Positions 1 through 64,000 of a stretch of 64,000 bases of DNA are shown one piece after another; the first letter of the stretch is position 1; each line of letters begins with the position of its first letter. The stretch covers positions 1 through 64,000 of the forward strand of contig CAJWFK010000003.1 of assembly GCA_913031125.1 (NCBI GenBank), read 5' to 3'. This DNA is from an uncultured Woeseia sp. (lineage in GTDB: Bacteria; Pseudomonadota; Gammaproteobacteria; Steroidobacterales; Woeseiaceae). The notes under the pieces were generated by a model. That model did not search any database and had not been told where the DNA came from. It saw nothing but the letters and a program-made list of their open reading frames with translations. The translations under genes were made by a program, and so were the position numbers.

Positions 1-963
1 TACGTGCGCCATGGTATTAGGGATAAAGATCCCGAAGACCCAGAGGGTCAACTTAACCATCCCCAGTGGCTAATCGAACGGTTGAGGAGAGATTGGCCGG
101 ATGATTGGTTAGAAATAATAGGGGCCAATGATGCCCGCGCGCCTATGTGGCTTAGGATTAATCGGACTAAAGCACCTACGGTCGAATATCTGAACCGAAA
201 TTCAATAAAGGGCAAAGTATTGCGGGGGTTTGACCAAGCAATTAGGTTAGATAAGCCAATGCCAGTCAATGTATTGCCTGGTTTTCTGGAGGGTCATGTA
301 TCAGTGCAAGATGCGGCAGCGCAATTGGCTGGTCCATGGCTGATTGGGGATGGCGGAAAATTCATTTTGGATGCTTGTGCTGCACCAGGCGGAAAAACCG
401 GACACCTTTTAGAGATTATGAGGTCAGGTGGGGCGTTAACAGCAGTTGACTCGGATCCTAACAGGATTGTTAAAGTAGAAGAAACGGCGGCTCGGCTTGG
501 AAGGGACGCAACTATAGTCGTCGCAGACTCGGCTAGGTCGTCGGAATGGTGGGATGGTCGTTATTTTGACCGTATTCTTCTTGATGCGCCGTGTTCTGCG
601 ACCGGTGTTATCCGAAGACACCCAGACATTAAGATTTTGCGACGAGATGATGATATTGCGGTTTTGGCTGCAAAGCAGCTTAAGATGTTAAAGGAGCTTT
701 GGGTAACCCTGGAGCCTGGGGGCCGGTTGTTATATGTGACATGCTCCGTATTAAGTGAGGAGAATGAAGAGGTTGTCCAAATATTCCTTGATAAACATGA
801 CGATGCTAAAGAAAATCGACTGTTGCCAAATAACAACATTCGCGCTCTAATGCGTAAACGGCAGGTGGGCTATCAAATTCTTCCGGGTACCGAAGATGTA
901 GATGGCTTCTACTACGCTTGTCTAGAAAAATTGTGCTCAAAGACTAATGAGAGGCATGTCTAA
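1..963 (+). CDS. rsmB: 16S rRNA (cytosine967-C5)-methyltransferase RsmB, 5'-truncated by the window edge
   Basis: This enzyme methylates C967 of 16S rRNA with S-adenosylmethionine. The frame is open to the window edge, and the visible ~320 codons fit the C-terminal three quarters of RsmB, whose usual length is about 430 residues; the NusB-like N-terminal part is mostly missing. Numbering from the GTG at position 4, I see the family segment MWLRINR (48-54), the SAM-binding motif DACAAPGGKTG (123-133), motif IV DAPCSATG with Cys197, and motif VI TCS with Cys247. The two cysteines are the catalytic pair of the m5C methyltransferases. The GTG at 4 is only the first start-like codon in the visible frame and is unlikely to be the real start. 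The 3' end overlaps the next gene, suggesting an rsmB-DUF4390-ntrYX operon as in other gammaproteobacteria. Confidence 0.95.
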   Translation, partial: YVRHGIRDKDPEDPEGQLNHPQWLIERLRRDWPDDWLEIIGANDARAPMWLRINRTKAPTVEYLNRNSIKGKVLRGFDQAIRLDKPMPVNVLPGFLEGHVSVQDAAAQLAGPWLIGDGGKFILDACAAPGGKTGHLLEIMRSGGALTAVDSDPNRIVKVEETAARLGRDATIVVADSARSSEWWDGRYFDRILLDAPCSATGVIRRHPDIKILRRDDDIAVLAAKQLKMLKELWVTLEPGGRLLYVTCSVLSEENEEVVQIFLDKHDDAKENRLLPNNNIRALMRKRQVGYQILPGTEDVDGFYYACLEKLCSKTNERHV

Positions 964-1540
964 AAAACCGATAACATTAAAGATGTTGGCTTTAATCACC
1001 AGCGTTTTGTTTTATTCGTCCCTGTTGGCGCAGCAGTTGCCTGAGCGTCAGGGATTTTTTGATATACGTTCGGCATCGATTTCTTTAAATGAGGGGGTAT
1101 TTGAACTCGATGCTAGGCTACAACTTATTTTAAGTGATGAAGCTTTAAATGCCTTAAGTAGTGCGGTGCCATTAACCATAGAGCTTGAAGTAGAAGTTAT
1201 TCGGGTTCGACGGTTTTTGCCGGACGATCCCGCCCCTTTACTTACTTTTATGTATGAATTGGAATACAGGCCGTTAAGCCAGCGGTATATCGTGCGTAAC
1301 TTAAATAGCGGTAACCAGGATGCTTTTTCAACTCTTTACTCGGCATTGAACAATTTGGGGCGGATTCAAGCTTTACCAATAATTGATGACGCTGTTTTGG
1401 ATCTTGACAGTGATTATCGTTTGCGATTGCGCGCAAGGTTGAGTACCCGGCAATATCCAGCTGCATTGCGATTTTTGTTTTTCTGGCGTAGTCAGTGGCA
1501 ACTCGAAAGTGAATGGTACGAATGGATGCTAGAACGATAA
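947..1540 (+). CDS. DUF4390 exported protein
   Basis: Function unknown; the protein fits the DUF4390 family, commonly encoded between rsmB and ntrY. It has a hydrophobic N-terminal segment (about residues 10-29, ending in LLAQQ) that reads as a signal peptide. The rest is a soluble, beta-rich domain of about 165 residues containing FDIRSASISLNEG and ending in a basic/aromatic tail rich in Trp (FFWRSQW). The start is ATG at 947; an in-frame ATG at 956 is equally possible because neither has a clear ribosome binding site. The start overlaps rsmB and the end overlaps the kinase gene, so it is probably translated from the same mRNA. A periplasmic role linked to the neighbouring sensor kinase is inference from position only. 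Confidence 0.8.
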   Translation: MRGMSKKPITLKMLALITSVLFYSSLLAQQLPERQGFFDIRSASISLNEGVFELDARLQLILSDEALNALSSAVPLTIELEVEVIRVRRFLPDDPAPLLTFMYELEYRPLSQRYIVRNLNSGNQDAFSTLYSALNNLGRIQALPIIDDAVLDLDSDYRLRLRARLSTRQYPAALRFLFFWRSQWQLESEWYEWMLER

Positions 1541-3747
1541 GGCGTGCCGCTGTCACGATGATTGGCGTTGTTGGCGTCAGTCTGAGCGCTGCCGCATTGT
1601 TTCTTCTAAGCTGGACACCGCAGAATTCTGATGACTACGAGTCCCTGCATATTATTATTCTGCTGATAAATATAGCGGGTGTATTGGTGTTATTCGGGCT
1701 GGCCGCGAGCAATTTGTTAAGGCTTCTGCACGATTATCGTCGCAAGGTTCCTGGATCAAAACTTAAAGCGCGCATGGTTCGCATGTTTGTTGGCCTTGCA
1801 CTACTTCCATTACTCGTCGTTTTCTATTTTTCTATGCAATTCATTAATAGTGGCATTGATAGTTGGTTCAATATTGAGGTCGAGGATGGTCTGGACGAAG
1901 CTCTTGCTCTTAGTCAAGCAGCTCTAGGTATCCAGATGCGGGACCATCTCAGCACAACGGCTCGTCTTGCGAGCGCTCTGCAAAGTGTAGATACACGGCA
2001 GCTGATATTCGAACTTAGCAGGCTACGTAGGGAAGCTGGTGCCGCTGAGATTTCCATCTTCGGCAGTAATGGTCGGATTATTGCAACAAGCTCGGATAGG
2101 CCAGCTGGGTTGTTACCATCGCCATTGACTGAAGAGGTGCACCTTCAAATAAGACAAAATCGTCCGTACGTTAGTTTGGATCCAGCAGATGATGGCAATT
2201 ATGAAATCCGAACCGCAGTATCGTTTGGAAACCCGAATCTGGGAGGAGTTTTTCAGGCGCTTTATGCAGTGCCGGAGCGCATTAGCCTAATGGCAAATAG
2301 CGTAGAATCATCAAATAGGGACTACAAACGCGCAGCGTATATTCGAGAGCCATTAAAAAGAAATTTTTCTCTCACTCTCACCGTTGTGCTTCTTCTGTCC
2401 TTATTGGGCGCCATTTACGGTGCATTCGTCCTTTCTCGGAGGCTAGTCGAGCCTATTCAGGATCTAGTTGCTGGTACTCGCGCTGTTGCTGAAGGTGATT
2501 TTGATACGAAGCTTCCAGCACCGACTAGAGATGAAATTGGCTTTCTCATCAGCTCTTTCAACGAAATGACGCAGAGATTATCTGGCGCCCGTCGGGAAGC
2601 AAGGCTTAATCAAGCATTAGTCGAGGCGGAACGTACTAATTTAGCGGTGATACTTGACCGACTTTCAACCGGTGTTGTCGCGCTAGAGCCTGATCTTAGA
2701 ATCCGGGTCGCTAACGCTGCTTCAGGGTCGATACTGAATGTTGATTTGGAGAAAAAAATCGGGAAATTCCTGCCAAATGTGGCAGATGGGCAACCTTTGC
2801 TTCAACAATTTGTTGATATTGCGAGATTTCATTTGGATCGGGGTGAGACAGAGTGGAGGGAGCAGATCGTATTGAGCGGAGAGGTAGGGAGGCGTGTTTT
2901 GACTTGTGCCTGTACCGCGCTACCAGGGGACGAAGACAACAATATAGGGGGTTATGTGGTTGTGTTTGATGACATCACGGCACTTCTGCAAGCGCAACGT
3001 GATGCAGCGTGGGGAGAAGTTGCCCGCAGATTGGCACACGAGATCAAAAATCCTCTTACCCCTATTCAATTATCAGCCGAACGTATGCGACGGAAGTACT
3101 TACAAACATTACCGGAGGCAGATGCACAGTTGTTGGATAGGGCGACTCATACGATCGTGCAGCAGGTTGAGGCGATGAAAGAAATGGTTAATGCATTTAG
3201 CGATTATGCGCGAGCTCCTGACATTGATCTTGATCAGTTCAATATTGAAGTACTGGTTCATGAGGTTGTAGATCTATATCGTGGCCAAGAAATTGATATA
3301 GAGATTATCTTGAAAACCGCTTCAGATATGCCTCGGATAGAAGCAGACGCTGGGCGGGTTAGACAAATCATGCACAATTTATTGCGTAACTCAGTTGAAG
3401 CTCTTGAGCTCTCGCAAAACGGTACTATCGAAGTCGATATCAGTGCGGGTGAATTTCATGGGGTTGACGTGATTGAAATTGTTGTTGCTGACAATGGACC
3501 AGGTTTCAAAAGTCAATCCCTTAATCAAGTATTTGACCCTTATGTGACTACCAAACCAAAAGGAACTGGGTTGGGACTCGCGATCGTGAAAAAACTCGTT
3601 GAGGAACATGCAGGCACTATTGAGGCTGAGAATTTAACAGTTGGTGGTGCAATGATTCGTATCCAATTACCAATTGATGAAATTTCACGCGGCAAGCTGA
3701 TCGCTAAACTGCCGGGTAGAGTAGAACAGGGGAGAGCGAAGGTATGA
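1513..3747 (+). CDS. NtrY-like membrane sensor histidine kinase
   Basis: Autophosphorylating sensor kinase, partner of the following NtrX-like regulator. Its 744 residues show three N-terminal membrane helices (roughly 10-32, 43-63 and 88-108), an extracytoplasmic sensing region to about 285, a further membrane helix (about 287-308), and a HAMP linker (VEPIQDL onwards). A PAS-like region spans about 375-485. The HisKA dimerisation domain carries AHEIKNPLTP with His509 as the expected phosphoacceptor, and the ATPase domain has N box MHNLLRNSVEAL (near 620), G1 DNGPGF and G2 GTGLGLAIV. All kinase motifs look intact. The start overlaps the DUF4390 gene; an ATG nine bases downstream is an alternative. 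The stop overlaps the regulator start as ATGA. NtrY family kinases are linked to nitrogen and redox or envelope signalling; the signal here cannot be read from sequence. Confidence 0.88.
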   Translation: MVRMDARTIRRAAVTMIGVVGVSLSAAALFLLSWTPQNSDDYESLHIIILLINIAGVLVLFGLAASNLLRLLHDYRRKVPGSKLKARMVRMFVGLALLPLLVVFYFSMQFINSGIDSWFNIEVEDGLDEALALSQAALGIQMRDHLSTTARLASALQSVDTRQLIFELSRLRREAGAAEISIFGSNGRIIATSSDRPAGLLPSPLTEEVHLQIRQNRPYVSLDPADDGNYEIRTAVSFGNPNLGGVFQALYAVPERISLMANSVESSNRDYKRAAYIREPLKRNFSLTLTVVLLLSLLGAIYGAFVLSRRLVEPIQDLVAGTRAVAEGDFDTKLPAPTRDEIGFLISSFNEMTQRLSGARREARLNQALVEAERTNLAVILDRLSTGVVALEPDLRIRVANAASGSILNVDLEKKIGKFLPNVADGQPLLQQFVDIARFHLDRGETEWREQIVLSGEVGRRVLTCACTALPGDEDNNIGGYVVVFDDITALLQAQRDAAWGEVARRLAHEIKNPLTPIQLSAERMRRKYLQTLPEADAQLLDRATHTIVQQVEAMKEMVNAFSDYARAPDIDLDQFNIEVLVHEVVDLYRGQEIDIEIILKTASDMPRIEADAGRVRQIMHNLLRNSVEALELSQNGTIEVDISAGEFHGVDVIEIVVADNGPGFKSQSLNQVFDPYVTTKPKGTGLGLAIVKKLVEEHAGTIEAENLTVGGAMIRIQLPIDEISRGKLIAKLPGRVEQGRAKV

Positions 3748-5117
3748 GTGCATCAAAGGTGCTTGTTGTAGATGATGAAGCCGATATCCGAGCACTTATC
3801 GAGGAAATTCTGTCAGAAGAGGGTTACGAAGTGACGGTAGCAGGCGACGCATCGGAGGCGCGCCGATCGAAAACACTTAGCAGGTTCGATCTCATACTAC
3901 TTGATATCTGGATGCCAGAAACTGATGGTATTAGCCTACTTCATGAGTGGACCGAGGCAGGTCCTCTCGATTGTCCAGTAGTGATGATGTCGGGACATGG
4001 AACGGTCGACACAGCAGTGGAAGCTACTCGATTGGGCGCCTTTGATTTTGTCGAAAAACCATTGTCCCTAGCTAAGCTTCTGCATACAGTGGAACGCGCA
4101 ATAGACGCAATGGGGAAACCATCTAGTCAAGGCCGAAGGAGGCTGCCTTCTGCCCTTTTGCCGATAGGGCGTAGCTCAGTAATGAGAGCATTGCGAGACA
4201 CACTAGATTCATTGGCCCAAAATGACTCGTGGCAGCTATTTGCAGGAGAGGTAGGTTCCGGCCGAAAAGATTTTGCTCGATATATTCATAGTAAGAGTAG
4301 CAGGGCTGACTCGCCGTTAGTGATTCTACCCAGTGCGGCTCTTACTGAGAATAACGTGGAAAAACAATTGCTTGGGAAAGAAGATGGTGACGATGTATAC
4401 AGTGGATTTTTTGAGCAGGCTAAAAATGGCACTCTTATCATTAATGAGCTAACTGATCTTTCTGAGCAGGCACAAAAATTGGTTAAGGGCGTTATGGAAG
4501 AGGCAAAATTTATGCGCGTTGATGGACACACTGTGGTCCCTATGCAGGCTCGCATTTTCGCGACGGTTAATATCGATTATGAGAAGGTCATTGAAGACCG
4601 AAAATTACGTCGCGATCTTATATCCGTCTTTAAAGCAAAGCCGGTTTATGTTCCTCCGCTCCGCGAATATTTACAAGACGTGCCCGAAATACTTAATCAT
4701 TATGTTGATCGGCTTGTTGATGCGGATTGCTTGCCGTTCAGACGTTTCAGCGTAGCAGCACAAAATCGTTTACGTAATTATCCGTGGCCAAATAATCTAA
4801 AGGAACTAGAAAACCTTGTAAATACTATTCTGGCGTCAAATAGAGAAGGGGAAATTAGTTTAGCAGAGGTTGAAGCCCAGATGTCCCTCGTTCCAGCTAT
4901 CGCTCATGGATCTATTGTTCAGCAGGATCTTTTATCATTACCATTGCGTGAGGCTAGGGAACAGTTTGAGCGCTCTTATCTAATACAACAACTGACATTA
5001 TGTGGCGGCAAGGTGGGTAAACTTGCCCAACGGGTTGGGATGGAGCGTACACATCTGTACCGTAAACTGCGCGCCCTTGGCATTGATTTTCGTGCGGCTG
5101 GACAGGGCAAGTCTTAA
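3744..5117 (+). CDS. NtrX-like response regulator with degenerate AAA+ domain
   Basis: Response regulator of the preceding NtrY-like kinase, 457 residues. An N-terminal receiver domain has the acidic pair D10/D11 and the expected phosphoacceptor Asp54 (LILLDIWMPETDG). The middle aligns with the sigma-54 activator AAA+ domain but is altered: Walker A reads GEVGSGRKD, with Arg where the lysine of GESGTGKE sits; Walker B reads GTLIINEL, with Asn in place of Asp; the GAFTGA loop is absent, its place taken by GKEDGDDVYSGFF; the second arginine of the FREDLYYRL-type finger is not kept. The C-terminus carries a Fis-type helix-turn-helix (GGKVGKLAQRVGMERTHLYRKL). It should bind DNA but probably cannot activate sigma-54 polymerase. 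Loss of GAFTGA is known for NtrX of alphaproteobacteria. Its end overlaps the convergent symporter gene by 4 bases. Confidence 0.87.
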   Translation: MSASKVLVVDDEADIRALIEEILSEEGYEVTVAGDASEARRSKTLSRFDLILLDIWMPETDGISLLHEWTEAGPLDCPVVMMSGHGTVDTAVEATRLGAFDFVEKPLSLAKLLHTVERAIDAMGKPSSQGRRRLPSALLPIGRSSVMRALRDTLDSLAQNDSWQLFAGEVGSGRKDFARYIHSKSSRADSPLVILPSAALTENNVEKQLLGKEDGDDVYSGFFEQAKNGTLIINELTDLSEQAQKLVKGVMEEAKFMRVDGHTVVPMQARIFATVNIDYEKVIEDRKLRRDLISVFKAKPVYVPPLREYLQDVPEILNHYVDRLVDADCLPFRRFSVAAQNRLRNYPWPNNLKELENLVNTILASNREGEISLAEVEAQMSLVPAIAHGSIVQQDLLSLPLREAREQFERSYLIQQLTLCGGKVGKLAQRVGMERTHLYRKLRALGIDFRAAGQGKS

Positions 5118-6607
5118 TCAGAATGGCTCATGTTTTTTCTCCTAGCCCAAAAATCTGCATTGCTAATCCCCAGAGCTTCTGGATCAAATGAATATTTTGA
5201 TACACCAGCATCCAGTTGCGCTTCATAATCATGCAGTGCTTTAAGTGCGGCATTGCCCTTCAATAGTAAGATCAAGATAGCAATAATATTGAGCCACGCC
5301 ATAAGGCCCACACCCATATCACCAAGGCCCCAGGCCAGTTCAGCAGTTCTCACGCCACCATAAAATACTGCACAAATCATCATCAGTTTAAGGATGAACA
5401 TATCTGCGGGAATCCTAAAGAAGCGACGAAGATATGCCACATTTGTCTCGGCAATATAGTAATAAGCTAAAACGGTGGTGAAAGCGAAGAAAAATAACGC
5501 GAGTGCAATGAAGGGTTTTCCGATAGTGGGCATCGCGCTCTGAACTGCAATTTGGGTAAATGCTGGGCTGCTAGCGTCGGTCGCGGCGGGTAGGTTTTGA
5601 AGAATGAAACCACCGTCAGAGCCGTGGACGTTATATGCGCCGGTGATTAATATCATAAAGGCTGTAGCGGAGCATACTAATAAGGTATCGACGTACACGG
5701 AAAATGCTTGAACCAATCCCTGCTCCGCTGGATGATTGACCTCGGCTGCGGAAGCAGCATGGCACCCAGTACCCTGCCCAGCTTCATTAGAGTAGACGCC
5801 ACGTTTAACTCCCCAGCCGATTGCTGCACCAACCCCAGCCATAGGGGTGAATGCATCTGCCATGATCAATCCAATTACCCTCGGTAGCAACTCGATATTA
5901 AGTACTATGATGCTTAGTGCTATCACAATGTAGGTTAGCGCCATAAAAGGCACAATAACCTGTGTTACTCGGGCGATGCGTTTGACGCCCCCAAATATAA
6001 TAATCCCAAATACCGTTACTACGAAGGTTGTGGAAAACAACTTGGTATAGCTGATAGTGCCAAGGAATGATTCGATTGAGCCATTGGACCCAAATGCAAT
6101 TTCAATCGATGAACTAATAGCATTTGCTTGGACGGTGGGTAAAAGAAGCCCTGTAGCCAGAATTGTCGCTAAAGCAAAAAACCAGGCATACCATTGGTAG
6201 CCCATTGCCTTTTCTATATAGAATGCTGGCCCGCCGCGATATTGGCCGTCCAACTCTTCCTTATAAATTTGACCAAGAGTGGATTCCACATAAGCGGTGG
6301 CGGCGCCAAAAAAAGCAACGACCCACATCCAAAAAACCGCACCCGGTCCCCCAAACCCGATAGCAGCTGCAACGCCAGCGATATTCCCGGTGCCGACGCG
6401 TCCTGACAGTGATACTGCCAATGCTTGAAAAGAAGAAATACCATGGTCCGACTCTTTACCAGAAGCTACTAGGCGTATCATTTGGCGGAAGTGCCGAATT
6501 TGCACGAAACGCGTTAAGATTGAAAATAGAAGGCCCGCGCCTAGACACAGATAGACAAGATGTTCGCTCCAAACGTAACTGTTAATCTGATTGACCAATT
6601 CTTGCAT
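5114..6607 (-). CDS. Alanine/glycine:cation symporter (AGCS family)
   Basis: Sodium- or proton-coupled uptake of small amino acids (AGCS/AlsT/DagA family), in the inner membrane. The protein is hydrophobic with about ten or eleven membrane segments and family motifs: the GRVGTGNIAGVAAAIGFGGPGAVFWMW-type region near residues 70-95 and GAAIGWGVKRGVYSNEAGQGTG near 260-280. I chose the ATG at 6607, which has a GGGG-containing ribosome binding site about seven bases upstream, over a TTG at 6619. Length (497) is normal. It lies downstream of the DUF819 gene on the same strand with about 90 bases between, so they may be cotranscribed. No glycine riboswitch fits in that short gap. The substrate cannot be told from sequence. 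Confidence 0.9.
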   Translation of the reverse strand: MQELVNQINSYVWSEHLVYLCLGAGLLFSILTRFVQIRHFRQMIRLVASGKESDHGISSFQALAVSLSGRVGTGNIAGVAAAIGFGGPGAVFWMWVVAFFGAATAYVESTLGQIYKEELDGQYRGGPAFYIEKAMGYQWYAWFFALATILATGLLLPTVQANAISSSIEIAFGSNGSIESFLGTISYTKLFSTTFVVTVFGIIIFGGVKRIARVTQVIVPFMALTYIVIALSIIVLNIELLPRVIGLIMADAFTPMAGVGAAIGWGVKRGVYSNEAGQGTGCHAASAAEVNHPAEQGLVQAFSVYVDTLLVCSATAFMILITGAYNVHGSDGGFILQNLPAATDASSPAFTQIAVQSAMPTIGKPFIALALFFFAFTTVLAYYYIAETNVAYLRRFFRIPADMFILKLMMICAVFYGGVRTAELAWGLGDMGVGLMAWLNIIAILILLLKGNAALKALHDYEAQLDAGVSKYSFDPEALGISNADFWARRKNMSHSD

Positions 6608-6695
6608 GCTAGGCCCCAATGCCAGGTTATGATTTATAGATGGGTCGTCGGATACTACAGGATTCCATTAGTTATCTCCCCTGATGAAAAGCTAT

Positions 6696-7847
6696 TCAGG
6701 ACAGCCAGCTGGCTACAGTTACCCCAACAAAACTGCCGATCGCGTAGCCGAACGAGCCCGCTAAAATACCAGGTATCAGGAGGTTGCCCCATCCTTTTGC
6801 TGAAGCTAGTGCCGGCGCACTAGATGGCCCTCCAATTCCGACGGCAGAAGCCATCGCCAGCTCAGCTAGGTCGAATCGAAAAAGGAGCCCTAACCCGAAT
6901 AGAACGACGAGGTGTATTACTATAATAATGCCGGCAAAAACAAATAAAATTGGCGCAATTTCAATTAGCTGCCAGACATCAGCGCTCGCACTGATGCTGG
7001 CCAAGAATATGAACATCATGATATTTCCGGTTTCCCGATGACCGGAAAGTAAGCTGATTGAATTTGGCAGGATAGTGGCAATGGTGACCGTAATACCCGT
7101 AATGAGCAAAATCTCAAACTGAGGATAATTAAACACAGAAGCGAAAAAGATACCGGTTGCCGCAATAGCAAACGCAAGGGCAAGGCTCATTAACAAGCCC
7201 ACAATATCCAGCGTTTCTATAGTATGTACCGGAGCGTCGTCGGGCTCGGGATCGACCGGTTTAGCGTTCTCCATATGCTTTGTTGGGAATCTTCTCGCCA
7301 TCCAAGATATACCGGGGATAAGAATGATCAGTAGGAAGTGCAAGTTTGTAATGACATTGTCCGCTGCAATAGCTGCGGCCAATTGACTACTATCTTGCAT
7401 GTTAGTTGCTTCGGCTACAGCAGCGAAGTTTAGACTGCCCCCAATGTAAGTGCCTGTGAAGATCCCCGCAATTTGAGCCTCTTGGGGACCTAGATTAACG
7501 AGACTTGTCCCAATAACTGTGCCGGCAACAACGGCGGCACTCCCTATCATAAAGGCCAGTAATGTTGGCCCAGACTCCTTGATAATACGTCTGAGATTCG
7601 CTTCAAATAAAAGCAATGGGATGGCTATTGGGACAAGGTATTGCCACACGACATCATAAGCTCCTGCAGATGTCGGGATAACACGGAGGTTTGCCAAAAT
7701 GATTGACAGTGTTATTAATAACATTACCCCAGAATATTTTCGGCCCCAACTTGTTCGCTCGCACCAAAAGCCAAATGCAGCAATCGCGATGAGGATTGAC
7801 CAGATAGCAAAGTCCTGATCAGGACTTATCAGGGATTCGGATACCAT
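6696..7847 (-). CDS. DUF819 family membrane protein
   Basis: Integral membrane protein of the DUF819 (YjcL-like) family, function not established. The 383 residues form about ten hydrophobic helices, with the family-type stretch FTGTYIGGSLNF near residues 150-161 and the C-terminal GIGGPSSAPALASAKGWGNLLIPG region. A hydrophilic, acidic cytoplasmic loop (PVDPEPDDAPVHT, about residues 197-209) separates two halves that look like inverted or repeated bundles, as in glutamate-transporter-like folds; this last point is inference. The start is an ATG at 7847 followed by SESLISPDQD. It precedes the AGCS symporter on the same strand. A role in small solute transport is plausible but unproven. Confidence 0.82.
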   Translation of the reverse strand: MVSESLISPDQDFAIWSILIAIAAFGFWCERTSWGRKYSGVMLLITLSIILANLRVIPTSAGAYDVVWQYLVPIAIPLLLFEANLRRIIKESGPTLLAFMIGSAAVVAGTVIGTSLVNLGPQEAQIAGIFTGTYIGGSLNFAAVAEATNMQDSSQLAAAIAADNVITNLHFLLIILIPGISWMARRFPTKHMENAKPVDPEPDDAPVHTIETLDIVGLLMSLALAFAIAATGIFFASVFNYPQFEILLITGITVTIATILPNSISLLSGHRETGNIMMFIFLASISASADVWQLIEIAPILFVFAGIIIVIHLVVLFGLGLLFRFDLAELAMASAVGIGGPSSAPALASAKGWGNLLIPGILAGSFGYAIGSFVGVTVASWLS

Positions 7848-7909
7848 GGAACTCCTATTTCTAGATTTATTTTTAAGTTTCTCATTTGCAAGAGGTGGTA
7901 GCGAGTGTT

Positions 7910-8500
7910 CTAGTCACCAACCCGTATCCTTAGAACTTCAATCTCTGCTTGGCGAAGTTGCTCGCGGTTTTGGTTAAGTTGTTCAAGGTTACTAATTGGG
8001 CCAATGCGAACTCGATGATAGGTTTGATCGTCAATTGATATTCGCTGGATTGTTGATTCTATTCCAAGTAATGCGAGTTGGGCCTTTCGGCGATCGGCGT
8101 CCGCGTATCTTGTAAAGGAGCCGGCTTGTAGGATATATACACCAGGCTGTTGCACAGCCGCTATCTGATTGTCCAAACTTACATCCGATTCGTCTTCCGG
8201 AATAATGACTTCGAAACTAGGAAGCATCTTGTAAAAAGAGAATCTGGGCTCTGTTTCTTCGCTTTCTATGGGGCTTGGTTCTAGCGTAACAGACGGTGAG
8301 GCGGTACTTATCGGCCCTGTCATGCTTGCCGGTTGTTGTGTGTTTAATTTTGGTAATGATTTGGTCTCTTCGCTATTAAGGTAGATTGCGAATGAGACTG
8401 ACAAGCCGATAACCAGTCCAAAAGACATCCACATCCAGCCTGGATATCCATTGTTTCTTTTGGGTTGGTGATGCCGGTTTTGGCGATGTTTCTGGGCCAT
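7910..8500 (-). CDS. FtsN-like SPOR-domain cell division protein
   Basis: Probable late cell-division protein that binds septal peptidoglycan through a C-terminal SPOR domain. Order of parts in 196 residues: a basic N-terminal cytoplasmic tail (KHRQNRHHQPKRN), one membrane helix (about 22-41), a Pro/Ser/Glu-rich periplasmic linker, a short conserved patch FSFYKMLPSFEVIIPE near residue 88, and a SPOR domain from about 118 (YILQAGSFTRYADADRRKAQL) to the end. It starts 7 bases after argS ends, and argS-SPOR adjacency is the usual place of the FtsN-like gene in Pseudomonas relatives. It is much shorter than E. coli FtsN (319 residues), the missing part being linker. FtsN function is inferred from architecture and neighbourhood; a generic SPOR protein remains possible. 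Confidence 0.8.
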   Translation of the reverse strand: MAQKHRQNRHHQPKRNNGYPGWMWMSFGLVIGLSVSFAIYLNSEETKSLPKLNTQQPASMTGPISTASPSVTLEPSPIESEETEPRFSFYKMLPSFEVIIPEDESDVSLDNQIAAVQQPGVYILQAGSFTRYADADRRKAQLALLGIESTIQRISIDDQTYHRVRIGPISNLEQLNQNREQLRQAEIEVLRIRVGD

Positions 8501-8506
8501 AAATCT

Positions 8507-10240
8507 CTACATTTCTGCCGGGGCAGAAACACCGATAATAGAAAGTCCGTTCGCAATTACCATTTGAGTAGCTTTAATGAGTGTTAAACGCGCATTCCGG
8601 AGGTTGGTATCTTCAACGAGAAAGGTATGGGCGTTGTAATAGCTATGCAGTTCGTTTGCGATGCCCCTTAGATAGTGCACCAGAGTGTGGGGTGATCGCT
8701 TAGTGGCGGCGAGCCCAATAATTTCTGGGTAACGACTTAGCGAGCCCATAAGCGCCTTTTCGTGAGATTCAGTTAACCGCTCGAAATGTTCCACCCCAAT
8801 CCCTTCATTATATTCGAGCGACTGGTCTTTCAATTGGCGAAAAACGCTCTCTATGCGCGCGTGTGCGTACTGGATGTAGTAAACAGGATTATCCGTAGAA
8901 TTACTTTTCGCAAGCTCAAGATCAAAATCAAGGTGTTGATCGTTTGAACGCATGACGTAGAAGAGTCGCGCTGCATCGTTCCCAACCTCTTCCCGCAGTT
9001 CTCGCAATGTTACAAATTGTCCCGATCGAGTTGACATCTGTACTTTATCTCCACCTCTGTACAGAGTGACGAATTGGACAAGCAGGGCTTCCATACTATC
9101 TGCGGCATAACCAAAAGCCTCAAGTCCTGCCTTTACTCGATTAACGTAGCCATGGTGATCCGAACCCAGTACGTCAATCAAGAGGTCATAGCCACGTTTT
9201 CGTTTTCCATAATGGTATGCAATGTCTGAAGCGAAATAAGTTGTTTTTCCATTAGCTCGGACGACGACTCGATCTTTGCTATCACCAAAGTCTGTAGAAC
9301 GAAACCAGACGTTTCCATCTTTCTGATAGGTCATACCGCGGTCTTCAAGAGCAGCGAGCGCGTCATCAATTAAACCATCTGTCAAGCTTTGCTCTGAAAA
9401 CCAACTATTGAATGTTACGCAGAAACCCTCAAGATCATCCTTAATGTCCTCAAGAATAGACTCTAGAGCCTGTTGACGGATAGATCTAAATTTATCTGCG
9501 CCGAGCATTTTTTCGGAGTTTTCGATCAATGCATCGATCATTTCTTCTTTATTGTTATTTGGCACGCTATCCAAAAGGAGCGATACACTCGTATCCGATA
9601 TATCTTCATCGACACTTGCGGCAATGGTGCGAATGTAATCTCCGTGATAGCCGGCTTCGGGAAAAGTGAACGATTCACCATTTTTCTCCAACATACGCAA
9701 TAGAATACTCACACCGAGAATATCCATTTGCCGACCGGCGTCATTAACATAGTATTCTCGGTCAACCTGATAGCCAGCTGCCTCAAGCAAATTGCCAAGG
9801 GTTGCTCCATACGCCGCGTGACGGCCATGCCCCACATGCAGTGGACCGGTTGGGTTGGCGGAGACGAACTCAAGAAGAACTTTTGGCGTATTGCGAGCAG
9901 CCTTTCGCCCATAAGCTGAACCTGATTTAAGAATCTCGGCAAGTTCACGGTGGAGAGCGAGCTGGCTAATATGAAAATTAATAAAGCCCGCTCCGGCAAT
10001 ATCTACGGAATTGATTAAATCGCTGTCGGGCAGGTTTTTGATTACTGTTGTTGCTATCTCTTTCGGTGATTTGCCCAAGGTCTTCGCAAGGCGCATTGCT
10101 ATATTAGTTGTGAAATCGCCGTGGCGAGGATCGCGAGTGCGCTCAATCATATTATTGATCGATTGGTTTTCAAGAACCCCAGAGTATTCAGGTAAGGCTG
10201 TTAGTGCCTGTTGAAGTATTTTTTCAATGTTGCTTTTCAA
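8507..10240 (-). CDS. argS: Arginyl-tRNA synthetase
   Basis: Class I aminoacyl-tRNA synthetase that charges tRNA-Arg. The 577 residues match the E. coli length. Visible features are an N-terminal Add1-type domain, the ATP-binding HIGH variant HVGHGR at 135-140, preceded by LLEFVSANPTGPL, the Rossmann fold with DVLGSDHHGYV, the region VQMSTRSGQFVTL that stands at the KMSK position, and the C-terminal anticodon-binding DALR domain. The start is a TTG at 10240: the lengths fit and an AGGAA ribosome binding site lies about nine bases upstream. It heads a two-gene unit with the SPOR gene (6-base gap) and follows priA on the same strand. Confidence 0.96.
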   Translation of the reverse strand: MKSNIEKILQQALTALPEYSGVLENQSINNMIERTRDPRHGDFTTNIAMRLAKTLGKSPKEIATTVIKNLPDSDLINSVDIAGAGFINFHISQLALHRELAEILKSGSAYGRKAARNTPKVLLEFVSANPTGPLHVGHGRHAAYGATLGNLLEAAGYQVDREYYVNDAGRQMDILGVSILLRMLEKNGESFTFPEAGYHGDYIRTIAASVDEDISDTSVSLLLDSVPNNNKEEMIDALIENSEKMLGADKFRSIRQQALESILEDIKDDLEGFCVTFNSWFSEQSLTDGLIDDALAALEDRGMTYQKDGNVWFRSTDFGDSKDRVVVRANGKTTYFASDIAYHYGKRKRGYDLLIDVLGSDHHGYVNRVKAGLEAFGYAADSMEALLVQFVTLYRGGDKVQMSTRSGQFVTLRELREEVGNDAARLFYVMRSNDQHLDFDLELAKSNSTDNPVYYIQYAHARIESVFRQLKDQSLEYNEGIGVEHFERLTESHEKALMGSLSRYPEIIGLAATKRSPHTLVHYLRGIANELHSYYNAHTFLVEDTNLRNARLTLIKATQMVIANGLSIIGVSAPAEM

Positions 10241-10294
10241 AAATTTGGTTCCTAGGCTACCTACTACTGTTAAGCGGGCAATTTTAACGCCCGG

Positions 10295-12490
10295 TCAGAA
10301 AAGCTCAATCGGGTCCACGTCGATTGACCATCTTACCCGACGGGCTTTCGCACTGCCTTCCAGTTTGTGTCTCAATTTTAATAGCATCTCATGTAGGTTT
10401 TGTCGTTTCGAACTTTGGAGCAGCAGTTGAGCTCGGTATCTGCCAGCTTTGCGTTCCATGGGAGCATTCACAGGACCTAAAACGCGAACACCCGCGACAC
10501 CAGCGTTATCGGCTAGTATGCGGGCGTATTCAAGAAAATTGTGGGCGTCGTTTCTTCGTATAGCTGTGGCGCGGAGCAAGGCAATCCTTGAAAAGGGGGG
10601 CCAAGCAGATTTTTCACGTTCTTCAAATTCGTTTTCCATTACAGCGTAGTAATTTCCGGTCAAAAGTTGTTGCCAAAATGGATGGGCTGGGAAGGCTGTT
10701 TGGATAAGTACCTTACCCTGACGCAGTTCCCGACCGGCTCTTCCGGCTACTTGAATAATACTTTGGGCAAGTCGTTCGGCGCCTCGAAAATCCGTGCTAA
10801 ATAGTCCTTGGTCGGCGTTAACAACTATAACCAAAATGAGGTTAGGAAAATGGTGTCCCTTTGATAGCATTTGTGTGCCGACTAATATTTTTGTTTCGCC
10901 TGACGTTGCATTCATGAGCGCTTTGTCCAATGTGCCTTTTAGGCGTGTACTATCAGAATCAATGCGCGTTACCCTCTGGCTTGGAAAACTGCGCCTTAGC
11001 GACTCCTCGAGCCTTTCTGTTCCATGCCCCAAGGGATTGCAAGTGGCTCCACATACAGTACATTGTTTTTCATACGGGCGCTGCGCACCGCAATGGTGAC
11101 ACTTAAGCATATTGGTTTGGGCATGGACGGTCATACGTGAATCACATTGTGCACATTCAGATACATGGCCGCAGCCGGAACAAACGAGTGTGGGCGCAAA
11201 GCCCCTCCGATTGAGAAAAACTAACACTTGCCCGTTAGTATCAAGGGCCTTTTTAATCGATTCCACAACTGGGCCACTCAGGCCATCCGGCCTGCCATGA
11301 TGGGTTAGATCAATAAGCTTCATCTTGGGTAAAACAGCTTTACCCACTCGCTTGGGCAGCTCGATAAGACTGTATGTTTTTTCTCTGCAGTGCATAAGGG
11401 ATTCGACACTGGGCGTTGCTGAACCTAGAACAACCGGAATATTCTTTTGTTTGCCACGCAGAATAGCGAGATCTCTGGCTGAGTAACGAAGGCTATCCTG
11501 TTGTTTATAAGAACTATCATGTTCTTCATCGACGATAATGAGCCCAAGGCAATTGAATGGTATAAATATTGCCGACCGAGTCCCGATAAGAACTTGCGCT
11601 TTTCCACTACGTGCTGATCTCCAAGCACACAGTCGTTCCGTATCAGTAAGCCCAGAATGATATACGGCAGGCTTCACTCCGAGGCGCTCCTGGAAGTGCT
11701 TCAATATCTGTGGTGTCAATCCAATTTCGGGTACTAGCACAAGTATCTGTTGCACGCTCTTTAGTGCATTTTTGATTAAATTTAGATAAATCTCAGTTTT
11801 TCCGCTGCCGGTCACACCATGGATGAGACTAACCTGAAAACCTTTTTTTGTACGCAACTTGGCAAGCGCGGCATTTTGGTCGCGGGTTAATGGTGGACCC
11901 TCCTGTATTGGCAGATCAAAGAGATATTCAGTGGATTTTTTAGGCAGCACTGATATTTCAACTAGGGATTTCTCTACTAGTCTTTTTACCGGACTGCGCC
12001 ATCCAGATATTTTTTTGTCTAAATTACTCAGGGGCATTGCTTTGGTTTGCTTGAGTTCGGCAAGAATTTTGCTCTGTATGGGGGCACGTTTCTTTAAAGT
12101 ATTTAGGTCACATTTCTCCCCTAATTTGGTGGCCATCAGTTGCTTGAACATGGGAACAAGTGGCTTGCCCTGTCGAAGTAAGGCTGGCAGCGCTATGGTG
12201 GCAACTTCACCGATGGGGTGATGGTAATAATTGCTGACAAAACGTAGAAGCCGAAGGTCTGTTGCTGAATATAATGGAATTGAGTCAAGGACCTTTGATA
12301 CAAGTTTTAATTTTTTCGTCGGCAGGTCACTTTTGTCGGAAACCTCCAACACAACCCCGACGAGGTTCTGGGAACCGAACGGTACTCTGACTCTGCACCC
12401 AGGCTTTATCTCATGGTCCCCTGCCAAGTAATCAAATAAACGAGAGATGGGGACATTTATGGCGACCCTAACAATAGCTTGTTGTTTCAC
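10295..12490 (-). CDS. priA: Primosomal replication restart helicase PriA
   Basis: Superfamily 2 DNA helicase that recognises abandoned forks and reloads the replisome. The 731 residues show the N-terminal 3'-end-binding domain, Walker A GVTGSGKTEIY (about 222-232), the Walker B DEEH box (near 318), helicase motif VFLNRRGFAP and the zinc-binding insertion of paired cysteines CSGC, CAQC, CHHC and CTVC (about 435-482). The QVAGRAGR motif follows. The start is GTG at 12490; there is no better upstream start. Downstream on the same strand lies argS, 54 bases away. All motifs seem intact. Confidence 0.96.
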   Translation of the reverse strand: MKQQAIVRVAINVPISRLFDYLAGDHEIKPGCRVRVPFGSQNLVGVVLEVSDKSDLPTKKLKLVSKVLDSIPLYSATDLRLLRFVSNYYHHPIGEVATIALPALLRQGKPLVPMFKQLMATKLGEKCDLNTLKKRAPIQSKILAELKQTKAMPLSNLDKKISGWRSPVKRLVEKSLVEISVLPKKSTEYLFDLPIQEGPPLTRDQNAALAKLRTKKGFQVSLIHGVTGSGKTEIYLNLIKNALKSVQQILVLVPEIGLTPQILKHFQERLGVKPAVYHSGLTDTERLCAWRSARSGKAQVLIGTRSAIFIPFNCLGLIIVDEEHDSSYKQQDSLRYSARDLAILRGKQKNIPVVLGSATPSVESLMHCREKTYSLIELPKRVGKAVLPKMKLIDLTHHGRPDGLSGPVVESIKKALDTNGQVLVFLNRRGFAPTLVCSGCGHVSECAQCDSRMTVHAQTNMLKCHHCGAQRPYEKQCTVCGATCNPLGHGTERLEESLRRSFPSQRVTRIDSDSTRLKGTLDKALMNATSGETKILVGTQMLSKGHHFPNLILVIVVNADQGLFSTDFRGAERLAQSIIQVAGRAGRELRQGKVLIQTAFPAHPFWQQLLTGNYYAVMENEFEEREKSAWPPFSRIALLRATAIRRNDAHNFLEYARILADNAGVAGVRVLGPVNAPMERKAGRYRAQLLLQSSKRQNLHEMLLKLRHKLEGSAKARRVRWSIDVDPIELF

Positions 12491-12724
12491 GTAAGCGTGG
12501 TCCCGCTAATCAGGAGAATATTTATAAATAAAAAACATACGTATACAAACCTTCATTCTTGCTGTAGTTGGACTCTAAATCTGCTGACTAATATAACTTG
12601 ATCGGGAGAACGTCAACCAAAGGTGCTACTAGACGTTAAATAGTCATGATTTGAAGATTGGAGTCAAGGTGTATGATTAAAACAAATAAAACTAATAGGA
12701 CCTAGGAACAGAAAAAATACTTAC

Positions 12725-13327
12725 ATGAACACCTGTGTAGCTGGTTTTGAGGTATTGTGCAATGAACATAACGGTACAGGAGCTAAAAAACTGCAACGCG
12801 AGGCCGAATTTAATCGATTTTTTGCTGAGGTGGAAAAGCGGGCACTTAGAATTGCCGAAATCAGTATTCGTGACCGTGAAGATGCGCTTGACCTTGTGCA
12901 GGAAGCAATGATCAAACTAGTTCGTAATTATTCTGATAAACCATCGGAGGAATGGACACCCCTTTTTTATCGTATTCTTCAGAATAATATTCGAGATTGG
13001 CAGCGTCGCCGCGCTGTGCGTGCTCGGGTAATGGTATGGTTTGGGAAAGATAAGGATGATGATGACTTCGACCCTATCGCTGCCGCTCCTGACCCGGTTG
13101 GCCGGACGCCGGAGGAAGAGTTACAGTCTGATGAGGCGATGCAGACGTTGGAACGCGCGATTTCTAATTTACCAGCAAGACAGAAAGAGGCATTCATACT
13201 ACGTACATTTGAAGGATTAGATGTTGCAGCTACTTCAGTGGCAATGGGGTGTTCTAAGGGTAGTGTCAAAACGCATTATTCGCGAGCTGTACATAAGTTG
13301 CGTGAGAATTTGGGGGAGCATTGGTAA
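12725..13327 (+). CDS. ECF-type sigma-70 family RNA polymerase sigma factor
   Basis: Alternative sigma factor of the extracytoplasmic-function type, 200 residues. Region 2 is at about residues 25-95 (DREDALDLVQEAMIKLVRNY and NNIRDWQRRR). A highly acidic linker (KDKDDDDFD) separates it from region 4 at about 138-195 (LPARQKEAFILRTFEG, then the helix-turn-helix ATSVAMGCSKGSVKTHYSRAVHKL). It is the first gene of a tightly overlapping four-gene operon in which the second gene looks like its membrane-bound anti-sigma partner. The ATG at 12725 is the only reasonable start, though its ribosome binding site is weak. The 234 bases upstream carry the divergent priA/sigma control region and no gene. Target promoters cannot be read here. 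Confidence 0.88.
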   Translation: MNTCVAGFEVLCNEHNGTGAKKLQREAEFNRFFAEVEKRALRIAEISIRDREDALDLVQEAMIKLVRNYSDKPSEEWTPLFYRILQNNIRDWQRRRAVRARVMVWFGKDKDDDDFDPIAAAPDPVGRTPEEELQSDEAMQTLERAISNLPARQKEAFILRTFEGLDVAATSVAMGCSKGSVKTHYSRAVHKLRENLGEHW

Positions 13328-13719
13328 TGCATGAAAAGAGTGATCTAGCAGCTGAAGATGTTTTGGTGCGCCAAGCCAAGCAGGCTTTTGACGACAGTGT
13401 GGAGAGGATTGATGGCCAAACATTATCCAAGCTAAATCAGGCTCGGCAAACGGCCCTTTCTGAACTCACGCCTAGGAAGTCGGCAATCACGCAGTGGACT
13501 CCACTAGTGGGGTTAGCGGCGGCGACCGCTGCGGCTATTGTATTTTGGCCAACCCAACCAGGGGTGGAGGACTTTTCCATTCCGTTGATAGCTACTGATA
13601 TGGAAGTGTTGCTGATGGAGGAAAACTGGGAGATGCTTGAGAATCTTGAATTTTACAGCTGGATAGAGTTGGGAGAGGACACGACACCGCTCGGCGATAC
13701 TGAGAATAATGTCAGCTGA
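13327..13719 (+). CDS. Putative anti-sigma / DUF3619-like membrane protein
   Basis: Small protein (130 residues) translated in overlap with the sigma gene: its ATG at 13327 shares a base with the sigma TAA (TAATG). Its N-terminal ~48 residues are polar and helical (QAKQAFDDSVERIDGQTLSK), followed by one membrane helix (LVGLAAATAAAIVFW, about 53-69) and an acidic C-terminal periplasmic part of 60 residues rich in Glu, Leu and Trp. That layout (cytoplasmic helices, one membrane span, periplasmic tail) and the position directly after an ECF sigma gene suggest an anti-sigma factor. It resembles DUF3619 proteins, which often sit in this position. There is no zinc-binding HxxxCxxC motif. The role is inference; an upstream TTG at 13321 is less likely as a start. 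Confidence 0.68.
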   Translation: MHEKSDLAAEDVLVRQAKQAFDDSVERIDGQTLSKLNQARQTALSELTPRKSAITQWTPLVGLAAATAAAIVFWPTQPGVEDFSIPLIATDMEVLLMEENWEMLENLEFYSWIELGEDTTPLGDTENNVS

Positions 13720-13978
13720 CTATCAGGTTTTCCGGTTGCTGCTGGCCGCGATGGCATGGTTGCTAGTAACAACAGGTACCGTTGTCGTTGCCGAGGAGAC
13801 AGCGGATAGTGTGGAGTTGGAGTTTCTTGAATATCTGGGTAGTTGGGAAGGGTCAGACAAGGATTGGGTATTGTTCACCTTGGATCTTGAATCAGGTAAA
13901 CAAATAAACGAGAAGGAAGTAGAAAATATTGCGGCGAGAGAACGTGAGAAGGCAGGGGAGTTGGATGATGAGAGTTAG
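13709..13978 (+). CDS. Small exported protein of the sigma operon, unknown function
   Basis: Not recognised. It encodes 89 residues with an N-terminal signal peptide (hydrophobic core FRLLLAAMAWLLVTTGTVVV, predicted cleavage after VVAEE or nearby) and a mature part of about 60 residues that is acidic and rich in Trp, Leu and Glu (EFLEYLGSWEGSDKDWV). Its ATG at 13709 overlaps the preceding gene by 11 bases and its end overlaps the following DUF3106 gene by 11 bases, so the four genes are almost certainly cotranscribed. The LEFLEYLGSWEG segment recalls the LENLEFYSWIEL segment of the preceding membrane protein. A periplasmic partner role in the sigma pathway is inferred from position only. Confidence 0.65.
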   Translation: MSADYQVFRLLLAAMAWLLVTTGTVVVAEETADSVELEFLEYLGSWEGSDKDWVLFTLDLESGKQINEKEVENIAAREREKAGELDDES

Positions 13979-14468
13979 ATATTATCTGTCGGTAATGGCA
14001 TTGCTTGTACTAGGGTTCAGCTCTGTAGCGAATGGTCAAAACCTTTCAAATAGTTGGGACAAACTAACAGATGCGCAAAAGGAAATATTATTACCATTCT
14101 CTGATCAATGGGAATTTCTGTCGACAGAGCGGCAAACGTATCTCGCACAGGGTGCGCTTCGTTACGCAGAGATGGATGCCGAACAGCGGGCGGCGGCTGA
14201 ATCGCGTTTTAGAGCATGGCAGGATCTTAGTGAAAATGAACGGGACACAATTCGCAATCAATACAGGCAATTTCAAAATTTGTTACCACGGGAAAAAGAA
14301 CGAATCCGTGATAATTTCCAACGATTTCAAAAGTTACCTTTAGATCGCCGCCAACAACTCAGAGATCGTTTTCGTCGGATGGATACCGATCAGAGGCAGA
14401 AAATTAGGGAGCGGCTACGACACCGACAAAACCGGAATAGGCCCCGGCCCATTAATCCTCCAAATTAG
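13968..14468 (+). CDS. DUF3106 exported protein with helical repeats
   Basis: Exported protein of the DUF3106 type, function unknown. I chose the ATG at 13968, placed seven bases after the purine run GGGGAG; an ATG at 13965 and a TTG at 13929 are also in frame. The N-terminus is a signal peptide (YYLSVMALLVLGFSSVANGQ). The mature part is built from imperfect ~18-residue helical units following the pattern F..FQ.LP...R..LR..FR, seen from RFRAWQDLSENERDTIR to RERLRHRQ, and ends in a basic, proline-rich tail. Such Trp/Phe/Arg repeats recall periplasmic stress-sensing proteins of the Spy/CpxP kind, but that is an analogy. Last gene of the ECF sigma operon. Confidence 0.75.
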   Translation: MRVRYYLSVMALLVLGFSSVANGQNLSNSWDKLTDAQKEILLPFSDQWEFLSTERQTYLAQGALRYAEMDAEQRAAAESRFRAWQDLSENERDTIRNQYRQFQNLLPREKERIRDNFQRFQKLPLDRRQQLRDRFRRMDTDQRQKIRERLRHRQNRNRPRPINPPN

Positions 14469-14540
14469 TGCTAGGAATCTCAAATATAGAATTGTTAGGA
14501 TCATTCCTATCCTTATGGAACATTGCATTATCAGCTTAGA

Positions 14541-14672
14541 ATGATTAAAAATAATTTTTCGCCAATAGTGGTAATAAAAACGACTGGACAAGCAAGTGAA
14601 GATTGGGATTCAGTAATGCGCGGGCTTTATAGGGTTAGGCAATTTGCAGGTCAAAACGGATCGGGGTGCTGA
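14541..14672 (+). CDS. Possible 43-residue protein immediately upstream of the HNH gene
   Basis: A short open frame starting ATG at 14541 and ending with TGA at 14670-14672, directly abutting the HNH gene's ATG at 14673. The product starts MIKNNFSPIVVI and contains SEDWDSVMRGLYRVRQF. It is soluble, mixed in charge and not recognised. Support: the stop touches the next start exactly, a pattern typical of translational coupling, and it fills most of the gap after the DUF3106 gene. Against: no clear ribosome binding site, and a frame of this length can occur by chance. Confidence 0.3.
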   Translation: MIKNNFSPIVVIKTTGQASEDWDSVMRGLYRVRQFAGQNGSGC

Positions 14673-15308
14673 ATGCTTTGTGGTTCTTCATCAAATATCT
14701 CGCAGCAGGTTCTTCGAACGGATGTCGGAGGCATGCCGCTAGAATGGATCGATTATCGGGAGGCAGTGCGCCTTTATCATAATAATCAGGTTGCTTATGA
14801 TTGCGGTACGATCCTTTATACGATATTTGGGGGCTTCAGTGCGCTGACCCATCTGCGTAGCCAAATAGAAGTCAGCTCAATAATTGCGACAAATGGCACT
14901 GGTCGTAATGCTGCGTTCGTGCGTGATTCCTATGTTCCACCCCTCAATAATCGAACGCTTTTTAAAAGAGATGCGAATCTTTGTTTATATTGTGCAGCGC
15001 AGTTTCCTGCACGGTTACTGACACGAGACCACATTACCCCATTATCACAAGGCGGCTTGGATGTTTGGAATAATGTGGCAACGGCATGCCGCCGCTGTAA
15101 TAATCACAAAGGTGGGTGTACCCCCGAACAGTCGGGAATGCAGTTAATTGCGGTTCCGTTCACCCCAACTTATGCGGAATATATATACTTGAAAGGCCGA
15201 CGCGTGTTAGCGGATCAAATGCAATATTTGCTTGCCCATATTCCAAGATCTAGTCCTCTACACAACAGACTGAGCAGCCACTTATCAAACGTGAGAACAC
15301 TTTTTTGA
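14673..15308 (+). CDS. HNH endonuclease family protein
   Basis: Predicted DNA nuclease of the HNH superfamily, 211 residues. The N-terminal part has the family-type segment VLRTDVGGMPLEWIDYREAV (14-33). The nuclease core holds a zinc ribbon, CLYC (104-107) and CRRC (139-142), surrounding the catalytic DH pair (119-120), Asn134 (VWNN) and His145 (NNHKGG), so the beta-beta-alpha-metal site seems complete. The C-terminal tail is basic. Such stand-alone HNH proteins with the GMPLEW start are common chromosomal genes of unknown role in proteobacteria. It is preceded by a possible small gene whose stop abuts this ATG and followed 33 bases later by a structure-specific exonuclease, so a shared DNA-repair role is conceivable. 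Not linked to any intron or intein that I can see. Confidence 0.85.
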   Translation: MLCGSSSNISQQVLRTDVGGMPLEWIDYREAVRLYHNNQVAYDCGTILYTIFGGFSALTHLRSQIEVSSIIATNGTGRNAAFVRDSYVPPLNNRTLFKRDANLCLYCAAQFPARLLTRDHITPLSQGGLDVWNNVATACRRCNNHKGGCTPEQSGMQLIAVPFTPTYAEYIYLKGRRVLADQMQYLLAHIPRSSPLHNRLSSHLSNVRTLF

Positions 15309-15341
15309 TCGCTTTCAGAATTCCTGTATTGTCTAGCAACG

Positions 15342-16232
15342 ATGCAGTATTTAATTGATGCTAGCGTATATGTATTCCGTGCCCATTATTCTATGCCAGA
15401 TGATATGGTCGACGATCACGGTAATCCGATCAATGCTCTTTACGGGTTTTGTCGTTTTATTGGCGATTTCATTGAGCAGATTAATCCAAGCCACATTGCG
15501 GTACTTTTTGATGGGAGTCTGACAGGTTCTTTTCGTACCGAGATCTATCCGCTCTACAAAGCAAACCGTGATCCTGCACCGCCGGAGTTGAAGCGACAGT
15601 TTGAGCAATGTAGGCGGTTTGTGCGAGCACTCGGTGTAATGGAGTCAGCGCATCAGCGTTACGAAGCTGATGACCTTATTGGCACGCTAGTCAGCCAAGG
15701 CCGGAAAATTGGGGTTCCATCAACGATTGTAAGTCGTGACAAGGACTTGACCCAGTTAGTGTCTAAAGATGATGTATTTTGGGATTACGCTGGTAAAGGT
15801 AAAATGGGATACGCAGCTATTCCCGAGTATTTCGGTGTTTGGCCTGAACAAATTGCTGATTTTCTTGCTTTAGCCGGCGACAGTGTAGATAACATAAAAG
15901 GTGTGCCGGGTATTGGCCGAAAAACAGCAATTGCGTTACTCCAACATTTTGGATCACTGGACAATGTGTATGCTCATCTAGATACCGTGCACCAAGTGAA
16001 TGTGAGGGGTGCTAAGGGCCTCGCAACAAAACTCGAACTGCATCGCGAAGATGCAATATTAGCTCGTAAATTAACTGGTATAGCCTGCGATGTGCCTATA
16101 GAAAAATCAGTCGCCGGTCTCAAGCCAGAAAAACCGGACTTAGTGGCCATTAATGAGCTTTTTGACGAGGCGGCTATTGGTATTGCTCTTCGCCGACAGG
16201 CAGAACGAATCGCTCGACTTAGGAGTGGGTAA
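15342..16232 (+). CDS. Stand-alone PolA-type 5'-3' exonuclease / flap endonuclease
   Basis: Structure-specific 5' nuclease equivalent to the N-terminal domain of DNA polymerase I, without a polymerase part; 296 residues. Metal-binding acidic residues are visible at the start (YLIDASVYVFRAHY, Asp6), in FDGS, in YEADDLIG (about 107-114), in SRDKDL, and in LAGDSVDNIKGVPGIGRKTA (about 176-195), which is the helix-3-turn-helix that grips DNA. Related to Xni/ExoIX but longer (E. coli Xni is 251 residues). It would remove flaps or RNA primers. It follows the HNH gene by 33 bases and precedes the fructosamine-kinase-like gene by 27. Start is an ATG at 15342; no strong ribosome binding site is visible. 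Confidence 0.88.
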   Translation: MQYLIDASVYVFRAHYSMPDDMVDDHGNPINALYGFCRFIGDFIEQINPSHIAVLFDGSLTGSFRTEIYPLYKANRDPAPPELKRQFEQCRRFVRALGVMESAHQRYEADDLIGTLVSQGRKIGVPSTIVSRDKDLTQLVSKDDVFWDYAGKGKMGYAAIPEYFGVWPEQIADFLALAGDSVDNIKGVPGIGRKTAIALLQHFGSLDNVYAHLDTVHQVNVRGAKGLATKLELHREDAILARKLTGIACDVPIEKSVAGLKPEKPDLVAINELFDEAAIGIALRRQAERIARLRSG

Positions 16233-16259
16233 GAATTTATATGGCTTTACAATTAGGTC

Positions 16260-17129
16260 ATGCCTGACTGGGTAACCTTGTTTTCATCGCTGCGTGCACA
16301 TGACATAAAGGTGGCAATGGCTTGCACACCGCAGCCCATTACTGGCGGTGATATAAGCTCCGCATGGCGCATTGATGCATTAGACCATCAGTTCTTTTTG
16401 AAGACTGGACCAGTTTCTGCATATGACAGTTTTTTAGCTGAAGCAGATGGATTAACGGAACTTAAACAGGCAAATGCACTGCGGATACCGGAGGTTTTAC
16501 ACTGTGGTGTCTCTAGTGCTGATAGTTTCCTCGTCTTGGAATGGATAGATTTCGAATCTGTTTCTGCGAGAGCCGAGGAAAAATTAGGAGAGCAACTAGC
16601 CCAACAACACAAATGTCTGTCCGAATCTTTCGGGTGGTATCGTGACAATATAATTGGGTCGACGCCTCAGCGAAATCAACCTAGTGACGACTGGTTGAAA
16701 TTTTTTTCGGAATTCCGGCTCGGGTTTCAGCTTGAACTAGCAGCAGCTAATGGATATAGAGGTCAGCTAGAAAAAGATGGCCAAAAATTGCTTAATTCGC
16801 TGGCAGGTTTCTTTGAGAACCATTCTCCAGAGCCATCGTTGCTTCATGGAGACCTGTGGGGCGGCAATTGGGCGGTAGCGGATGGCAATCCTGTGTTGTT
16901 TGATCCTGCTGTCTATTATGGGGATCGTGAAACGGATCTCGCAATGACTGAATTATTTGGGGGCTTTGGCGACAGTTTTTATGTTGCCTATGATCGAACT
17001 TGGCCATTGTCGCCGGGATTTGGTGAGCGGCGACTCCTATACCAGCTATATCATGTTTTGAATCACCTTAATATTTTTGGTGTGGGTTATTTGCAGAGTG
17101 CACACCGAATAATCAAACAATTAATTTAA
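16260..17129 (+). CDS. Fructosamine kinase / ketosamine-3-kinase family protein
   Basis: Predicted deglycating kinase that phosphorylates sugar adducts (fructosamines, ribulosamines) on proteins or free amines so that they fall apart. The 289 residues match the family (PF03881 type): N-terminal PITGGDISSAWRI nucleotide-binding loop (26-38), FFLKTG with the ATP-binding lysine, SFLAEADGL, the hinge LVLEWI, the catalytic HGDLWGGNWAV (about 195-205) and metal-binding DPAVYYGDRETDLAM (about 218-232). All key motifs are present. The start is ATG at 16260, with a weak AGGT before it. It is convergent with hemH. The physiological substrate is not known for most bacterial members. Confidence 0.9.
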   Translation: MPDWVTLFSSLRAHDIKVAMACTPQPITGGDISSAWRIDALDHQFFLKTGPVSAYDSFLAEADGLTELKQANALRIPEVLHCGVSSADSFLVLEWIDFESVSARAEEKLGEQLAQQHKCLSESFGWYRDNIIGSTPQRNQPSDDWLKFFSEFRLGFQLELAAANGYRGQLEKDGQKLLNSLAGFFENHSPEPSLLHGDLWGGNWAVADGNPVLFDPAVYYGDRETDLAMTELFGGFGDSFYVAYDRTWPLSPGFGERRLLYQLYHVLNHLNIFGVGYLQSAHRIIKQLI

Positions 17130-17171
17130 TTCTGTTGGATGTATTACTTGGTATTCGTATGAACGGAGGGC

Positions 17172-18284
17172 TCAGATTGGAGCTCCCATTTTGCGCGCGC
17201 GTGTAAGGCTTTCCTTCTCTTGCGCTGACTTATCTGCAGCGCTATAGGTTGGACTTGTTTCGGGCCACCTACCCATATTTTCTGTGAAAGTGCGTAAAAG
17301 AAAAGCTAAATGTTCTTCGCGGGCATTTAAGGCTGGAATATATCTCAGACATTTCCCGCCGGATATCTGGAATAGCTTTGCATTTTCTATTGCAATTTCT
17401 TCGAGTGTCTCAAGGCAGTCGACGGCAAAACCAGGGCAGATAACATCAACTACACCAACTTGTTTTTTTCCCCAGAGCTCTAATGTTTTATCCGTGTATG
17501 GTTGCAACCATTCCGCACGACCAACGCGGGATTGAAAGCTTACTTGCCACTCACTCTCATTTAGTTCCAGTTCCTGAGCTAGTAAGCGTGCGGTTTTATG
17601 ACATTGGCAATGATATGGATCACCTGCTAGGAAAGTTGATTGGGGAAGCCCGTGGAATGACATTAATAAACGGTCGCTACGGCCATTTTCAGTCCAATGT
17701 TCATGTACTGTTGCCGCAAGGGAAGAAATGTAATCAGGAGCATCATGATAGTGATTAATAAATTTGAGTTCTGGTACCCAGCGGCGCTGGGATAGGATTT
17801 CTGTCACAGCATCAAAAACACTGCCGGTAGTTGTCCCGCTATATTGTGGGTAGAGGGGTAATACAACCAGTCGTCGTACATGATGAGCAAACATTTTGGC
17901 TAAGGCAGTTTTGATTGAAGGATTGCCGTAAGACATACCAATTTCTACGTGAATCTCCGCGGAAAACTCTGATGCTAGTGCTGTCCGCATTTTGGCTGCA
18001 ATTTCCTCAGTGTGCAGCAAGAGTGGGGATCCTTGCTTGGACCAGATTTTACGATATGCTTTTGCGGAGCGAGCCGGACGAGTTCTGAGGATAAAGCCAT
18101 GCAGAATCAGCCACCAAATTGGTCGCGGTAACTCGATAACGCGGGGGTCGGAAAGGAACTCAGCTAAATACCGCCGCACTGAACTGGGGGTAGGCGCATC
18201 CGGAGTACCGAGATTGACGAGCAAAAGACCGATTGATTCGGATACTCCATGTTCATATTTGGGAGATGATTCAAATCGGGACAT
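17172..18284 (-). CDS. hemH: Ferrochelatase
   Basis: Inserts Fe2+ into protoporphyrin IX, the last step of haem synthesis. The 370 residues start with the standard GLLLVNLGTPDAPTPSSVRRYLAEFL segment near residue 20. The catalytic histidine lies in SFHGLPQ (about residue 207), followed by GDPYHCQCHKTARL, the FQSRVGRAEWLQPYT segment and the active-site region CPGFAVDCLETLEEI. The C-terminal extension after the core is polar (ETSPTYSAADKSAQEKES) and looks specific to this lineage. I took the ATG at 18284; a TTG at 18302 is possible but has no better signal. The haem supply fits the cytochrome and hemXY genes elsewhere in the window. Confidence 0.95.
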   Translation of the reverse strand: MSRFESSPKYEHGVSESIGLLLVNLGTPDAPTPSSVRRYLAEFLSDPRVIELPRPIWWLILHGFILRTRPARSAKAYRKIWSKQGSPLLLHTEEIAAKMRTALASEFSAEIHVEIGMSYGNPSIKTALAKMFAHHVRRLVVLPLYPQYSGTTTGSVFDAVTEILSQRRWVPELKFINHYHDAPDYISSLAATVHEHWTENGRSDRLLMSFHGLPQSTFLAGDPYHCQCHKTARLLAQELELNESEWQVSFQSRVGRAEWLQPYTDKTLELWGKKQVGVVDVICPGFAVDCLETLEEIAIENAKLFQISGGKCLRYIPALNAREEHLAFLLRTFTENMGRWPETSPTYSAADKSAQEKESLTRARKMGAPI

Positions 18285-18499
18285 AGTGTAATGGGTATGC
18301 AAATGGCGTCAGGGACTAACTAACGTTACTAAATCATCCGATTTGATGCCAGTGATAGGGTAGAACAAGCATAATTACAGAAAGTAGCTCGGTGAGCCAT
18401 GTTCCTAAATAGGTTTCTGTCAATTGGTGAAAGGCGTGTACGGTTATATCGGTTAGAGTTCTTGGTAGCGTGACGAATGCGCTGTCTCAAAACTGTCGA

Positions 18500-20152
18500 T
18501 TATATGTATCCTGCTTTCATTCTACGCACATAGTTTTTATAAGCTGCTATGGCTTGGTATCCGAAGATCCAACATATGGGTAGGTTAGCATACACGATTA
18601 CGCCAAGCCCGATACCAGTCATGTTGTCAAGATCAGCACTGGTCTTTATGTGGCCTAGGGTTGCGATAAAGGTCAGTGAACAATATACGACCCTATAAGG
18701 CATCGCACTTTTATCACCCATCATATAAATTGCGCCCTGCTCACCATAGTAGCCCCAGGCAATGATTGTTGATATAGCAAATAACCAAGATGCGATTGTG
18801 ATGAGCCATTTGCCAAGTCCGGGTGCAACTGTGTCAAAGGCTTTTGCTGTGAGTGTTGCACCGACATAATCCTTATAGAACCCGTCCCCAATTATCTCAG
18901 GCTTGACCTCACTTTTTAGTGGTTGCCAGTCCACTTTAAACTTACCATTGGCTGCTTTTACAACTCCGCTTATACGATGAAAATGTTGGTCCGTAATACT
19001 GTTCTTTGCTGCGCGCACAATCATCATCAGGGCTTCTTCATTTTGCCATTGACCCGAGAGTAACGCTGTCTCAGCAAACATCCAGGTACCTCCCTGTTGA
19101 CTTACGGCAGGGATTTCATCAAAAGGTATGTCCGGAGCTCGATTCCATACTCCTGTTGACAGAATAATCAACGCAGTGAATGTGCAAACAACGATGGTAT
19201 CAATGAAAGGTTCCATGGCGCCCACTAAACCTTCACGCACAGGTTCGTCTGTTTTAACCGCTGCGTGGGCAATAGCAGACGAGCCTTGACCTGCTTCATT
19301 TGAGAAAATAGCTCGCTTCATTCCAAAGAGAAATGCAGATCCCATGGTACCTCCAATAAAGGCACCCGTTGCTTCCGTTGGAATAAATGCTGAAAGGATT
19401 ATGAGCTTTAGTAGTTCTGGTATCGCACTGTAGTTTTGGAATAAAACATATAAGCCTGCGAGAACATAAATAATAACCATTAAAGGCACTAAAACACCGG
19501 TTACTTTACCTATACGCTGTATGCCCCCGATTAATACACTAGCTACAATAAGCGTAAGTATTGAACCCGTAATCCACCCAGAGATATTAAAGTACTCGTT
19601 AGTTACATCTGCTACATTCCAGGCCTGAAACATGTTGCCGCCAGTTCCTGATGACATCATGACGCAAAATGCAAATAGAAAGGCGAGTAACGTGCCAACC
19701 CAAGCGAGCTCTGGTTTAATCTTTTTCAGAGCAGTTCCGGCTACCCACATCGGGCCACCATGCGGATTTTCGGGATCGCTGGTATTACGGTAGAGCATAG
19801 AAAGGGTCACCTCAACAAACTTGATTGACATGCCCAAAAAACCTACCACCCACATCCAGAAGATTGCACCTGGTCCACCCAAGGCGATGGCTAGTGCAAC
19901 TCCACTAATATTTCCTAAACCAACAGTACCGGATAAGGCAGCAGAAAGTGCCTGAAAGTGATTGATTGCACCAGGATCGTTTTGATTATCGTAAACACCA
20001 CTGACTACTTTCGGACCATGCAGGAGAGCTCGATACTGCAGAAATCCGCTCCAGATGGTGAAAACCACACCTGTTCCAGCAATAATGAGGATCCAAGTGT
20101 CATTCCACAGAATCACATTTATTGCTGCTAAGGTTTCGCTAAAGTTACCCAT
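18500..20152 (-). CDS. Alanine/glycine:cation symporter (AGCS family), long variant
   Basis: Second AGCS-type amino acid:cation symporter of the window, 550 residues. Family motifs are present: TVGLGNISGVALAIALGGPGAIFWMWVVGF-type segment (about 75-105) and FGMKRAIFSNEAGQGSSAIAHAA (about 278-300). It is longer than usual because of a polar insertion of about 60-70 extra residues in the extracytoplasmic segment between VWNRAPDIPFDEIP and LGKWLITIASW (about 350-435). The gene lies 37 bases downstream of the thiolase gene on the same strand, so amino acid uptake and acyl-CoA metabolism may be coexpressed. The 215 bases between its 3' end and the hemH start hold no gene that I can see. Confidence 0.9.
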   Translation of the reverse strand: MGNFSETLAAINVILWNDTWILIIAGTGVVFTIWSGFLQYRALLHGPKVVSGVYDNQNDPGAINHFQALSAALSGTVGLGNISGVALAIALGGPGAIFWMWVVGFLGMSIKFVEVTLSMLYRNTSDPENPHGGPMWVAGTALKKIKPELAWVGTLLAFLFAFCVMMSSGTGGNMFQAWNVADVTNEYFNISGWITGSILTLIVASVLIGGIQRIGKVTGVLVPLMVIIYVLAGLYVLFQNYSAIPELLKLIILSAFIPTEATGAFIGGTMGSAFLFGMKRAIFSNEAGQGSSAIAHAAVKTDEPVREGLVGAMEPFIDTIVVCTFTALIILSTGVWNRAPDIPFDEIPAVSQQGGTWMFAETALLSGQWQNEEALMMIVRAAKNSITDQHFHRISGVVKAANGKFKVDWQPLKSEVKPEIIGDGFYKDYVGATLTAKAFDTVAPGLGKWLITIASWLFAISTIIAWGYYGEQGAIYMMGDKSAMPYRVVYCSLTFIATLGHIKTSADLDNMTGIGLGVIVYANLPICWIFGYQAIAAYKNYVRRMKAGYI

Positions 20153-20189
20153 GTAGTTTCGCTATTCTTAAAGCCTACTATCCAAGAAT

Positions 20190-21479
20190 TTATGCTGCTT
20201 CTAAAATAGCGGTTACACCCATTCCACCGGCGGTGCAAACTGAAATAAGCCCACGCCCATTACCTTTTGAGCTAAGAATTTTTGCCATAGTGGCCATTAT
20301 TCGGGCACCAGTCGCCGCAAATGGGTGGCCAATCGCAATACTTCCGCCTTTTGTATTTAGTTTAGTTAAATCGATTGTTCCCATAGCCTTATTTCTACCA
20401 AGACGTTCACGGCAAAACTTCGATGATTTCCAAGCTTCAAGAGTCGCTAATGTTTGAGCAGCAAATGCCTCATGTATTTCGTAAAAACTGAAATCTTGGA
20501 GATCAAGGTGTGCATCTTTTAGCATGTCAGATACTGCATATGCTGGGGCCATGAGCAGGCCATCCTGATGAATGAAATCAACAGCAGCGACTTTGCAGAA
20601 AGTAAGGTAGGCAAGTACGGGTAATTGACTCTTAATGGCCCAGTCTTCAGAGGCTAGTAATAAGGCCGCTGCACCGTCGGTTAACGGTGTACTGTTTCCG
20701 GCTGTTAACGTTCCAAAACTGCTCTGCCTATCGAATACAGGCTTTAAACGGTTCAATTTATCGAACGTAGTATCCCGACGGATATTATTATCTTCCGTGA
20801 CGCCAATGAACGGTGTAACCAGATCATCGAAAAAGCCATCATCGTAGGCAGCAGCAGCATTTATGTGACTTGAGAGGGCAAATCGGTCTTGATCTTCCCG
20901 AGAGATGTTAAATTCCTTTGTAGTAATCTCCATGCTTTCACCCATGGAAAGATTAGTGCGCGGCTCCACTACTGATGGGAGTTGAGGAGCCAGATGTGAT
21001 GGACGAAGGCGCATCCACGGAATTATTTTATCTACTATCGTTTGGCCCCTAAAGGTAGATAGCAAAATCGAACGTAACTTGTCATTGACTACGATTGGAG
21101 CATCACTTATGGAGTCTGTTCCACCTGCTATACCTGACTGGATCTGACCAAGAGCAATTTTATTTGCAATGTGAATTACGGCCTCAATGCTGGTGCCGCA
21201 GGCACGCTGCATGTCTACCCCAGGGGTTTTAAGGGACAAGCCTGAGCCAATGACTGACTCTCTAGCGAGATTCCAGTCCTTGGAGTGTTTTATCACCGCG
21301 CCCAGAGCCACATCTCCAAGCACATCGCCGTGTAGCTCGTATTTATCAACAAGGGCAGCGAGTGTTGCGGTCATCATATCTTGATTGGATTTGTGACTGT
21401 AGAGCGTATGGGCACGAGAGAATGGAATTCTTATTCCACCCACTATGGCGACCCGTCTAGATTTGCCGTCATGTAGCAT
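20190..21479 (-). CDS. Acetyl-CoA C-acyltransferase (FadI-like thiolase)
   Basis: Thiolase that cleaves 3-ketoacyl-CoA or condenses acetyl-CoA; 429 residues, close to FadI (436). I chose the ATG at 21479 because GGAGAGAC sits at the right distance upstream and the protein then begins MLHDGKSRRVAIVGGIRIPF; the longer frame to 21548 would add 23 unsupported residues. Active-site elements: nucleophile Cys near 93 in MQRACGTSIEAV, His in YEIHEAFAAQT (about 336), GGSIAIGHPFAATGAR (about 375) and the second Cys in SVCTAGGMG (about 415). There is no adjacent FadJ-type subunit. It precedes an AGCS symporter by 37 bases and diverges from a MATE exporter gene. Confidence 0.88.
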   Translation of the reverse strand: MLHDGKSRRVAIVGGIRIPFSRAHTLYSHKSNQDMMTATLAALVDKYELHGDVLGDVALGAVIKHSKDWNLARESVIGSGLSLKTPGVDMQRACGTSIEAVIHIANKIALGQIQSGIAGGTDSISDAPIVVNDKLRSILLSTFRGQTIVDKIIPWMRLRPSHLAPQLPSVVEPRTNLSMGESMEITTKEFNISREDQDRFALSSHINAAAAYDDGFFDDLVTPFIGVTEDNNIRRDTTFDKLNRLKPVFDRQSSFGTLTAGNSTPLTDGAAALLLASEDWAIKSQLPVLAYLTFCKVAAVDFIHQDGLLMAPAYAVSDMLKDAHLDLQDFSFYEIHEAFAAQTLATLEAWKSSKFCRERLGRNKAMGTIDLTKLNTKGGSIAIGHPFAATGARIMATMAKILSSKGNGRGLISVCTAGGMGVTAILEAA

Positions 21480-21578
21480 ATGTCTCTCCGTATAGATAAG
21501 TGGTATGTGTACCGAAATATTTTGTTTTTGTGTATTACATAGTGGCATACAAAGTGAAAGCAGGGTAGAAAGACACGC

Positions 21579-22961
21579 TTGATCACCCTACTCAAAAATA
21601 TTGGCAATGAATTCCGGCCGCTATCCAAAATAGCGGGGCCTCTGATAGTTAATAATTTGTCGATTGCGGGTATGCAATTTGCTGACACAATCATGTCCGG
21701 AATGTTGGGTGCTGAATCGTTGGCTGCCGTTGCTGTAGGCAGTCAAATATGGTTTCTGGGCTTTATGGTTTCTCTTGGTCTTATGACTGCTATTTCACCA
21801 ATTGTTGCGCGCCATTATGGCGCGGGAGACTTCGGTAAAATCGGGCAGTATACCCAGCAGGGTTTGTGGCTTGCGGTTTCACTCGGCTTATTTGTATTTT
21901 TATTGGCTCAATTCTTCGTCGAGCCTCTCATGATTTTTCTTTCCTTCGACGAAGAATTTCGGGATCTTAGCATCGGTTACGTGCGGGCAGTGTTTTTTGG
22001 TGCCCCGGCAATTTACGCGTTTCTTGTTTTACGCTTTACCACGGAAGGCATTGGTTTTGTGCGCCCTATAATGTATGCGTCACTATTTGCCCTGGTGTGC
22101 AATGTATTTCTTAACTGGGTCTTTATGTTTGGAAATTTAGGTATGCAAGCTTATGGGGTCATTGGTTGTGGAATTGCTAGCGCTGTCACAATGTGGCTGG
22201 TTCTGCTAGGTATGACGATATATGTAGCAAGAAAGTCGATATATCGGCCACTCAATATTTTTGGACGCATAACGCTCCTTCGTGTACCAGTAATTAAAGA
22301 AATTGTGTGGTTAGGTGCACCTATAGCAGGAGCAATCACAGCGGAGAGTGGATTTTTTGCAGCGGTTACTTTGATTATGGGCTCGCGGGGTACTGATATT
22401 ACAGCTGCGCACCAGATTACGGTTAACTTTGTATCAACACTGTTTATGATTCCACTGGCTTTAGGGGCTGCAACGACAGTCCGCATAGGGCATGCGCTCG
22501 GCGCCGGGAAGGCTGAGGCGGCCCGTATGCGTGGCATAGTGGGCATAGTTCTATCAGCAAGCTTCATGGCAGCTTCAGCAGTTTTTATATTGCTTTTCGG
22601 TGAACAAATGCTAGGAATTTATACGAATGACCGTGCTGTAATCGAAATCGGCATCAGCCTTCTTATCATGGCAGCGATTTTTCAAGTTGCGGATGGAGTA
22701 CAAATCAGCACTGCAGGAGTACTGCGTGGCTATAAGGACACTCGTATTCCGATGTTCATAAATATTTTCTCCTATTGGGCCTTAGGGTTTCCTTTGGCCT
22801 ACATGGCGATAGTTACTTATCAGGCACCTCCCGCATACGCATGGGCGGGTTTCGTGGTTGGACTTACTGTTGCCGCGATACTTTTGACCATGCGTTTCCA
22901 AAGCATTTCAAAAACAGCGATTCAAAATAGCACTAACACCGTAGCAATAAACGTCATTTGA
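21579..22961 (+). CDS. MATE family efflux transporter (NorM-like)
   Basis: Cation-coupled multidrug/toxin exporter of the inner membrane with 12 predicted helices, 460 residues, made of two homologous six-helix halves. Recognisable segments are KIAGPLIVNNLSIAGMQFAD near the start, AVGSQIWFLGFMVSLGL, and, in the second half, AAHQITVNFVSTLFMIPLALGAATTVRIGHALGAG. The start is a TTG at 21579; no ATG or GTG gives the complete first helix. It diverges from the thiolase gene (99-base gap). The 205 bases between its stop and gltB hold no gene I can support, only the gltB leader with a GGGGG ribosome binding site. Substrate unknown. Confidence 0.87.
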   Translation: MITLLKNIGNEFRPLSKIAGPLIVNNLSIAGMQFADTIMSGMLGAESLAAVAVGSQIWFLGFMVSLGLMTAISPIVARHYGAGDFGKIGQYTQQGLWLAVSLGLFVFLLAQFFVEPLMIFLSFDEEFRDLSIGYVRAVFFGAPAIYAFLVLRFTTEGIGFVRPIMYASLFALVCNVFLNWVFMFGNLGMQAYGVIGCGIASAVTMWLVLLGMTIYVARKSIYRPLNIFGRITLLRVPVIKEIVWLGAPIAGAITAESGFFAAVTLIMGSRGTDITAAHQITVNFVSTLFMIPLALGAATTVRIGHALGAGKAEAARMRGIVGIVLSASFMAASAVFILLFGEQMLGIYTNDRAVIEIGISLLIMAAIFQVADGVQISTAGVLRGYKDTRIPMFINIFSYWALGFPLAYMAIVTYQAPPAYAWAGFVVGLTVAAILLTMRFQSISKTAIQNSTNTVAINVI

Positions 22962-23166
22962 AATTGTGCATTTGTCGGGTAGCGTCAACATAAGAGCGCT
23001 GCTAGAAAGATACCGATAGCATAAATTTTCTCGGCCGCAATTTTCCCTACTGGATGCATACGAGCCAATTGCACTATACTGGTGAGTTCGCATTTTGCGA
23101 TTTGTCCATAAATATCAACGGTTATAGCCGTCTACTTATGAAGCGATTACAGCCTTCAGGGGGTCT

Positions 23167-29036
<5,870 letters not shown>

Positions 29037-29069
29037 TTTGCTTAGTAGGTTAAAAGGACGATCCATAAA

Positions 29070-31115
29070 TTAAGTACTATGGTGGGCAGATGTTGCTTTG
29101 CCAGCCGAGTTTTTGGTTGGGAATGTTACAGTAAACCGCACACCGTCCTCGGTGTTATTTGCAGTGATCGAGCCGCCGTACCCTTCGGCAACAACTCGGG
29201 CAATATAAAGTCCGAGGCCTAAGTGTTTATTACTATCCCCTGTTCTGACTGAGACCATAGAGTCAAAAAGTTCTTTCCGCATGTTTTGTGGTAATGACGG
29301 TCCCGGATTGCTGACACTTATAGCGACTGTATCGAGAAGGATTTCGACAGAGACGGTGATTGTATCTGCAGGCTGTGAAAACTCCACGGCATTATCAACC
29401 AGTTTATCGAGCATCTGGATTATGAGTTCTGGCGAACCAAAAACAAAAACCTCTTCAGGTAATTGTTTAAAAACGAAATAGCGATCGCGCCAGATATCGG
29501 CATAGGCTTGGATTGCATTACCTAGCATTTCTCCTAAAGGAATTTCTTCTATCTCTGCGCTGTCCATTAGCTCTTCAGTGCGACTGGCTTCACTCATACC
29601 GTTTAGGATTTTTTGTAATCGTTGGGTGCCCTCAGTTGCCCTAATCGTATATTCGCGTGCCGCAGTTGATAATGACTCATGTTCAAGATTTTCAAGCGAT
29701 GACTTTACAATCGTTAATGGTGTGCGCAGTTCATGTGATAGCTTGCTCGCGAGTGAGCGCAAGTAATCATTGTAGATACCTAAGCGCTCAAGTACGCTTG
29801 AAAAGCTCCGAGATAAATCGCCTACCTCGTCACTAGCACCCTCACTTGGAAGGGTTGCGAGTAGTTGTTTGTCATCGAGCGCATGCTCGGTCGCTTCGCT
29901 CAGCAACCTAATACGCGTCGATAGCCAACTCGCATAGCCCAGCAATACGGCTGCGACAGCAATGGTGGCAATTAGTGTGAAGCTTATTAAGCGTGTAAGC
30001 GCCCGATTAGTAAGACTTAAGATAGCATCGGTATCTTGCTGCAATATGATTGCTCCGGTTTGGACCGTGCCAGACCAGACAGGTTGAGCAACTGACACGA
30101 TCGCACGACCGGTTTGCGAGCTGCGGAACCAGCGATTTGCCGCTTTACCATTTAGGGCTTCATTGATGTAAGTTTGTGTTTCCCGACCTTGCGGTGCTGG
30201 TTCGGCAAGAACCCCTTCGTCTCCGTCTTCAAGAACCAATTTATAGATTAATGGAAGCCAGCCTGACTGACTTTGGGGCGCTTCAGTAGCGAGGTTATTA
30301 GCACCTACCGATCCAACTTGCGCGAGTCGCCAACCGTCGTTGTTGATAATGATCAGCCGCCACCCGGGTTGGATATAACCGGCAGCAACACTTTGCAACA
30401 CTGGGGAAACGCTGATTATTGGGCCAGGTTCAGAACCTGAAAAGTTTGCACTGGTGGACTTAGGACGGTGTGAATCACCGGCATTAAAGACAGAGAGCCC
30501 AACACGATGTTCAAGGAGACTGCGGGGGATACGCGCCTCTATTCGGTACCCTCCGCTAGAATCACGCCAATAAGCATCGATTCTTGTTTCTTCAAAATAA
30601 ACATCTCCGTTTATTCTTCGTGCGATGATTTGACCTGGGCCTTCCGCGATAAATTCGATGGTAGATTCCACACCAGTGTTACTGATGGTTGTCAGGGACA
30701 CTTTGTCAAAGGGCCGATCTGCAACATCGCTACCAGCATAAACAATTGATTGGTCGGGAATATTTATGTAGAGAAAATAATGTTGACGGAGCTGTCCCAG
30801 CACGTAATTGATAGGTCCATCCGTACTGTCAATCGTTACAAATGCTTTTTCAGAAATATTCCAGTCATCCACATAGCCGTCGATCAAAGGAGGCGTCTGG
30901 AGGGGATGTGTATACAAAGGTTCACCATCAATATCTGACAGCATCTGGTAGGGAAATTGCGATAATGCATCAGCAATTGCTTTCGCGGTACTATCTAGAA
31001 ATTGTTCTTGTCCGCTTCTCAAGGCAATTTCTGTTTCACGTATAAACTGCGTTCCAGCCCATGGAATAATTAATGTCAGAAGGCTAACGGACAGCAGTTG
31101 CTTCCTTAGGTTCAT
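29070..31115 (-). CDS. Sensor histidine kinase resembling the dedicated-sortase system kinase (PdsS-like)
   Basis: Membrane sensor kinase of 681 residues. A first helix (about 7-25) is followed by a large extracytoplasmic domain of about 340 residues containing PPLIDGYVDDWN (74-85) and later beta-rich segments that look like a carbohydrate-binding/DOMON-type sandwich. A second helix (about 375-398) leads into a HAMP linker, HisKA with SHELRTPLTIVKSS (phosphoacceptor His461), and an ATPase domain with KLVDNAVEFS, NPGPSLP and HLGLGLYIARVVAEGYGG. From memory, the kinase of the proteobacterial dedicated sortase system has this architecture and the same kind of OmpR-type partner, but no sortase gene or LPXTG-type substrate is in the window. 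The kinase call is secure; the subfamily call is tentative. Confidence 0.8.
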   Translation of the reverse strand: MNLRKQLLSVSLLTLIIPWAGTQFIRETEIALRSGQEQFLDSTAKAIADALSQFPYQMLSDIDGEPLYTHPLQTPPLIDGYVDDWNISEKAFVTIDSTDGPINYVLGQLRQHYFLYINIPDQSIVYAGSDVADRPFDKVSLTTISNTGVESTIEFIAEGPGQIIARRINGDVYFEETRIDAYWRDSSGGYRIEARIPRSLLEHRVGLSVFNAGDSHRPKSTSANFSGSEPGPIISVSPVLQSVAAGYIQPGWRLIIINNDGWRLAQVGSVGANNLATEAPQSQSGWLPLIYKLVLEDGDEGVLAEPAPQGRETQTYINEALNGKAANRWFRSSQTGRAIVSVAQPVWSGTVQTGAIILQQDTDAILSLTNRALTRLISFTLIATIAVAAVLLGYASWLSTRIRLLSEATEHALDDKQLLATLPSEGASDEVGDLSRSFSSVLERLGIYNDYLRSLASKLSHELRTPLTIVKSSLENLEHESLSTAAREYTIRATEGTQRLQKILNGMSEASRTEELMDSAEIEEIPLGEMLGNAIQAYADIWRDRYFVFKQLPEEVFVFGSPELIIQMLDKLVDNAVEFSQPADTITVSVEILLDTVAISVSNPGPSLPQNMRKELFDSMVSVRTGDSNKHLGLGLYIARVVAEGYGGSITANNTEDGVRFTVTFPTKNSAGKATSAHHST

Positions 31116-31124
31116 AGCTCTTAG

Positions 31125-31817
31125 CTAACTTACCAGCCAGCGATAGCCCATACCATATACTGTTTCTATCGATTTAAAGTTTGGGTCGATGCTTAGAAAC
31201 TTCCGACGTATGCGTTTAATGTGCGACGTAATCGTGTTGTCATCAAGCACAGCACGCGCCGCATCCATCAATTGCTGCCGATTTTTTACATGCCCCGGGT
31301 AACGTGCCAGCGAGTGAACCATCCAAAACTCGGTTAGTGTTAGGGCTACTGGCAACTCCTTCCAGCGAACTGTCATTCGGTCAATATCGAGGTCTAATTC
31401 TCCACGTGCCAGTCTATTATCTTCATTCTGTGGATTTTGCATGGCATTGAGCCGACGAAATAAAGCTGCAACCCGCGCCATAAGGTGGGGTAGGCTTATA
31501 TCTTTTGTTAGGTAGTCGTCGGCCCCGAGCCGGAGCCCAGATACTGCGTCAAACTCGCTGTCTCTGGCAGTTAAGAAAATAATAGGAAGATTGCTCGAGC
31601 GGCTTCTGAGTTCTCGGCAAAGCTCGAAACCCCCTTCAACTTCATCCTGCAAATTTATGTCAATAATAACGAGGTCTGGTAACCGGACCTCAAACGCATC
31701 CATCGCTGGTTTTCGTGCCTCATAAAGTTCAACGGCATAGCCTTCACGACGGAAAGCTGCCCCATAGTTTTCACGTAGGGCCCGCTCGTCTTCTATGATG
31801 GCAATGTGTTTAGACAT
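31125..31817 (-). CDS. OmpR-family response regulator (PdsR-like)
   Basis: DNA-binding response regulator, 230 residues, partner of the downstream kinase (9-base gap). The receiver has the acidic pair E9/D10, phosphoacceptor Asp53 (LVIIDINLQ), Thr in FLTARDSEFDAVSG and Lys in DDYLTKDISLPHL. The C-terminal winged helix holds LTLTEFWMVHSLARYPGHVKNRQQLMDAA and ends with the recognition and wing segment NTITSHIKRIRRKF...YGMGYRW. The receiver segment DEVEGGFELCRELR and the phrase SGLRLGADDYLTKDISLPHL match what I recall of the response regulator of the dedicated sortase system. NUDIX, regulator and kinase genes are on the same strand with gaps of 78 and 9 bases. Confidence 0.88.
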   Translation of the reverse strand: MSKHIAIIEDERALRENYGAAFRREGYAVELYEARKPAMDAFEVRLPDLVIIDINLQDEVEGGFELCRELRSRSSNLPIIFLTARDSEFDAVSGLRLGADDYLTKDISLPHLMARVAALFRRLNAMQNPQNEDNRLARGELDLDIDRMTVRWKELPVALTLTEFWMVHSLARYPGHVKNRQQLMDAARAVLDDNTITSHIKRIRRKFLSIDPNFKSIETVYGMGYRWLVS

Positions 31818-31895
31818 AATCTTAAAAATATAAATTATATTGGTGAATTTTACGAAACAAGGTAGCGGTATTTGCCCCTATATCTTCCAGAAATA

Positions 31896-32447
31896 CTAGG
31901 TTGTGTTCCCGACGCAAAAATTCGGATCGGCGTTGACGCGAAGGATGGCTGCTACGCTGATGGCATCCGTTATTTCACCCTGCATGACCATTTTAACCAC
32001 TTCATGGAGAGGTAATTTTCGTATTTTAAGCACCTCCATTTCGTCGAAATTTGTCTCTCCTAGTGTTAAGCCTCGGGCAACAAAGACATAGCCTACTTCA
32101 TTGGTTATGGAGTTGCTCGTATGAACACGCATGAGCTTCGTTATGGACGTAGCTGATAGACCGGTTTCCTCTTTTAGTTCTCGGTGAGCCGTTTCAATGA
32201 ATCTTTCTCCCGTTTCTGAAGCGCCCATAGGGATTTCCCAGGAGTATTCACTAAGTGTGTATCGATGTTGACCGACAATCCACGTATTACCTTGACTATC
32301 TATAGGAACGATACCAATAGCTGTTTTTTTGAAACGCACATGACCATAATTATTTTGGCCTCCTCCCGGATTAAGCACTCGATCTTCCAGGACAGTTATC
32401 CAAGGGTTGTCATAAATAGTCTTTGACTCAAGCGTTTTCCAGCTCAT
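31896..32447 (-). CDS. NUDIX hydrolase (ADP-ribose pyrophosphatase-like)
   Basis: Hydrolyses a nucleoside diphosphate linked to another moiety, probably ADP-ribose or a nucleotide sugar. The Nudix box is perfect: G75 x5 E x7 REL x EE x GL (GASETGERF...ELKEETGL, residues 75-97). The protein begins MSWKTLESKTIYDNPW from the ATG at 32447, which is how relatives begin; the longer frame uses a GTG at 32492 and would add 15 residues with no better ribosome binding site. Length with the chosen start is 183 residues. Upstream, 236 bases separate it from the divergent MATE gene and hold no gene. A link to the following two-component genes is unknown. Confidence 0.85.
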   Translation of the reverse strand: MSWKTLESKTIYDNPWITVLEDRVLNPGGGQNNYGHVRFKKTAIGIVPIDSQGNTWIVGQHRYTLSEYSWEIPMGASETGERFIETAHRELKEETGLSATSITKLMRVHTSNSITNEVGYVFVARGLTLGETNFDEMEVLKIRKLPLHEVVKMVMQGEITDAISVAAILRVNADPNFCVGNTT

Positions 32448-32683
32448 TGGGTTAGACCGAGTAGGACAGATTGAGTTAATGGATATTTCCACGACCGAGA
32501 GCCGTTACTGGCTTCCCGCATTCTCTTGGCATGAATTTTCACTGTAGGGCTCCTAAACTAGGTCACTATGATAACCCGATACCCTACTATGCATTGCGCG
32601 GATCCATTATGCTGGTCCATAGTTAGCATTGGTTCCGGCTGCAGATCAATGGCCTTGACCAGATAACCTACCTGGATTTATTC

Positions 32684-34051
32684 ATGGAACTGCCCAAAGC
32701 TCGCCTGACGGAGGGACCGGTTGGTAGGCACTTGGTTGCGATGACGGTGCCTATGTTGTTTGGCATCTCCACAATGATGCTCCAATCATTCATCGATATG
32801 TGGTTTATCGGCCGCGTGGGGGATGATTCTTTAGCCGCGTTAAGTTTTGCTTTTCCAGTAATCATGGTGGTTACGAGTTTAGCGATTGGTTTGGGGGCGG
32901 GTACGTCGTCCGTTGTAGCTCGGGCAATCGGAGCAAATGACCATTCCCGCGCCCAGCGACTGGCGACAGATAGTTTATTCCTGTCTTTTTGCATCACTGT
33001 CGGTATTAGTTTGATCGGGTTTTTTACGACAGGATCGCTATTTCGATTGCTCGGTGCTCCGGAGGATATGATTCCGCTTATCCGCGGGTATATGAATATT
33101 CTTTATTTCGCCGTACCTTTTCTCGTCGTTAGCATGGTCGGAATGACAAGCATGCGAGCTACCGGTGACACTCGACTGCCTAGTATGCTGATGATCATTG
33201 GTTCGATTCTGAACCTAATTCTAGACCCGATTCTTATTTTTGGAATAGGCCCTATCCCTGCAATGGGACTTGAGGGTGCTGCCTGGGCGGGGTTGCTGTC
33301 AAGGGGCGGCATCTTCTTTGCAGTTATGTACTACCTGAAAGTGCGTTCGGATCTTTTAACATTTAATAAGCCAGGCGGAAAAGAGCTGATCACCTCATGG
33401 CGAGATGTTTTGCATGTCGGTATACCTGCAGCTGGGACGAATGCCATTATTCCAATTGCAACCGGAGTGGTCACAGCCATGCTTGCCAGGTACGGCCCGG
33501 AAGCGGTTGCAGGATTCGGTGTTGCGAGCCGGATAGAATCAGTTGTCTTAGTGATGTTTTATGCCCTTTCAGCTGTGATAGGGCCATTTGTAGGACAGAA
33601 TATATCAGCAGGTAAGGCGGATCGAATTTATCAGGCGCTCCGGCTCTGTGCCCTATTCTGTATGGCTTCTGGCCTTATTATTATGGTTCTACTCGCATTA
33701 GCAGGTGACTGGTTACCATCGCTTTTTAGTGACAACGCTATGGTGACTGATGTTACGAAGATGTTTTTGTTTGTTGTGCCAGTCAGCTATGGAACATATG
33801 GAATGGTCATGATTATGAATGCTGCTTTCAATGGTATGGGTAAACCTATGCCGGCAGTAGCCATAAGTGTAGGGCGGATGGTTGTGATTTATTTGCCGCT
33901 TGCCTTCCTGCTGGAGAATGTTTTTGGGATAGCGGGCATATTTGGTGCTTATATGGTGGCAAATATCATTACCGGAATTATCTCTTATAGGTGGGCTAAG
34001 GCATCATTAAAGGCTCAGCATCTTACAGCGACCGAAATAAAGGCCCTTTAG
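32684..34051 (+). CDS. MATE family efflux transporter
   Basis: Twelve-helix MATE-type exporter, 455 residues, from the ATG at 32684 (MELPKARLTEGPVGRHLV). First-half motifs include MFGISTMMLQSFIDMWFIGRVGDDSLAALSFAFPV and IGLGAGTSSVVARAIGANDH; the second half repeats the pattern with GIPAAGTNAIIPIATGVVTAMLARYGPEAVAGFGVASRIE. This looks closer to the MepA/DinF-like bacterial branch than to NorM, and differs clearly from the MATE gene at 21579. It converges on the DinF-like gene with only 12 bases between the stop codons. Substrate unknown. Confidence 0.88.
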   Translation: MELPKARLTEGPVGRHLVAMTVPMLFGISTMMLQSFIDMWFIGRVGDDSLAALSFAFPVIMVVTSLAIGLGAGTSSVVARAIGANDHSRAQRLATDSLFLSFCITVGISLIGFFTTGSLFRLLGAPEDMIPLIRGYMNILYFAVPFLVVSMVGMTSMRATGDTRLPSMLMIIGSILNLILDPILIFGIGPIPAMGLEGAAWAGLLSRGGIFFAVMYYLKVRSDLLTFNKPGGKELITSWRDVLHVGIPAAGTNAIIPIATGVVTAMLARYGPEAVAGFGVASRIESVVLVMFYALSAVIGPFVGQNISAGKADRIYQALRLCALFCMASGLIIMVLLALAGDWLPSLFSDNAMVTDVTKMFLFVVPVSYGTYGMVMIMNAAFNGMGKPMPAVAISVGRMVVIYLPLAFLLENVFGIAGIFGAYMVANIITGIISYRWAKASLKAQHLTATEIKAL

Positions 34052-34063
34052 TGCTACGAAGAA

Positions 34064-35380
34064 CTATAGAGAGGCGAGTACCCGGGTTTTATAAAAATAA
34101 TGCATACCTATTCCACGACTGGCGAGGAATATTGTAACAGCGAGCCAGAGGCCGTGATTACCTAAGTCTTGAAAGACATACCAAGCCGGCAGGAATACAG
34201 CGAACGTCGAAAATAACATGATGTTCCGCATCTCCCTAGCACGTGTCGCACCTACGAAAACGCCATCGTACAGATATGACCAGACACCAATAAGTGGTAG
34301 GACGTAGAACCATGGGATGTACTGGCTAGCTATTTCTATAACGTCTGGTAGGTCTGTAAGTAAACGTATTAGGATTTTGCCACCGCCGATAAAAAAAAGG
34401 CTAAGCAATGCGGCCACGTATAGCGACCACTTTAGCGTTAATCGGACAGTCTGCTGCAATGCTTTTTTGTTTTTGGCTCCAACTGCTTTACCGACTAGTG
34501 CCTCGGCGGCGTGAGCGAAACCATCTAACGCAAAGGAGATCAGGGCTAGCATATTCATGAGCACAGCATTAGCAGCAAGCACCAACCCACCAAGTCTTGC
34601 CCCTGCAGCCGTCACGAAAGCAAATGTAAATATCAAAACCATTGTGCGCACGAGCAGGTGTGCGTTGACCTTGAGATATGCGGTGTATTCTGGAAGTTTG
34701 CTCAGGCGAGAGAGAACTATGCGGCCGCCACGATGTTTGAGAGCCTGGTGCGCGCAAAAAATAGCAAATATTAGTCCGGTGAACTCCGCAATTACCGAGG
34801 CTGCTGCAACTCCGGCGACTTTCATGTCGAGAATTAGAACAAAAATGAGGTCAAGTATGATGTTGGTTATATTGATAATGAGCACAATATAAAGTGGGAT
34901 GCGTGCGTTTTGTAAGCCAAGAAACCAGCCGATTAATACGTAGTTTGCAAGTGTTGCTGGTGCGCTCCAGATCCGAATAGAAAAATACTCGTTGGCAAAT
35001 AATGCAACTCTGGGTTCTGGGCCGAGAAGGGGCATAGCGATTGTGGCAATCGGTATCTGCAGCAGCAGTAAGGCTAGCGCAATGCCCATTGATACGATTA
35101 GTGCTTGGCCAAGGATGAGTTTTAGCTCATCCTCATCACCCGCGCCGTGCGCCTGGGCTGTTATGCCTGTTGTACCCATGCGCAAAAAGTTGAAGCCGGC
35201 GTATAAGAAACCAAAAATTGTTGAGCCGATGGCAACGGCTCCTAGGTAGACAGCGTCCTCCAGGTGACCGGTGACCCCGGTGTCCACCATGCCCAGCAAA
35301 GGTACAGAGATATTAGAGAGAATCATTGGCGCCGCAATGCGCCAGATATCGCGGTCTTTGGGAAGTGGGTTAGAAGGCAT
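34064..35380 (-). CDS. dinF: DinF-like MATE family efflux transporter
   Basis: MATE exporter of the DinF branch, 438 residues, twelve predicted helices. The N-terminus DIWRIAAPMILSNISVPLLGMVDTGVTGHLEDAVYLGAVAIG is strongly reminiscent of E. coli DinF (441 residues), as is LRMGTTGITAQAHGAGDEDE near residues 67-84. The start ATG at 35380 overlaps the end of the glutaryl-CoA dehydrogenase gene by 11 bases, so the two are probably cotranscribed; the coupling is not obviously functional. In E. coli dinF follows lexA and is SOS-induced; there is no lexA gene here, so that regulation should not be assumed. Confidence 0.85.
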   Translation of the reverse strand: MPSNPLPKDRDIWRIAAPMILSNISVPLLGMVDTGVTGHLEDAVYLGAVAIGSTIFGFLYAGFNFLRMGTTGITAQAHGAGDEDELKLILGQALIVSMGIALALLLLQIPIATIAMPLLGPEPRVALFANEYFSIRIWSAPATLANYVLIGWFLGLQNARIPLYIVLIINITNIILDLIFVLILDMKVAGVAAASVIAEFTGLIFAIFCAHQALKHRGGRIVLSRLSKLPEYTAYLKVNAHLLVRTMVLIFTFAFVTAAGARLGGLVLAANAVLMNMLALISFALDGFAHAAEALVGKAVGAKNKKALQQTVRLTLKWSLYVAALLSLFFIGGGKILIRLLTDLPDVIEIASQYIPWFYVLPLIGVWSYLYDGVFVGATRAREMRNIMLFSTFAVFLPAWYVFQDLGNHGLWLAVTIFLASRGIGMHYFYKTRVLASL

Positions 35381-36548
35381 TGACGCCGGTTAGCTCTTTG
35401 CCGACGACAAGCTGGTGTACCGTTTCTGTTCCTTCGTAGGTAATTACACTTTCAAGGTTTAACATGTGGCGGATAGGCACGTATTCAGCACTGACCCCGG
35501 CGCCGCCAAGTATGTCACGGGCCTCTCGCGCAATATCGATAGCCGCCCGACAATTGTTCCACTTTGCGACAGAGACTTGGGTTGGCGTCATGCGGCCTTG
35601 GTCTTTCATGCGCCCAAGCTGGAGTGCGATAAGCTGCGCAGCTGTAATTCTTCGAGCCATATCGGCAAGCCGTTGTTGCATAGATTGGTTATGTGACAGT
35701 GGCTTGTTAAAAAGTATCCTGTTTTGCGTATAGTCCAGCGCTTCAGCGAGGCATGCTTGTGCTGCGCCGATCACGCCCCAGGCGATACCATAACGTGCTT
35801 GAGTCAGGCAGCTTAGAGGGCCCTTGAGACCGGCTACTTCGGGCAGCATGTTCGCATTCGGTATGCGGACATTATCTAGGAAAAGTGCTGACGTAACTGA
35901 TGCCCTTAGGGAAAATTTATTTTCAATTTCCTGAGCTGTGAAACCGGGCGAATTGGTCTCAACGAGAAAACCACGCACGCCCTGGTCCGTCATTGCCCAG
36001 ATAATGGCAAGGTCAGCTAGATTACCGTTGGTAATCCACATCTTGGAGCCGTTTAAAATCCAATCATCACTATCGCGCTTGGCAACGGTTTTCATATTAC
36101 TTGGATCAGAACCACCTTGAGGTTCGGTTAGGCCAAAGCAGCCAATAGCATCTGCACTCGCTAGTGCAGGTAACCAGCGCGTCTTCTGTTCTTCTGATCC
36201 GTAAGTGTAAATTGGATACATGACAAGGCTGGATTGGACGGAGACAAAACTTCGCAACCCGCTATCACCTCTCTCCAGTTGTTGGCAAATAAGCCCGTAA
36301 CAGATTGCGTTCAGGCCGGCACATCCATAACCATCGATTGAACTACCGAGGAGACCGAGTTCAGCAACGCCGCTTATAAGCTCTTTAGGGAAACTATGAT
36401 TTTCAAATGCTTCGCGAATGATCGGCAATACCTCAGAGTCGACGAAGCGAGCGACGGAGTCCTGCACCATGCATTCTTCTTCGGTAAGTTCCGAACGAAT
36501 GTCGTATAGGTCTAGTGGATTCAATTGGCGTTTTTTTTCAGCGGCCAC
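35370..36548 (-). CDS. gcdH: Glutaryl-CoA dehydrogenase (acyl-CoA dehydrogenase family)
   Basis: FAD enzyme that oxidises and decarboxylates glutaryl-CoA to crotonyl-CoA in lysine and tryptophan breakdown. The 392 residues have the acyl-CoA dehydrogenase order: helical N-domain (VQDSVARFVDSEVLP), FAD-contacting CFGLTEPQGGSDPSNM (about 138-153) and WITNG, helical C-domain with DILGGAGVSAEYVPIRHMLN, and the C-terminal YEGTETVHQLVVGKELTGVNAF, whose Glu is the catalytic base and whose GV/GINAF ending is typical of glutaryl-CoA enzymes. SVQSSLVMYPIYTYG is also characteristic. The start is GTG at 36548 with GGA eight bases upstream. No electron-transfer flavoprotein genes are nearby. Confidence 0.88.
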   Translation of the reverse strand: MAAEKKRQLNPLDLYDIRSELTEEECMVQDSVARFVDSEVLPIIREAFENHSFPKELISGVAELGLLGSSIDGYGCAGLNAICYGLICQQLERGDSGLRSFVSVQSSLVMYPIYTYGSEEQKTRWLPALASADAIGCFGLTEPQGGSDPSNMKTVAKRDSDDWILNGSKMWITNGNLADLAIIWAMTDQGVRGFLVETNSPGFTAQEIENKFSLRASVTSALFLDNVRIPNANMLPEVAGLKGPLSCLTQARYGIAWGVIGAAQACLAEALDYTQNRILFNKPLSHNQSMQQRLADMARRITAAQLIALQLGRMKDQGRMTPTQVSVAKWNNCRAAIDIAREARDILGGAGVSAEYVPIRHMLNLESVITYEGTETVHQLVVGKELTGVNAF

Positions 36549-36607
36549 GATATTTTCCGTGCATTAAAGTGTAGAGAATTGAAAATTCTACCGTAATGGT
36601 TTCCTGG

Positions 36608-37075
36608 CTAATAGGGGATTCCGAAACGTTTATATAATTTAGACAGCATCCAGATTGGTGCGATCATCATTAATTGTACGTCGTCAAGTACAGCGCGAAA
36701 GCCGCTATTCGGACGATTCCCGAGGTAAAGGCCTACAATACTCAAGATCGTTAACCCTGTGGATAAGTAGATCACTGCCCCGGATAATTCCGCAATAACA
36801 TACTGCGCTGATGCAATACCTAAAATCGGCAGCAGCATGCCGATAGCTAATGGTATTGATATGATGAAATAGTAAACAGCTGTTGCCATTAGGAAACAGG
36901 ATCCCCAGTTTACGAGTGGTGATATATCAGTGAATTCTGGTGGTATAGGCAATGACCAAAGAATTCCGACCGTACCCAATATGAGTGTCAGGACTGCAAC
37001 CCAGTAGATTGCTTGATAACGTATATCAACACGGTTGTTGCCATATTCTTTGAGCCACCTTTCCGTTTCAGGCAT
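36608..37075 (-). CDS. Mpo1/DUF962-like membrane protein lacking the conserved histidines
   Basis: Small membrane protein, 155 residues with four or five hydrophobic segments. Its layout fits the Mpo1 (DUF962, YGL010w-like) family: ERWLKEYG at the start, YWVAVLTLILGTVGILWSLP, VYYFIISIPLAIGMLLPILGIA, then GLYLGNRPNSGFRAVLDDVQLMMIAPIWMLSKLYKRFG at the end. In yeast Mpo1 the corresponding places carry histidines (YHxNP, IHxxxVP, GH), which bind the Fe2+ used to oxidise 2-hydroxy fatty acids. Here every one is replaced (YGNN, IYWVAV, GNR), and the protein contains no histidine at all. So it is probably not an active dioxygenase of that type. Family call is by eye; an unrelated membrane protein is a weaker alternative. 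Confidence 0.6.
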   Translation of the reverse strand: MPETERWLKEYGNNRVDIRYQAIYWVAVLTLILGTVGILWSLPIPPEFTDISPLVNWGSCFLMATAVYYFIISIPLAIGMLLPILGIASAQYVIAELSGAVIYLSTGLTILSIVGLYLGNRPNSGFRAVLDDVQLMMIAPIWMLSKLYKRFGIPY

Positions 37076-37134
37076 GCTGCGCTCCGCCGGTGATTCAATA
37101 TGTCTATTCTACACTGCGCCTTAAGGACGAACTT

Positions 37135-38001
37135 TTAGGGTTCCATGGCTTTGCGAAGCTTTTTGATGGCGTTCGCTTCTATCTGGCGGATGCGTTCTGC
37201 CGATACTGAATATTGATCGGCAAGCTCATGTAACGTTAACTTTTTTTCGCCGAGCCATCGAGATTCGACAATGTGTCGGCTACGATCATCAAGAGTTGAG
37301 ATCGCTTCTGTCATACGTGTCGTCGCTTCATCGTACCAGTCTTGAGACTCTACAAGTTGTGCAGGATCAGAATTCGGGCTGGCTAAATAAGCGGACGGTG
37401 AAAATGTTTTATCTTCTTCACCAGAGTCTGGGGCAGGATCGAAGAGAGCATCACGAGCGGTTAGGCGACGTTCCATTTCGGTGACATCCTTAGGCGGGAC
37501 GCCTAGATCTTCGGCTACAGCTTGAGTTTCGGCATATGACAGCCAAGAGAGATTCTTCTTTGCTTTACGGAGGTTAAAGAATAGTTTCCGCTGGGCTTTG
37601 GTAGTTGCAACCTTTACGATTCGCCAGTTACGCAAGACGTATTCGTGAATTTCGGCACGTATCCAATGCACCGCAAAAGATACTAATCGAACGTCAAATG
37701 ATGGATCGAATCGCTTGACAGCTTTCATAAGCCCAACATTACCCTCCTGTATAAGGTCTGCCAGCGGTAACCCATAACCGGTGTAACCTTTAGCAATATG
37801 TACGACGAAACGTAGATGAGCCAGCACCAATTTCCTGGCGGCCTCTAGGTCGTCTTCATCATGGAATTGATGCGATAGTGCCTGCTCAACCTCTTTGCTG
37901 AGTACAGGAATACTTCCAACAGCCTGAAGGTAGGCGTCTAGACTGCCAACAGGACCGCGCAAAGCAATGTCTTGATGCATCTCTGCAACTGCAGTTGTCA
38001 T
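37135..38001 (-). CDS. rpoH: RNA polymerase heat-shock sigma factor RpoH (sigma-32)
   Basis: Directs RNA polymerase to heat-shock promoters. The 288 residues show region 2 (LVLAHLRFVVHIAKGYTGYGLPLADLIQEGNVGLMKAVKRFDP, about 58-100), then SFAVHWIRAEIHEYVLRNWRIVK, the RpoH box QRKLFFNLRKAK (about 138-149) that distinguishes sigma-32 from other sigma factors, and region 4 with LTLHELADQYSVSAERIRQIEANAIKKLR. It follows ftsY-ftsE-ftsX, as in E. coli, after a 149-base spacer. That spacer contains a perfect CIRCE operator 31 bases before the ATG and overlapping a candidate promoter, suggesting HrcA control (see separate entries). An AGAGG ribosome binding site lies about ten bases upstream of the ATG. 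Confidence 0.97.
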   Translation of the reverse strand: MTTAVAEMHQDIALRGPVGSLDAYLQAVGSIPVLSKEVEQALSHQFHDEDDLEAARKLVLAHLRFVVHIAKGYTGYGLPLADLIQEGNVGLMKAVKRFDPSFDVRLVSFAVHWIRAEIHEYVLRNWRIVKVATTKAQRKLFFNLRKAKKNLSWLSYAETQAVAEDLGVPPKDVTEMERRLTARDALFDPAPDSGEEDKTFSPSAYLASPNSDPAQLVESQDWYDEATTRMTEAISTLDDRSRHIVESRWLGEKKLTLHELADQYSVSAERIRQIEANAIKKLRKAMEP

Positions 38002-38028
38002 TGTTTTTAACCTCTCTCTTGATGGATA

Positions 38029-38058
38029 ATTTTAGCACTCTACAAAGGAGAGTGCTAA
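38029..38058 (-). promoter_or_regulatory. Candidate rpoH promoter (extended -10)
   Basis: Read on the minus strand: TTAGCA (38053-38058) as a weak -35, an 18-base spacer, and TAAAAT (38029-38034) as -10 preceded by TGC, giving an extended -10 (TGnTAAAAT). It would start transcription near 38022, about 20 bases before the rpoH ATG. The whole promoter is covered by the CIRCE palindrome. No transcript data are available. Confidence 0.45.
38032..38058. promoter_or_regulatory. CIRCE operator (HrcA-binding inverted repeat) upstream of rpoH
   Basis: A perfect inverted repeat: TTAGCACTC (38032-38040), a nine-base spacer, GAGTGCTAA (38050-38058). This equals the published CIRCE consensus in both arms and in spacer length. 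CIRCE is the operator of the heat-shock repressor HrcA, usually found before groESL or dnaKJ. It lies 31 bases from the rpoH ATG and more than 90 bases from the end of ftsX, so its target should be rpoH. hrcA itself is not in the window. Confidence 0.93.
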
Positions 38059-38150
38059 CAATCGCGGTTTTTCTGATATGTGAGTAAACAAATACTAATA
38101 AAAACAATAATTTAGGAAACATCAGCAAGCATTTATTAGGTTAGATTTTA

Positions 38151-39116
38151 TTATCGCGGTTCGATTTGGCGCAGGTGCCTTGTAGCTGCAGTCCAGGAGC
38201 CAATTAGACCCAAGCCAACCCCGGTACCTATGATTACTAGGATTTCCCGAAAGTCGAGCGCATCTGTTACAAAGTTTGATTGATAGAGTCCGGTCAATGT
38301 TGCGATGGGCGCCTCAAGTGCATAGAGGCCATACCAGACTAAATTTAGAGTAAGTAGTCCGCCCATCAGTCCATACCAAAAACCGGAATAAAGAAATGGC
38401 CTGCGAATAAATGCATTGCTTGCTCCAATGAGTTTCGTGACTTCTATTTCTTCATGACGATTTTGGATATCAAGCCTTATGGTATTCCCAATAATAACGA
38501 GGATAGTTGCACCGAGAAATAGAGTTCCCAAGAAGATGGCCTGTTCCAGAATCGATAGGATGGCATGAAAGCGTCGAACCCATTCTGTATCCAATTGAAC
38601 GAAGTCAATTTCTGGCAGGTTTCCGATTTCTTCGTTTAAAAGCCCAATGGACACCTCGGTATTTGTTGGAGCGGGCCGGATGATAAGGGTATGTGGTAGC
38701 GGGTTAGTAGGAAGGCTGTCAAGGGATGGCCCGAATCCTGACTTATCACGAAACTCTAATAACGCCTCGTCGGCCGATAAGAATATTACCGATTCGATAT
38801 CCGCTCGTTTACCAATAATGGCTGCAAGGCGGCGTCCTTCAGCTTCGGTAACGGAAGCTTTAAGGTAAACCGAAAAATCTAAAGCGCTGTCCCATGAGGT
38901 GCTAGCCGAGCGTGCATTCTTGATGATCAAATGCATCGAAGTTGGTAAGGCGAGCGTGACCCCGATTACAAGTACGGTCATCAGGCTGCCAAATGGATGG
39001 CTACAAATTCGCCCTAAGGCGGTTGCCGATGTTTTTAAATGTCTTAAGAGCCAACTGGTTATGACGCCTGTTTTTCGTGGCGGCCGCAAGGCTTCATTTG
39101 ATTTTACTCGGGCCAA
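38151..39116 (-). CDS. ftsX: Cell division protein FtsX
   Basis: Membrane subunit of the FtsEX complex, which activates peptidoglycan hydrolases at the septum. The 321 residues have a basic cytoplasmic N-terminus, a first helix (about 41-62), a periplasmic domain (DSALDFSVYLKASVTEAEGRRLAAI..., about 70-190) and three more helices, with the family segment RLDIQNRHEEIEVTKLIGASNAFIRRPFLYSG between helices two and three. The start is a TTG at 39116, backed by CGGGAG eight bases upstream, which overlaps the ftsE 3' end by 13 bases. Downstream is the regulated rpoH spacer. Confidence 0.94.
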   Translation of the reverse strand: MARVKSNEALRPPRKTGVITSWLLRHLKTSATALGRICSHPFGSLMTVLVIGVTLALPTSMHLIIKNARSASTSWDSALDFSVYLKASVTEAEGRRLAAIIGKRADIESVIFLSADEALLEFRDKSGFGPSLDSLPTNPLPHTLIIRPAPTNTEVSIGLLNEEIGNLPEIDFVQLDTEWVRRFHAILSILEQAIFLGTLFLGATILVIIGNTIRLDIQNRHEEIEVTKLIGASNAFIRRPFLYSGFWYGLMGGLLTLNLVWYGLYALEAPIATLTGLYQSNFVTDALDFREILVIIGTGVGLGLIGSWTAATRHLRQIEPR

Positions 39117-39832
39117 CGTGAGTTCTCCCGTTCAACTTCTAGCCGTTCAACATACTCGGCAACGACGTCTTCTTCTTCATCAGTTTGTAGCTTCCCATTT
39201 TCAAGAGCGATTCTCCGGCATCCGAGTTGATCGATCAGGGAGATGTCATGACTGGCAATAAGAAGGGTGACACCCACCTCGTTAAACCGGCGAAAAATTC
39301 GCATTACCTCCAGGGAAAGATCGGGGTCAAGATTACCGGTAGGTTCATCGGCGATCAGTAGTTTAGGTCGGCTAACAATCGCACGTGCAATCCCAACGCG
39401 TTGTTGTTCACCAGATGAAAGTGTTGCCGGGAACTGTTTTTCCCTGTTAAGCAGGCTTACTTGGTCCAGTGCGGCACGTACTTTTCGCGAGGCTTCACGG
39501 TGCCCGATGCCGGCAATAACCAATGGAAGTGCCACGTTATCGAAAACCGGTCTGTCATACAGTAGTTTGTGGTCCTGGAAAACCATACCGATTTGACGGC
39601 GATAGGCTGGTATACGGCGGTTAGTTATCCGTTTTGTGTTTTGTTCATCGACGATGATTTGGCCTTTGGTTGGCCGTTCGATTAGTGCAATAAGTCTAAG
39701 TAGGGTGCTTTTGCCAGCCCCAGAGTGCCCTGTTAGGAATGCCATCTCACCTTTTTCCACATACAGGGTCACACCTTTTAGGGCGTCGTGACCTCCTGGG
39801 TAGCGCTTTGTGACTTCTTCTATTCTTATCAA
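39104..39832 (-). CDS. ftsE: Cell division ATP-binding protein FtsE
   Basis: ATPase subunit of FtsEX. The 242 residues contain Walker A GHSGAGKSTLL (about 36-46), the ABC signature LSSGEQQRVGIARAI (about 140-154), Walker B LLIADEPTGNLD and the switch histidine in IASHDISL. A C-terminal tail of about 20 residues (EEEDVVAEYVERLEVERENS) extends beyond typical FtsE. The start is TTG at 39832, giving the usual MIRIEEVTKRYPGG beginning; no ATG or GTG provides it. It lies 28 bases after ftsY and overlaps ftsX by 13 bases. Confidence 0.95.
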   Translation of the reverse strand: MIRIEEVTKRYPGGHDALKGVTLYVEKGEMAFLTGHSGAGKSTLLRLIALIERPTKGQIIVDEQNTKRITNRRIPAYRRQIGMVFQDHKLLYDRPVFDNVALPLVIAGIGHREASRKVRAALDQVSLLNREKQFPATLSSGEQQRVGIARAIVSRPKLLIADEPTGNLDPDLSLEVMRIFRRFNEVGVTLLIASHDISLIDQLGCRRIALENGKLQTDEEEDVVAEYVERLEVERENSRWPE

Positions 39833-39860
39833 AATCGTTTTCTAAATTGCTGGGCCAGCA

Positions 39861-40820
39861 TCAAGGGCCTGTTGATAAAAGTGCTTCCACATATTCAGCG
39901 GCATTGAATGGTTGCATATCCTCGCTAGATTCGCCTATTCCAATAAATCGAACTGGTATTCCAAGTTTGTGGGCAATAGTGATGAGAATACCCCCTTTTG
40001 CGGATCCGTCTAGTTTGGTTATTGTAATGCCGGTAATACCAAGTGCATCATCAAATTTCTGCGCTTGTACCAGGGCATTCTGTCCTTGGCTGGCATCTAA
40101 AACTAGCATGATCTCTTGAGGTGCCCTCTCATCACAACGAGATAGTACCCTTTGTATTTTTGTTAATTCGTCCATCAGGCCCTGCTGAGTTTGCAAGCGC
40201 CCTGCCGTATCAGCTAACAATATGTCGATGCCCCTTGATCGCGCAGCTTCAAAAGCGTCAAAGACTACTGCTGCAGGATCAGCACCCTTGTGTTGAGCTA
40301 TTACAGGAACATCGTTTTGTTTTCCCCACACTTGAAGTTGTTCTATCGCCGCAGCTCGGAAAGTGTCGCCGGCAGCCAACATGACAGTTTTTCCGTCCGC
40401 TTTGAAGCGTTTGGCAAGTTTCCCAATCGTGGTAGTTTTCCCAACTCCATTGACCCCCACTACTAATATCACAAAAGGTTTCTCTTCCGCGGATATATTG
40501 AGAGCCTGGGCTACGGGTGTCAGGATACTTTCAAGGCTGCACTGCAGACCCCCTCTTATTGCTTCAATGCTGTCTAGTTGATCTCGTGCCAGGGATTTTT
40601 GAAGTCTCGCAACAATTTGTTCGCTGGCTTCTACACCTACATCGGCCATTACAAGTTCAGCTTCGAGGTCTTCGAGAACCTCATCGTCAATTTTCCTTTT
40701 TGTAGAAAAATTACTGAAATCGTGTCCAAGCCAACTTTTACCGCGATTAAGCTTAGCGCGCAGTCGTGTTACGAAACCTTGTCGTCTTTCAGTGCTAGGT
40801 TCGATTTTTTTTCCAGTCAC
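39861..40820 (-). CDS. ftsY: Signal recognition particle receptor FtsY
   Basis: GTPase that docks the signal recognition particle at the membrane for cotranslational insertion. The 319 residues have a short basic N-terminus without the long acidic A domain of E. coli FtsY, the N domain, and the G domain with GVNGVGKTTTIGKLAKRF (G1, near 120), DTFRAAAIEQL, DTAGRLQTQQGLMDEL (G3), TKLDGSAKGG (G4) and the C-terminal FIGIGESSEDMQPFN. All GTPase elements are intact. First gene of the ftsYEX-rpoH cluster; it diverges from rsmD with a 59-base gap that must hold both promoters. Confidence 0.96.
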   Translation of the reverse strand: MTGKKIEPSTERRQGFVTRLRAKLNRGKSWLGHDFSNFSTKRKIDDEVLEDLEAELVMADVGVEASEQIVARLQKSLARDQLDSIEAIRGGLQCSLESILTPVAQALNISAEEKPFVILVVGVNGVGKTTTIGKLAKRFKADGKTVMLAAGDTFRAAAIEQLQVWGKQNDVPVIAQHKGADPAAVVFDAFEAARSRGIDILLADTAGRLQTQQGLMDELTKIQRVLSRCDERAPQEIMLVLDASQGQNALVQAQKFDDALGITGITITKLDGSAKGGILITIAHKLGIPVRFIGIGESSEDMQPFNAAEYVEALLSTGP

Positions 40821-40879
40821 AACTACTTCCTATGAGAATCTTGGAGTAATCTTGGAGCTAGTCTTTTACGATCGATTGA

Positions 40880-41973
<1,094 letters not shown>

Positions 41974-42027
41974 TTATTAATATAGGTATAGCGCGAACCC
42001 GTTCTATAATTAGGCGATGGTCAGGCG

Positions 42028-42058
42028 AGGTGCAATTTTGCTTTCAATTGCACCTTTT
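42028..42058 (+). terminator. Hairpin terminator after coaD
   Basis: AGGTGCAATT (42028-42037) pairs perfectly with AATTGCACCT (42046-42055) around an eight-base loop, followed by TTT. It lies between convergent coaD and mutM and touches the mutM stop codon. The T run is short, so it may work weakly or in both directions. Confidence 0.7.
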
Positions 42059-42869
42059 ACCGCTGACAAATCTTGCAGTAGAAAGTGCTACGCTGGCCAA
42101 GTACGGCTGCCGATAGTGGTGTTTGACAGCTTCTGCAGGGTTGGTTAGCACGGTCGTAAACATTTAGCTGTCGTTTGAAATACCCAGGTGATCCATCGCC
42201 AGCACTAAAATCACGCAGTGTGGTACCACCGGCTTTGATAGCGCTTTGCAGGACTTCTTTGATTGCGTCTACTAGGGTGACCATTCGCGATAAAGCAATT
42301 CGGCCCGCGCGTCGCTTTGGATGAATTCCTGAAGAAAATAATGCTTCGCTGGCATAGATATTGCCAACTCCAACAACAATAGACCCATTCATTATGAATT
42401 GTTTGATACTTACTTTGCGTCCTCTGGATTTCATCCAAAGGTATTCACCGTTAAAAGCAGTCGATAAAGGCTCTGGCCCCAAATTGCGGAGCAGTCGGTG
42501 CTCGAAAGGGTTGGCTGCCCATAAGAATGACCCGAATCGCCGTGGGTCACGAAATCTTAATGCATTGCCATTTTTGAAACGGATATCAAAATGGTCGTGT
42601 TTTCCTGCCGGCTCATCCCAGTCGATAATCCGCACGCTTCCGGACATACCAAGATGGAGCATCGCCGTTCCGCTGGCTGTTGCAAATAAAATGTATTTAG
42701 CTCGGCGCTGAACAGACTGGATTGTTTTACCGGGTAGCTCGAGTTCGATTTCCTCGGACACCGGCCAGCGCAGTCGCCTTTCGCGGATAATTACAGAATG
42801 AATTTCCTCATTCTCTACCCACGGCGCAATCCCGCGACAACTCGTTTCTACTTCGGGTAACTCAGGCAT
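42057..42869 (-). CDS. mutM: Formamidopyrimidine-DNA glycosylase (Fpg/MutM)
   Basis: Base-excision repair enzyme that removes 8-oxoguanine and nicks the strand. The 270 residues begin MPELPEVET, so the catalytic Pro2 and Glu3 are exposed after Met removal. Also visible are the helix-two-turn-helix VGNIYASEALF with the conserved Asn and Lys region (KQFIMNGSIVVGVGN, about 155-170) and the C-terminal zinc finger with Cys245, Cys248, Cys265 and Cys268. The mutM-rpmG-rpmB order on one strand equals that of E. coli. It lies convergent to coaD. Confidence 0.96.
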   Translation of the reverse strand: MPELPEVETSCRGIAPWVENEEIHSVIIRERRLRWPVSEEIELELPGKTIQSVQRRAKYILFATASGTAMLHLGMSGSVRIIDWDEPAGKHDHFDIRFKNGNALRFRDPRRFGSFLWAANPFEHRLLRNLGPEPLSTAFNGEYLWMKSRGRKVSIKQFIMNGSIVVGVGNIYASEALFSSGIHPKRRAGRIALSRMVTLVDAIKEVLQSAIKAGGTTLRDFSAGDGSPGYFKRQLNVYDRANQPCRSCQTPLSAAVLGQRSTFYCKICQR

Positions 42870-43014
42870 CTATTTATGCTATGGAAAAGTGTCTTAAATA
42901 CTATAGTCGGACGCCGGTGAATAAAGTAATGATTTGTCCAGTCCGGCAATCTACCCTTCACTGATGAGGCGAAGGACCTGTTTAGAATTGTAACTAGATA
43001 AGTGTATTTAGGAA

Positions 43015-43037
43015 GAAAAAAGCCCGCTTTAGCGGGC
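43015..43037 (-). terminator. Rho-independent terminator of rpmB-rpmG
   Basis: Read on the minus strand: GCCCGC, loop TAAA, GCGGGC, then a run of six to seven T (43015-43021). It starts about 22 bases after the rpmG stop and separates the ribosomal protein genes from mutM. Confidence 0.85.
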
Positions 43038-43058
43038 CTTTAAGTTTTGTTTTTTTAC

Positions 43059-43214
43059 CTACTTTATTTTCGATTCTTTATACATCACATGTTTTCTGAC
43101 CACAGGGTCATATTTTTTTGTCTCCATCTTTTCAGGATGCAGGCGTTTATTTTTAGCGGTCGTGTAGTAGTGGCCGGTACCGGCGCTGGAGACAAGTTTG
43201 ATCTTTTCACGCAT
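43059..43214 (-). CDS. rpmG: 50S ribosomal protein L33
   Basis: Small ribosomal protein of 51 residues, beginning [19 protein letters not shown] and continuing with [23 protein letters not shown]. This is the zinc-free form without the CxxC pairs. ATG at 43214, TAG at 43059-43061. It lies 23 bases after rpmB on the same strand, the usual rpmB-rpmG operon, and is followed by a strong terminator. Confidence 0.97.
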
Positions 43215-43237
43215 TCTTTGTTTCTCCGAATTTACTG

Positions 43238-43474
43238 TTAAACGCGTTGCCCGTCGGCGCGCAAATCGGCAAGTATCTTTTCGATACCGTGCTTGTCAAT
43301 AATTCTCAAGCCTTTTTGTGATATGCGCAGGCGGACATACCGTTTCTCCGATTCCACCCAGAAACGTTTATATTGCAGATTCGGTAAAAACCGTCTGCGA
43401 GTTTTATTATGTGCGTGAGAAACATTGTTACCGCTTTGCGGGCGCTTCCCGGTCACTTGGCAAACTTTTGACAT
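43238..43474 (-). CDS. rpmB: 50S ribosomal protein L28
   Basis: Ribosomal protein of 78 residues, the E. coli length. It starts [20 protein letters not shown] from the ATG at 43474; the open frame extends upstream to 43561, but the extra 29 codons are not part of L28. The [24 protein letters not shown] segment is typical. Only the first cysteine of the zinc-type (MSKVCQVTG) is present, so a full zinc site is unlikely. The 176 bases up to the divergent flavoenzyme gene are the control region for both genes. Confidence 0.97.
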
Positions 43475-43650
43475 GCTTTCTAAGTCTCTGATTTTATGGA
43501 GGGTGCCTAAGGCTATCGGCACGGAGCGGGACTTTATACCAGCCTTGTTGTACCCAATCAAGGTAGATTAAATGGATATTTTATCTGAGTTAATCAAACG
43601 AGTAATATTATAGCTTCAGATGTGGCTGAGAGAATGTCACTACCAAACGA

Positions 43651-45099
43651 ATGAGGGGAAGGCGTGTGAAGGAAAAAACAAAAAAACATCTAATTGAAAG
43701 TCCCGACCGACGGAGCTTTATCAGGACAGCAACAGCTGGTGTAGCATCAGTAGGAATCGCTAGTGCTATGACAGGATGTGCGGAGGAAAGTGCAGAGGCA
43801 ACTAACGAATACGATATTATCGTGATTGGTGGGGGATTCGCGGGCGTAACAGCCGCGCGGGACTCAAGCAACCGGGGACACCGGACTTTGCTCTTAGAGG
43901 CGCGAGCGCGCCTTGGTGGCCGGACGTTTACGAGTAGCTTTGGCGGTCACGATGATATTGATCTTGGCGGGACATGGATGGGCTGGTCGCAACCGCATGT
44001 CTGGTCACAGGTCATGCAATACAGGATGCCAATTGGAGAAACGGCGTCGAGTGGTATGACAAAGGCGAATTGGATGGATGGCGGTAAACTCGTTTCCGGT
44101 GATCCTGGGCAGTGGATGGAGATATTCGAGCGGTCATTGAATAAATATTATGCGCTAGCACAGCAAGCTTTCCCGCGACCATTTGATCCTTTATATACGG
44201 ATGCCAAGGCAGAGCTCGATAACATTAACGCCAGGGAAGCGATCGAGCAGATGGACATGAGTCCACTTGAGCGTGATTTTGCTCTTAGCATCGCTGGTAT
44301 TAATGGGCATTCTGATCCCAGTGAGAGTAGCTATCTGGACCAGTTACGCTGGTTTGCCTTGGGTGATTTGAATGTCTGGAATTTGTGGGGGAACCTCGGT
44401 ACCTACAAGATCAAGGGTGGTACCAAGAAACTCCTGGATGCGATGCATGCGGATGGCGAGGCGACGACGAAGCTTTCTTCTGCGGTTGCCTCGGTCCATC
44501 AAGGAGAGGCAGGTGTTACTGTCACGACCAAGCGGGGTGAAGTTTACCGTGCCCGGGCAGTGATAGTGGCAGTGCCACTTAATTGCGTTGCAGACATCGA
44601 GTTTAGCCCCGGCATATCGGACGTTAAGGCACGCGTTAGCACGGAACGCCATACTGGCTCAGGCACTAAGGTTTATGTGCACATCAAAAAAGGGCTTCCT
44701 GTTCAGTTGGGGAGTGGTACGTGGGATATGCCGCTTAATATGTTGTGGACTGAGTATGATGACCCTGACAGCCAGGTCCTATGTGGTTTTGGTTGCAGTC
44801 CGGAGCATTTGGATATCAATGATGATGATGCGGTTGCCGATGCTGTGCATCGATTCATGCCGGAGGCGGAGTTGATAAGTTCTTTTGGCTATGACTGGAA
44901 CCTGGATCCCTATTCCAAGGGCACTTGGTGCATGTACCGGCCAAATGTACTTACCCAGGACCTTGAGGAACTGCAGCGCTCTGAGGGCAGTGTATATTTC
45001 GCCGGAGCCGACATCGCGGATGGTTGGCGCGGTTTTATAGAGGGAGCCATCGAGAGTGGCATGCGGGTTGCCCGGGATGTAGACGTCGACCTTTCCTGA
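43651..45099 (+). CDS. Tat-exported flavin amine oxidase/dehydrogenase, NicA2-like
   Basis: FAD-dependent oxidation of an amine, substrate unknown, probably in the periplasm. The 482 residues carry a twin-arginine signal (DRRSFIRTATAG, Arg20-Arg21) followed by a hydrophobic stretch and a possible lipoprotein cysteine (MTGC, Cys43). The FAD fold follows: IIVIGGGFAGVTAAR (GxGxxG at 60-65) and LLLEARARLGGRTFTS. The C-terminal FAD motif is VYFAGADIADGWRGFIEGA, with Trp459 in the place of an aromatic-cage residue. Length, signal and phrases such as PHVW, FPRP and GWNYD/NVWN-type region recall nicotine oxidoreductase NicA2 of Pseudomonas putida, which passes electrons to a cytochrome c rather than to O2. 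A cytochrome c gene follows at once. Start ATG 43651; a GTG at 43666 after GGGGA is a real alternative. Confidence 0.85.
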   Translation: MRGRRVKEKTKKHLIESPDRRSFIRTATAGVASVGIASAMTGCAEESAEATNEYDIIVIGGGFAGVTAARDSSNRGHRTLLLEARARLGGRTFTSSFGGHDDIDLGGTWMGWSQPHVWSQVMQYRMPIGETASSGMTKANWMDGGKLVSGDPGQWMEIFERSLNKYYALAQQAFPRPFDPLYTDAKAELDNINAREAIEQMDMSPLERDFALSIAGINGHSDPSESSYLDQLRWFALGDLNVWNLWGNLGTYKIKGGTKKLLDAMHADGEATTKLSSAVASVHQGEAGVTVTTKRGEVYRARAVIVAVPLNCVADIEFSPGISDVKARVSTERHTGSGTKVYVHIKKGLPVQLGSGTWDMPLNMLWTEYDDPDSQVLCGFGCSPEHLDINDDDAVADAVHRFMPEAELISSFGYDWNLDPYSKGTWCMYRPNVLTQDLEELQRSEGSVYFAGADIADGWRGFIEGAIESGMRVARDVDVDLS

Positions 45100-45116
45100 A
45101 TCAGGCTGAACGGAGA

Positions 45117-45500
45117 ATGAAAAGTTTATTTTCTATAGCCATTATTGGTTTGGGTATGTTCGGGGGTACCACAGCACTGGCAGAGGCCAGCTGTGATTTG
45201 GACCGTGGACGTTCCCTGTTCAATAAATGTGCTATCTGCCACACTAATGCAGCGGACGCGGGCCATTCCGTCGGACCAAACTTGTTTGCAATTGTTGGTA
45301 GTATGATCGGGGGCGCATCAGATTATCTATACACCGAAGAACTTAAGGCCTACGGAAAGACATGGACACTAGAGGTTCTCGATAGATTCTTAAAGAGCCC
45401 GATGACTGAAATACCTGGCACTACTATGGCCTTTGCCGGATTTAAGAAAGAAGCAGATCGTAAGAATTTGTTGTGTTATCTGAATCTGGCGACTCAATAG
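45117..45500 (+). CDS. Periplasmic class I cytochrome c
   Basis: Electron carrier, 127 residues. From the ATG at 45117 it begins with a signal peptide (SLFSIAIIGLGMFGGTTALAEA); the frame extends upstream but those residues are not signal-like. Haem c attaches at CAICH (38-42). GHSVGPNLFAIVG follows, as in mitochondrial-type cytochromes c, and the axial methionine is likely in GTTMAFAGFK near the end. Two further cysteines (Cys26 and one in NLLCYLNL) could form a disulphide linking the N- and C-terminal ends. It starts 17 bases after the flavoenzyme gene, so it is the natural electron acceptor candidate, as CycN is for NicA2. Confidence 0.9.
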   Translation: MKSLFSIAIIGLGMFGGTTALAEASCDLDRGRSLFNKCAICHTNAADAGHSVGPNLFAIVGSMIGGASDYLYTEELKAYGKTWTLEVLDRFLKSPMTEIPGTTMAFAGFKKEADRKNLLCYLNLATQ

Positions 45501-45520
45501 ATTCGATAATTTGAATTTAT

Positions 45521-45532
45521 TTTAACGTTAAA
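45521..45532. promoter_or_regulatory. Perfect 12-base palindrome upstream of the TonB receptor gene
   Basis: TTTAACGTTAAA reads the same on both strands and lies 76 bases before the receptor ATG in an AT-rich gap. It could be an operator, but no regulator gene is adjacent and short palindromes in AT-rich DNA are common. Confidence 0.25.
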
Positions 45533-45607
45533 TAATTTATGAACTAAATAGCATAACAGGCGAAATTTTCAGTACAATAGCCTAAATTACATGAGGGGGG
45601 GAGACAC

Positions 45608-47842
45608 ATGAAATTAACCATAAAGACACTAATTACGCTTGTAGTGTCGAGCACATTTCTGTCCGTACCGGTCTTTGCGCAGGTATTAGAGGAAGTGATT
45701 GTGACGGCACAAAAGCGTGAGCAAAGTATTCAGGATGTTGGTATATCGATAACAGCATTGTCTGGTGACACAATAAATGCATTGGGTCTCGATAATATGA
45801 TGGAGATTACCCAGCAGATTCCGGGATTGCAGGTGCAGTCTTACACGCCTTCTTTCACGACCTGGAATTTGCGTGGAGTATCGCAAAACAATTTTACCGA
45901 TAACCTTGAAGCACCGGTTGCTGTATACATCGATGATATCTATTACGCGAGCATGAATGCGATTGGTCTGTCCATGTTTGATATGGAGCGGATCGAGGTA
46001 CTGCGTGGACCACAGGGAACGCTTTTTGGCCGTAATGCCACAGGCGGAGTTATCAGCTATGTAACAAATAAAGCGGATGATGACGAAAATAATGGTTACG
46101 CATCGGCGACTTTTGCGGACTTTGGTACTGTCAACTTCGAAGGTGCGATCGGCGGCGCAATCAGTGATACGGTTCGTGGCCGAGTGGCTGTAAGAAGGGA
46201 TAGCAGCGATGGTTACCTGGAGCCTGGTATCGAACCTTTTGGCGGTACCCAGGCGACAGCCGGTACTCTCCTCGGAAACGATGGAACTGCGATCCGGGCG
46301 TCATTACAGATTGACGCATCCGATAGTGTGTTGATTGATCTGGGAGCGACGTACTCTACTGAGAGTGATGTGCCAGGTACCAGCTACACAGTTACATTTG
46401 CAGACTTCGATCCGGATACCGGGTTGGGCGTACCTTTCCCGGTTAGCGATGACCCGATGGCAGGGGGCACTTCATTGGCCGGCGATCCTCATTTGCATGC
46501 TTCGAACGGTGGGCTGAACGGTATGGATCCATACTACGATCGAGATGCCTTGCAGCTCAGGGCAAAAGTAGACGCGCAATTGAGTAATGGCAACACATTC
46601 AGGTCAATTACCGGCTATCTAAATAATGACAAGTACTACACGGAAGATGCTTGTGGCGGCCTGTGTTACTTCCCGTTTACAACTGATTCTGATTTCACGT
46701 CGTTCTCGCAGGAATTCCAGCTTTCAGGCGAAGGAGAGAGTTCGCGCTGGCAAGTTGGCGCATACTATCTGAATGCCGAATGGGATAACTATTCAGCGGT
46801 TGGTGGTGCGACAATCACCGGTTCTGAGGATGGTTCGATTGAGACCAACATCTTAATAGACTCAACCAACTGGTCTGTATATGGCCAGGGTGAATGGGAT
46901 CTTTCCGATAAGCTCACTTTGATTGGAGGACTGCGTTGGTCGCAGGACAACAAGGACTTGGCTCTTAACCAGATTATGTACCGTATGGAAGATCAGGGTA
47001 TTCCCGATGGGACGATGACTTTTAACCTTGCGGATGAAGCTGTTGGTGAATATGCCCATGTACCGAATATTGATTACGGAGACTGGGCAGGACGGCTACA
47101 ACTTAATATGTACCCCAGTGATGATACCCTGGTGTTCCTGTCCTGGAACCGTGGCATCAAGGGAGGCAATTGGACCGCTGCTGCTGGTGTCCTTATTGAG
47201 GATATTCAACATACAGAAGAGGTCTTAAACGCCTTTGAGCTAGGTATAAAAACGACATTTGCTGATGGCGCTGCGCGATTGAATGCGACCGTATTTTCAT
47301 ATGACTATGATGATTACCAAGCATTTGCACTTCCGAACTTAGCACCGGAGGTCAGCAATTCGGATGCGACCGCAAGTGGTGGTGAACTTGAGTTGTACTG
47401 GTCTCCTGGCGATGGTTGGGATGTTGTACTAGGTGCTGCTTTTGTTAGTTCCACCGTAGACTTCGTTAAGGCGGTATTCCCGGGCTCTGGTGTTACTAAT
47501 GCCGAGTTCCCGCAAGCGCCGCGGTCAAGCTTTAATGCATTGGTGCGCAAAGCGTGGGATATGGGTAATGGTGGAGAACTTGCCATGCAGCTTGACGGCA
47601 ATTGGAACGACGATAACTTTGTAGAGGGCACCAACGCACTTGTGTCCTTACAGAAGGCATATTCTGTGGCGAATGTGAGTGCCACCTACTCTACAGACCG
47701 TTACAGCGCATCTGTCTGGGTTAAAAACCTCGGCGATGAAGATTACCTTTTATATAATTTGGACCTTGGTTTGGCTGGATTCATTGAGCAAATTTATGCT
47801 CCGCCACGCCAGGTTGGTGTTACCTTGCGTATGAATTGGTAA
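45608..47842 (+). CDS. TonB-dependent outer-membrane receptor
   Basis: Active import of a substrate too large, rare or polar for porins, powered by TonB-ExbBD. The 744 residues have a signal peptide (TLITLVVSSTFLSVPVFAQ), a TonB-box-like EEVIVTAQKREQ right after it, the plug domain (about 40-155: DVGISITALSGDTI, VAVYIDD, MERIEVLRGPQGTLFGRNATGG), a 22-stranded barrel with acidic, aromatic-rich strands, and the terminal aromatic VGVTLRMNW. It resembles the large family of proteobacterial receptors with VTAQKR boxes, which import diverse organic compounds as well as siderophores. It starts 107 bases after the cytochrome gene, behind GGGGGAGA, and ends in a strong terminator, making it the last gene of the amine-oxidation island. 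Confidence 0.93.
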   Translation: MKLTIKTLITLVVSSTFLSVPVFAQVLEEVIVTAQKREQSIQDVGISITALSGDTINALGLDNMMEITQQIPGLQVQSYTPSFTTWNLRGVSQNNFTDNLEAPVAVYIDDIYYASMNAIGLSMFDMERIEVLRGPQGTLFGRNATGGVISYVTNKADDDENNGYASATFADFGTVNFEGAIGGAISDTVRGRVAVRRDSSDGYLEPGIEPFGGTQATAGTLLGNDGTAIRASLQIDASDSVLIDLGATYSTESDVPGTSYTVTFADFDPDTGLGVPFPVSDDPMAGGTSLAGDPHLHASNGGLNGMDPYYDRDALQLRAKVDAQLSNGNTFRSITGYLNNDKYYTEDACGGLCYFPFTTDSDFTSFSQEFQLSGEGESSRWQVGAYYLNAEWDNYSAVGGATITGSEDGSIETNILIDSTNWSVYGQGEWDLSDKLTLIGGLRWSQDNKDLALNQIMYRMEDQGIPDGTMTFNLADEAVGEYAHVPNIDYGDWAGRLQLNMYPSDDTLVFLSWNRGIKGGNWTAAAGVLIEDIQHTEEVLNAFELGIKTTFADGAARLNATVFSYDYDDYQAFALPNLAPEVSNSDATASGGELELYWSPGDGWDVVLGAAFVSSTVDFVKAVFPGSGVTNAEFPQAPRSSFNALVRKAWDMGNGGELAMQLDGNWNDDNFVEGTNALVSLQKAYSVANVSATYSTDRYSASVWVKNLGDEDYLLYNLDLGLAGFIEQIYAPPRQVGVTLRMNW

Positions 47843-47892
47843 TAAATGTGGTAAGGGCGGCTTAGGCTGCTCAGCTACAGTGTTAAAAACTA

Positions 47893-47925
47893 ATGTCGGT
47901 AACCTTCTGGTTACCGACATTTTTT
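47893..47925 (+). terminator. Strong rho-independent terminator after the TonB receptor
   Basis: ATGTCGGTAACC (47893-47904) pairs perfectly with GGTTACCGACAT (47909-47920) around the loop TTCT, followed by TTTTT. It closes the flavoenzyme-cytochrome-receptor unit; the remaining bases to coaBC contain no gene. Confidence 0.93.
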
Positions 47926-48053
47926 GTTATTGCGGATTGGTTTCGGTATGGCTATTCTTGCGAATAGGGACTCACGAAAAAATGATCACTTAATTTGCTA
48001 GTTTTTGTAGAGACTAAGCGCTAAGCTGAGCGGCCCAAAAAGCAGAGTAGCGT

Positions 48054-49298
48054 ATGTCCGGGCAGAAAATTGTTCTCGGTATCTCGGGCGGGATAGCGGC
48101 GTATAAAACACCCGAATTAGTCCGCCTTCTCAAGAAGAGAGGGGCGGAGGTCCAGGCCGTGCTCACCCGTTCGGCAAAAGAATTTGTCACTGAAACGACC
48201 TTGCAAGCTGTTTCAGGTTCGCCGGTGCGGGAAAACCTTTGGGACAAGGAAGCTGAGGCTGCGATGGGCCATATTGAGTTGGCGAGATGGGCCGACCTCG
48301 TGTTAATTGCGCCCGCCACGGCAGAGATTATGTCGCGGCTTGCTTTAGGTGCGGCTCCAGATTTATTAACTACTCTTTGCTTAGCGACCGAGGCGCCGAT
48401 TGTTGTTGCACCAGCAATGAACCATATTATGTGGGCAGATTCCGGAGTGCAGGATAATTGTCGAGTCCTTAAACAAAGGGATATCCGGATTCTTGGTCCC
48501 GCTGTCGGCGACCAGGCCTGTGGCGAAAGCGGCCCTGGTCGAATGGTCGAACCGGAAGATATTGTTGCCGCCATTATGGGTCCCAAGGCAGTGCCAGATG
48601 TATCCGCACTGGCCGGGAAGGTTGTGATGATCACAGCAGGACCAACGCGTGAGGCAATTGATCCGGTTAGGTACATTAGTAATCGGAGTTCCGGGAAGAT
48701 GGGTTATGCGATTGCTGCTGCCGCGCGTGACGCTGGTGCAAAAGTTCTGCTCGTGAGCGGACCGGTGAATATTGTTCCACCGGCTGCAGTGGAGACGATC
48801 TTTACGGAGAGTGCTAAAGAAATGTTTGCGGCAGTCCATGACCGGCTCACCGAAGTCGATGTATTTATCGGTGCGGCAGCAGTTGCCGATTACCATTCTG
48901 CTAGTGTGCAGACCCATAAGCTGAAGAAATCAGAGTCGGACTTATCTCTCGATCTGTCCAGAACCCCGGATATCCTCGCTTCAGTAGCAGGACAACAGGA
49001 CCGACCATTTACGGTCGGGTTCGCTGCAGAAACCCAAAACCTTCGGGAATACGCGCTCGGTAAGCTCAAAGAGAAAAATTTAGACATGATCGTTGCAAAC
49101 TTAGTTGGAGCTAACCAGGGCTTTGAAAAGGATAGAAATTCTGTTGAGGTATTTTGGCAAGATGGCGAGAAGGTGTTCCCGGATAGCGATAAAAAGGTGC
49201 TTGGTCGTCAGCTGGTTAAAATTATTGGCGAACAATATAAATCCATCCAGGATGCCCAGACCGTGCAAATCCAGCCTGCTATTAGCGGTGGAGATTGA
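48054..49298 (+). CDS. coaBC: Bifunctional phosphopantothenoylcysteine decarboxylase / phosphopantothenate-cysteine ligase
   Basis: Two consecutive steps of coenzyme A synthesis. The 414 residues hold the FMN-dependent CoaC decarboxylase (about 1-185: GISGGIAAYKTPELVRLL, catalytic His in GHIELARWAD near 75, substrate-binding PAMNHIMW, and the flap cysteine in ACGESGPGRM near 156). The CTP-dependent CoaB ligase follows (about 190-400: ITAGPTREAIDPVRYISNRSSGKMGYAIA and IGAAAVADYH). All key residues are present. It is followed 12 bases later by dut, the classical gammaproteobacterial pair. Confidence 0.96.
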   Translation: MSGQKIVLGISGGIAAYKTPELVRLLKKRGAEVQAVLTRSAKEFVTETTLQAVSGSPVRENLWDKEAEAAMGHIELARWADLVLIAPATAEIMSRLALGAAPDLLTTLCLATEAPIVVAPAMNHIMWADSGVQDNCRVLKQRDIRILGPAVGDQACGESGPGRMVEPEDIVAAIMGPKAVPDVSALAGKVVMITAGPTREAIDPVRYISNRSSGKMGYAIAAAARDAGAKVLLVSGPVNIVPPAAVETIFTESAKEMFAAVHDRLTEVDVFIGAAAVADYHSASVQTHKLKKSESDLSLDLSRTPDILASVAGQQDRPFTVGFAAETQNLREYALGKLKEKNLDMIVANLVGANQGFEKDRNSVEVFWQDGEKVFPDSDKKVLGRQLVKIIGEQYKSIQDAQTVQIQPAISGGD

Positions 49299-49310
49299 AA
49301 CAGGATCAAC

Positions 49311-49766
49311 ATGCGCAAAATCGAACTTAAAATATTGGATCCCAGAGTTGGTGATGCTTTCCCCTTGCCGGAACACGCGACCGCAGGGTCAGCAGGTTTA
49401 GATATCCGTGCCTGTATTGATGACGAGCTTGACGTGCAGCCCGGAGAAACTGTTTTAGTGCCGTCAGGACTTGCTATCCATATTGGTGATACGGGATTAG
49501 CTGCTGTTTTATTGCCCCGGTCAGGATTAGGCCATAAGCATGGTTTGGTGCTTGGCAACCTGACGGGTTTGATTGATTCTGATTACCAGGGGCAGGTATT
49601 TGTTTCAATCTGGAACCGCGGAGAGAAGGTATATCAAATAGAACCAGGCGAGCGCATTGCTCAGATGGTATTTATCCCGGTAGAGCAGGTGCAGTTTGAA
49701 GTTGTAGAAGAGTTTGAAAGCTCAGATCGTGGCGCAGGAGGATTTGGCCATTCGGGTCAGGCTTAA
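49311..49766 (+). CDS. dut: dUTP pyrophosphatase
   Basis: Hydrolyses dUTP to dUMP, keeping uracil out of DNA and feeding thymidylate synthesis. The 151 residues match the E. coli enzyme. The five trimeric dUTPase motifs are visible: [12 protein letters not shown] (motif 1, 23-34), [11 protein letters not shown] (motif 2), [23 protein letters not shown] (motif 3, catalytic Asp), [12 protein letters not shown] (motif 4) and [10 protein letters not shown] (motif 5, C-terminal lid). It overlaps the convergent DUF4124 gene by 4 bases. Confidence 0.97.
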
Positions 49767-50386
49767 TTTAAATCTTTTAGCTGCTTAAAACGGTCTATAT
49801 CACTGTCAAACAGATCAATAATAGCTTGTTGGTCTGCGGCAAATTTTTCCAAATTTTGTTCGTGCCGAGCAATTGTGGTCTGGGTGGTTTTAATGTCTTC
49901 GCTAAGTTCGTTACTGATTGCAGGCGCGGTTGTTTTAGAATTGTATGGTTTAAATTTAGCGGCCTCCTCTAAAAGATCGCCCATCCTCCGCTTTAGGTTA
50001 CTCAGATGCAGCTCTGTCACACGTGCCTGTGCCTGGAAGAGTTCGACCCGACGATCACGATGTATTTGAATATCTTCGACTGTTAAATAGGTGGCAAGAA
50101 GCGTTTGATCGCGGCGACGATCCAATTCCCTGTCCTGATTTAGTTGCTGGCGTTCCGCTTCAGTCAGTAGGTCTTCCGCTGTCTTTTTTGCTCGAATCAC
50201 CTCTACCGTGATCCCATGTTCGTTAACAATCTGGAGCTCCAGTTCCGAATATTCCTGTGGAACGCTGTCACCGAAATGGACAATGCCATCTTCGTCTACC
50301 CAACGGTAGAGCTTTGCGCTCTGGGCTATAGCGAGCCCCGCTAGGTTGCAGAAGACACAGATAATTACAATGTTAAAGGGCTTCAT
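49763..50386 (-). CDS. DUF4124 domain-containing exported protein with coiled coil
   Basis: Function unknown. From the ATG at 50386 the 207 residues begin with a signal peptide ([21 protein letters not shown]) followed by a DUF4124 domain ([27 protein letters not shown], a small beta unit found at the N-terminus of many proteobacterial envelope proteins). The rest, about 130 residues, is charged and helical, probably a coiled coil ([52 protein letters not shown]). A GTG at 50410 would give a longer start that spoils the signal peptide. It sits between dut and pyrE on the opposite strand to dut. A cell-envelope role is inferred. Confidence 0.78.
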
Positions 50387-50506
50387 AGGCCAACTATTAC
50401 ATAATTGCACCGGTCGAAACCGGGTATGTGTTGCAAAAATCTATGATATTAAGGAATTTAGGAGCCATGAATTAGTCCGATATTTTGTTAATTTTGTAGT
50501 CCACAG

Positions 50507-51148
50507 TTAGCAACCGTAGCGTTCGCGATATGTTAATACTGGCCCAAGGAATTCGCCGTATTCAGAATTACTTTCCAATAGCTCAATTAATTCCTGCAGC
50601 TTAACTATGCTATTCACGGGAGCACTTAGTGCCTGCTCCAGCTCCTGGACCGCGGAGATTGAATCTTGGCCGACTTCCTGTCGGTCGAGGGCAATTACCA
50701 TCCCTGCATTCTCCGCACCTGCGGTGGTTATCAGTTGGTGTGCTTCCCGGCCAGCGGTTCCAGCTGTCACAACATCGTCAATCGTGAGGACCTTGCCTAT
50801 CAGGGGGGCACCGACGATATTGCCGCCCTCTCCATGGGCTTTCATCTCTTTACGGTTATAAGCATATGGAACATTAATATCATGATGTGTAGCTAATGCT
50901 GCAGCCGTAAGGGCTACCAATGGGATGCCCTTATAAGCTGGCCCAAAGAGCATATCGAATTCTATTTTGGCATCAGTAATGGCATGAGCATAGTAAGCTC
51001 CGAGTCGGGACGCAGCATGACCATTAGAAAATAAACCAGCATTAAAAAAATAAGGGCTGGTTCGTCCGGACTTTAAAGTGAATTTACCGAACCGCAGAAC
51101 TCCTAGTTCTAACGCTAGTTGAAGAAATTCACGCTTGTAAGTACGCAT
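50507..51148 (-). CDS. pyrE: Orotate phosphoribosyltransferase
   Basis: Adds phosphoribose to orotate to make OMP in pyrimidine synthesis. The 213 residues have the E. coli length and motifs: FTLKSGRTSPYFFNAGLF (about 22-39), YKGIPLVALTAAALA, the flexible loop KEMKAHGEGGNIVG with the catalytic lysine (about 100-113), and the PRPP-binding VLTIDDVVTAGTAGREA (about 119-135). It is divergent from the exonuclease III/Crc-like gene (130-base gap), the same arrangement as pyrE-crc in Pseudomonas. Confidence 0.96.
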   Translation of the reverse strand: MRTYKREFLQLALELGVLRFGKFTLKSGRTSPYFFNAGLFSNGHAASRLGAYYAHAITDAKIEFDMLFGPAYKGIPLVALTAAALATHHDINVPYAYNRKEMKAHGEGGNIVGAPLIGKVLTIDDVVTAGTAGREAHQLITTAGAENAGMVIALDRQEVGQDSISAVQELEQALSAPVNSIVKLQELIELLESNSEYGEFLGPVLTYRERYGC

Positions 51149-51278
51149 CTTGTTGGACTTATCTCCAGCTTCGGTATGATGGATTGCATCGATGGCGGCG
51201 TACCGAGTATGACACAGGGAATAGTTAATTTCCGTATGCTGAAACTCTTATAAATACGTTCAATATGGAGTACCTAAT

Positions 51279-52052
51279 TTGTTTCGGGTGATTACACTGA
51301 ATGCTAACGGAATTCGTGCGGCGGCTCGCAAGGGATTCTTTACTTGGCTGAAAAAGCAGAAAGCAGACGTGGTCTGCATCCAGGAAACCAAGGCACAGGA
51401 ATATCAGTTAACTGATGATTGTTTCCGGCCAGCCGGTTATTACTGTTACTACGAAGATGCTGTGAAGAAAGGTTACAGTGGCACCGCGATCTATACTCGC
51501 CATGAACCAAAAAGAGTTGTTCGGGGCTGGGGGGTTGAGGAATTTGATAATGAGGGGCGCTACCTTGAGGTTCAGCTTGGCTTTGTCAGCGTGGTCTCCT
51601 TGTATCTTCCCTCAGGCTCCTCTGGAGAAGTGCGACAGGCCGCTAAGTACCGTTTTCTTGATGATTTTACTCCCTATTTGCAGAAATTGAGGCGGCGACG
51701 ACCTGAATATATTTTGTGTGGAGATTGGAATATTGCGCATAAGGAAATAGACCTCAGGAATTGGCGAGCGAACCGGAAGAATTCTGGATTCCTTCCGGAA
51801 GAGCGTGCGTGGATGGATGATTTATTGGGCCCGCAAAAATACGTAGATGCATTCAGGACCATTAACAATAATCCAGATCAATATACCTGGTGGTCTAATC
51901 GGGGTCGGGCCTGGGATAAGAATGTGGGATGGCGATTGGATTACCAGATTGTGACGCCGGGCCTTAAGGACAAGGTCAGGCGCACCACTATCTACAAGAA
52001 AGAGCGATTTTCAGATCATGCGCCATTAACAATGGATTACGACTTGCTATGA
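51279..52052 (+). CDS. Exonuclease III, Crc-like family member with catalytic residues intact
   Basis: Predicted AP endonuclease/3'-5' exonuclease, 257 residues. The catalytic set of exonuclease III is complete: Asn8 (LNANGIRAA), Glu36 (IQETK), Asp149 and Asn151 (CGDWN), and Asp246-His247 (FSDHAP). In length, overall wording (YLPSGSSGE, FLPEERAWMD, GWRLDYQIVTPGL) and position divergent from pyrE, it resembles Crc of Pseudomonas, a homologue that lost catalysis and acts in catabolite repression with Hfq. Here the enzyme should be active. The start is TTG at 51279, supported by GGAG eight bases upstream; the stop overlaps the next gene as ATGA. XthA-type repair nuclease is the safest function. 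Confidence 0.9.
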   Translation: MFRVITLNANGIRAAARKGFFTWLKKQKADVVCIQETKAQEYQLTDDCFRPAGYYCYYEDAVKKGYSGTAIYTRHEPKRVVRGWGVEEFDNEGRYLEVQLGFVSVVSLYLPSGSSGEVRQAAKYRFLDDFTPYLQKLRRRRPEYILCGDWNIAHKEIDLRNWRANRKNSGFLPEERAWMDDLLGPQKYVDAFRTINNNPDQYTWWSNRGRAWDKNVGWRLDYQIVTPGLKDKVRRTTIYKKERFSDHAPLTMDYDLL

Positions 52053-53353
52053 CACCAACTGAGGATCATTCTAGGTCGGGTTGGCGTTACTATTTGCAGC
52101 GACCCGTTCTGGTGATATTTTTCTTGGGGTTTTCGGGCGGCCTACCGTTTCCTTTGGTCTACTCCACATTGACCTATTGGCTGGCGGAAGCAGATATCGT
52201 TCGAAGCACCATCAGTACCTTCGCCTGGCTTGGGTTTGCCTACAGTTTTAAGTTGTTCTGGTCACCTCTGGTCGACTGGGGAAAGTTTCCGATTTTATCC
52301 AACGTTTTAGGCCGTCGCCGATCTTGGCTGCTCGTCTGCCAGGTTGCCTTGCTGGCTAGTTTGGTGTTGTTAGCTAACACTGATCCGAGCAGCGACATGG
52401 TGATGTTTGCCTTGATTGCGGTCATGGTTGCTTTTTTTTCTGCAACCCAAGACATCGTAATCGATGCTTATCGAATTGAATCGGCAGAGGTACGTCTACA
52501 GGGCGTTATGGCAGCTGCCTATCAGTACGGCTATAGGGTAGCAGTCATCGTTGCTACAGCGGGTGCGTTGTTTATCGCCGAAGCTACCTCTTGGAGCACG
52601 GCGTATCAGGTAATGGCAATTTGCATGACGGTCGGTGTGCTCACAACATTGCTCTGTAACGAGCCAACTACGCAGGGTGCGTTGCCGGAACAGTTAACAG
52701 GATCGTGGTCCGAAAAAACGCAGCAATGGATTTATGTTGCCATGGTCCAGCCATTTGTTGATTTTGTGCAAAGGTATGGGAAGTCAGGATTTTTGTGCCT
52801 TGCTTTCATTGGCAGTTTTTATATTAGCGACCGGGTACTGGGTATTATGGCGATGCCATTTTACGAGGATATTGGTTTTACCAAACCTCAGGTGGCAACA
52901 ATTGCCAAATTTTATGGTTTATGGATTTCCATATTAGGGGCAGCTGTAGGCGCGGTCGCGGTCGTTAAATATGGTTTGGCGAGGTGTGTTGTGGTCGCGT
53001 CTGTCCTTATTGTCAGTACAAATTTATTTTTCGTATTGATAGCATTGTCAGGAGCACAATTAGCGCTCCTTACCCTAACGATAAGTTTCGATAACCTTGC
53101 TCTCGGTTTTGGCTCGACAGTAATGATTGCTTACATGTCGAGTCTCGTGAATGCTAAATTTACTGCCACACAGTATGCACTCTTTAGCTCAATAAATACC
53201 TTTTTTGGGAAATTGCTCGCTGGTTTTTCCGGTGATGTGCAATTAGCACTTGGTTGGATTAATTTCTTTTTTTACGCTGCGGCAACAGGAATACCAGCTG
53301 TTATTTTGGCTCTCTTGGTGGCACGCCAGTTATCAAAGGAAAGTCAAGCGTGA
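52049..53353 (+). CDS. AmpG-like MFS permease
   Basis: Major facilitator transporter, 434 residues and about 12 helices, of the AmpG type (inner-membrane import of anhydromuropeptides for cell-wall recycling). The beginning FLGFSGGLPFPLVYSTLTYWLAEADI (about 25-50) and FAWLGFAYSFKLFWSPLVD with RRRSWLL are characteristic; DIVIDAYRIE follows near 135. The ATG overlaps the exonuclease stop and the last codons overlap the Rieske gene, so three unrelated-looking genes are translationally chained. There is no ampD or beta-lactamase gene here. The AmpG call is by motif; other MFS substrates remain possible. Confidence 0.83.
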   Translation: MTPTEDHSRSGWRYYLQRPVLVIFFLGFSGGLPFPLVYSTLTYWLAEADIVRSTISTFAWLGFAYSFKLFWSPLVDWGKFPILSNVLGRRRSWLLVCQVALLASLVLLANTDPSSDMVMFALIAVMVAFFSATQDIVIDAYRIESAEVRLQGVMAAAYQYGYRVAVIVATAGALFIAEATSWSTAYQVMAICMTVGVLTTLLCNEPTTQGALPEQLTGSWSEKTQQWIYVAMVQPFVDFVQRYGKSGFLCLAFIGSFYISDRVLGIMAMPFYEDIGFTKPQVATIAKFYGLWISILGAAVGAVAVVKYGLARCVVVASVLIVSTNLFFVLIALSGAQLALLTLTISFDNLALGFGSTVMIAYMSSLVNAKFTATQYALFSSINTFFGKLLAGFSGDVQLALGWINFFFYAAATGIPAVILALLVARQLSKESQA

Positions 53354-53715
53354 GGCCAGCTGAATTCACGGAAGTTGTGGTATGCAAATTCAAGGATCTA
53401 GATGATCCGGGTTGTAAGGAGTTTCACATTGGTGATGGCGATTGGCCCTTTAAGGGATTCGTTGTTCGAAAGGGCAACGCTATTTTTGCTTACCAAAACT
53501 ATTGTATGCATGTTGGGCATCCACTGAATTGGTTACCTGATCGTTTCCTGACTAAGGACAAGAAGAATATTGTTTGCTCATCGCATGGTGCAATGTATGC
53601 GGTAGAGAGTGGCTTATGTGTTGCAGGGCCCTGTAGAGGTAAAAAATTATCTCCTGTTGATGCAGAAGTTCGAGATGGGCAGGTAGTGGTGCGCGGACCA
53701 GCAGGGGCATCCTAA
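53350..53715 (+). CDS. Rieske [2Fe-2S] domain protein
   Basis: Soluble Rieske-type iron-sulphur protein of 121 residues with no signal peptide or membrane helix, so a cytoplasmic ferredoxin-like electron carrier or regulator of a redox enzyme. Cluster ligands are Cys52 and His54 (CMHVGHP) and Cys76 and His79 (CSSHG). The C-terminal half AVESGLCVAGPCRGKKLSPVDAEVRDGQVVV is typical of Rieske ferredoxins. The start is GTG at 53350, overlapping the permease stop (GTGA). No oxygenase or reductase is beside it; its partner cannot be named. Confidence 0.87.
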   Translation: MRPAEFTEVVVCKFKDLDDPGCKEFHIGDGDWPFKGFVVRKGNAIFAYQNYCMHVGHPLNWLPDRFLTKDKKNIVCSSHGAMYAVESGLCVAGPCRGKKLSPVDAEVRDGQVVVRGPAGAS

Positions 53716-53722
53716 TCGGTTG

Positions 53723-54415
53723 TTAGGGGGACCGGATAAATTTCCAGTCCCATATTTGGTGGCCCTTTGCTATCCCCCTGGATTCAAATTTTGTCGTTTG
53801 TCGGTCAATTGGTCTATCGCCACAATGTTCTCTCCTTTCTTCTAACTCGAAAACGTCCGATTCACTCATTACCGCATCGATTTGTTCGGCATAGTTGGCC
53901 CAGTCAGTCGCTATGTGCAAGCTTCCGCCCGGACGAAGCTTCTCACCAACCAGATCGACAAATGGAGTGCGTAGTAACCGTCTTTTGTGGTGTCTTTTTT
54001 TAGGCCATGGGTCCGGGAAAAGCAAATTCATTCTGGTGATAGATTCGTCAGAAATTCGTTCCCGAAGTACTTCCACTGCGTCTTGTATAACTATCCTGAG
54101 GTTCGAAATACCAGCTTTGCTGGCTATGAGCAAACAATGACCGACACCTGGTTCGTGCACCTCTACGCCTAAAAAGTCCTGTTCAGGATGTTGTTGCGCG
54201 GCGCATACTAATGCTTCGCCATTGCCAAATCCTATATCCAGTACTCTATCTGCCTGACGGCCAAAAATGTTGTCGAAGTCTAAAGGTTCTTCTTTGGGGC
54301 CAACGCCATAAGTAGATAAAAGGTCTCTGATCGCCCGCTGCTGTGACCCGGTCATCCGGCCGGTACGGCGAACAAAACTCCGAACGGTGCGTGGTGTGCG
54401 CCCGAAGCTAATCAT
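53723..54415 (-). CDS. trmB: tRNA (guanine46-N7)-methyltransferase
   Basis: Makes m7G46 in tRNA. From the ATG at 54415 the 230 residues begin ISFGRTPRTVRSFVRRTGRMTGSQ, as expected for TrmB. The SAM site is VLDIGFGNGEALV (about 57-69), and the catalytic/tRNA region is LLFPDPWPKKRHHKRRLL (about 131-148). The end has the TKFESRGIAKGHQIWDW segment. A TTG at 54457 would lengthen it into ubiB and is less likely. The chosen start overlaps the 3' end of ubiB by 8 bases. It converges on the Rieske gene. Confidence 0.95.
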   Translation of the reverse strand: MISFGRTPRTVRSFVRRTGRMTGSQQRAIRDLLSTYGVGPKEEPLDFDNIFGRQADRVLDIGFGNGEALVCAAQQHPEQDFLGVEVHEPGVGHCLLIASKAGISNLRIVIQDAVEVLRERISDESITRMNLLFPDPWPKKRHHKRRLLRTPFVDLVGEKLRPGGSLHIATDWANYAEQIDAVMSESDVFELEERREHCGDRPIDRQTTKFESRGIAKGHQIWDWKFIRSP

Positions 54416-56045
54416 CGGTGGGTCGTCCGGCAATTGCTGCGATTGTGCCAGCACCAATTAGCAGCCAACCGGCCAATGACGTAGCTCCCAAAGTAATGAC
54501 AACGATGCCAGAGAGAAAGGCGGTAACGCCGATTGCCAGCAGATATCGTTGTTTCTGCTGCTTTTTTGATTGGCTTCTTATCTTTGCCAGTTCAATAGAG
54601 GTTAAAACAAATGGTGATTTGTTCTGAGAAATTTGTTCCGTCATGAAACGCACAATGCTCGGAAGCGCCTGCATTGCCTCGCTAATCTGCGGAAGATCAT
54701 CTCTAATTTTTGCAATGGTAGCGCTTGGACCAATTTGATCTGCCATCCATCGACGCAAAATCGGGTGCGCAGTTTTCCAAAGATCTAGCTCTGGATAAAG
54801 CTCACGGCCAAGGCCTTCAATGTTAAATAGTGTTTTTTGCAGCAAAATTAATTGGGGTTGAATCTCCATGTTGAACTGCCGGGCAGTATCAAAAAGGCGA
54901 AGCATTACTTGGGCAAATGAAATTTGCGATAGTGGTTTGTTAAATATTGGTTCGCAGACAGACCTGACTGCTGATTCCAATTCATCAATTCGCGTTTCCG
55001 TCGGCACCCACCCCGAATCGATGTGTAGTTTCGCAATACGATGGTAGTCGCGGTCAAAAAACGCAAGAAAGTTGCCTGCTAAATATTTCTGGTCCAGCGG
55101 ACTAAGGGTACCGACAATTCCAAAGTCGACAGCAGCGTAGAGGGGTTTTTCCGGATTATCTACTATGACGAAAATATTTCCGGGGTGCATGTCGGCGTGA
55201 AAGAAATTGTGATGGAATACTTGGGTGAAGAAAATTTCTACACCATTCTCTGCAAGTACTTGGATGTTTGTTCCGGCTGTTCGTAGGGCTTCTAGGTCGC
55301 TAATTGGCACGCCATAAATGCGTTCTTGCACCAATACTTGGGGCTTACAGTGATCGAAATAGACCTCCGGCACATACAGCATTTCAGAATCTTCGAAGTT
55401 GCGTTTTAATTGAGCTGTGTTAGCTGCTTCACGCATAAGATCGAGTTCATTAATAATGGTTTTTTCGTATTCGGCGACAACTTCTAGGGGCCGAAGCCTT
55501 TTACCTAGGTTCCAGTATCGATCGGCAAGTCCGGCTAGCGCATACAAGACCTCGATATCGCGCTCGATCAGCTTGCGTACTCCGGGACGGAGTAATTTAA
55601 CAATGACTTCAGTGCCATCATGTAATTTAGCTGTGTGTATTTGGGCGATTGAAGCAGCGGCAAATGGCTCTTCGTCGAATCGTGCAAATATGTTATGTAC
55701 GGGTTGACCATACGCCCTATCCAAAATATCGATGGCCTCATTTGCTGGAAACGGCGGTACCCGATCCTGCAGCATAGCCAGCTCGTCGGCAATATCCGGT
55801 GGTAAGAGATCACGGCGTGTTGAAATTGCCTGTCCGAATTTTACAAATATTGGTCCCAGTTCGATTAGAGCTAACCGGATACGCTTCCCCAAAGGTTCGG
55901 AAACATCTCTGGCCTTAGGGAGTAGATAAAAAATAAAGCGCAGCGGTCGAAGGAAATGAATCGTGGTGATCATGTCCTGTAAGCCATAACGTACCAGGAC
56001 ACGTTGAATCCCGATCATTCGAAGGATTGATTTCTTGCTCCACAT
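54408..56045 (-). CDS. ubiB: Ubiquinone biosynthesis kinase-like protein UbiB
   Basis: Atypical protein-kinase-like ATPase needed for ubiquinone synthesis. The 545 residues show the KxGQ-type motif FVKFGQAISTRRDLLPPDIADELAMLQDRVPPF (about 69-101), FAAASIAQIHTAKL with the Ala-rich nucleotide loop, HADMHPGNIFV (catalytic loop, near 285) and DFGIVG, then a C-terminal pair of membrane helices. It follows ubiJ after 2 bases and overlaps trmB, continuing the ubiE-ubiJ-ubiB operon, the standard gammaproteobacterial order. Confidence 0.95.
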   Translation of the reverse strand: MWSKKSILRMIGIQRVLVRYGLQDMITTIHFLRPLRFIFYLLPKARDVSEPLGKRIRLALIELGPIFVKFGQAISTRRDLLPPDIADELAMLQDRVPPFPANEAIDILDRAYGQPVHNIFARFDEEPFAAASIAQIHTAKLHDGTEVIVKLLRPGVRKLIERDIEVLYALAGLADRYWNLGKRLRPLEVVAEYEKTIINELDLMREAANTAQLKRNFEDSEMLYVPEVYFDHCKPQVLVQERIYGVPISDLEALRTAGTNIQVLAENGVEIFFTQVFHHNFFHADMHPGNIFVIVDNPEKPLYAAVDFGIVGTLSPLDQKYLAGNFLAFFDRDYHRIAKLHIDSGWVPTETRIDELESAVRSVCEPIFNKPLSQISFAQVMLRLFDTARQFNMEIQPQLILLQKTLFNIEGLGRELYPELDLWKTAHPILRRWMADQIGPSATIAKIRDDLPQISEAMQALPSIVRFMTEQISQNKSPFVLTSIELAKIRSQSKKQQKQRYLLAIGVTAFLSGIVVITLGATSLAGWLLIGAGTIAAIAGRPTDD

Positions 56046-56047
56046 GG

Positions 56048-56656
56048 CTAGGCTCGATCTTTTTCGAGGCGCTGTATTCTAGCCTCGAAACGTGCCACAT
56101 CATCCCGCAGATCATCTACCGACTTACGAAATTTTCTCATATCATAGCTGTTCGGCAGAACTTCACTTTCTTCCTGCAAATAATCTGTGAGGTTTTGCTT
56201 TAGGGTCTTGTGCGCCCCTCTAGTCCAGTGCCGGATACCCCGACCGAGCTTTCCTATTTCATGGGCTGGGATATCTCCAATAATAGTGGACAATTCTTCT
56301 TCAAAATCTGGCTGGCTATATTTAATTAATTTGCGAAATTGCTGGGCAACAAGCGCATCCCCACTGATTTCTACCACACCATCTCTGATTAACTCTTCGC
56401 CATACCCGCTGCTAAGTCTGGCGAGTGCAAATAGTGAACCGGATAACATGACATCTGACTCACTGCCGTTGGCTCCGGATATTAACAGCTGTCCATCCGC
56501 AACCAGCAAATGCACAGTAACCTCAGATTCTGTGACGAACAAAGCAAATATGCGGCCCTCCAGTTTGGTGCACAAATCACGTGCCGGCGTTTTTGCCTGA
56601 ATTTGACGATTCAGTATCCTGATCGCTGGTTGAAACAATTTTTCGATCATGTCCAT
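56048..56656 (-). CDS. ubiJ: Ubiquinone biosynthesis accessory factor UbiJ (SCP2 domain)
   Basis: Lipid-binding accessory protein of the ubiquinone biosynthesis complex. The product, 202 residues from the ATG at 56656 (or 200 from 56650), has an SCP2 sterol-carrier-like domain in the first 100 residues (FALFVTESEVTVHLLVADGQLLI, VMLSGSLFALARLSSG) and a C-terminal coiled coil (SVDDLRDDVARFEARIQRLEK). Domain, length and position between ubiE and ubiB identify it. The longer frame from 56695 would overlap ubiE by 32 bases and adds an unlikely His-rich start. Confidence 0.9.
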   Translation of the reverse strand: MDMIEKLFQPAIRILNRQIQAKTPARDLCTKLEGRIFALFVTESEVTVHLLVADGQLLISGANGSESDVMLSGSLFALARLSSGYGEELIRDGVVEISGDALVAQQFRKLIKYSQPDFEEELSTIIGDIPAHEIGKLGRGIRHWTRGAHKTLKQNLTDYLQEESEVLPNSYDMRKFRKSVDDLRDDVARFEARIQRLEKDRA

Positions 56657-56663
56657 TTTATGA

Positions 56664-57410
56664 TTATGATGTGCGGTAACCGATGTGAAGTGCAACTACA
56701 CCCCCTACCAGATTGTGATAACGGCAACGCTCGAAGCCAGCTTCTTTGAGCATTGTTAGAAGTGTTTCCTGATTAGGATGCATCCGGATCGACTCAGCAA
56801 GATACTCATAACTGCTTGAGTCATTTGCAACGAGCTTTCCAAGCATTGGCAGTACTTTGAAAGAATAAAGGTCATAAGCCGACTTTAGCTGCTTTGCAGG
56901 TTCTGAAAATTCAAGCACGAGTAACTTTCCGCCAGGTTTCAGCACGTTGAACATCGAGCCTAAAGCGGCATTTTTGTCAGTTACATTTCTAAGGCCGAAA
57001 GCGATACTGATGCAGTCGAAGCTTGAGTGCTTGAAAGGAAGGTTCTCAGCATTGACTTGAGCGATTGACAGATTACCGGCTATTCCTGCATCAATTAGTC
57101 GTCGACGCCCTTCCCGCAGCATGGCGATATTTATGTCAGCCAGAATTACGTGACCGTCTTTGCCTACTTTTTTAGCAAATTGCTTTGCAAGATCCCCTGT
57201 TCCCCCAGCTAAGTCGAGAATGATATGTCCTGGTTGCACTGCAGAGTGCTCAATTGTGAAATGTTTCCAGAGTCGATGTAATCCTACCGACATCAAGTCA
57301 TTCATGAGATCATATCTGTGGGCGACCGAATCGAATACACTACGAACTCGCGCAGCCTTTTCTTCGACGGCAACAGTTTCATAGCCAAAATGTGTGGTTT
57401 TCTTATTCAT
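56664..57410 (-). CDS. ubiE: Ubiquinone/menaquinone C-methyltransferase UbiE
   Basis: SAM-dependent C-methylation in ubiquinone synthesis. The 248 residues start [22 protein letters not shown], then [25 protein letters not shown], the SAM motif [14 protein letters not shown] (about 67-80), [15 protein letters not shown] and the C-terminal [18 protein letters not shown], all characteristic. Start ATG at 57410. First gene of ubiE-ubiJ-ubiB; the 70-base gap to the DUF971 gene should hold its promoter. Confidence 0.97.
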
Positions 57411-57480
57411 GTCGCCAAGTGAGATGTCACACCCGTATGGTATGAGGTTCCAACAATTATTCTTTTAGTTATTGCGCCGG

Positions 57481-57831
57481 CTAACGAGCATACCCTTCTG
57501 TAGCAAGACGGTCGAGATACTCTTGCCACCTTATTGGTTGCTCAGTACCCAATTCGTACAAATAATTCCAGGTATACAGACCGGTATCGTGTCCGTCGTT
57601 AAATATTATTTTAATTGCATAGTGCCCGACGGGCTCAATTTCATCTATTTCTACATTTTGTTTATTGACCTGCAGGGTCCCTTCACCAGGGCCATGTCCA
57701 CGAACTTCCGCTGATGGTGAATTGACTCGCAGGTATTCGAAGGGAAGATCGAAATTTCGCCCGTTCTCAAAAGAAATAGTTAGAAGACGAGATTTTTTGC
57801 GGAGGCGAATTTCTAGCGGTACTTTATCCAT
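57481..57831 (-). CDS. DUF971 domain protein
   Basis: Small protein of 116 residues in the DUF971 family (gamma-butyrobetaine hydroxylase N-terminal-like domain), often linked with Fe-S metabolism and found between hslU and ubiE. Family wording: IRLRKKSRLLTISFENGRNFDLPFEYLRVNSPSAEVRGHG, and GHYAIKIIFNDGHDTGLYTWNYL. No conserved cysteines. It starts 9 bases after the hslU stop, so it is probably in the hslVU operon. Precise function unknown. Confidence 0.9.
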   Translation of the reverse strand: MDKVPLEIRLRKKSRLLTISFENGRNFDLPFEYLRVNSPSAEVRGHGPGEGTLQVNKQNVEIDEIEPVGHYAIKIIFNDGHDTGLYTWNYLYELGTEQPIRWQEYLDRLATEGYAR

Positions 57832-57840
57832 CGAAAATGT

Positions 57841-59181
57841 TTATAGGATATAGCGGCTCAGGTCTTCATTGTTAGATAATTCCGTTAGATGCTCATCAAC
57901 ATAGTCCGCTGTTACTGTGACAGCCGTACCGCTTTTGTCGGAAGCTTGAAACGAAATCGTCTCCAGTAATCTTTCCATTACCGTATGTAATCGTCGGGCA
58001 CCAATATTTTCAGTGTTTTCGTTAACGTGGAACGCGACTTCGGCGAGTCGCTGCACAGCGTCCTCTGTAAAATCTAGGTTCACATCCTCAGTAGAAATGA
58101 GCGCTGTATATTGCGAGGTGAGGGACGCATCGGGTTCTGTAAGGATTTTCACAAAATCATTCGTGGTTAAAGACTTTAGTTCGACCCTAATCGGGAAACG
58201 GCCTTGTAACTCGGGAATAAGGTCGGAAGGCTTTGAAACATGAAAAGCACCCGATGCTATAAACAGAATATGGTCCGTTTTAACCATCCCGTACCGGGTA
58301 TTTACCGTGCATCCTTCGACAAGGGGCAAGAGATCACGTTGCACTCCTTCCCGAGATACATCGGCCCCGATAGTTTCTGAGCGTCTTGTTACTTTGTCGA
58401 TTTCGTCTAGAAATACAATGCCATGTTGTTCAACTGCCTCCAACGCGCGTGTTTTTAGTTCTTCCTCATCAACCATGTGGGCTGCTTCTTCGTCTGTAAG
58501 AAGTCTCATGGCATCTTTTACTTTGAGCTTCTTGGTCGTTTGACGATTGGTGCCCATATTTTGGAACATGCCCTGTAATTGGTTGGTCATCTCCTCCATA
58601 CCAGGTGGTGCCATTATCTCGATGCCGACTGGGATACTCTGAACTTCAATTTCGATTTCTTTGTCGTCAAGCTTCCCTTCACGCAGCATTTTTCGAAATT
58701 TTTGCCGGGTATCGTTGTCTTGACTATCTGCTTCGTTGGTTGCTGCGAAACCAGGTGACGAAGAAGGAGGAGGAAGCAAGGCATCTAGCACTCGTTCCTC
58801 TGCTGCATCTTCAGCACGATGTCTCACCTTTGCCATCTCCACTTCTCGAGTCATTTTGACCGCAATATCCATTAAGTCCCGAACAATGCTGTCTACTTCT
58901 CTACCAACGTACCCGACTTCGGTGAATTTAGTAGCTTCCACTTTTATAAACGGTGCGCCGGCAAGTTTTGCAAGTCGGCGCGATATTTCAGTTTTACCTA
59001 CTCCTGTCGGCCCTATCATCAGTATGTTTTTTGGGGTAATTTCGCTTCTCAGCGGCTCATTGACCTGAATACGCCGCCAACGATTGCGCAACGCAATTGC
59101 AACTGCTCTTTTTGCATCGTTTTGACCAACGATGTGCTTATCAAGTTCCTGGACAATTTCTCTGGGGGTCATCTGTGACAT
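57841..59181 (-). CDS. hslU: ATP-dependent protease ATPase subunit HslU
   Basis: AAA+ unfoldase of the HslUV (ClpYQ) protease. The 446 residues begin [20 protein letters not shown]. Walker A is GPTGVGKT (57-64), the pore motif GYVGR lies near 93, an intermediate I domain spans roughly 110-240, Walker B is VFLDEIDKV, and the C-terminus ends in RYIL, which fits the HslV-docking tail. It is 18 bases downstream of hslV. In E. coli hslVU is sigma-32 dependent; rpoH is also in this window, but I did not identify a sigma-32 promoter here. Confidence 0.97.
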
Positions 59182-59199
59182 CGAAATATACTTCTACGC

Positions 59200-59739
59200 T
59201 TAATCTGAATCGATTTCTTCAATAATAATATTCTGGTTTGTAAATACGCAGATATCGCCTGCTATGTTCAATGCTTTTTCAACAATTTCGTGAGCTTCTA
59301 ATTCCGTATTTTGCAAAAGGGCGAGGGCAGCTGCTTGCGCATAGGGTCCACCAGAGCCTATGGCTGTCATATTATGCTCTGGTTCAATAACGTCTCCATT
59401 ACCGGAAATAATAAAGGAACTCTCTTTGTCTGCGACACACAATAGTGCTTCCAGTCGTCTCAATCGGCGGTCGGTCCGCCATTCTTTTGCGAGTTCAATA
59501 GCAGCGCGGGTGAGTTTTCCATATTGTTCCATTTTGGTTTCGAACAACTCAAAAAGGGTAAATGCATCGGCGGTTCCCCCGGCAAATCCTGCGATAACGT
59601 TGCCATGTGTTAGGAGTCGAACTTTTCGTGCGTTGCCTTTCATGATTGTATTGCCAATACTCACCTGTCCATCGCCTCCGATGGCAACTTTGCCATTGCG
59701 CCGTACCGAGACAATCGTTGTACCTCTATATTGTTCCAT
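59200..59739 (-). CDS. hslV: ATP-dependent protease peptidase subunit HslV
   Basis: Threonine peptidase of HslUV. The 179 residues begin [14 protein letters not shown]; the catalytic threonine is Thr7, exposed after removal of the short leader seen in many proteobacteria. The rest is typical: [41 protein letters not shown], and [29 protein letters not shown]. It starts 12 bases after xerC ends, so the segment DUF484-xerC-hslV-hslU-DUF971 may be transcribed together. Confidence 0.97.
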
Positions 59740-59751
59740 ATGATGAGTCTC

Positions 59752-60669
59752 TCACTGTTCTTCGTTTTTATTTTTCGATCGTGCTCGCGGATGTGTTTTA
59801 TCGTATATTTGGGCTAGATGCTGGAAGTCAAGGTGTGTATAAATTTGTGTTGTACTAATGCTCGCATGACCTAGCAATTCCTGCACTCCACGCAAATCAT
59901 GACTTGACTCTAAAATATGTGTAGCGAACGAATGCCGAAACAAATGTGGATAAACCTTTGTGTCTATTCCCTGGCGCTTTGCCCAATGATCGACACGAGC
60001 TTGGACAGACCGCGGACTGAGGCGCTTACCCCGATTGCTGACAAAGATCGCCTTTTCGTCGGGTTTCGCTAGCAAGCCACGCACATCGAGCCACGATACC
60101 AAAGTATTTTTTGCGTATCGCCCAACCGGTATGATTCGATCTTTACGGCCCTTACCCGTTACTGATACTGTTCCGTCTATCAGATCTATATCCCCAACAT
60201 TGAGCCCGGTCAGCTCCGTCAATCGCAGTCCGGATGAATACAAGAGTTCCAGAATTGCTCGGTCCCGTGAAACGAGTGGTCCATCCCCAGGAATGTCGAG
60301 TAGTCTTGCCATGCGATCCGCATCGAGATTGTCGGGAAGACGCCTGCCTGCCTTTGGTGCTTTAACAGCTTGGATTGGATTTTTTTTTACTTTTTTTTCG
60401 CGAAGGAGAAACCTAAAGAAAGTCCGGGAAGCTGACAAGCGTCTTTGAATGGTGCGGGATGACAGGCCTTTCCGGTAGCTCTCAGCGGCAAATGAACGAA
60501 CATGCTCCTGCTCAAGATTGTCCCAAAGTTGGATTCCACATTTATCGCAGTAGAGGGATAAAGCTACAAGATCACGCTGGTAGTTCTTACAGGTTAGCTT
60601 CGATAGTTGGCGTTCATGCGACAAATGCCGAACGAAGGTTTCTATCAAAGCTGCTTCTGACTCCTGCAC
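59752..60669 (-). CDS. xerC: Site-specific tyrosine recombinase XerC
   Basis: Resolves chromosome dimers at dif together with XerD. The 305 residues show the N-terminal core-binding SAM-like domain and the catalytic set Arg149 (SSGLRLTEL), Lys173 (GKGRKDR), His242 and Arg245 (HLFRHSF), His268 (LLGHASI) and nucleophile Tyr277 (QIYTHLD). XerC rather than XerD is inferred from the upstream DUF484 gene, the usual neighbour. The start is GTG at 60669. The domain linker (EKKVKKNP, about 91-98) is encoded by runs of nine and eight identical bases (60380-60388 and 60391-60398). Confidence 0.94.
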   Translation of the reverse strand: MQESEAALIETFVRHLSHERQLSKLTCKNYQRDLVALSLYCDKCGIQLWDNLEQEHVRSFAAESYRKGLSSRTIQRRLSASRTFFRFLLREKKVKKNPIQAVKAPKAGRRLPDNLDADRMARLLDIPGDGPLVSRDRAILELLYSSGLRLTELTGLNVGDIDLIDGTVSVTGKGRKDRIIPVGRYAKNTLVSWLDVRGLLAKPDEKAIFVSNRGKRLSPRSVQARVDHWAKRQGIDTKVYPHLFRHSFATHILESSHDLRGVQELLGHASISTTQIYTHLDFQHLAQIYDKTHPRARSKNKNEEQ

Positions 60670-60670
60670 G

Positions 60671-61375
60671 TCAGAATCGTTGCAACGCCTCTGAAATCAG
60701 TTCACCCAAACGACCCAGAAAATCGATACTCATACCAGGATGAAAACGATTTGCGTCGGCACTCCCTATTGCTAGAAAGCCAATTAGTGTCTCAGTGCCC
60801 AGTGGGACCATAGCCGCAGATCCGACCTCATCAGTTCCTTTACCAAACAGGAAATCTCTCTGGGAATCGCGAATCTGGCCACAGCGAGGTCCACCACTCT
60901 TGAGAAAAGTGTTGAAGGGTCTAAGTTCTTCACTATCTTGGCAGGTTGCTTTGAAAAAACGCCCTACATTGATCTCTTCATAACCGCTTGGTTGCCCAAA
61001 AAGTACCAATATTGACTGGTCAGCATCAAAATCTGCACGCAGCACTTCTTCGATATTGCTTAGTGTCGTAGATAGATTGGGCGAACACAATAATCTAACT
61101 GCTAGACTATGGATCTTACTGGCTAGCGCATCGTTAGCATGAGCTACGTCCAGCAGTTCTTTAAGTTTCCGTTCATGCTTGAGATCTTTTTGACGCAGCA
61201 CCGATACTTGGCGTTCCACAAGCGATACTGCTGTTCCCGAACTATGCGGAAGCTTAAGTGTTTCTAATAGATCAGCGTGCTTCTCGAAAAAATCTGGATT
61301 ATTCGTTAGGTAATCATGAACTGTTTCTTCTGACACGGTTACCTCGTTCACTTCCACTTTTCGCTGGGTTTCCAT
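60671..61375 (-). CDS. DUF484 family protein
   Basis: GAF-like protein of the DUF484 family, 234 residues, almost always encoded directly before xerC. Visible: TVHDYLTNNPDFFEKHADLLETLKLPHSSGTAVSLVERQVSVLR at the N-terminus, then a coiled region, then a GAF-type ligand-binding domain (AAMVPLGTETLIGFLAIGSADANRFHPGMSIDFLGRLGELI). The start is ATG at 61375; a single base separates it from xerC. Function unknown. The 83 bases upstream to the SDR gene contain no gene. Confidence 0.92.
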   Translation of the reverse strand: METQRKVEVNEVTVSEETVHDYLTNNPDFFEKHADLLETLKLPHSSGTAVSLVERQVSVLRQKDLKHERKLKELLDVAHANDALASKIHSLAVRLLCSPNLSTTLSNIEEVLRADFDADQSILVLFGQPSGYEEINVGRFFKATCQDSEELRPFNTFLKSGGPRCGQIRDSQRDFLFGKGTDEVGSAAMVPLGTETLIGFLAIGSADANRFHPGMSIDFLGRLGELISEALQRF

Positions 61376-61458
61376 AAACTAATCAATCCTCTGATGTATG
61401 CGCCCATGCCTGCCTGTATCAGCTTAACATGTACTGCATGTTAGCGGCGGACTGTTCC

Positions 61459-62280
61459 CTAGATTTTAATATTCATACTAGCTGCAATACCCTTCTCGGG
61501 GTCCTTATATCTCGGGGTGAAGCCGAGTATCGTTCGCATTTTTGTAGTATTCAGAATGCGTGACTCATTGATGAATGACAGCCTAGCTGGTTCAAATGTT
61601 GTATCTGCCTCCATCTTTGTAACTGTTGGAGGGGGTTTGATCTTTGCGAGACGGGCTACCGTGTTAACGAACCACGTGCTCGAGTAATGTGTGCCATCAC
61701 CGACGTTATAGATTCCAGGCGGTACATTCTCATCAAGAGCACAGACGCAACATGCTGCCAGGTCTTCGACGTGAATGCGATTTCCCGGATTGGCCTCTTC
61801 TTCCCTTACTACTGGACGGCCTGCGTTAATTCTTTGAAGTCCTAAGCGGCCTGGGCCGTATATACTTGGTACCCGAAGAATAATCAGTTCAACGTTCTGT
61901 CTTTGGCACCACGATGTCCAGGTTTTTTCGGCTACTAACCTCTTTTTTGCGCGCTGTGTTTGTGGCGAAGGTAAATCCTCCTCGTTAACTGTTTGTCCAT
62001 GACGGTTGCCATAGACTCCGCTAGTTGAGAGATATATGACTCGCCTAGGTAAAGTTTTTAATAGTGGAAGCAGCGCTTTGATGCGAGATTTTTCCTGGCC
62101 ATGTGGTTGTGGTGGAACCGTGTATAAAATTGAATAAGGTGCTGGCATGTCTAGTTTCGGATTGGTTTCCTTATCTAAATCTAGTTTTTGGCGGTTTAAA
62201 CCCGTAACGGTATCTTCCGGCAGTAAATGCAGAACTTGCTTTCCCGTGTAACCTATACCGATGATGACTGTATGAATCAC
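61459..62280 (-). CDS. SDR family NAD(P)-dependent epimerase/dehydratase (YeeZ-like)
   Basis: Extended short-chain dehydrogenase-type protein, 273 residues, substrate unknown. The cofactor loop near the start is IIGIGYTGKQVL (GxGxxG-like). VIYLSTSGVYGNRHGQTVNEEDLPSPQTQRAKKRLVAEK (about 81-119) is the typical region of the YeeZ group, in which the usual YxxxK pair is not kept (Gln-Arg-Ala where Tyr stands). LRVPSIYGPGRL and NRIHVEDLA follow. The start is GTG at 62280. It lies 5 bases after hemY on the same strand. Confidence 0.82.
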   Translation of the reverse strand: MIHTVIIGIGYTGKQVLHLLPEDTVTGLNRQKLDLDKETNPKLDMPAPYSILYTVPPQPHGQEKSRIKALLPLLKTLPRRVIYLSTSGVYGNRHGQTVNEEDLPSPQTQRAKKRLVAEKTWTSWCQRQNVELIILRVPSIYGPGRLGLQRINAGRPVVREEEANPGNRIHVEDLAACCVCALDENVPPGIYNVGDGTHYSSTWFVNTVARLAKIKPPPTVTKMEADTTFEPARLSFINESRILNTTKMRTILGFTPRYKDPEKGIAASMNIKI

Positions 62281-62285
62281 GCCAA

Positions 62286-63494
62286 TTAGGGTCCCTCAGT
62301 TTCGGGTTGTAGGTGTGGAATAGCTGGTAGTGGAGTCCTAGTTAGAAGATCTAATCCTTGCCGATAAGCGTCTGCAGCCGCTTTACCGTCGCCAAGCTCG
62401 TTAAGTAGGTGTCCATATTCCCTATAAGCTTCGGCTGTAGGCCTAATTTTAATCACGGTTTCCAAGTAATTGCGTGCTTTCCCCCAAAGTTTATTGCGAA
62501 TACAAAGTTGTGCTGCTGTTAGGAGTAGATCGGGATTTTTAGAGTGATGTTTGAGCCAACCTTCAGCAATTTTCAATTGGCGAACTGGGTTTGGACTTTG
62601 CACGAGTCCGTATAATCTAACGAGTGGCGGACGCCAACTTCTTCTAACTTCGGCCGCAAGATCTTTTTCCGCCTTTCCATGCTGGCCGGTCCGCATAAGA
62701 TTTAAAAACCAGGTCTCTAATAAAGTTAAATTTTGTTTGAGATTTCTAGAGGTATTTTTCCATACTTGTCGAAGCTCATCCCAGTTTGATGCATTGCGAA
62801 GTTCTTCCTGACAAACTTTTACAGACCACTTCTCAAGTGTGGTTGCATCTAGGCGTCCTTGCTTGGTTAACTTTGGTAGCAGTGCGCCTAGGTTATTCCA
62901 ATCCTGCAAACGGAAGTAAAGTCTGCCTAGGAGTATCAGGGCATGGCTATGACTTTGTGTGTTTTCCTCTATTTTTTTGAGGCTAGCTAGTGCTTCTTCG
63001 TATTGATTTTGATCCAGCTGCAGTTCGGCCTGTGTGAGAAGAATTGCGTTCGCTGCGCCAGGAAGATTTTTGTATGCTTGTTTTAGCCAGGTATCACGCC
63101 GTTCGTCTTGGCCAAGTAGATGGGCCGCCCTTGCAGCTTGCAAATAATTTAAAAGTGGCGCCGCGCTCACGCTTGCCCCGCGGGCTAACAATCTTTCGCC
63201 TTTTGCAAAATTGCCTTCGGCGACTTCAATTACACCCCTGGTAAGTCTTCTTCCAGCACGACCAGCCCTGTACCGGCCAGCTGCTTCACCAAGTTTGCGT
63301 GGGGCACGGATTATTTTCCCTGTGGCCCAAATACAAGAAAATAGTAGAAATATCAGAAGCGCTAAAACGAATGCTGACATTTCTATAATTTTCCCCCTGA
63401 ATACGATTACCACTGAGCCCGGGTCCTGCAGTAGGAAATTAGCTGAGAGGGCGCTCAGAAGTACCAACGCCACTACTGTGAGCCCAAATTTCAC
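62286..63494 (-). CDS. hemY: HemY-like TPR protein (haem biosynthesis operon)
   Basis: Inner-membrane protein of the HemY type, 402 residues, associated with late haem synthesis but without proven enzyme activity. Two N-terminal membrane helices (about 3-24 and 40-60) flank the family motif DPGSVVIVFRGKIIEMSAF. The remainder is a cytoplasmic or periplasmic array of TPR helices (LLNYLQAARAAHLLGQDERRD, LGRLYFRLQDWNNLGALLP, EYGHLLNELGDGKAAADAYRQGL). The start is GTG at 63494, overlapping the hemX stop (GTGA). hemH is elsewhere in the window. Confidence 0.92.
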   Translation of the reverse strand: MKFGLTVVALVLLSALSANFLLQDPGSVVIVFRGKIIEMSAFVLALLIFLLFSCIWATGKIIRAPRKLGEAAGRYRAGRAGRRLTRGVIEVAEGNFAKGERLLARGASVSAAPLLNYLQAARAAHLLGQDERRDTWLKQAYKNLPGAANAILLTQAELQLDQNQYEEALASLKKIEENTQSHSHALILLGRLYFRLQDWNNLGALLPKLTKQGRLDATTLEKWSVKVCQEELRNASNWDELRQVWKNTSRNLKQNLTLLETWFLNLMRTGQHGKAEKDLAAEVRRSWRPPLVRLYGLVQSPNPVRQLKIAEGWLKHHSKNPDLLLTAAQLCIRNKLWGKARNYLETVIKIRPTAEAYREYGHLLNELGDGKAAADAYRQGLDLLTRTPLPAIPHLQPETEGP

Positions 63495-64000
63495 TGGCCT
63501 TTTCTGATTCCTGCTGCTCCAGTGTTAGCAACTTCCTTAAATTGCCGCAGCATGAAAATTGATCGGGATATATCTGGAATAGGTACAGTCGTCGTGCTGG
63601 AGCGAATAGATGCGATGGTCTTACGCGCACTAATAACACCAACGTTGTCTTCAGCGTAATACTCAGCAATCCAATTATCTGCATCATCTAAACTTTGATG
63701 AAAAATGGCTTCGTCCCCCCTGAGTAATGCCAGCCTCGCCACCTGCAGCTGGAGTGACACGTTAGCGCGAAGAAAATACTCTTCCCTTGGAGCTATCATA
63801 GGATGGGCTTCTCCGCTCGCGTCTCGAACCTTGACCAATCCCCTTAAAGCAGTCGTTACTGATTTCCACGCTCGGTCAACCCCAGTTAGCATGGCCGTGC
63901 TGTCATCAGGTAGAGGTTGCTCTTCCATTATTAGATTGTCTGCTAGTGGCAGGGACTCGACGATTCCTGCCAGGCTAGCGAGGGTTAACACGATCCCTGA
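63491..64000 (-). CDS. hemX: HemX-like protein (putative uroporphyrinogen-III C-methyltransferase-like), C-terminal part
   Basis: The frame is open to the right window edge, so the N-terminus is missing; about 169 codons are visible. The sequence fits the C-terminal half of HemX: ALRGLVKVRDASGEAHPMIAPREEYFLRANVSLQLQVARLALLRGDEAIFHQSLDDADNWIAEYY is the characteristic region. The GTG-like codon near 63991 is internal. It overlaps hemY by 4 bases. HemX is a membrane protein of unsettled function in the hemCDXY cluster, so hemD and hemC are expected just outside the window. Confidence 0.92.
   Translation of the reverse strand, partial: SGIVLTLASLAGIVESLPLADNLIMEEQPLPDDSTAMLTGVDRAWKSVTTALRGLVKVRDASGEAHPMIAPREEYFLRANVSLQLQVARLALLRGDEAIFHQSLDDADNWIAEYYAEDNVGVISARKTIASIRSSTTTVPIPDISRSIFMLRQFKEVANTGAAGIRKGQ

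Follow-up and report, generated by a model that had tools for sequence, protein, structure and literature searches.

The rpoH gene in the analysed window (the whole 64-kb stretch of DNA) is preceded by a palindrome of the type bound by the repressor HrcA, which raises the question of whether synthesis of sigma-32 is under HrcA control in this organism. Classically, HrcA and its operator, CIRCE, control the groESL and dnaK operons, as in Bacillus subtilis, Caulobacter and rhizobia. The textbook heat-shock response is the E. coli model, i.e. that of an organism without HrcA, in which sigma-32 control acts mainly on translation and turnover.

The ORF at 37135-38001 on the minus strand codes for a protein of 288 residues that matches the TIGR02392 signature with 397 bits (cut-off 323) and is 58% identical to E. 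coli RpoH, which bears out its identification as rpoH in the earlier note. A CIRCE element without mismatch, TTAGCACTC-N9-GAGTGCTAA, is found upstream of it at 38032-38058 (minus strand), with 30 bases between the operator and the ATG of rpoH (38001). On the minus strand, the upstream region reads ...GTTAGCACTCTCCTTTGTAGAGTGCTAAAATTATCCATCAAGAGAGAGGTTAAAAACAATG. The perfect CIRCE had been placed at 38029-38058; it is indeed perfect, but the operator itself covers 38032-38058, and the broader span adds the AAT that completes a −10 element. No other match was found in the window at ≤3 mismatches, with shuffled sequences predicting 0.01. The whole assembly (2.98 Mb in 105 contigs, 94% complete) contains exactly two CIRCE elements at ≤3 mismatches, before rpoH and before groES, both of them perfect. 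Its perfect match and its conservation throughout the order make the rpoH element a predicted HrcA site.

The earlier note pointed to hrcA and to further CIRCE sites, at groESL in particular, as what to look for in the genome, and both are present. A full-length hrcA gene is found at G000:C27:7121-8131 (327 bits for a cut-off of 197), followed by a grpE-like ORF, and the only other CIRCE of the assembly is that of groES (G000:C8:90090-90116), 63 nt from the groES ATG. Immediately preceding the groES site is CTTGAAA-N12-ACCCTATTAT, a sequence compatible with either a sigma-32 or a sigma-70 promoter. This arrangement is shared by 32 groES sites of the order, with an invariant TTG at −27 to −25 and TA at −5/−4. 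We found no CIRCE at ≤3 mismatches before hrcA of the window's genome. In family f16, a degenerate CIRCE with two mismatches is located approximately 60 bases before hrcA (G030:C46:7142-7168 and G063:C27:3866-3892), which suggests autoregulation of hrcA there, unlike in the window's genome.

We determined how widely the rpoH operator is conserved, first in the order. Among 147 genomes, the rpoH upstream region could be read in 130, and the nearest named relatives according to RpoH are metagenome assemblies of Woeseiaceae. CIRCE is present in 124 of these 130 upstream regions, in 123 cases at ≤2 mismatches; the remaining one, that of G105, has a spacer of 8 bases rather than 9. The six exceptions are G052, whose site is degenerate, and five members of family f12. 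In all nine sampled genomes of that family (G012, G026, G038, G050, G060, G068, G075, G086 and G092), neither hrcA nor rpoE was detected, and rpoH has no CIRCE wherever its upstream region was read. In G156, a second CIRCE-like right arm with TAAAAT directly precedes the intact rpoH CIRCE, resembling a tandem duplication of the operator-promoter.

We then searched 85 gammaproteobacterial genomes from different families for rpoH and hrcA, and read 76 rpoH upstream regions. Where hrcA is present, 47 of 52 upstream regions contain CIRCE, and one of the five misses concerns a second rpoH copy. Where no hrcA was detected, CIRCE was found in four of 24, two of which belong to assemblies that are 62% and 81% complete. 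Many of the genomes are metagenome assemblies, and relatives were counted separately, the class sample being spread over families. Among 80 named rpoH loci, at least 49 have CIRCE at ≤3 mismatches, including those of Alcanivorax, Thioalkalivibrio, Halieaceae and Chromatiaceae; this is a lower bound because the upstream sequence is incomplete in a few of them. At the same threshold, no CIRCE was found before rpoH in Halomonas, Legionella and Methylophaga. Conservation in relatives had been put forward as a check, and retention of the palindrome goes with retention of hrcA, both in the order and in the class. Among Gammaproteobacteria with hrcA, a predicted HrcA site on rpoH is the usual situation, and E. 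coli is the exception. The site at rpoH is thus real, as first described, but it is not the departure from usual CIRCE targets that it had been taken for, at least among hrcA-bearing members of the class.

A sigma-70-like promoter lies on the operator. On the minus strand, a −35-like TTAGCA (38058-38053; weak, four of six positions) belongs to the left arm of CIRCE and is separated by 18 nt from TAAAAT (38034-38029), itself preceded by TG. The extended −10, TGCTAAAAT (38037-38029), is formed by the right arm followed by AAT, and the overlap with CIRCE described from the single sequence is therefore correct. TTAGCA-N18-TAAAAT was the only sigma-70-like promoter on the minus strand in a scan of positions 37900-38300. 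The final T of the −10 is kept in all 123 sites of the order with standard spacing. In the class, a T occupies the third base flanking the right arm in 49 of 51 rpoH sites vs none of 32 groES CIRCE sites; in this comparison, the putative −10 flank distinguishes the rpoH operators from those of groES.

The transcription start, predicted from the −10 and located approximately 7 nt past it, would leave a 5′ leader of only about 20 nt (38002-38022, minus strand) that carries the Shine-Dalgarno sequence GAGAGAGG (38018-38011). The leader and early coding sequence folded like shuffled sequences (z = 0.82, for one sequence and one assumed start), with the start region unpaired in the predicted fold, and thus gave no support to a thermometer in the short leader. 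An RNA thermometer may nonetheless exist within the rpoH coding region.

In most relatives, the operator covers a second promoter, which was absent from the earlier single-genome reading. Aligning the sites of the order on CIRCE revealed that GGAAC generally starts 16 bases before it. Of the 124 sites, 105 match at least four of the five GGAAC bases at −18 to −14; the control windows yield 4 to 7 matches per 123 sites. The spacers of the rpoH operators begin with xAA, such that left arm and spacer together give TCTAA, a start not seen in groES spacers, while the three bases past the right arm complete TAAAAT at rpoH. In the class, the GGAAC box is found at 34 of 51 rpoH CIRCE sites, in 28 of them exactly at −16. 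The A of TCnnA is present in 31 of the 34 box-bearing sites, compared with five of the 17 sites without box and four of 32 groES sites. The constant distance at which the −35 and −10 elements co-occur speaks for a real sigma-E promoter lying within the operator. Outside the class, no intact GGAAC box was found at the rpoH-CIRCE spacing in a phylum sample searched at ≤2 mismatches. In the order, 101 of 108 rpoE-bearing genomes have the box, vs four of 16 without rpoE (Fisher P = 4.5e-9, uncorrected for kinship), and those four are 73-90% complete assemblies. These data suggest at least four separate joint losses (the window's genome, G096, f13, f6 genera). The nested promoter would be used by RpoE.

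The window's own promoter differs in this respect. At the conserved places, neither a GGAAC-type −35 nor a TCnnA −10 is found in the window: the corresponding minus-strand positions read AGAAAA at 38069-38074 (GGAACT in relatives) and TCTCC at 38047-38051 (TCTAA in relatives). RpoE was not found in the window's genome, where the best ECF match scores 66 bits for a cut-off of 236, while both congeners have the sigma-E box and rpoE. The window itself codes for an ECF-type sigma factor (12806-13306, plus strand) that is not RpoE, with 43.5 bits to the RpoE model. Elsewhere in the window, two MATE-like transporter ORFs, named by look only, are arranged end to end in opposite directions (32684-34051, plus strand, and 34064-35380, minus strand). 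In the congener G125 (G125:C89:41500-52500), the gene order is sdhA-sdhB-sdhE-(unnamed gene)-rpoE-rseA-rseB-rseC-glutaredoxin-like-lepA, with sdhE, rseA and the glutaredoxin-like gene named from their positions and the look of their sequences, without curated matches. In the window's genome (G000:C19:12400-19900), the sdhE-like gene and the glutaredoxin-like gene preceding lepA overlap by four bases. As this junction lies within a single contig, the rpoE-rseA-rseB-rseC block has been deleted, and an assembly gap is ruled out. With the loss of both rpoE and the sigma-E promoter, rpoH of the window is left with sigma-70 and HrcA. Outside family f12, every genome of the order that lacks rpoE and whose rpoH upstream region was read retains CIRCE.

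We consider it highly likely that HrcA, gated by GroEL, blocks the sigma-70 promoter of rpoH from this operator, and that rpoH and groESL are derepressed together. The strongest competing account accepts the HrcA site but gives it a minor role: most rpoH mRNA would come from upstream or read-through promoters, with translation and chaperone-guided turnover as the controlling steps, as they are in E. coli. The neighbourhood of rpoH lends this some weight. ftsE (39104-39832) and ftsX (38151-39116) precede rpoH in the same direction, with 149 bp between ftsX and rpoH, and no intrinsic terminator was found in between, so that read-through could supply rpoH mRNA that HrcA would block poorly. The weakness of the −35 hexamer is another point against the favoured reading. 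Furthermore, sequence comparison showed that RpoH shares the conserved region 2.1 and RpoH box of its E. coli counterpart; given that E. coli sigma-32 is mostly controlled post-transcriptionally, transcription may be a minor input here too. Post-translational control of RpoH may operate alongside HrcA. Nevertheless, the promoter scan detected no second sigma-70-like promoter on the coding strand between ftsX and rpoH, and the class-wide conservation of the operator together with its overlap with two promoter types argues for selection. We therefore regard a merely accessory operator as rather unlikely.

Far less probable is a role of the inverted repeat as an RNA hairpin affecting the stability or translation of a read-through ftsX-rpoH mRNA. 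The arms do pair strongly when the transcript begins upstream, and the ftsX transcript meets no terminator before rpoH. However, 8% of the sites have a G-to-C change in the right arm with no compensation in the left arm, as expected for a DNA site and not for an RNA stem. The arms are kept as sequence, groES is preceded by an identical element, and the occurrence of this element tracks hrcA. The long transcript also folds approximately as its shuffled versions do (z = −0.66). The uncompensated changes in particular led us to disfavour the hairpin. As for a chance palindrome, its likelihood is practically nil, since all 18 specified bases match where only 0.01 matches are expected in the window even with three mismatches, and the site recurs in this position across the class.

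The palindrome before rpoH is thus best viewed as a genuine HrcA operator, with binding and repression deduced from sequence, and the two heat-shock switches, sigma-32 and HrcA, are very probably connected in this organism. In the unstressed cell, HrcA folded by GroEL would occupy CIRCE and block the sigma-70 promoter, keeping rpoH transcription low. When unfolded proteins occupy GroEL, HrcA would become inactive, and rpoH and groESL would be derepressed together. The extra sigma-32 would raise expression of its own regulon, and the rising GroEL level would re-arm HrcA. That GroEL load sets HrcA activity is established for other HrcA proteins. In most relatives, HrcA would gate both the housekeeping input to sigma-32 and an envelope-stress input through the P3-like sigma-E promoter. 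The earlier note proposed a wiring in series, from HrcA to sigma-32 to its regulon. The sites support such a chain, but it is not the only connection: as groESL itself carries a CIRCE downstream of a sigma-70/sigma-32-like promoter, HrcA probably acts on groESL both directly and via sigma-32. This makes a feed-forward loop, with negative feedback via GroEL, likely.

If this circuit is correct, the sigma-32 and HrcA systems, generally presented as alternatives, would form a single circuit with GroEL as their common sensor. Should HrcA control rpoH in most of the Gammaproteobacteria that possess hrcA, the E. coli scheme would represent a derived state. The paired losses, of hrcA with CIRCE and of rpoE with the sigma-E box, would constitute a natural deletion series for the contribution of each input.

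An HrcA site on rpoH has a precedent outside the class, as CIRCE was predicted before Geobacter sulfurreducens rpoH (Rodionov et al. 2004, PMC545781, Table 8). According to that prediction, a perfect CIRCE lies approximately 50 bp before the rpoH start and further ones are found at groESL, which resembles the arrangement described here. G. sulfurreducens belongs to another phylum, and its hrcA-grpE-dnaKJ operon has a CIRCE while that of the window's genome does not; a sigma-E promoter of rpoH is not among the points discussed in the part of that study consulted (PMC545781). Our literature search found no account of an rpoH CIRCE in Gammaproteobacteria or of its nesting with a sigma-E promoter, although an earlier mention is possible. 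The class-wide conservation and the sigma-E nesting may be new. Compared with classical HrcA/CIRCE systems, the operator and the repressor family are the same, as is the placement of the operator on or beside the promoter, but the target in the window is the sigma factor itself rather than a chaperone operon.

The RNA thermometer of E. coli rpoH concerns the same gene, and the coding region of the window's rpoH could still fold; the predicted leader of the latter is only about 20 nt long, and its start region is unpaired in the predicted fold. Lastly, the P3 promoter of E. coli MG1655 rpoH reads GAACTT-N16-TCTGA, spaced like GGAACT-N17-TCTAA of the relatives of the window's genome. No CIRCE was seen before MG1655 rpoH and no hrcA was found in E. 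coli, which served as a control of the hrcA search, whereas the window's genome lacks both the sigma-E elements and rpoE. On balance, we favour an ancestral gammaproteobacterial rpoH promoter with three inputs, in which a single 27-bp HrcA operator would provide the sigma-E −10 with its left arm and the sigma-70 extended −10 with its right arm, such that chaperonin load would gate both supplies of sigma-32. E. coli P3 would then be what remained after the loss of hrcA, and the window's promoter what remained after the loss of rpoE.
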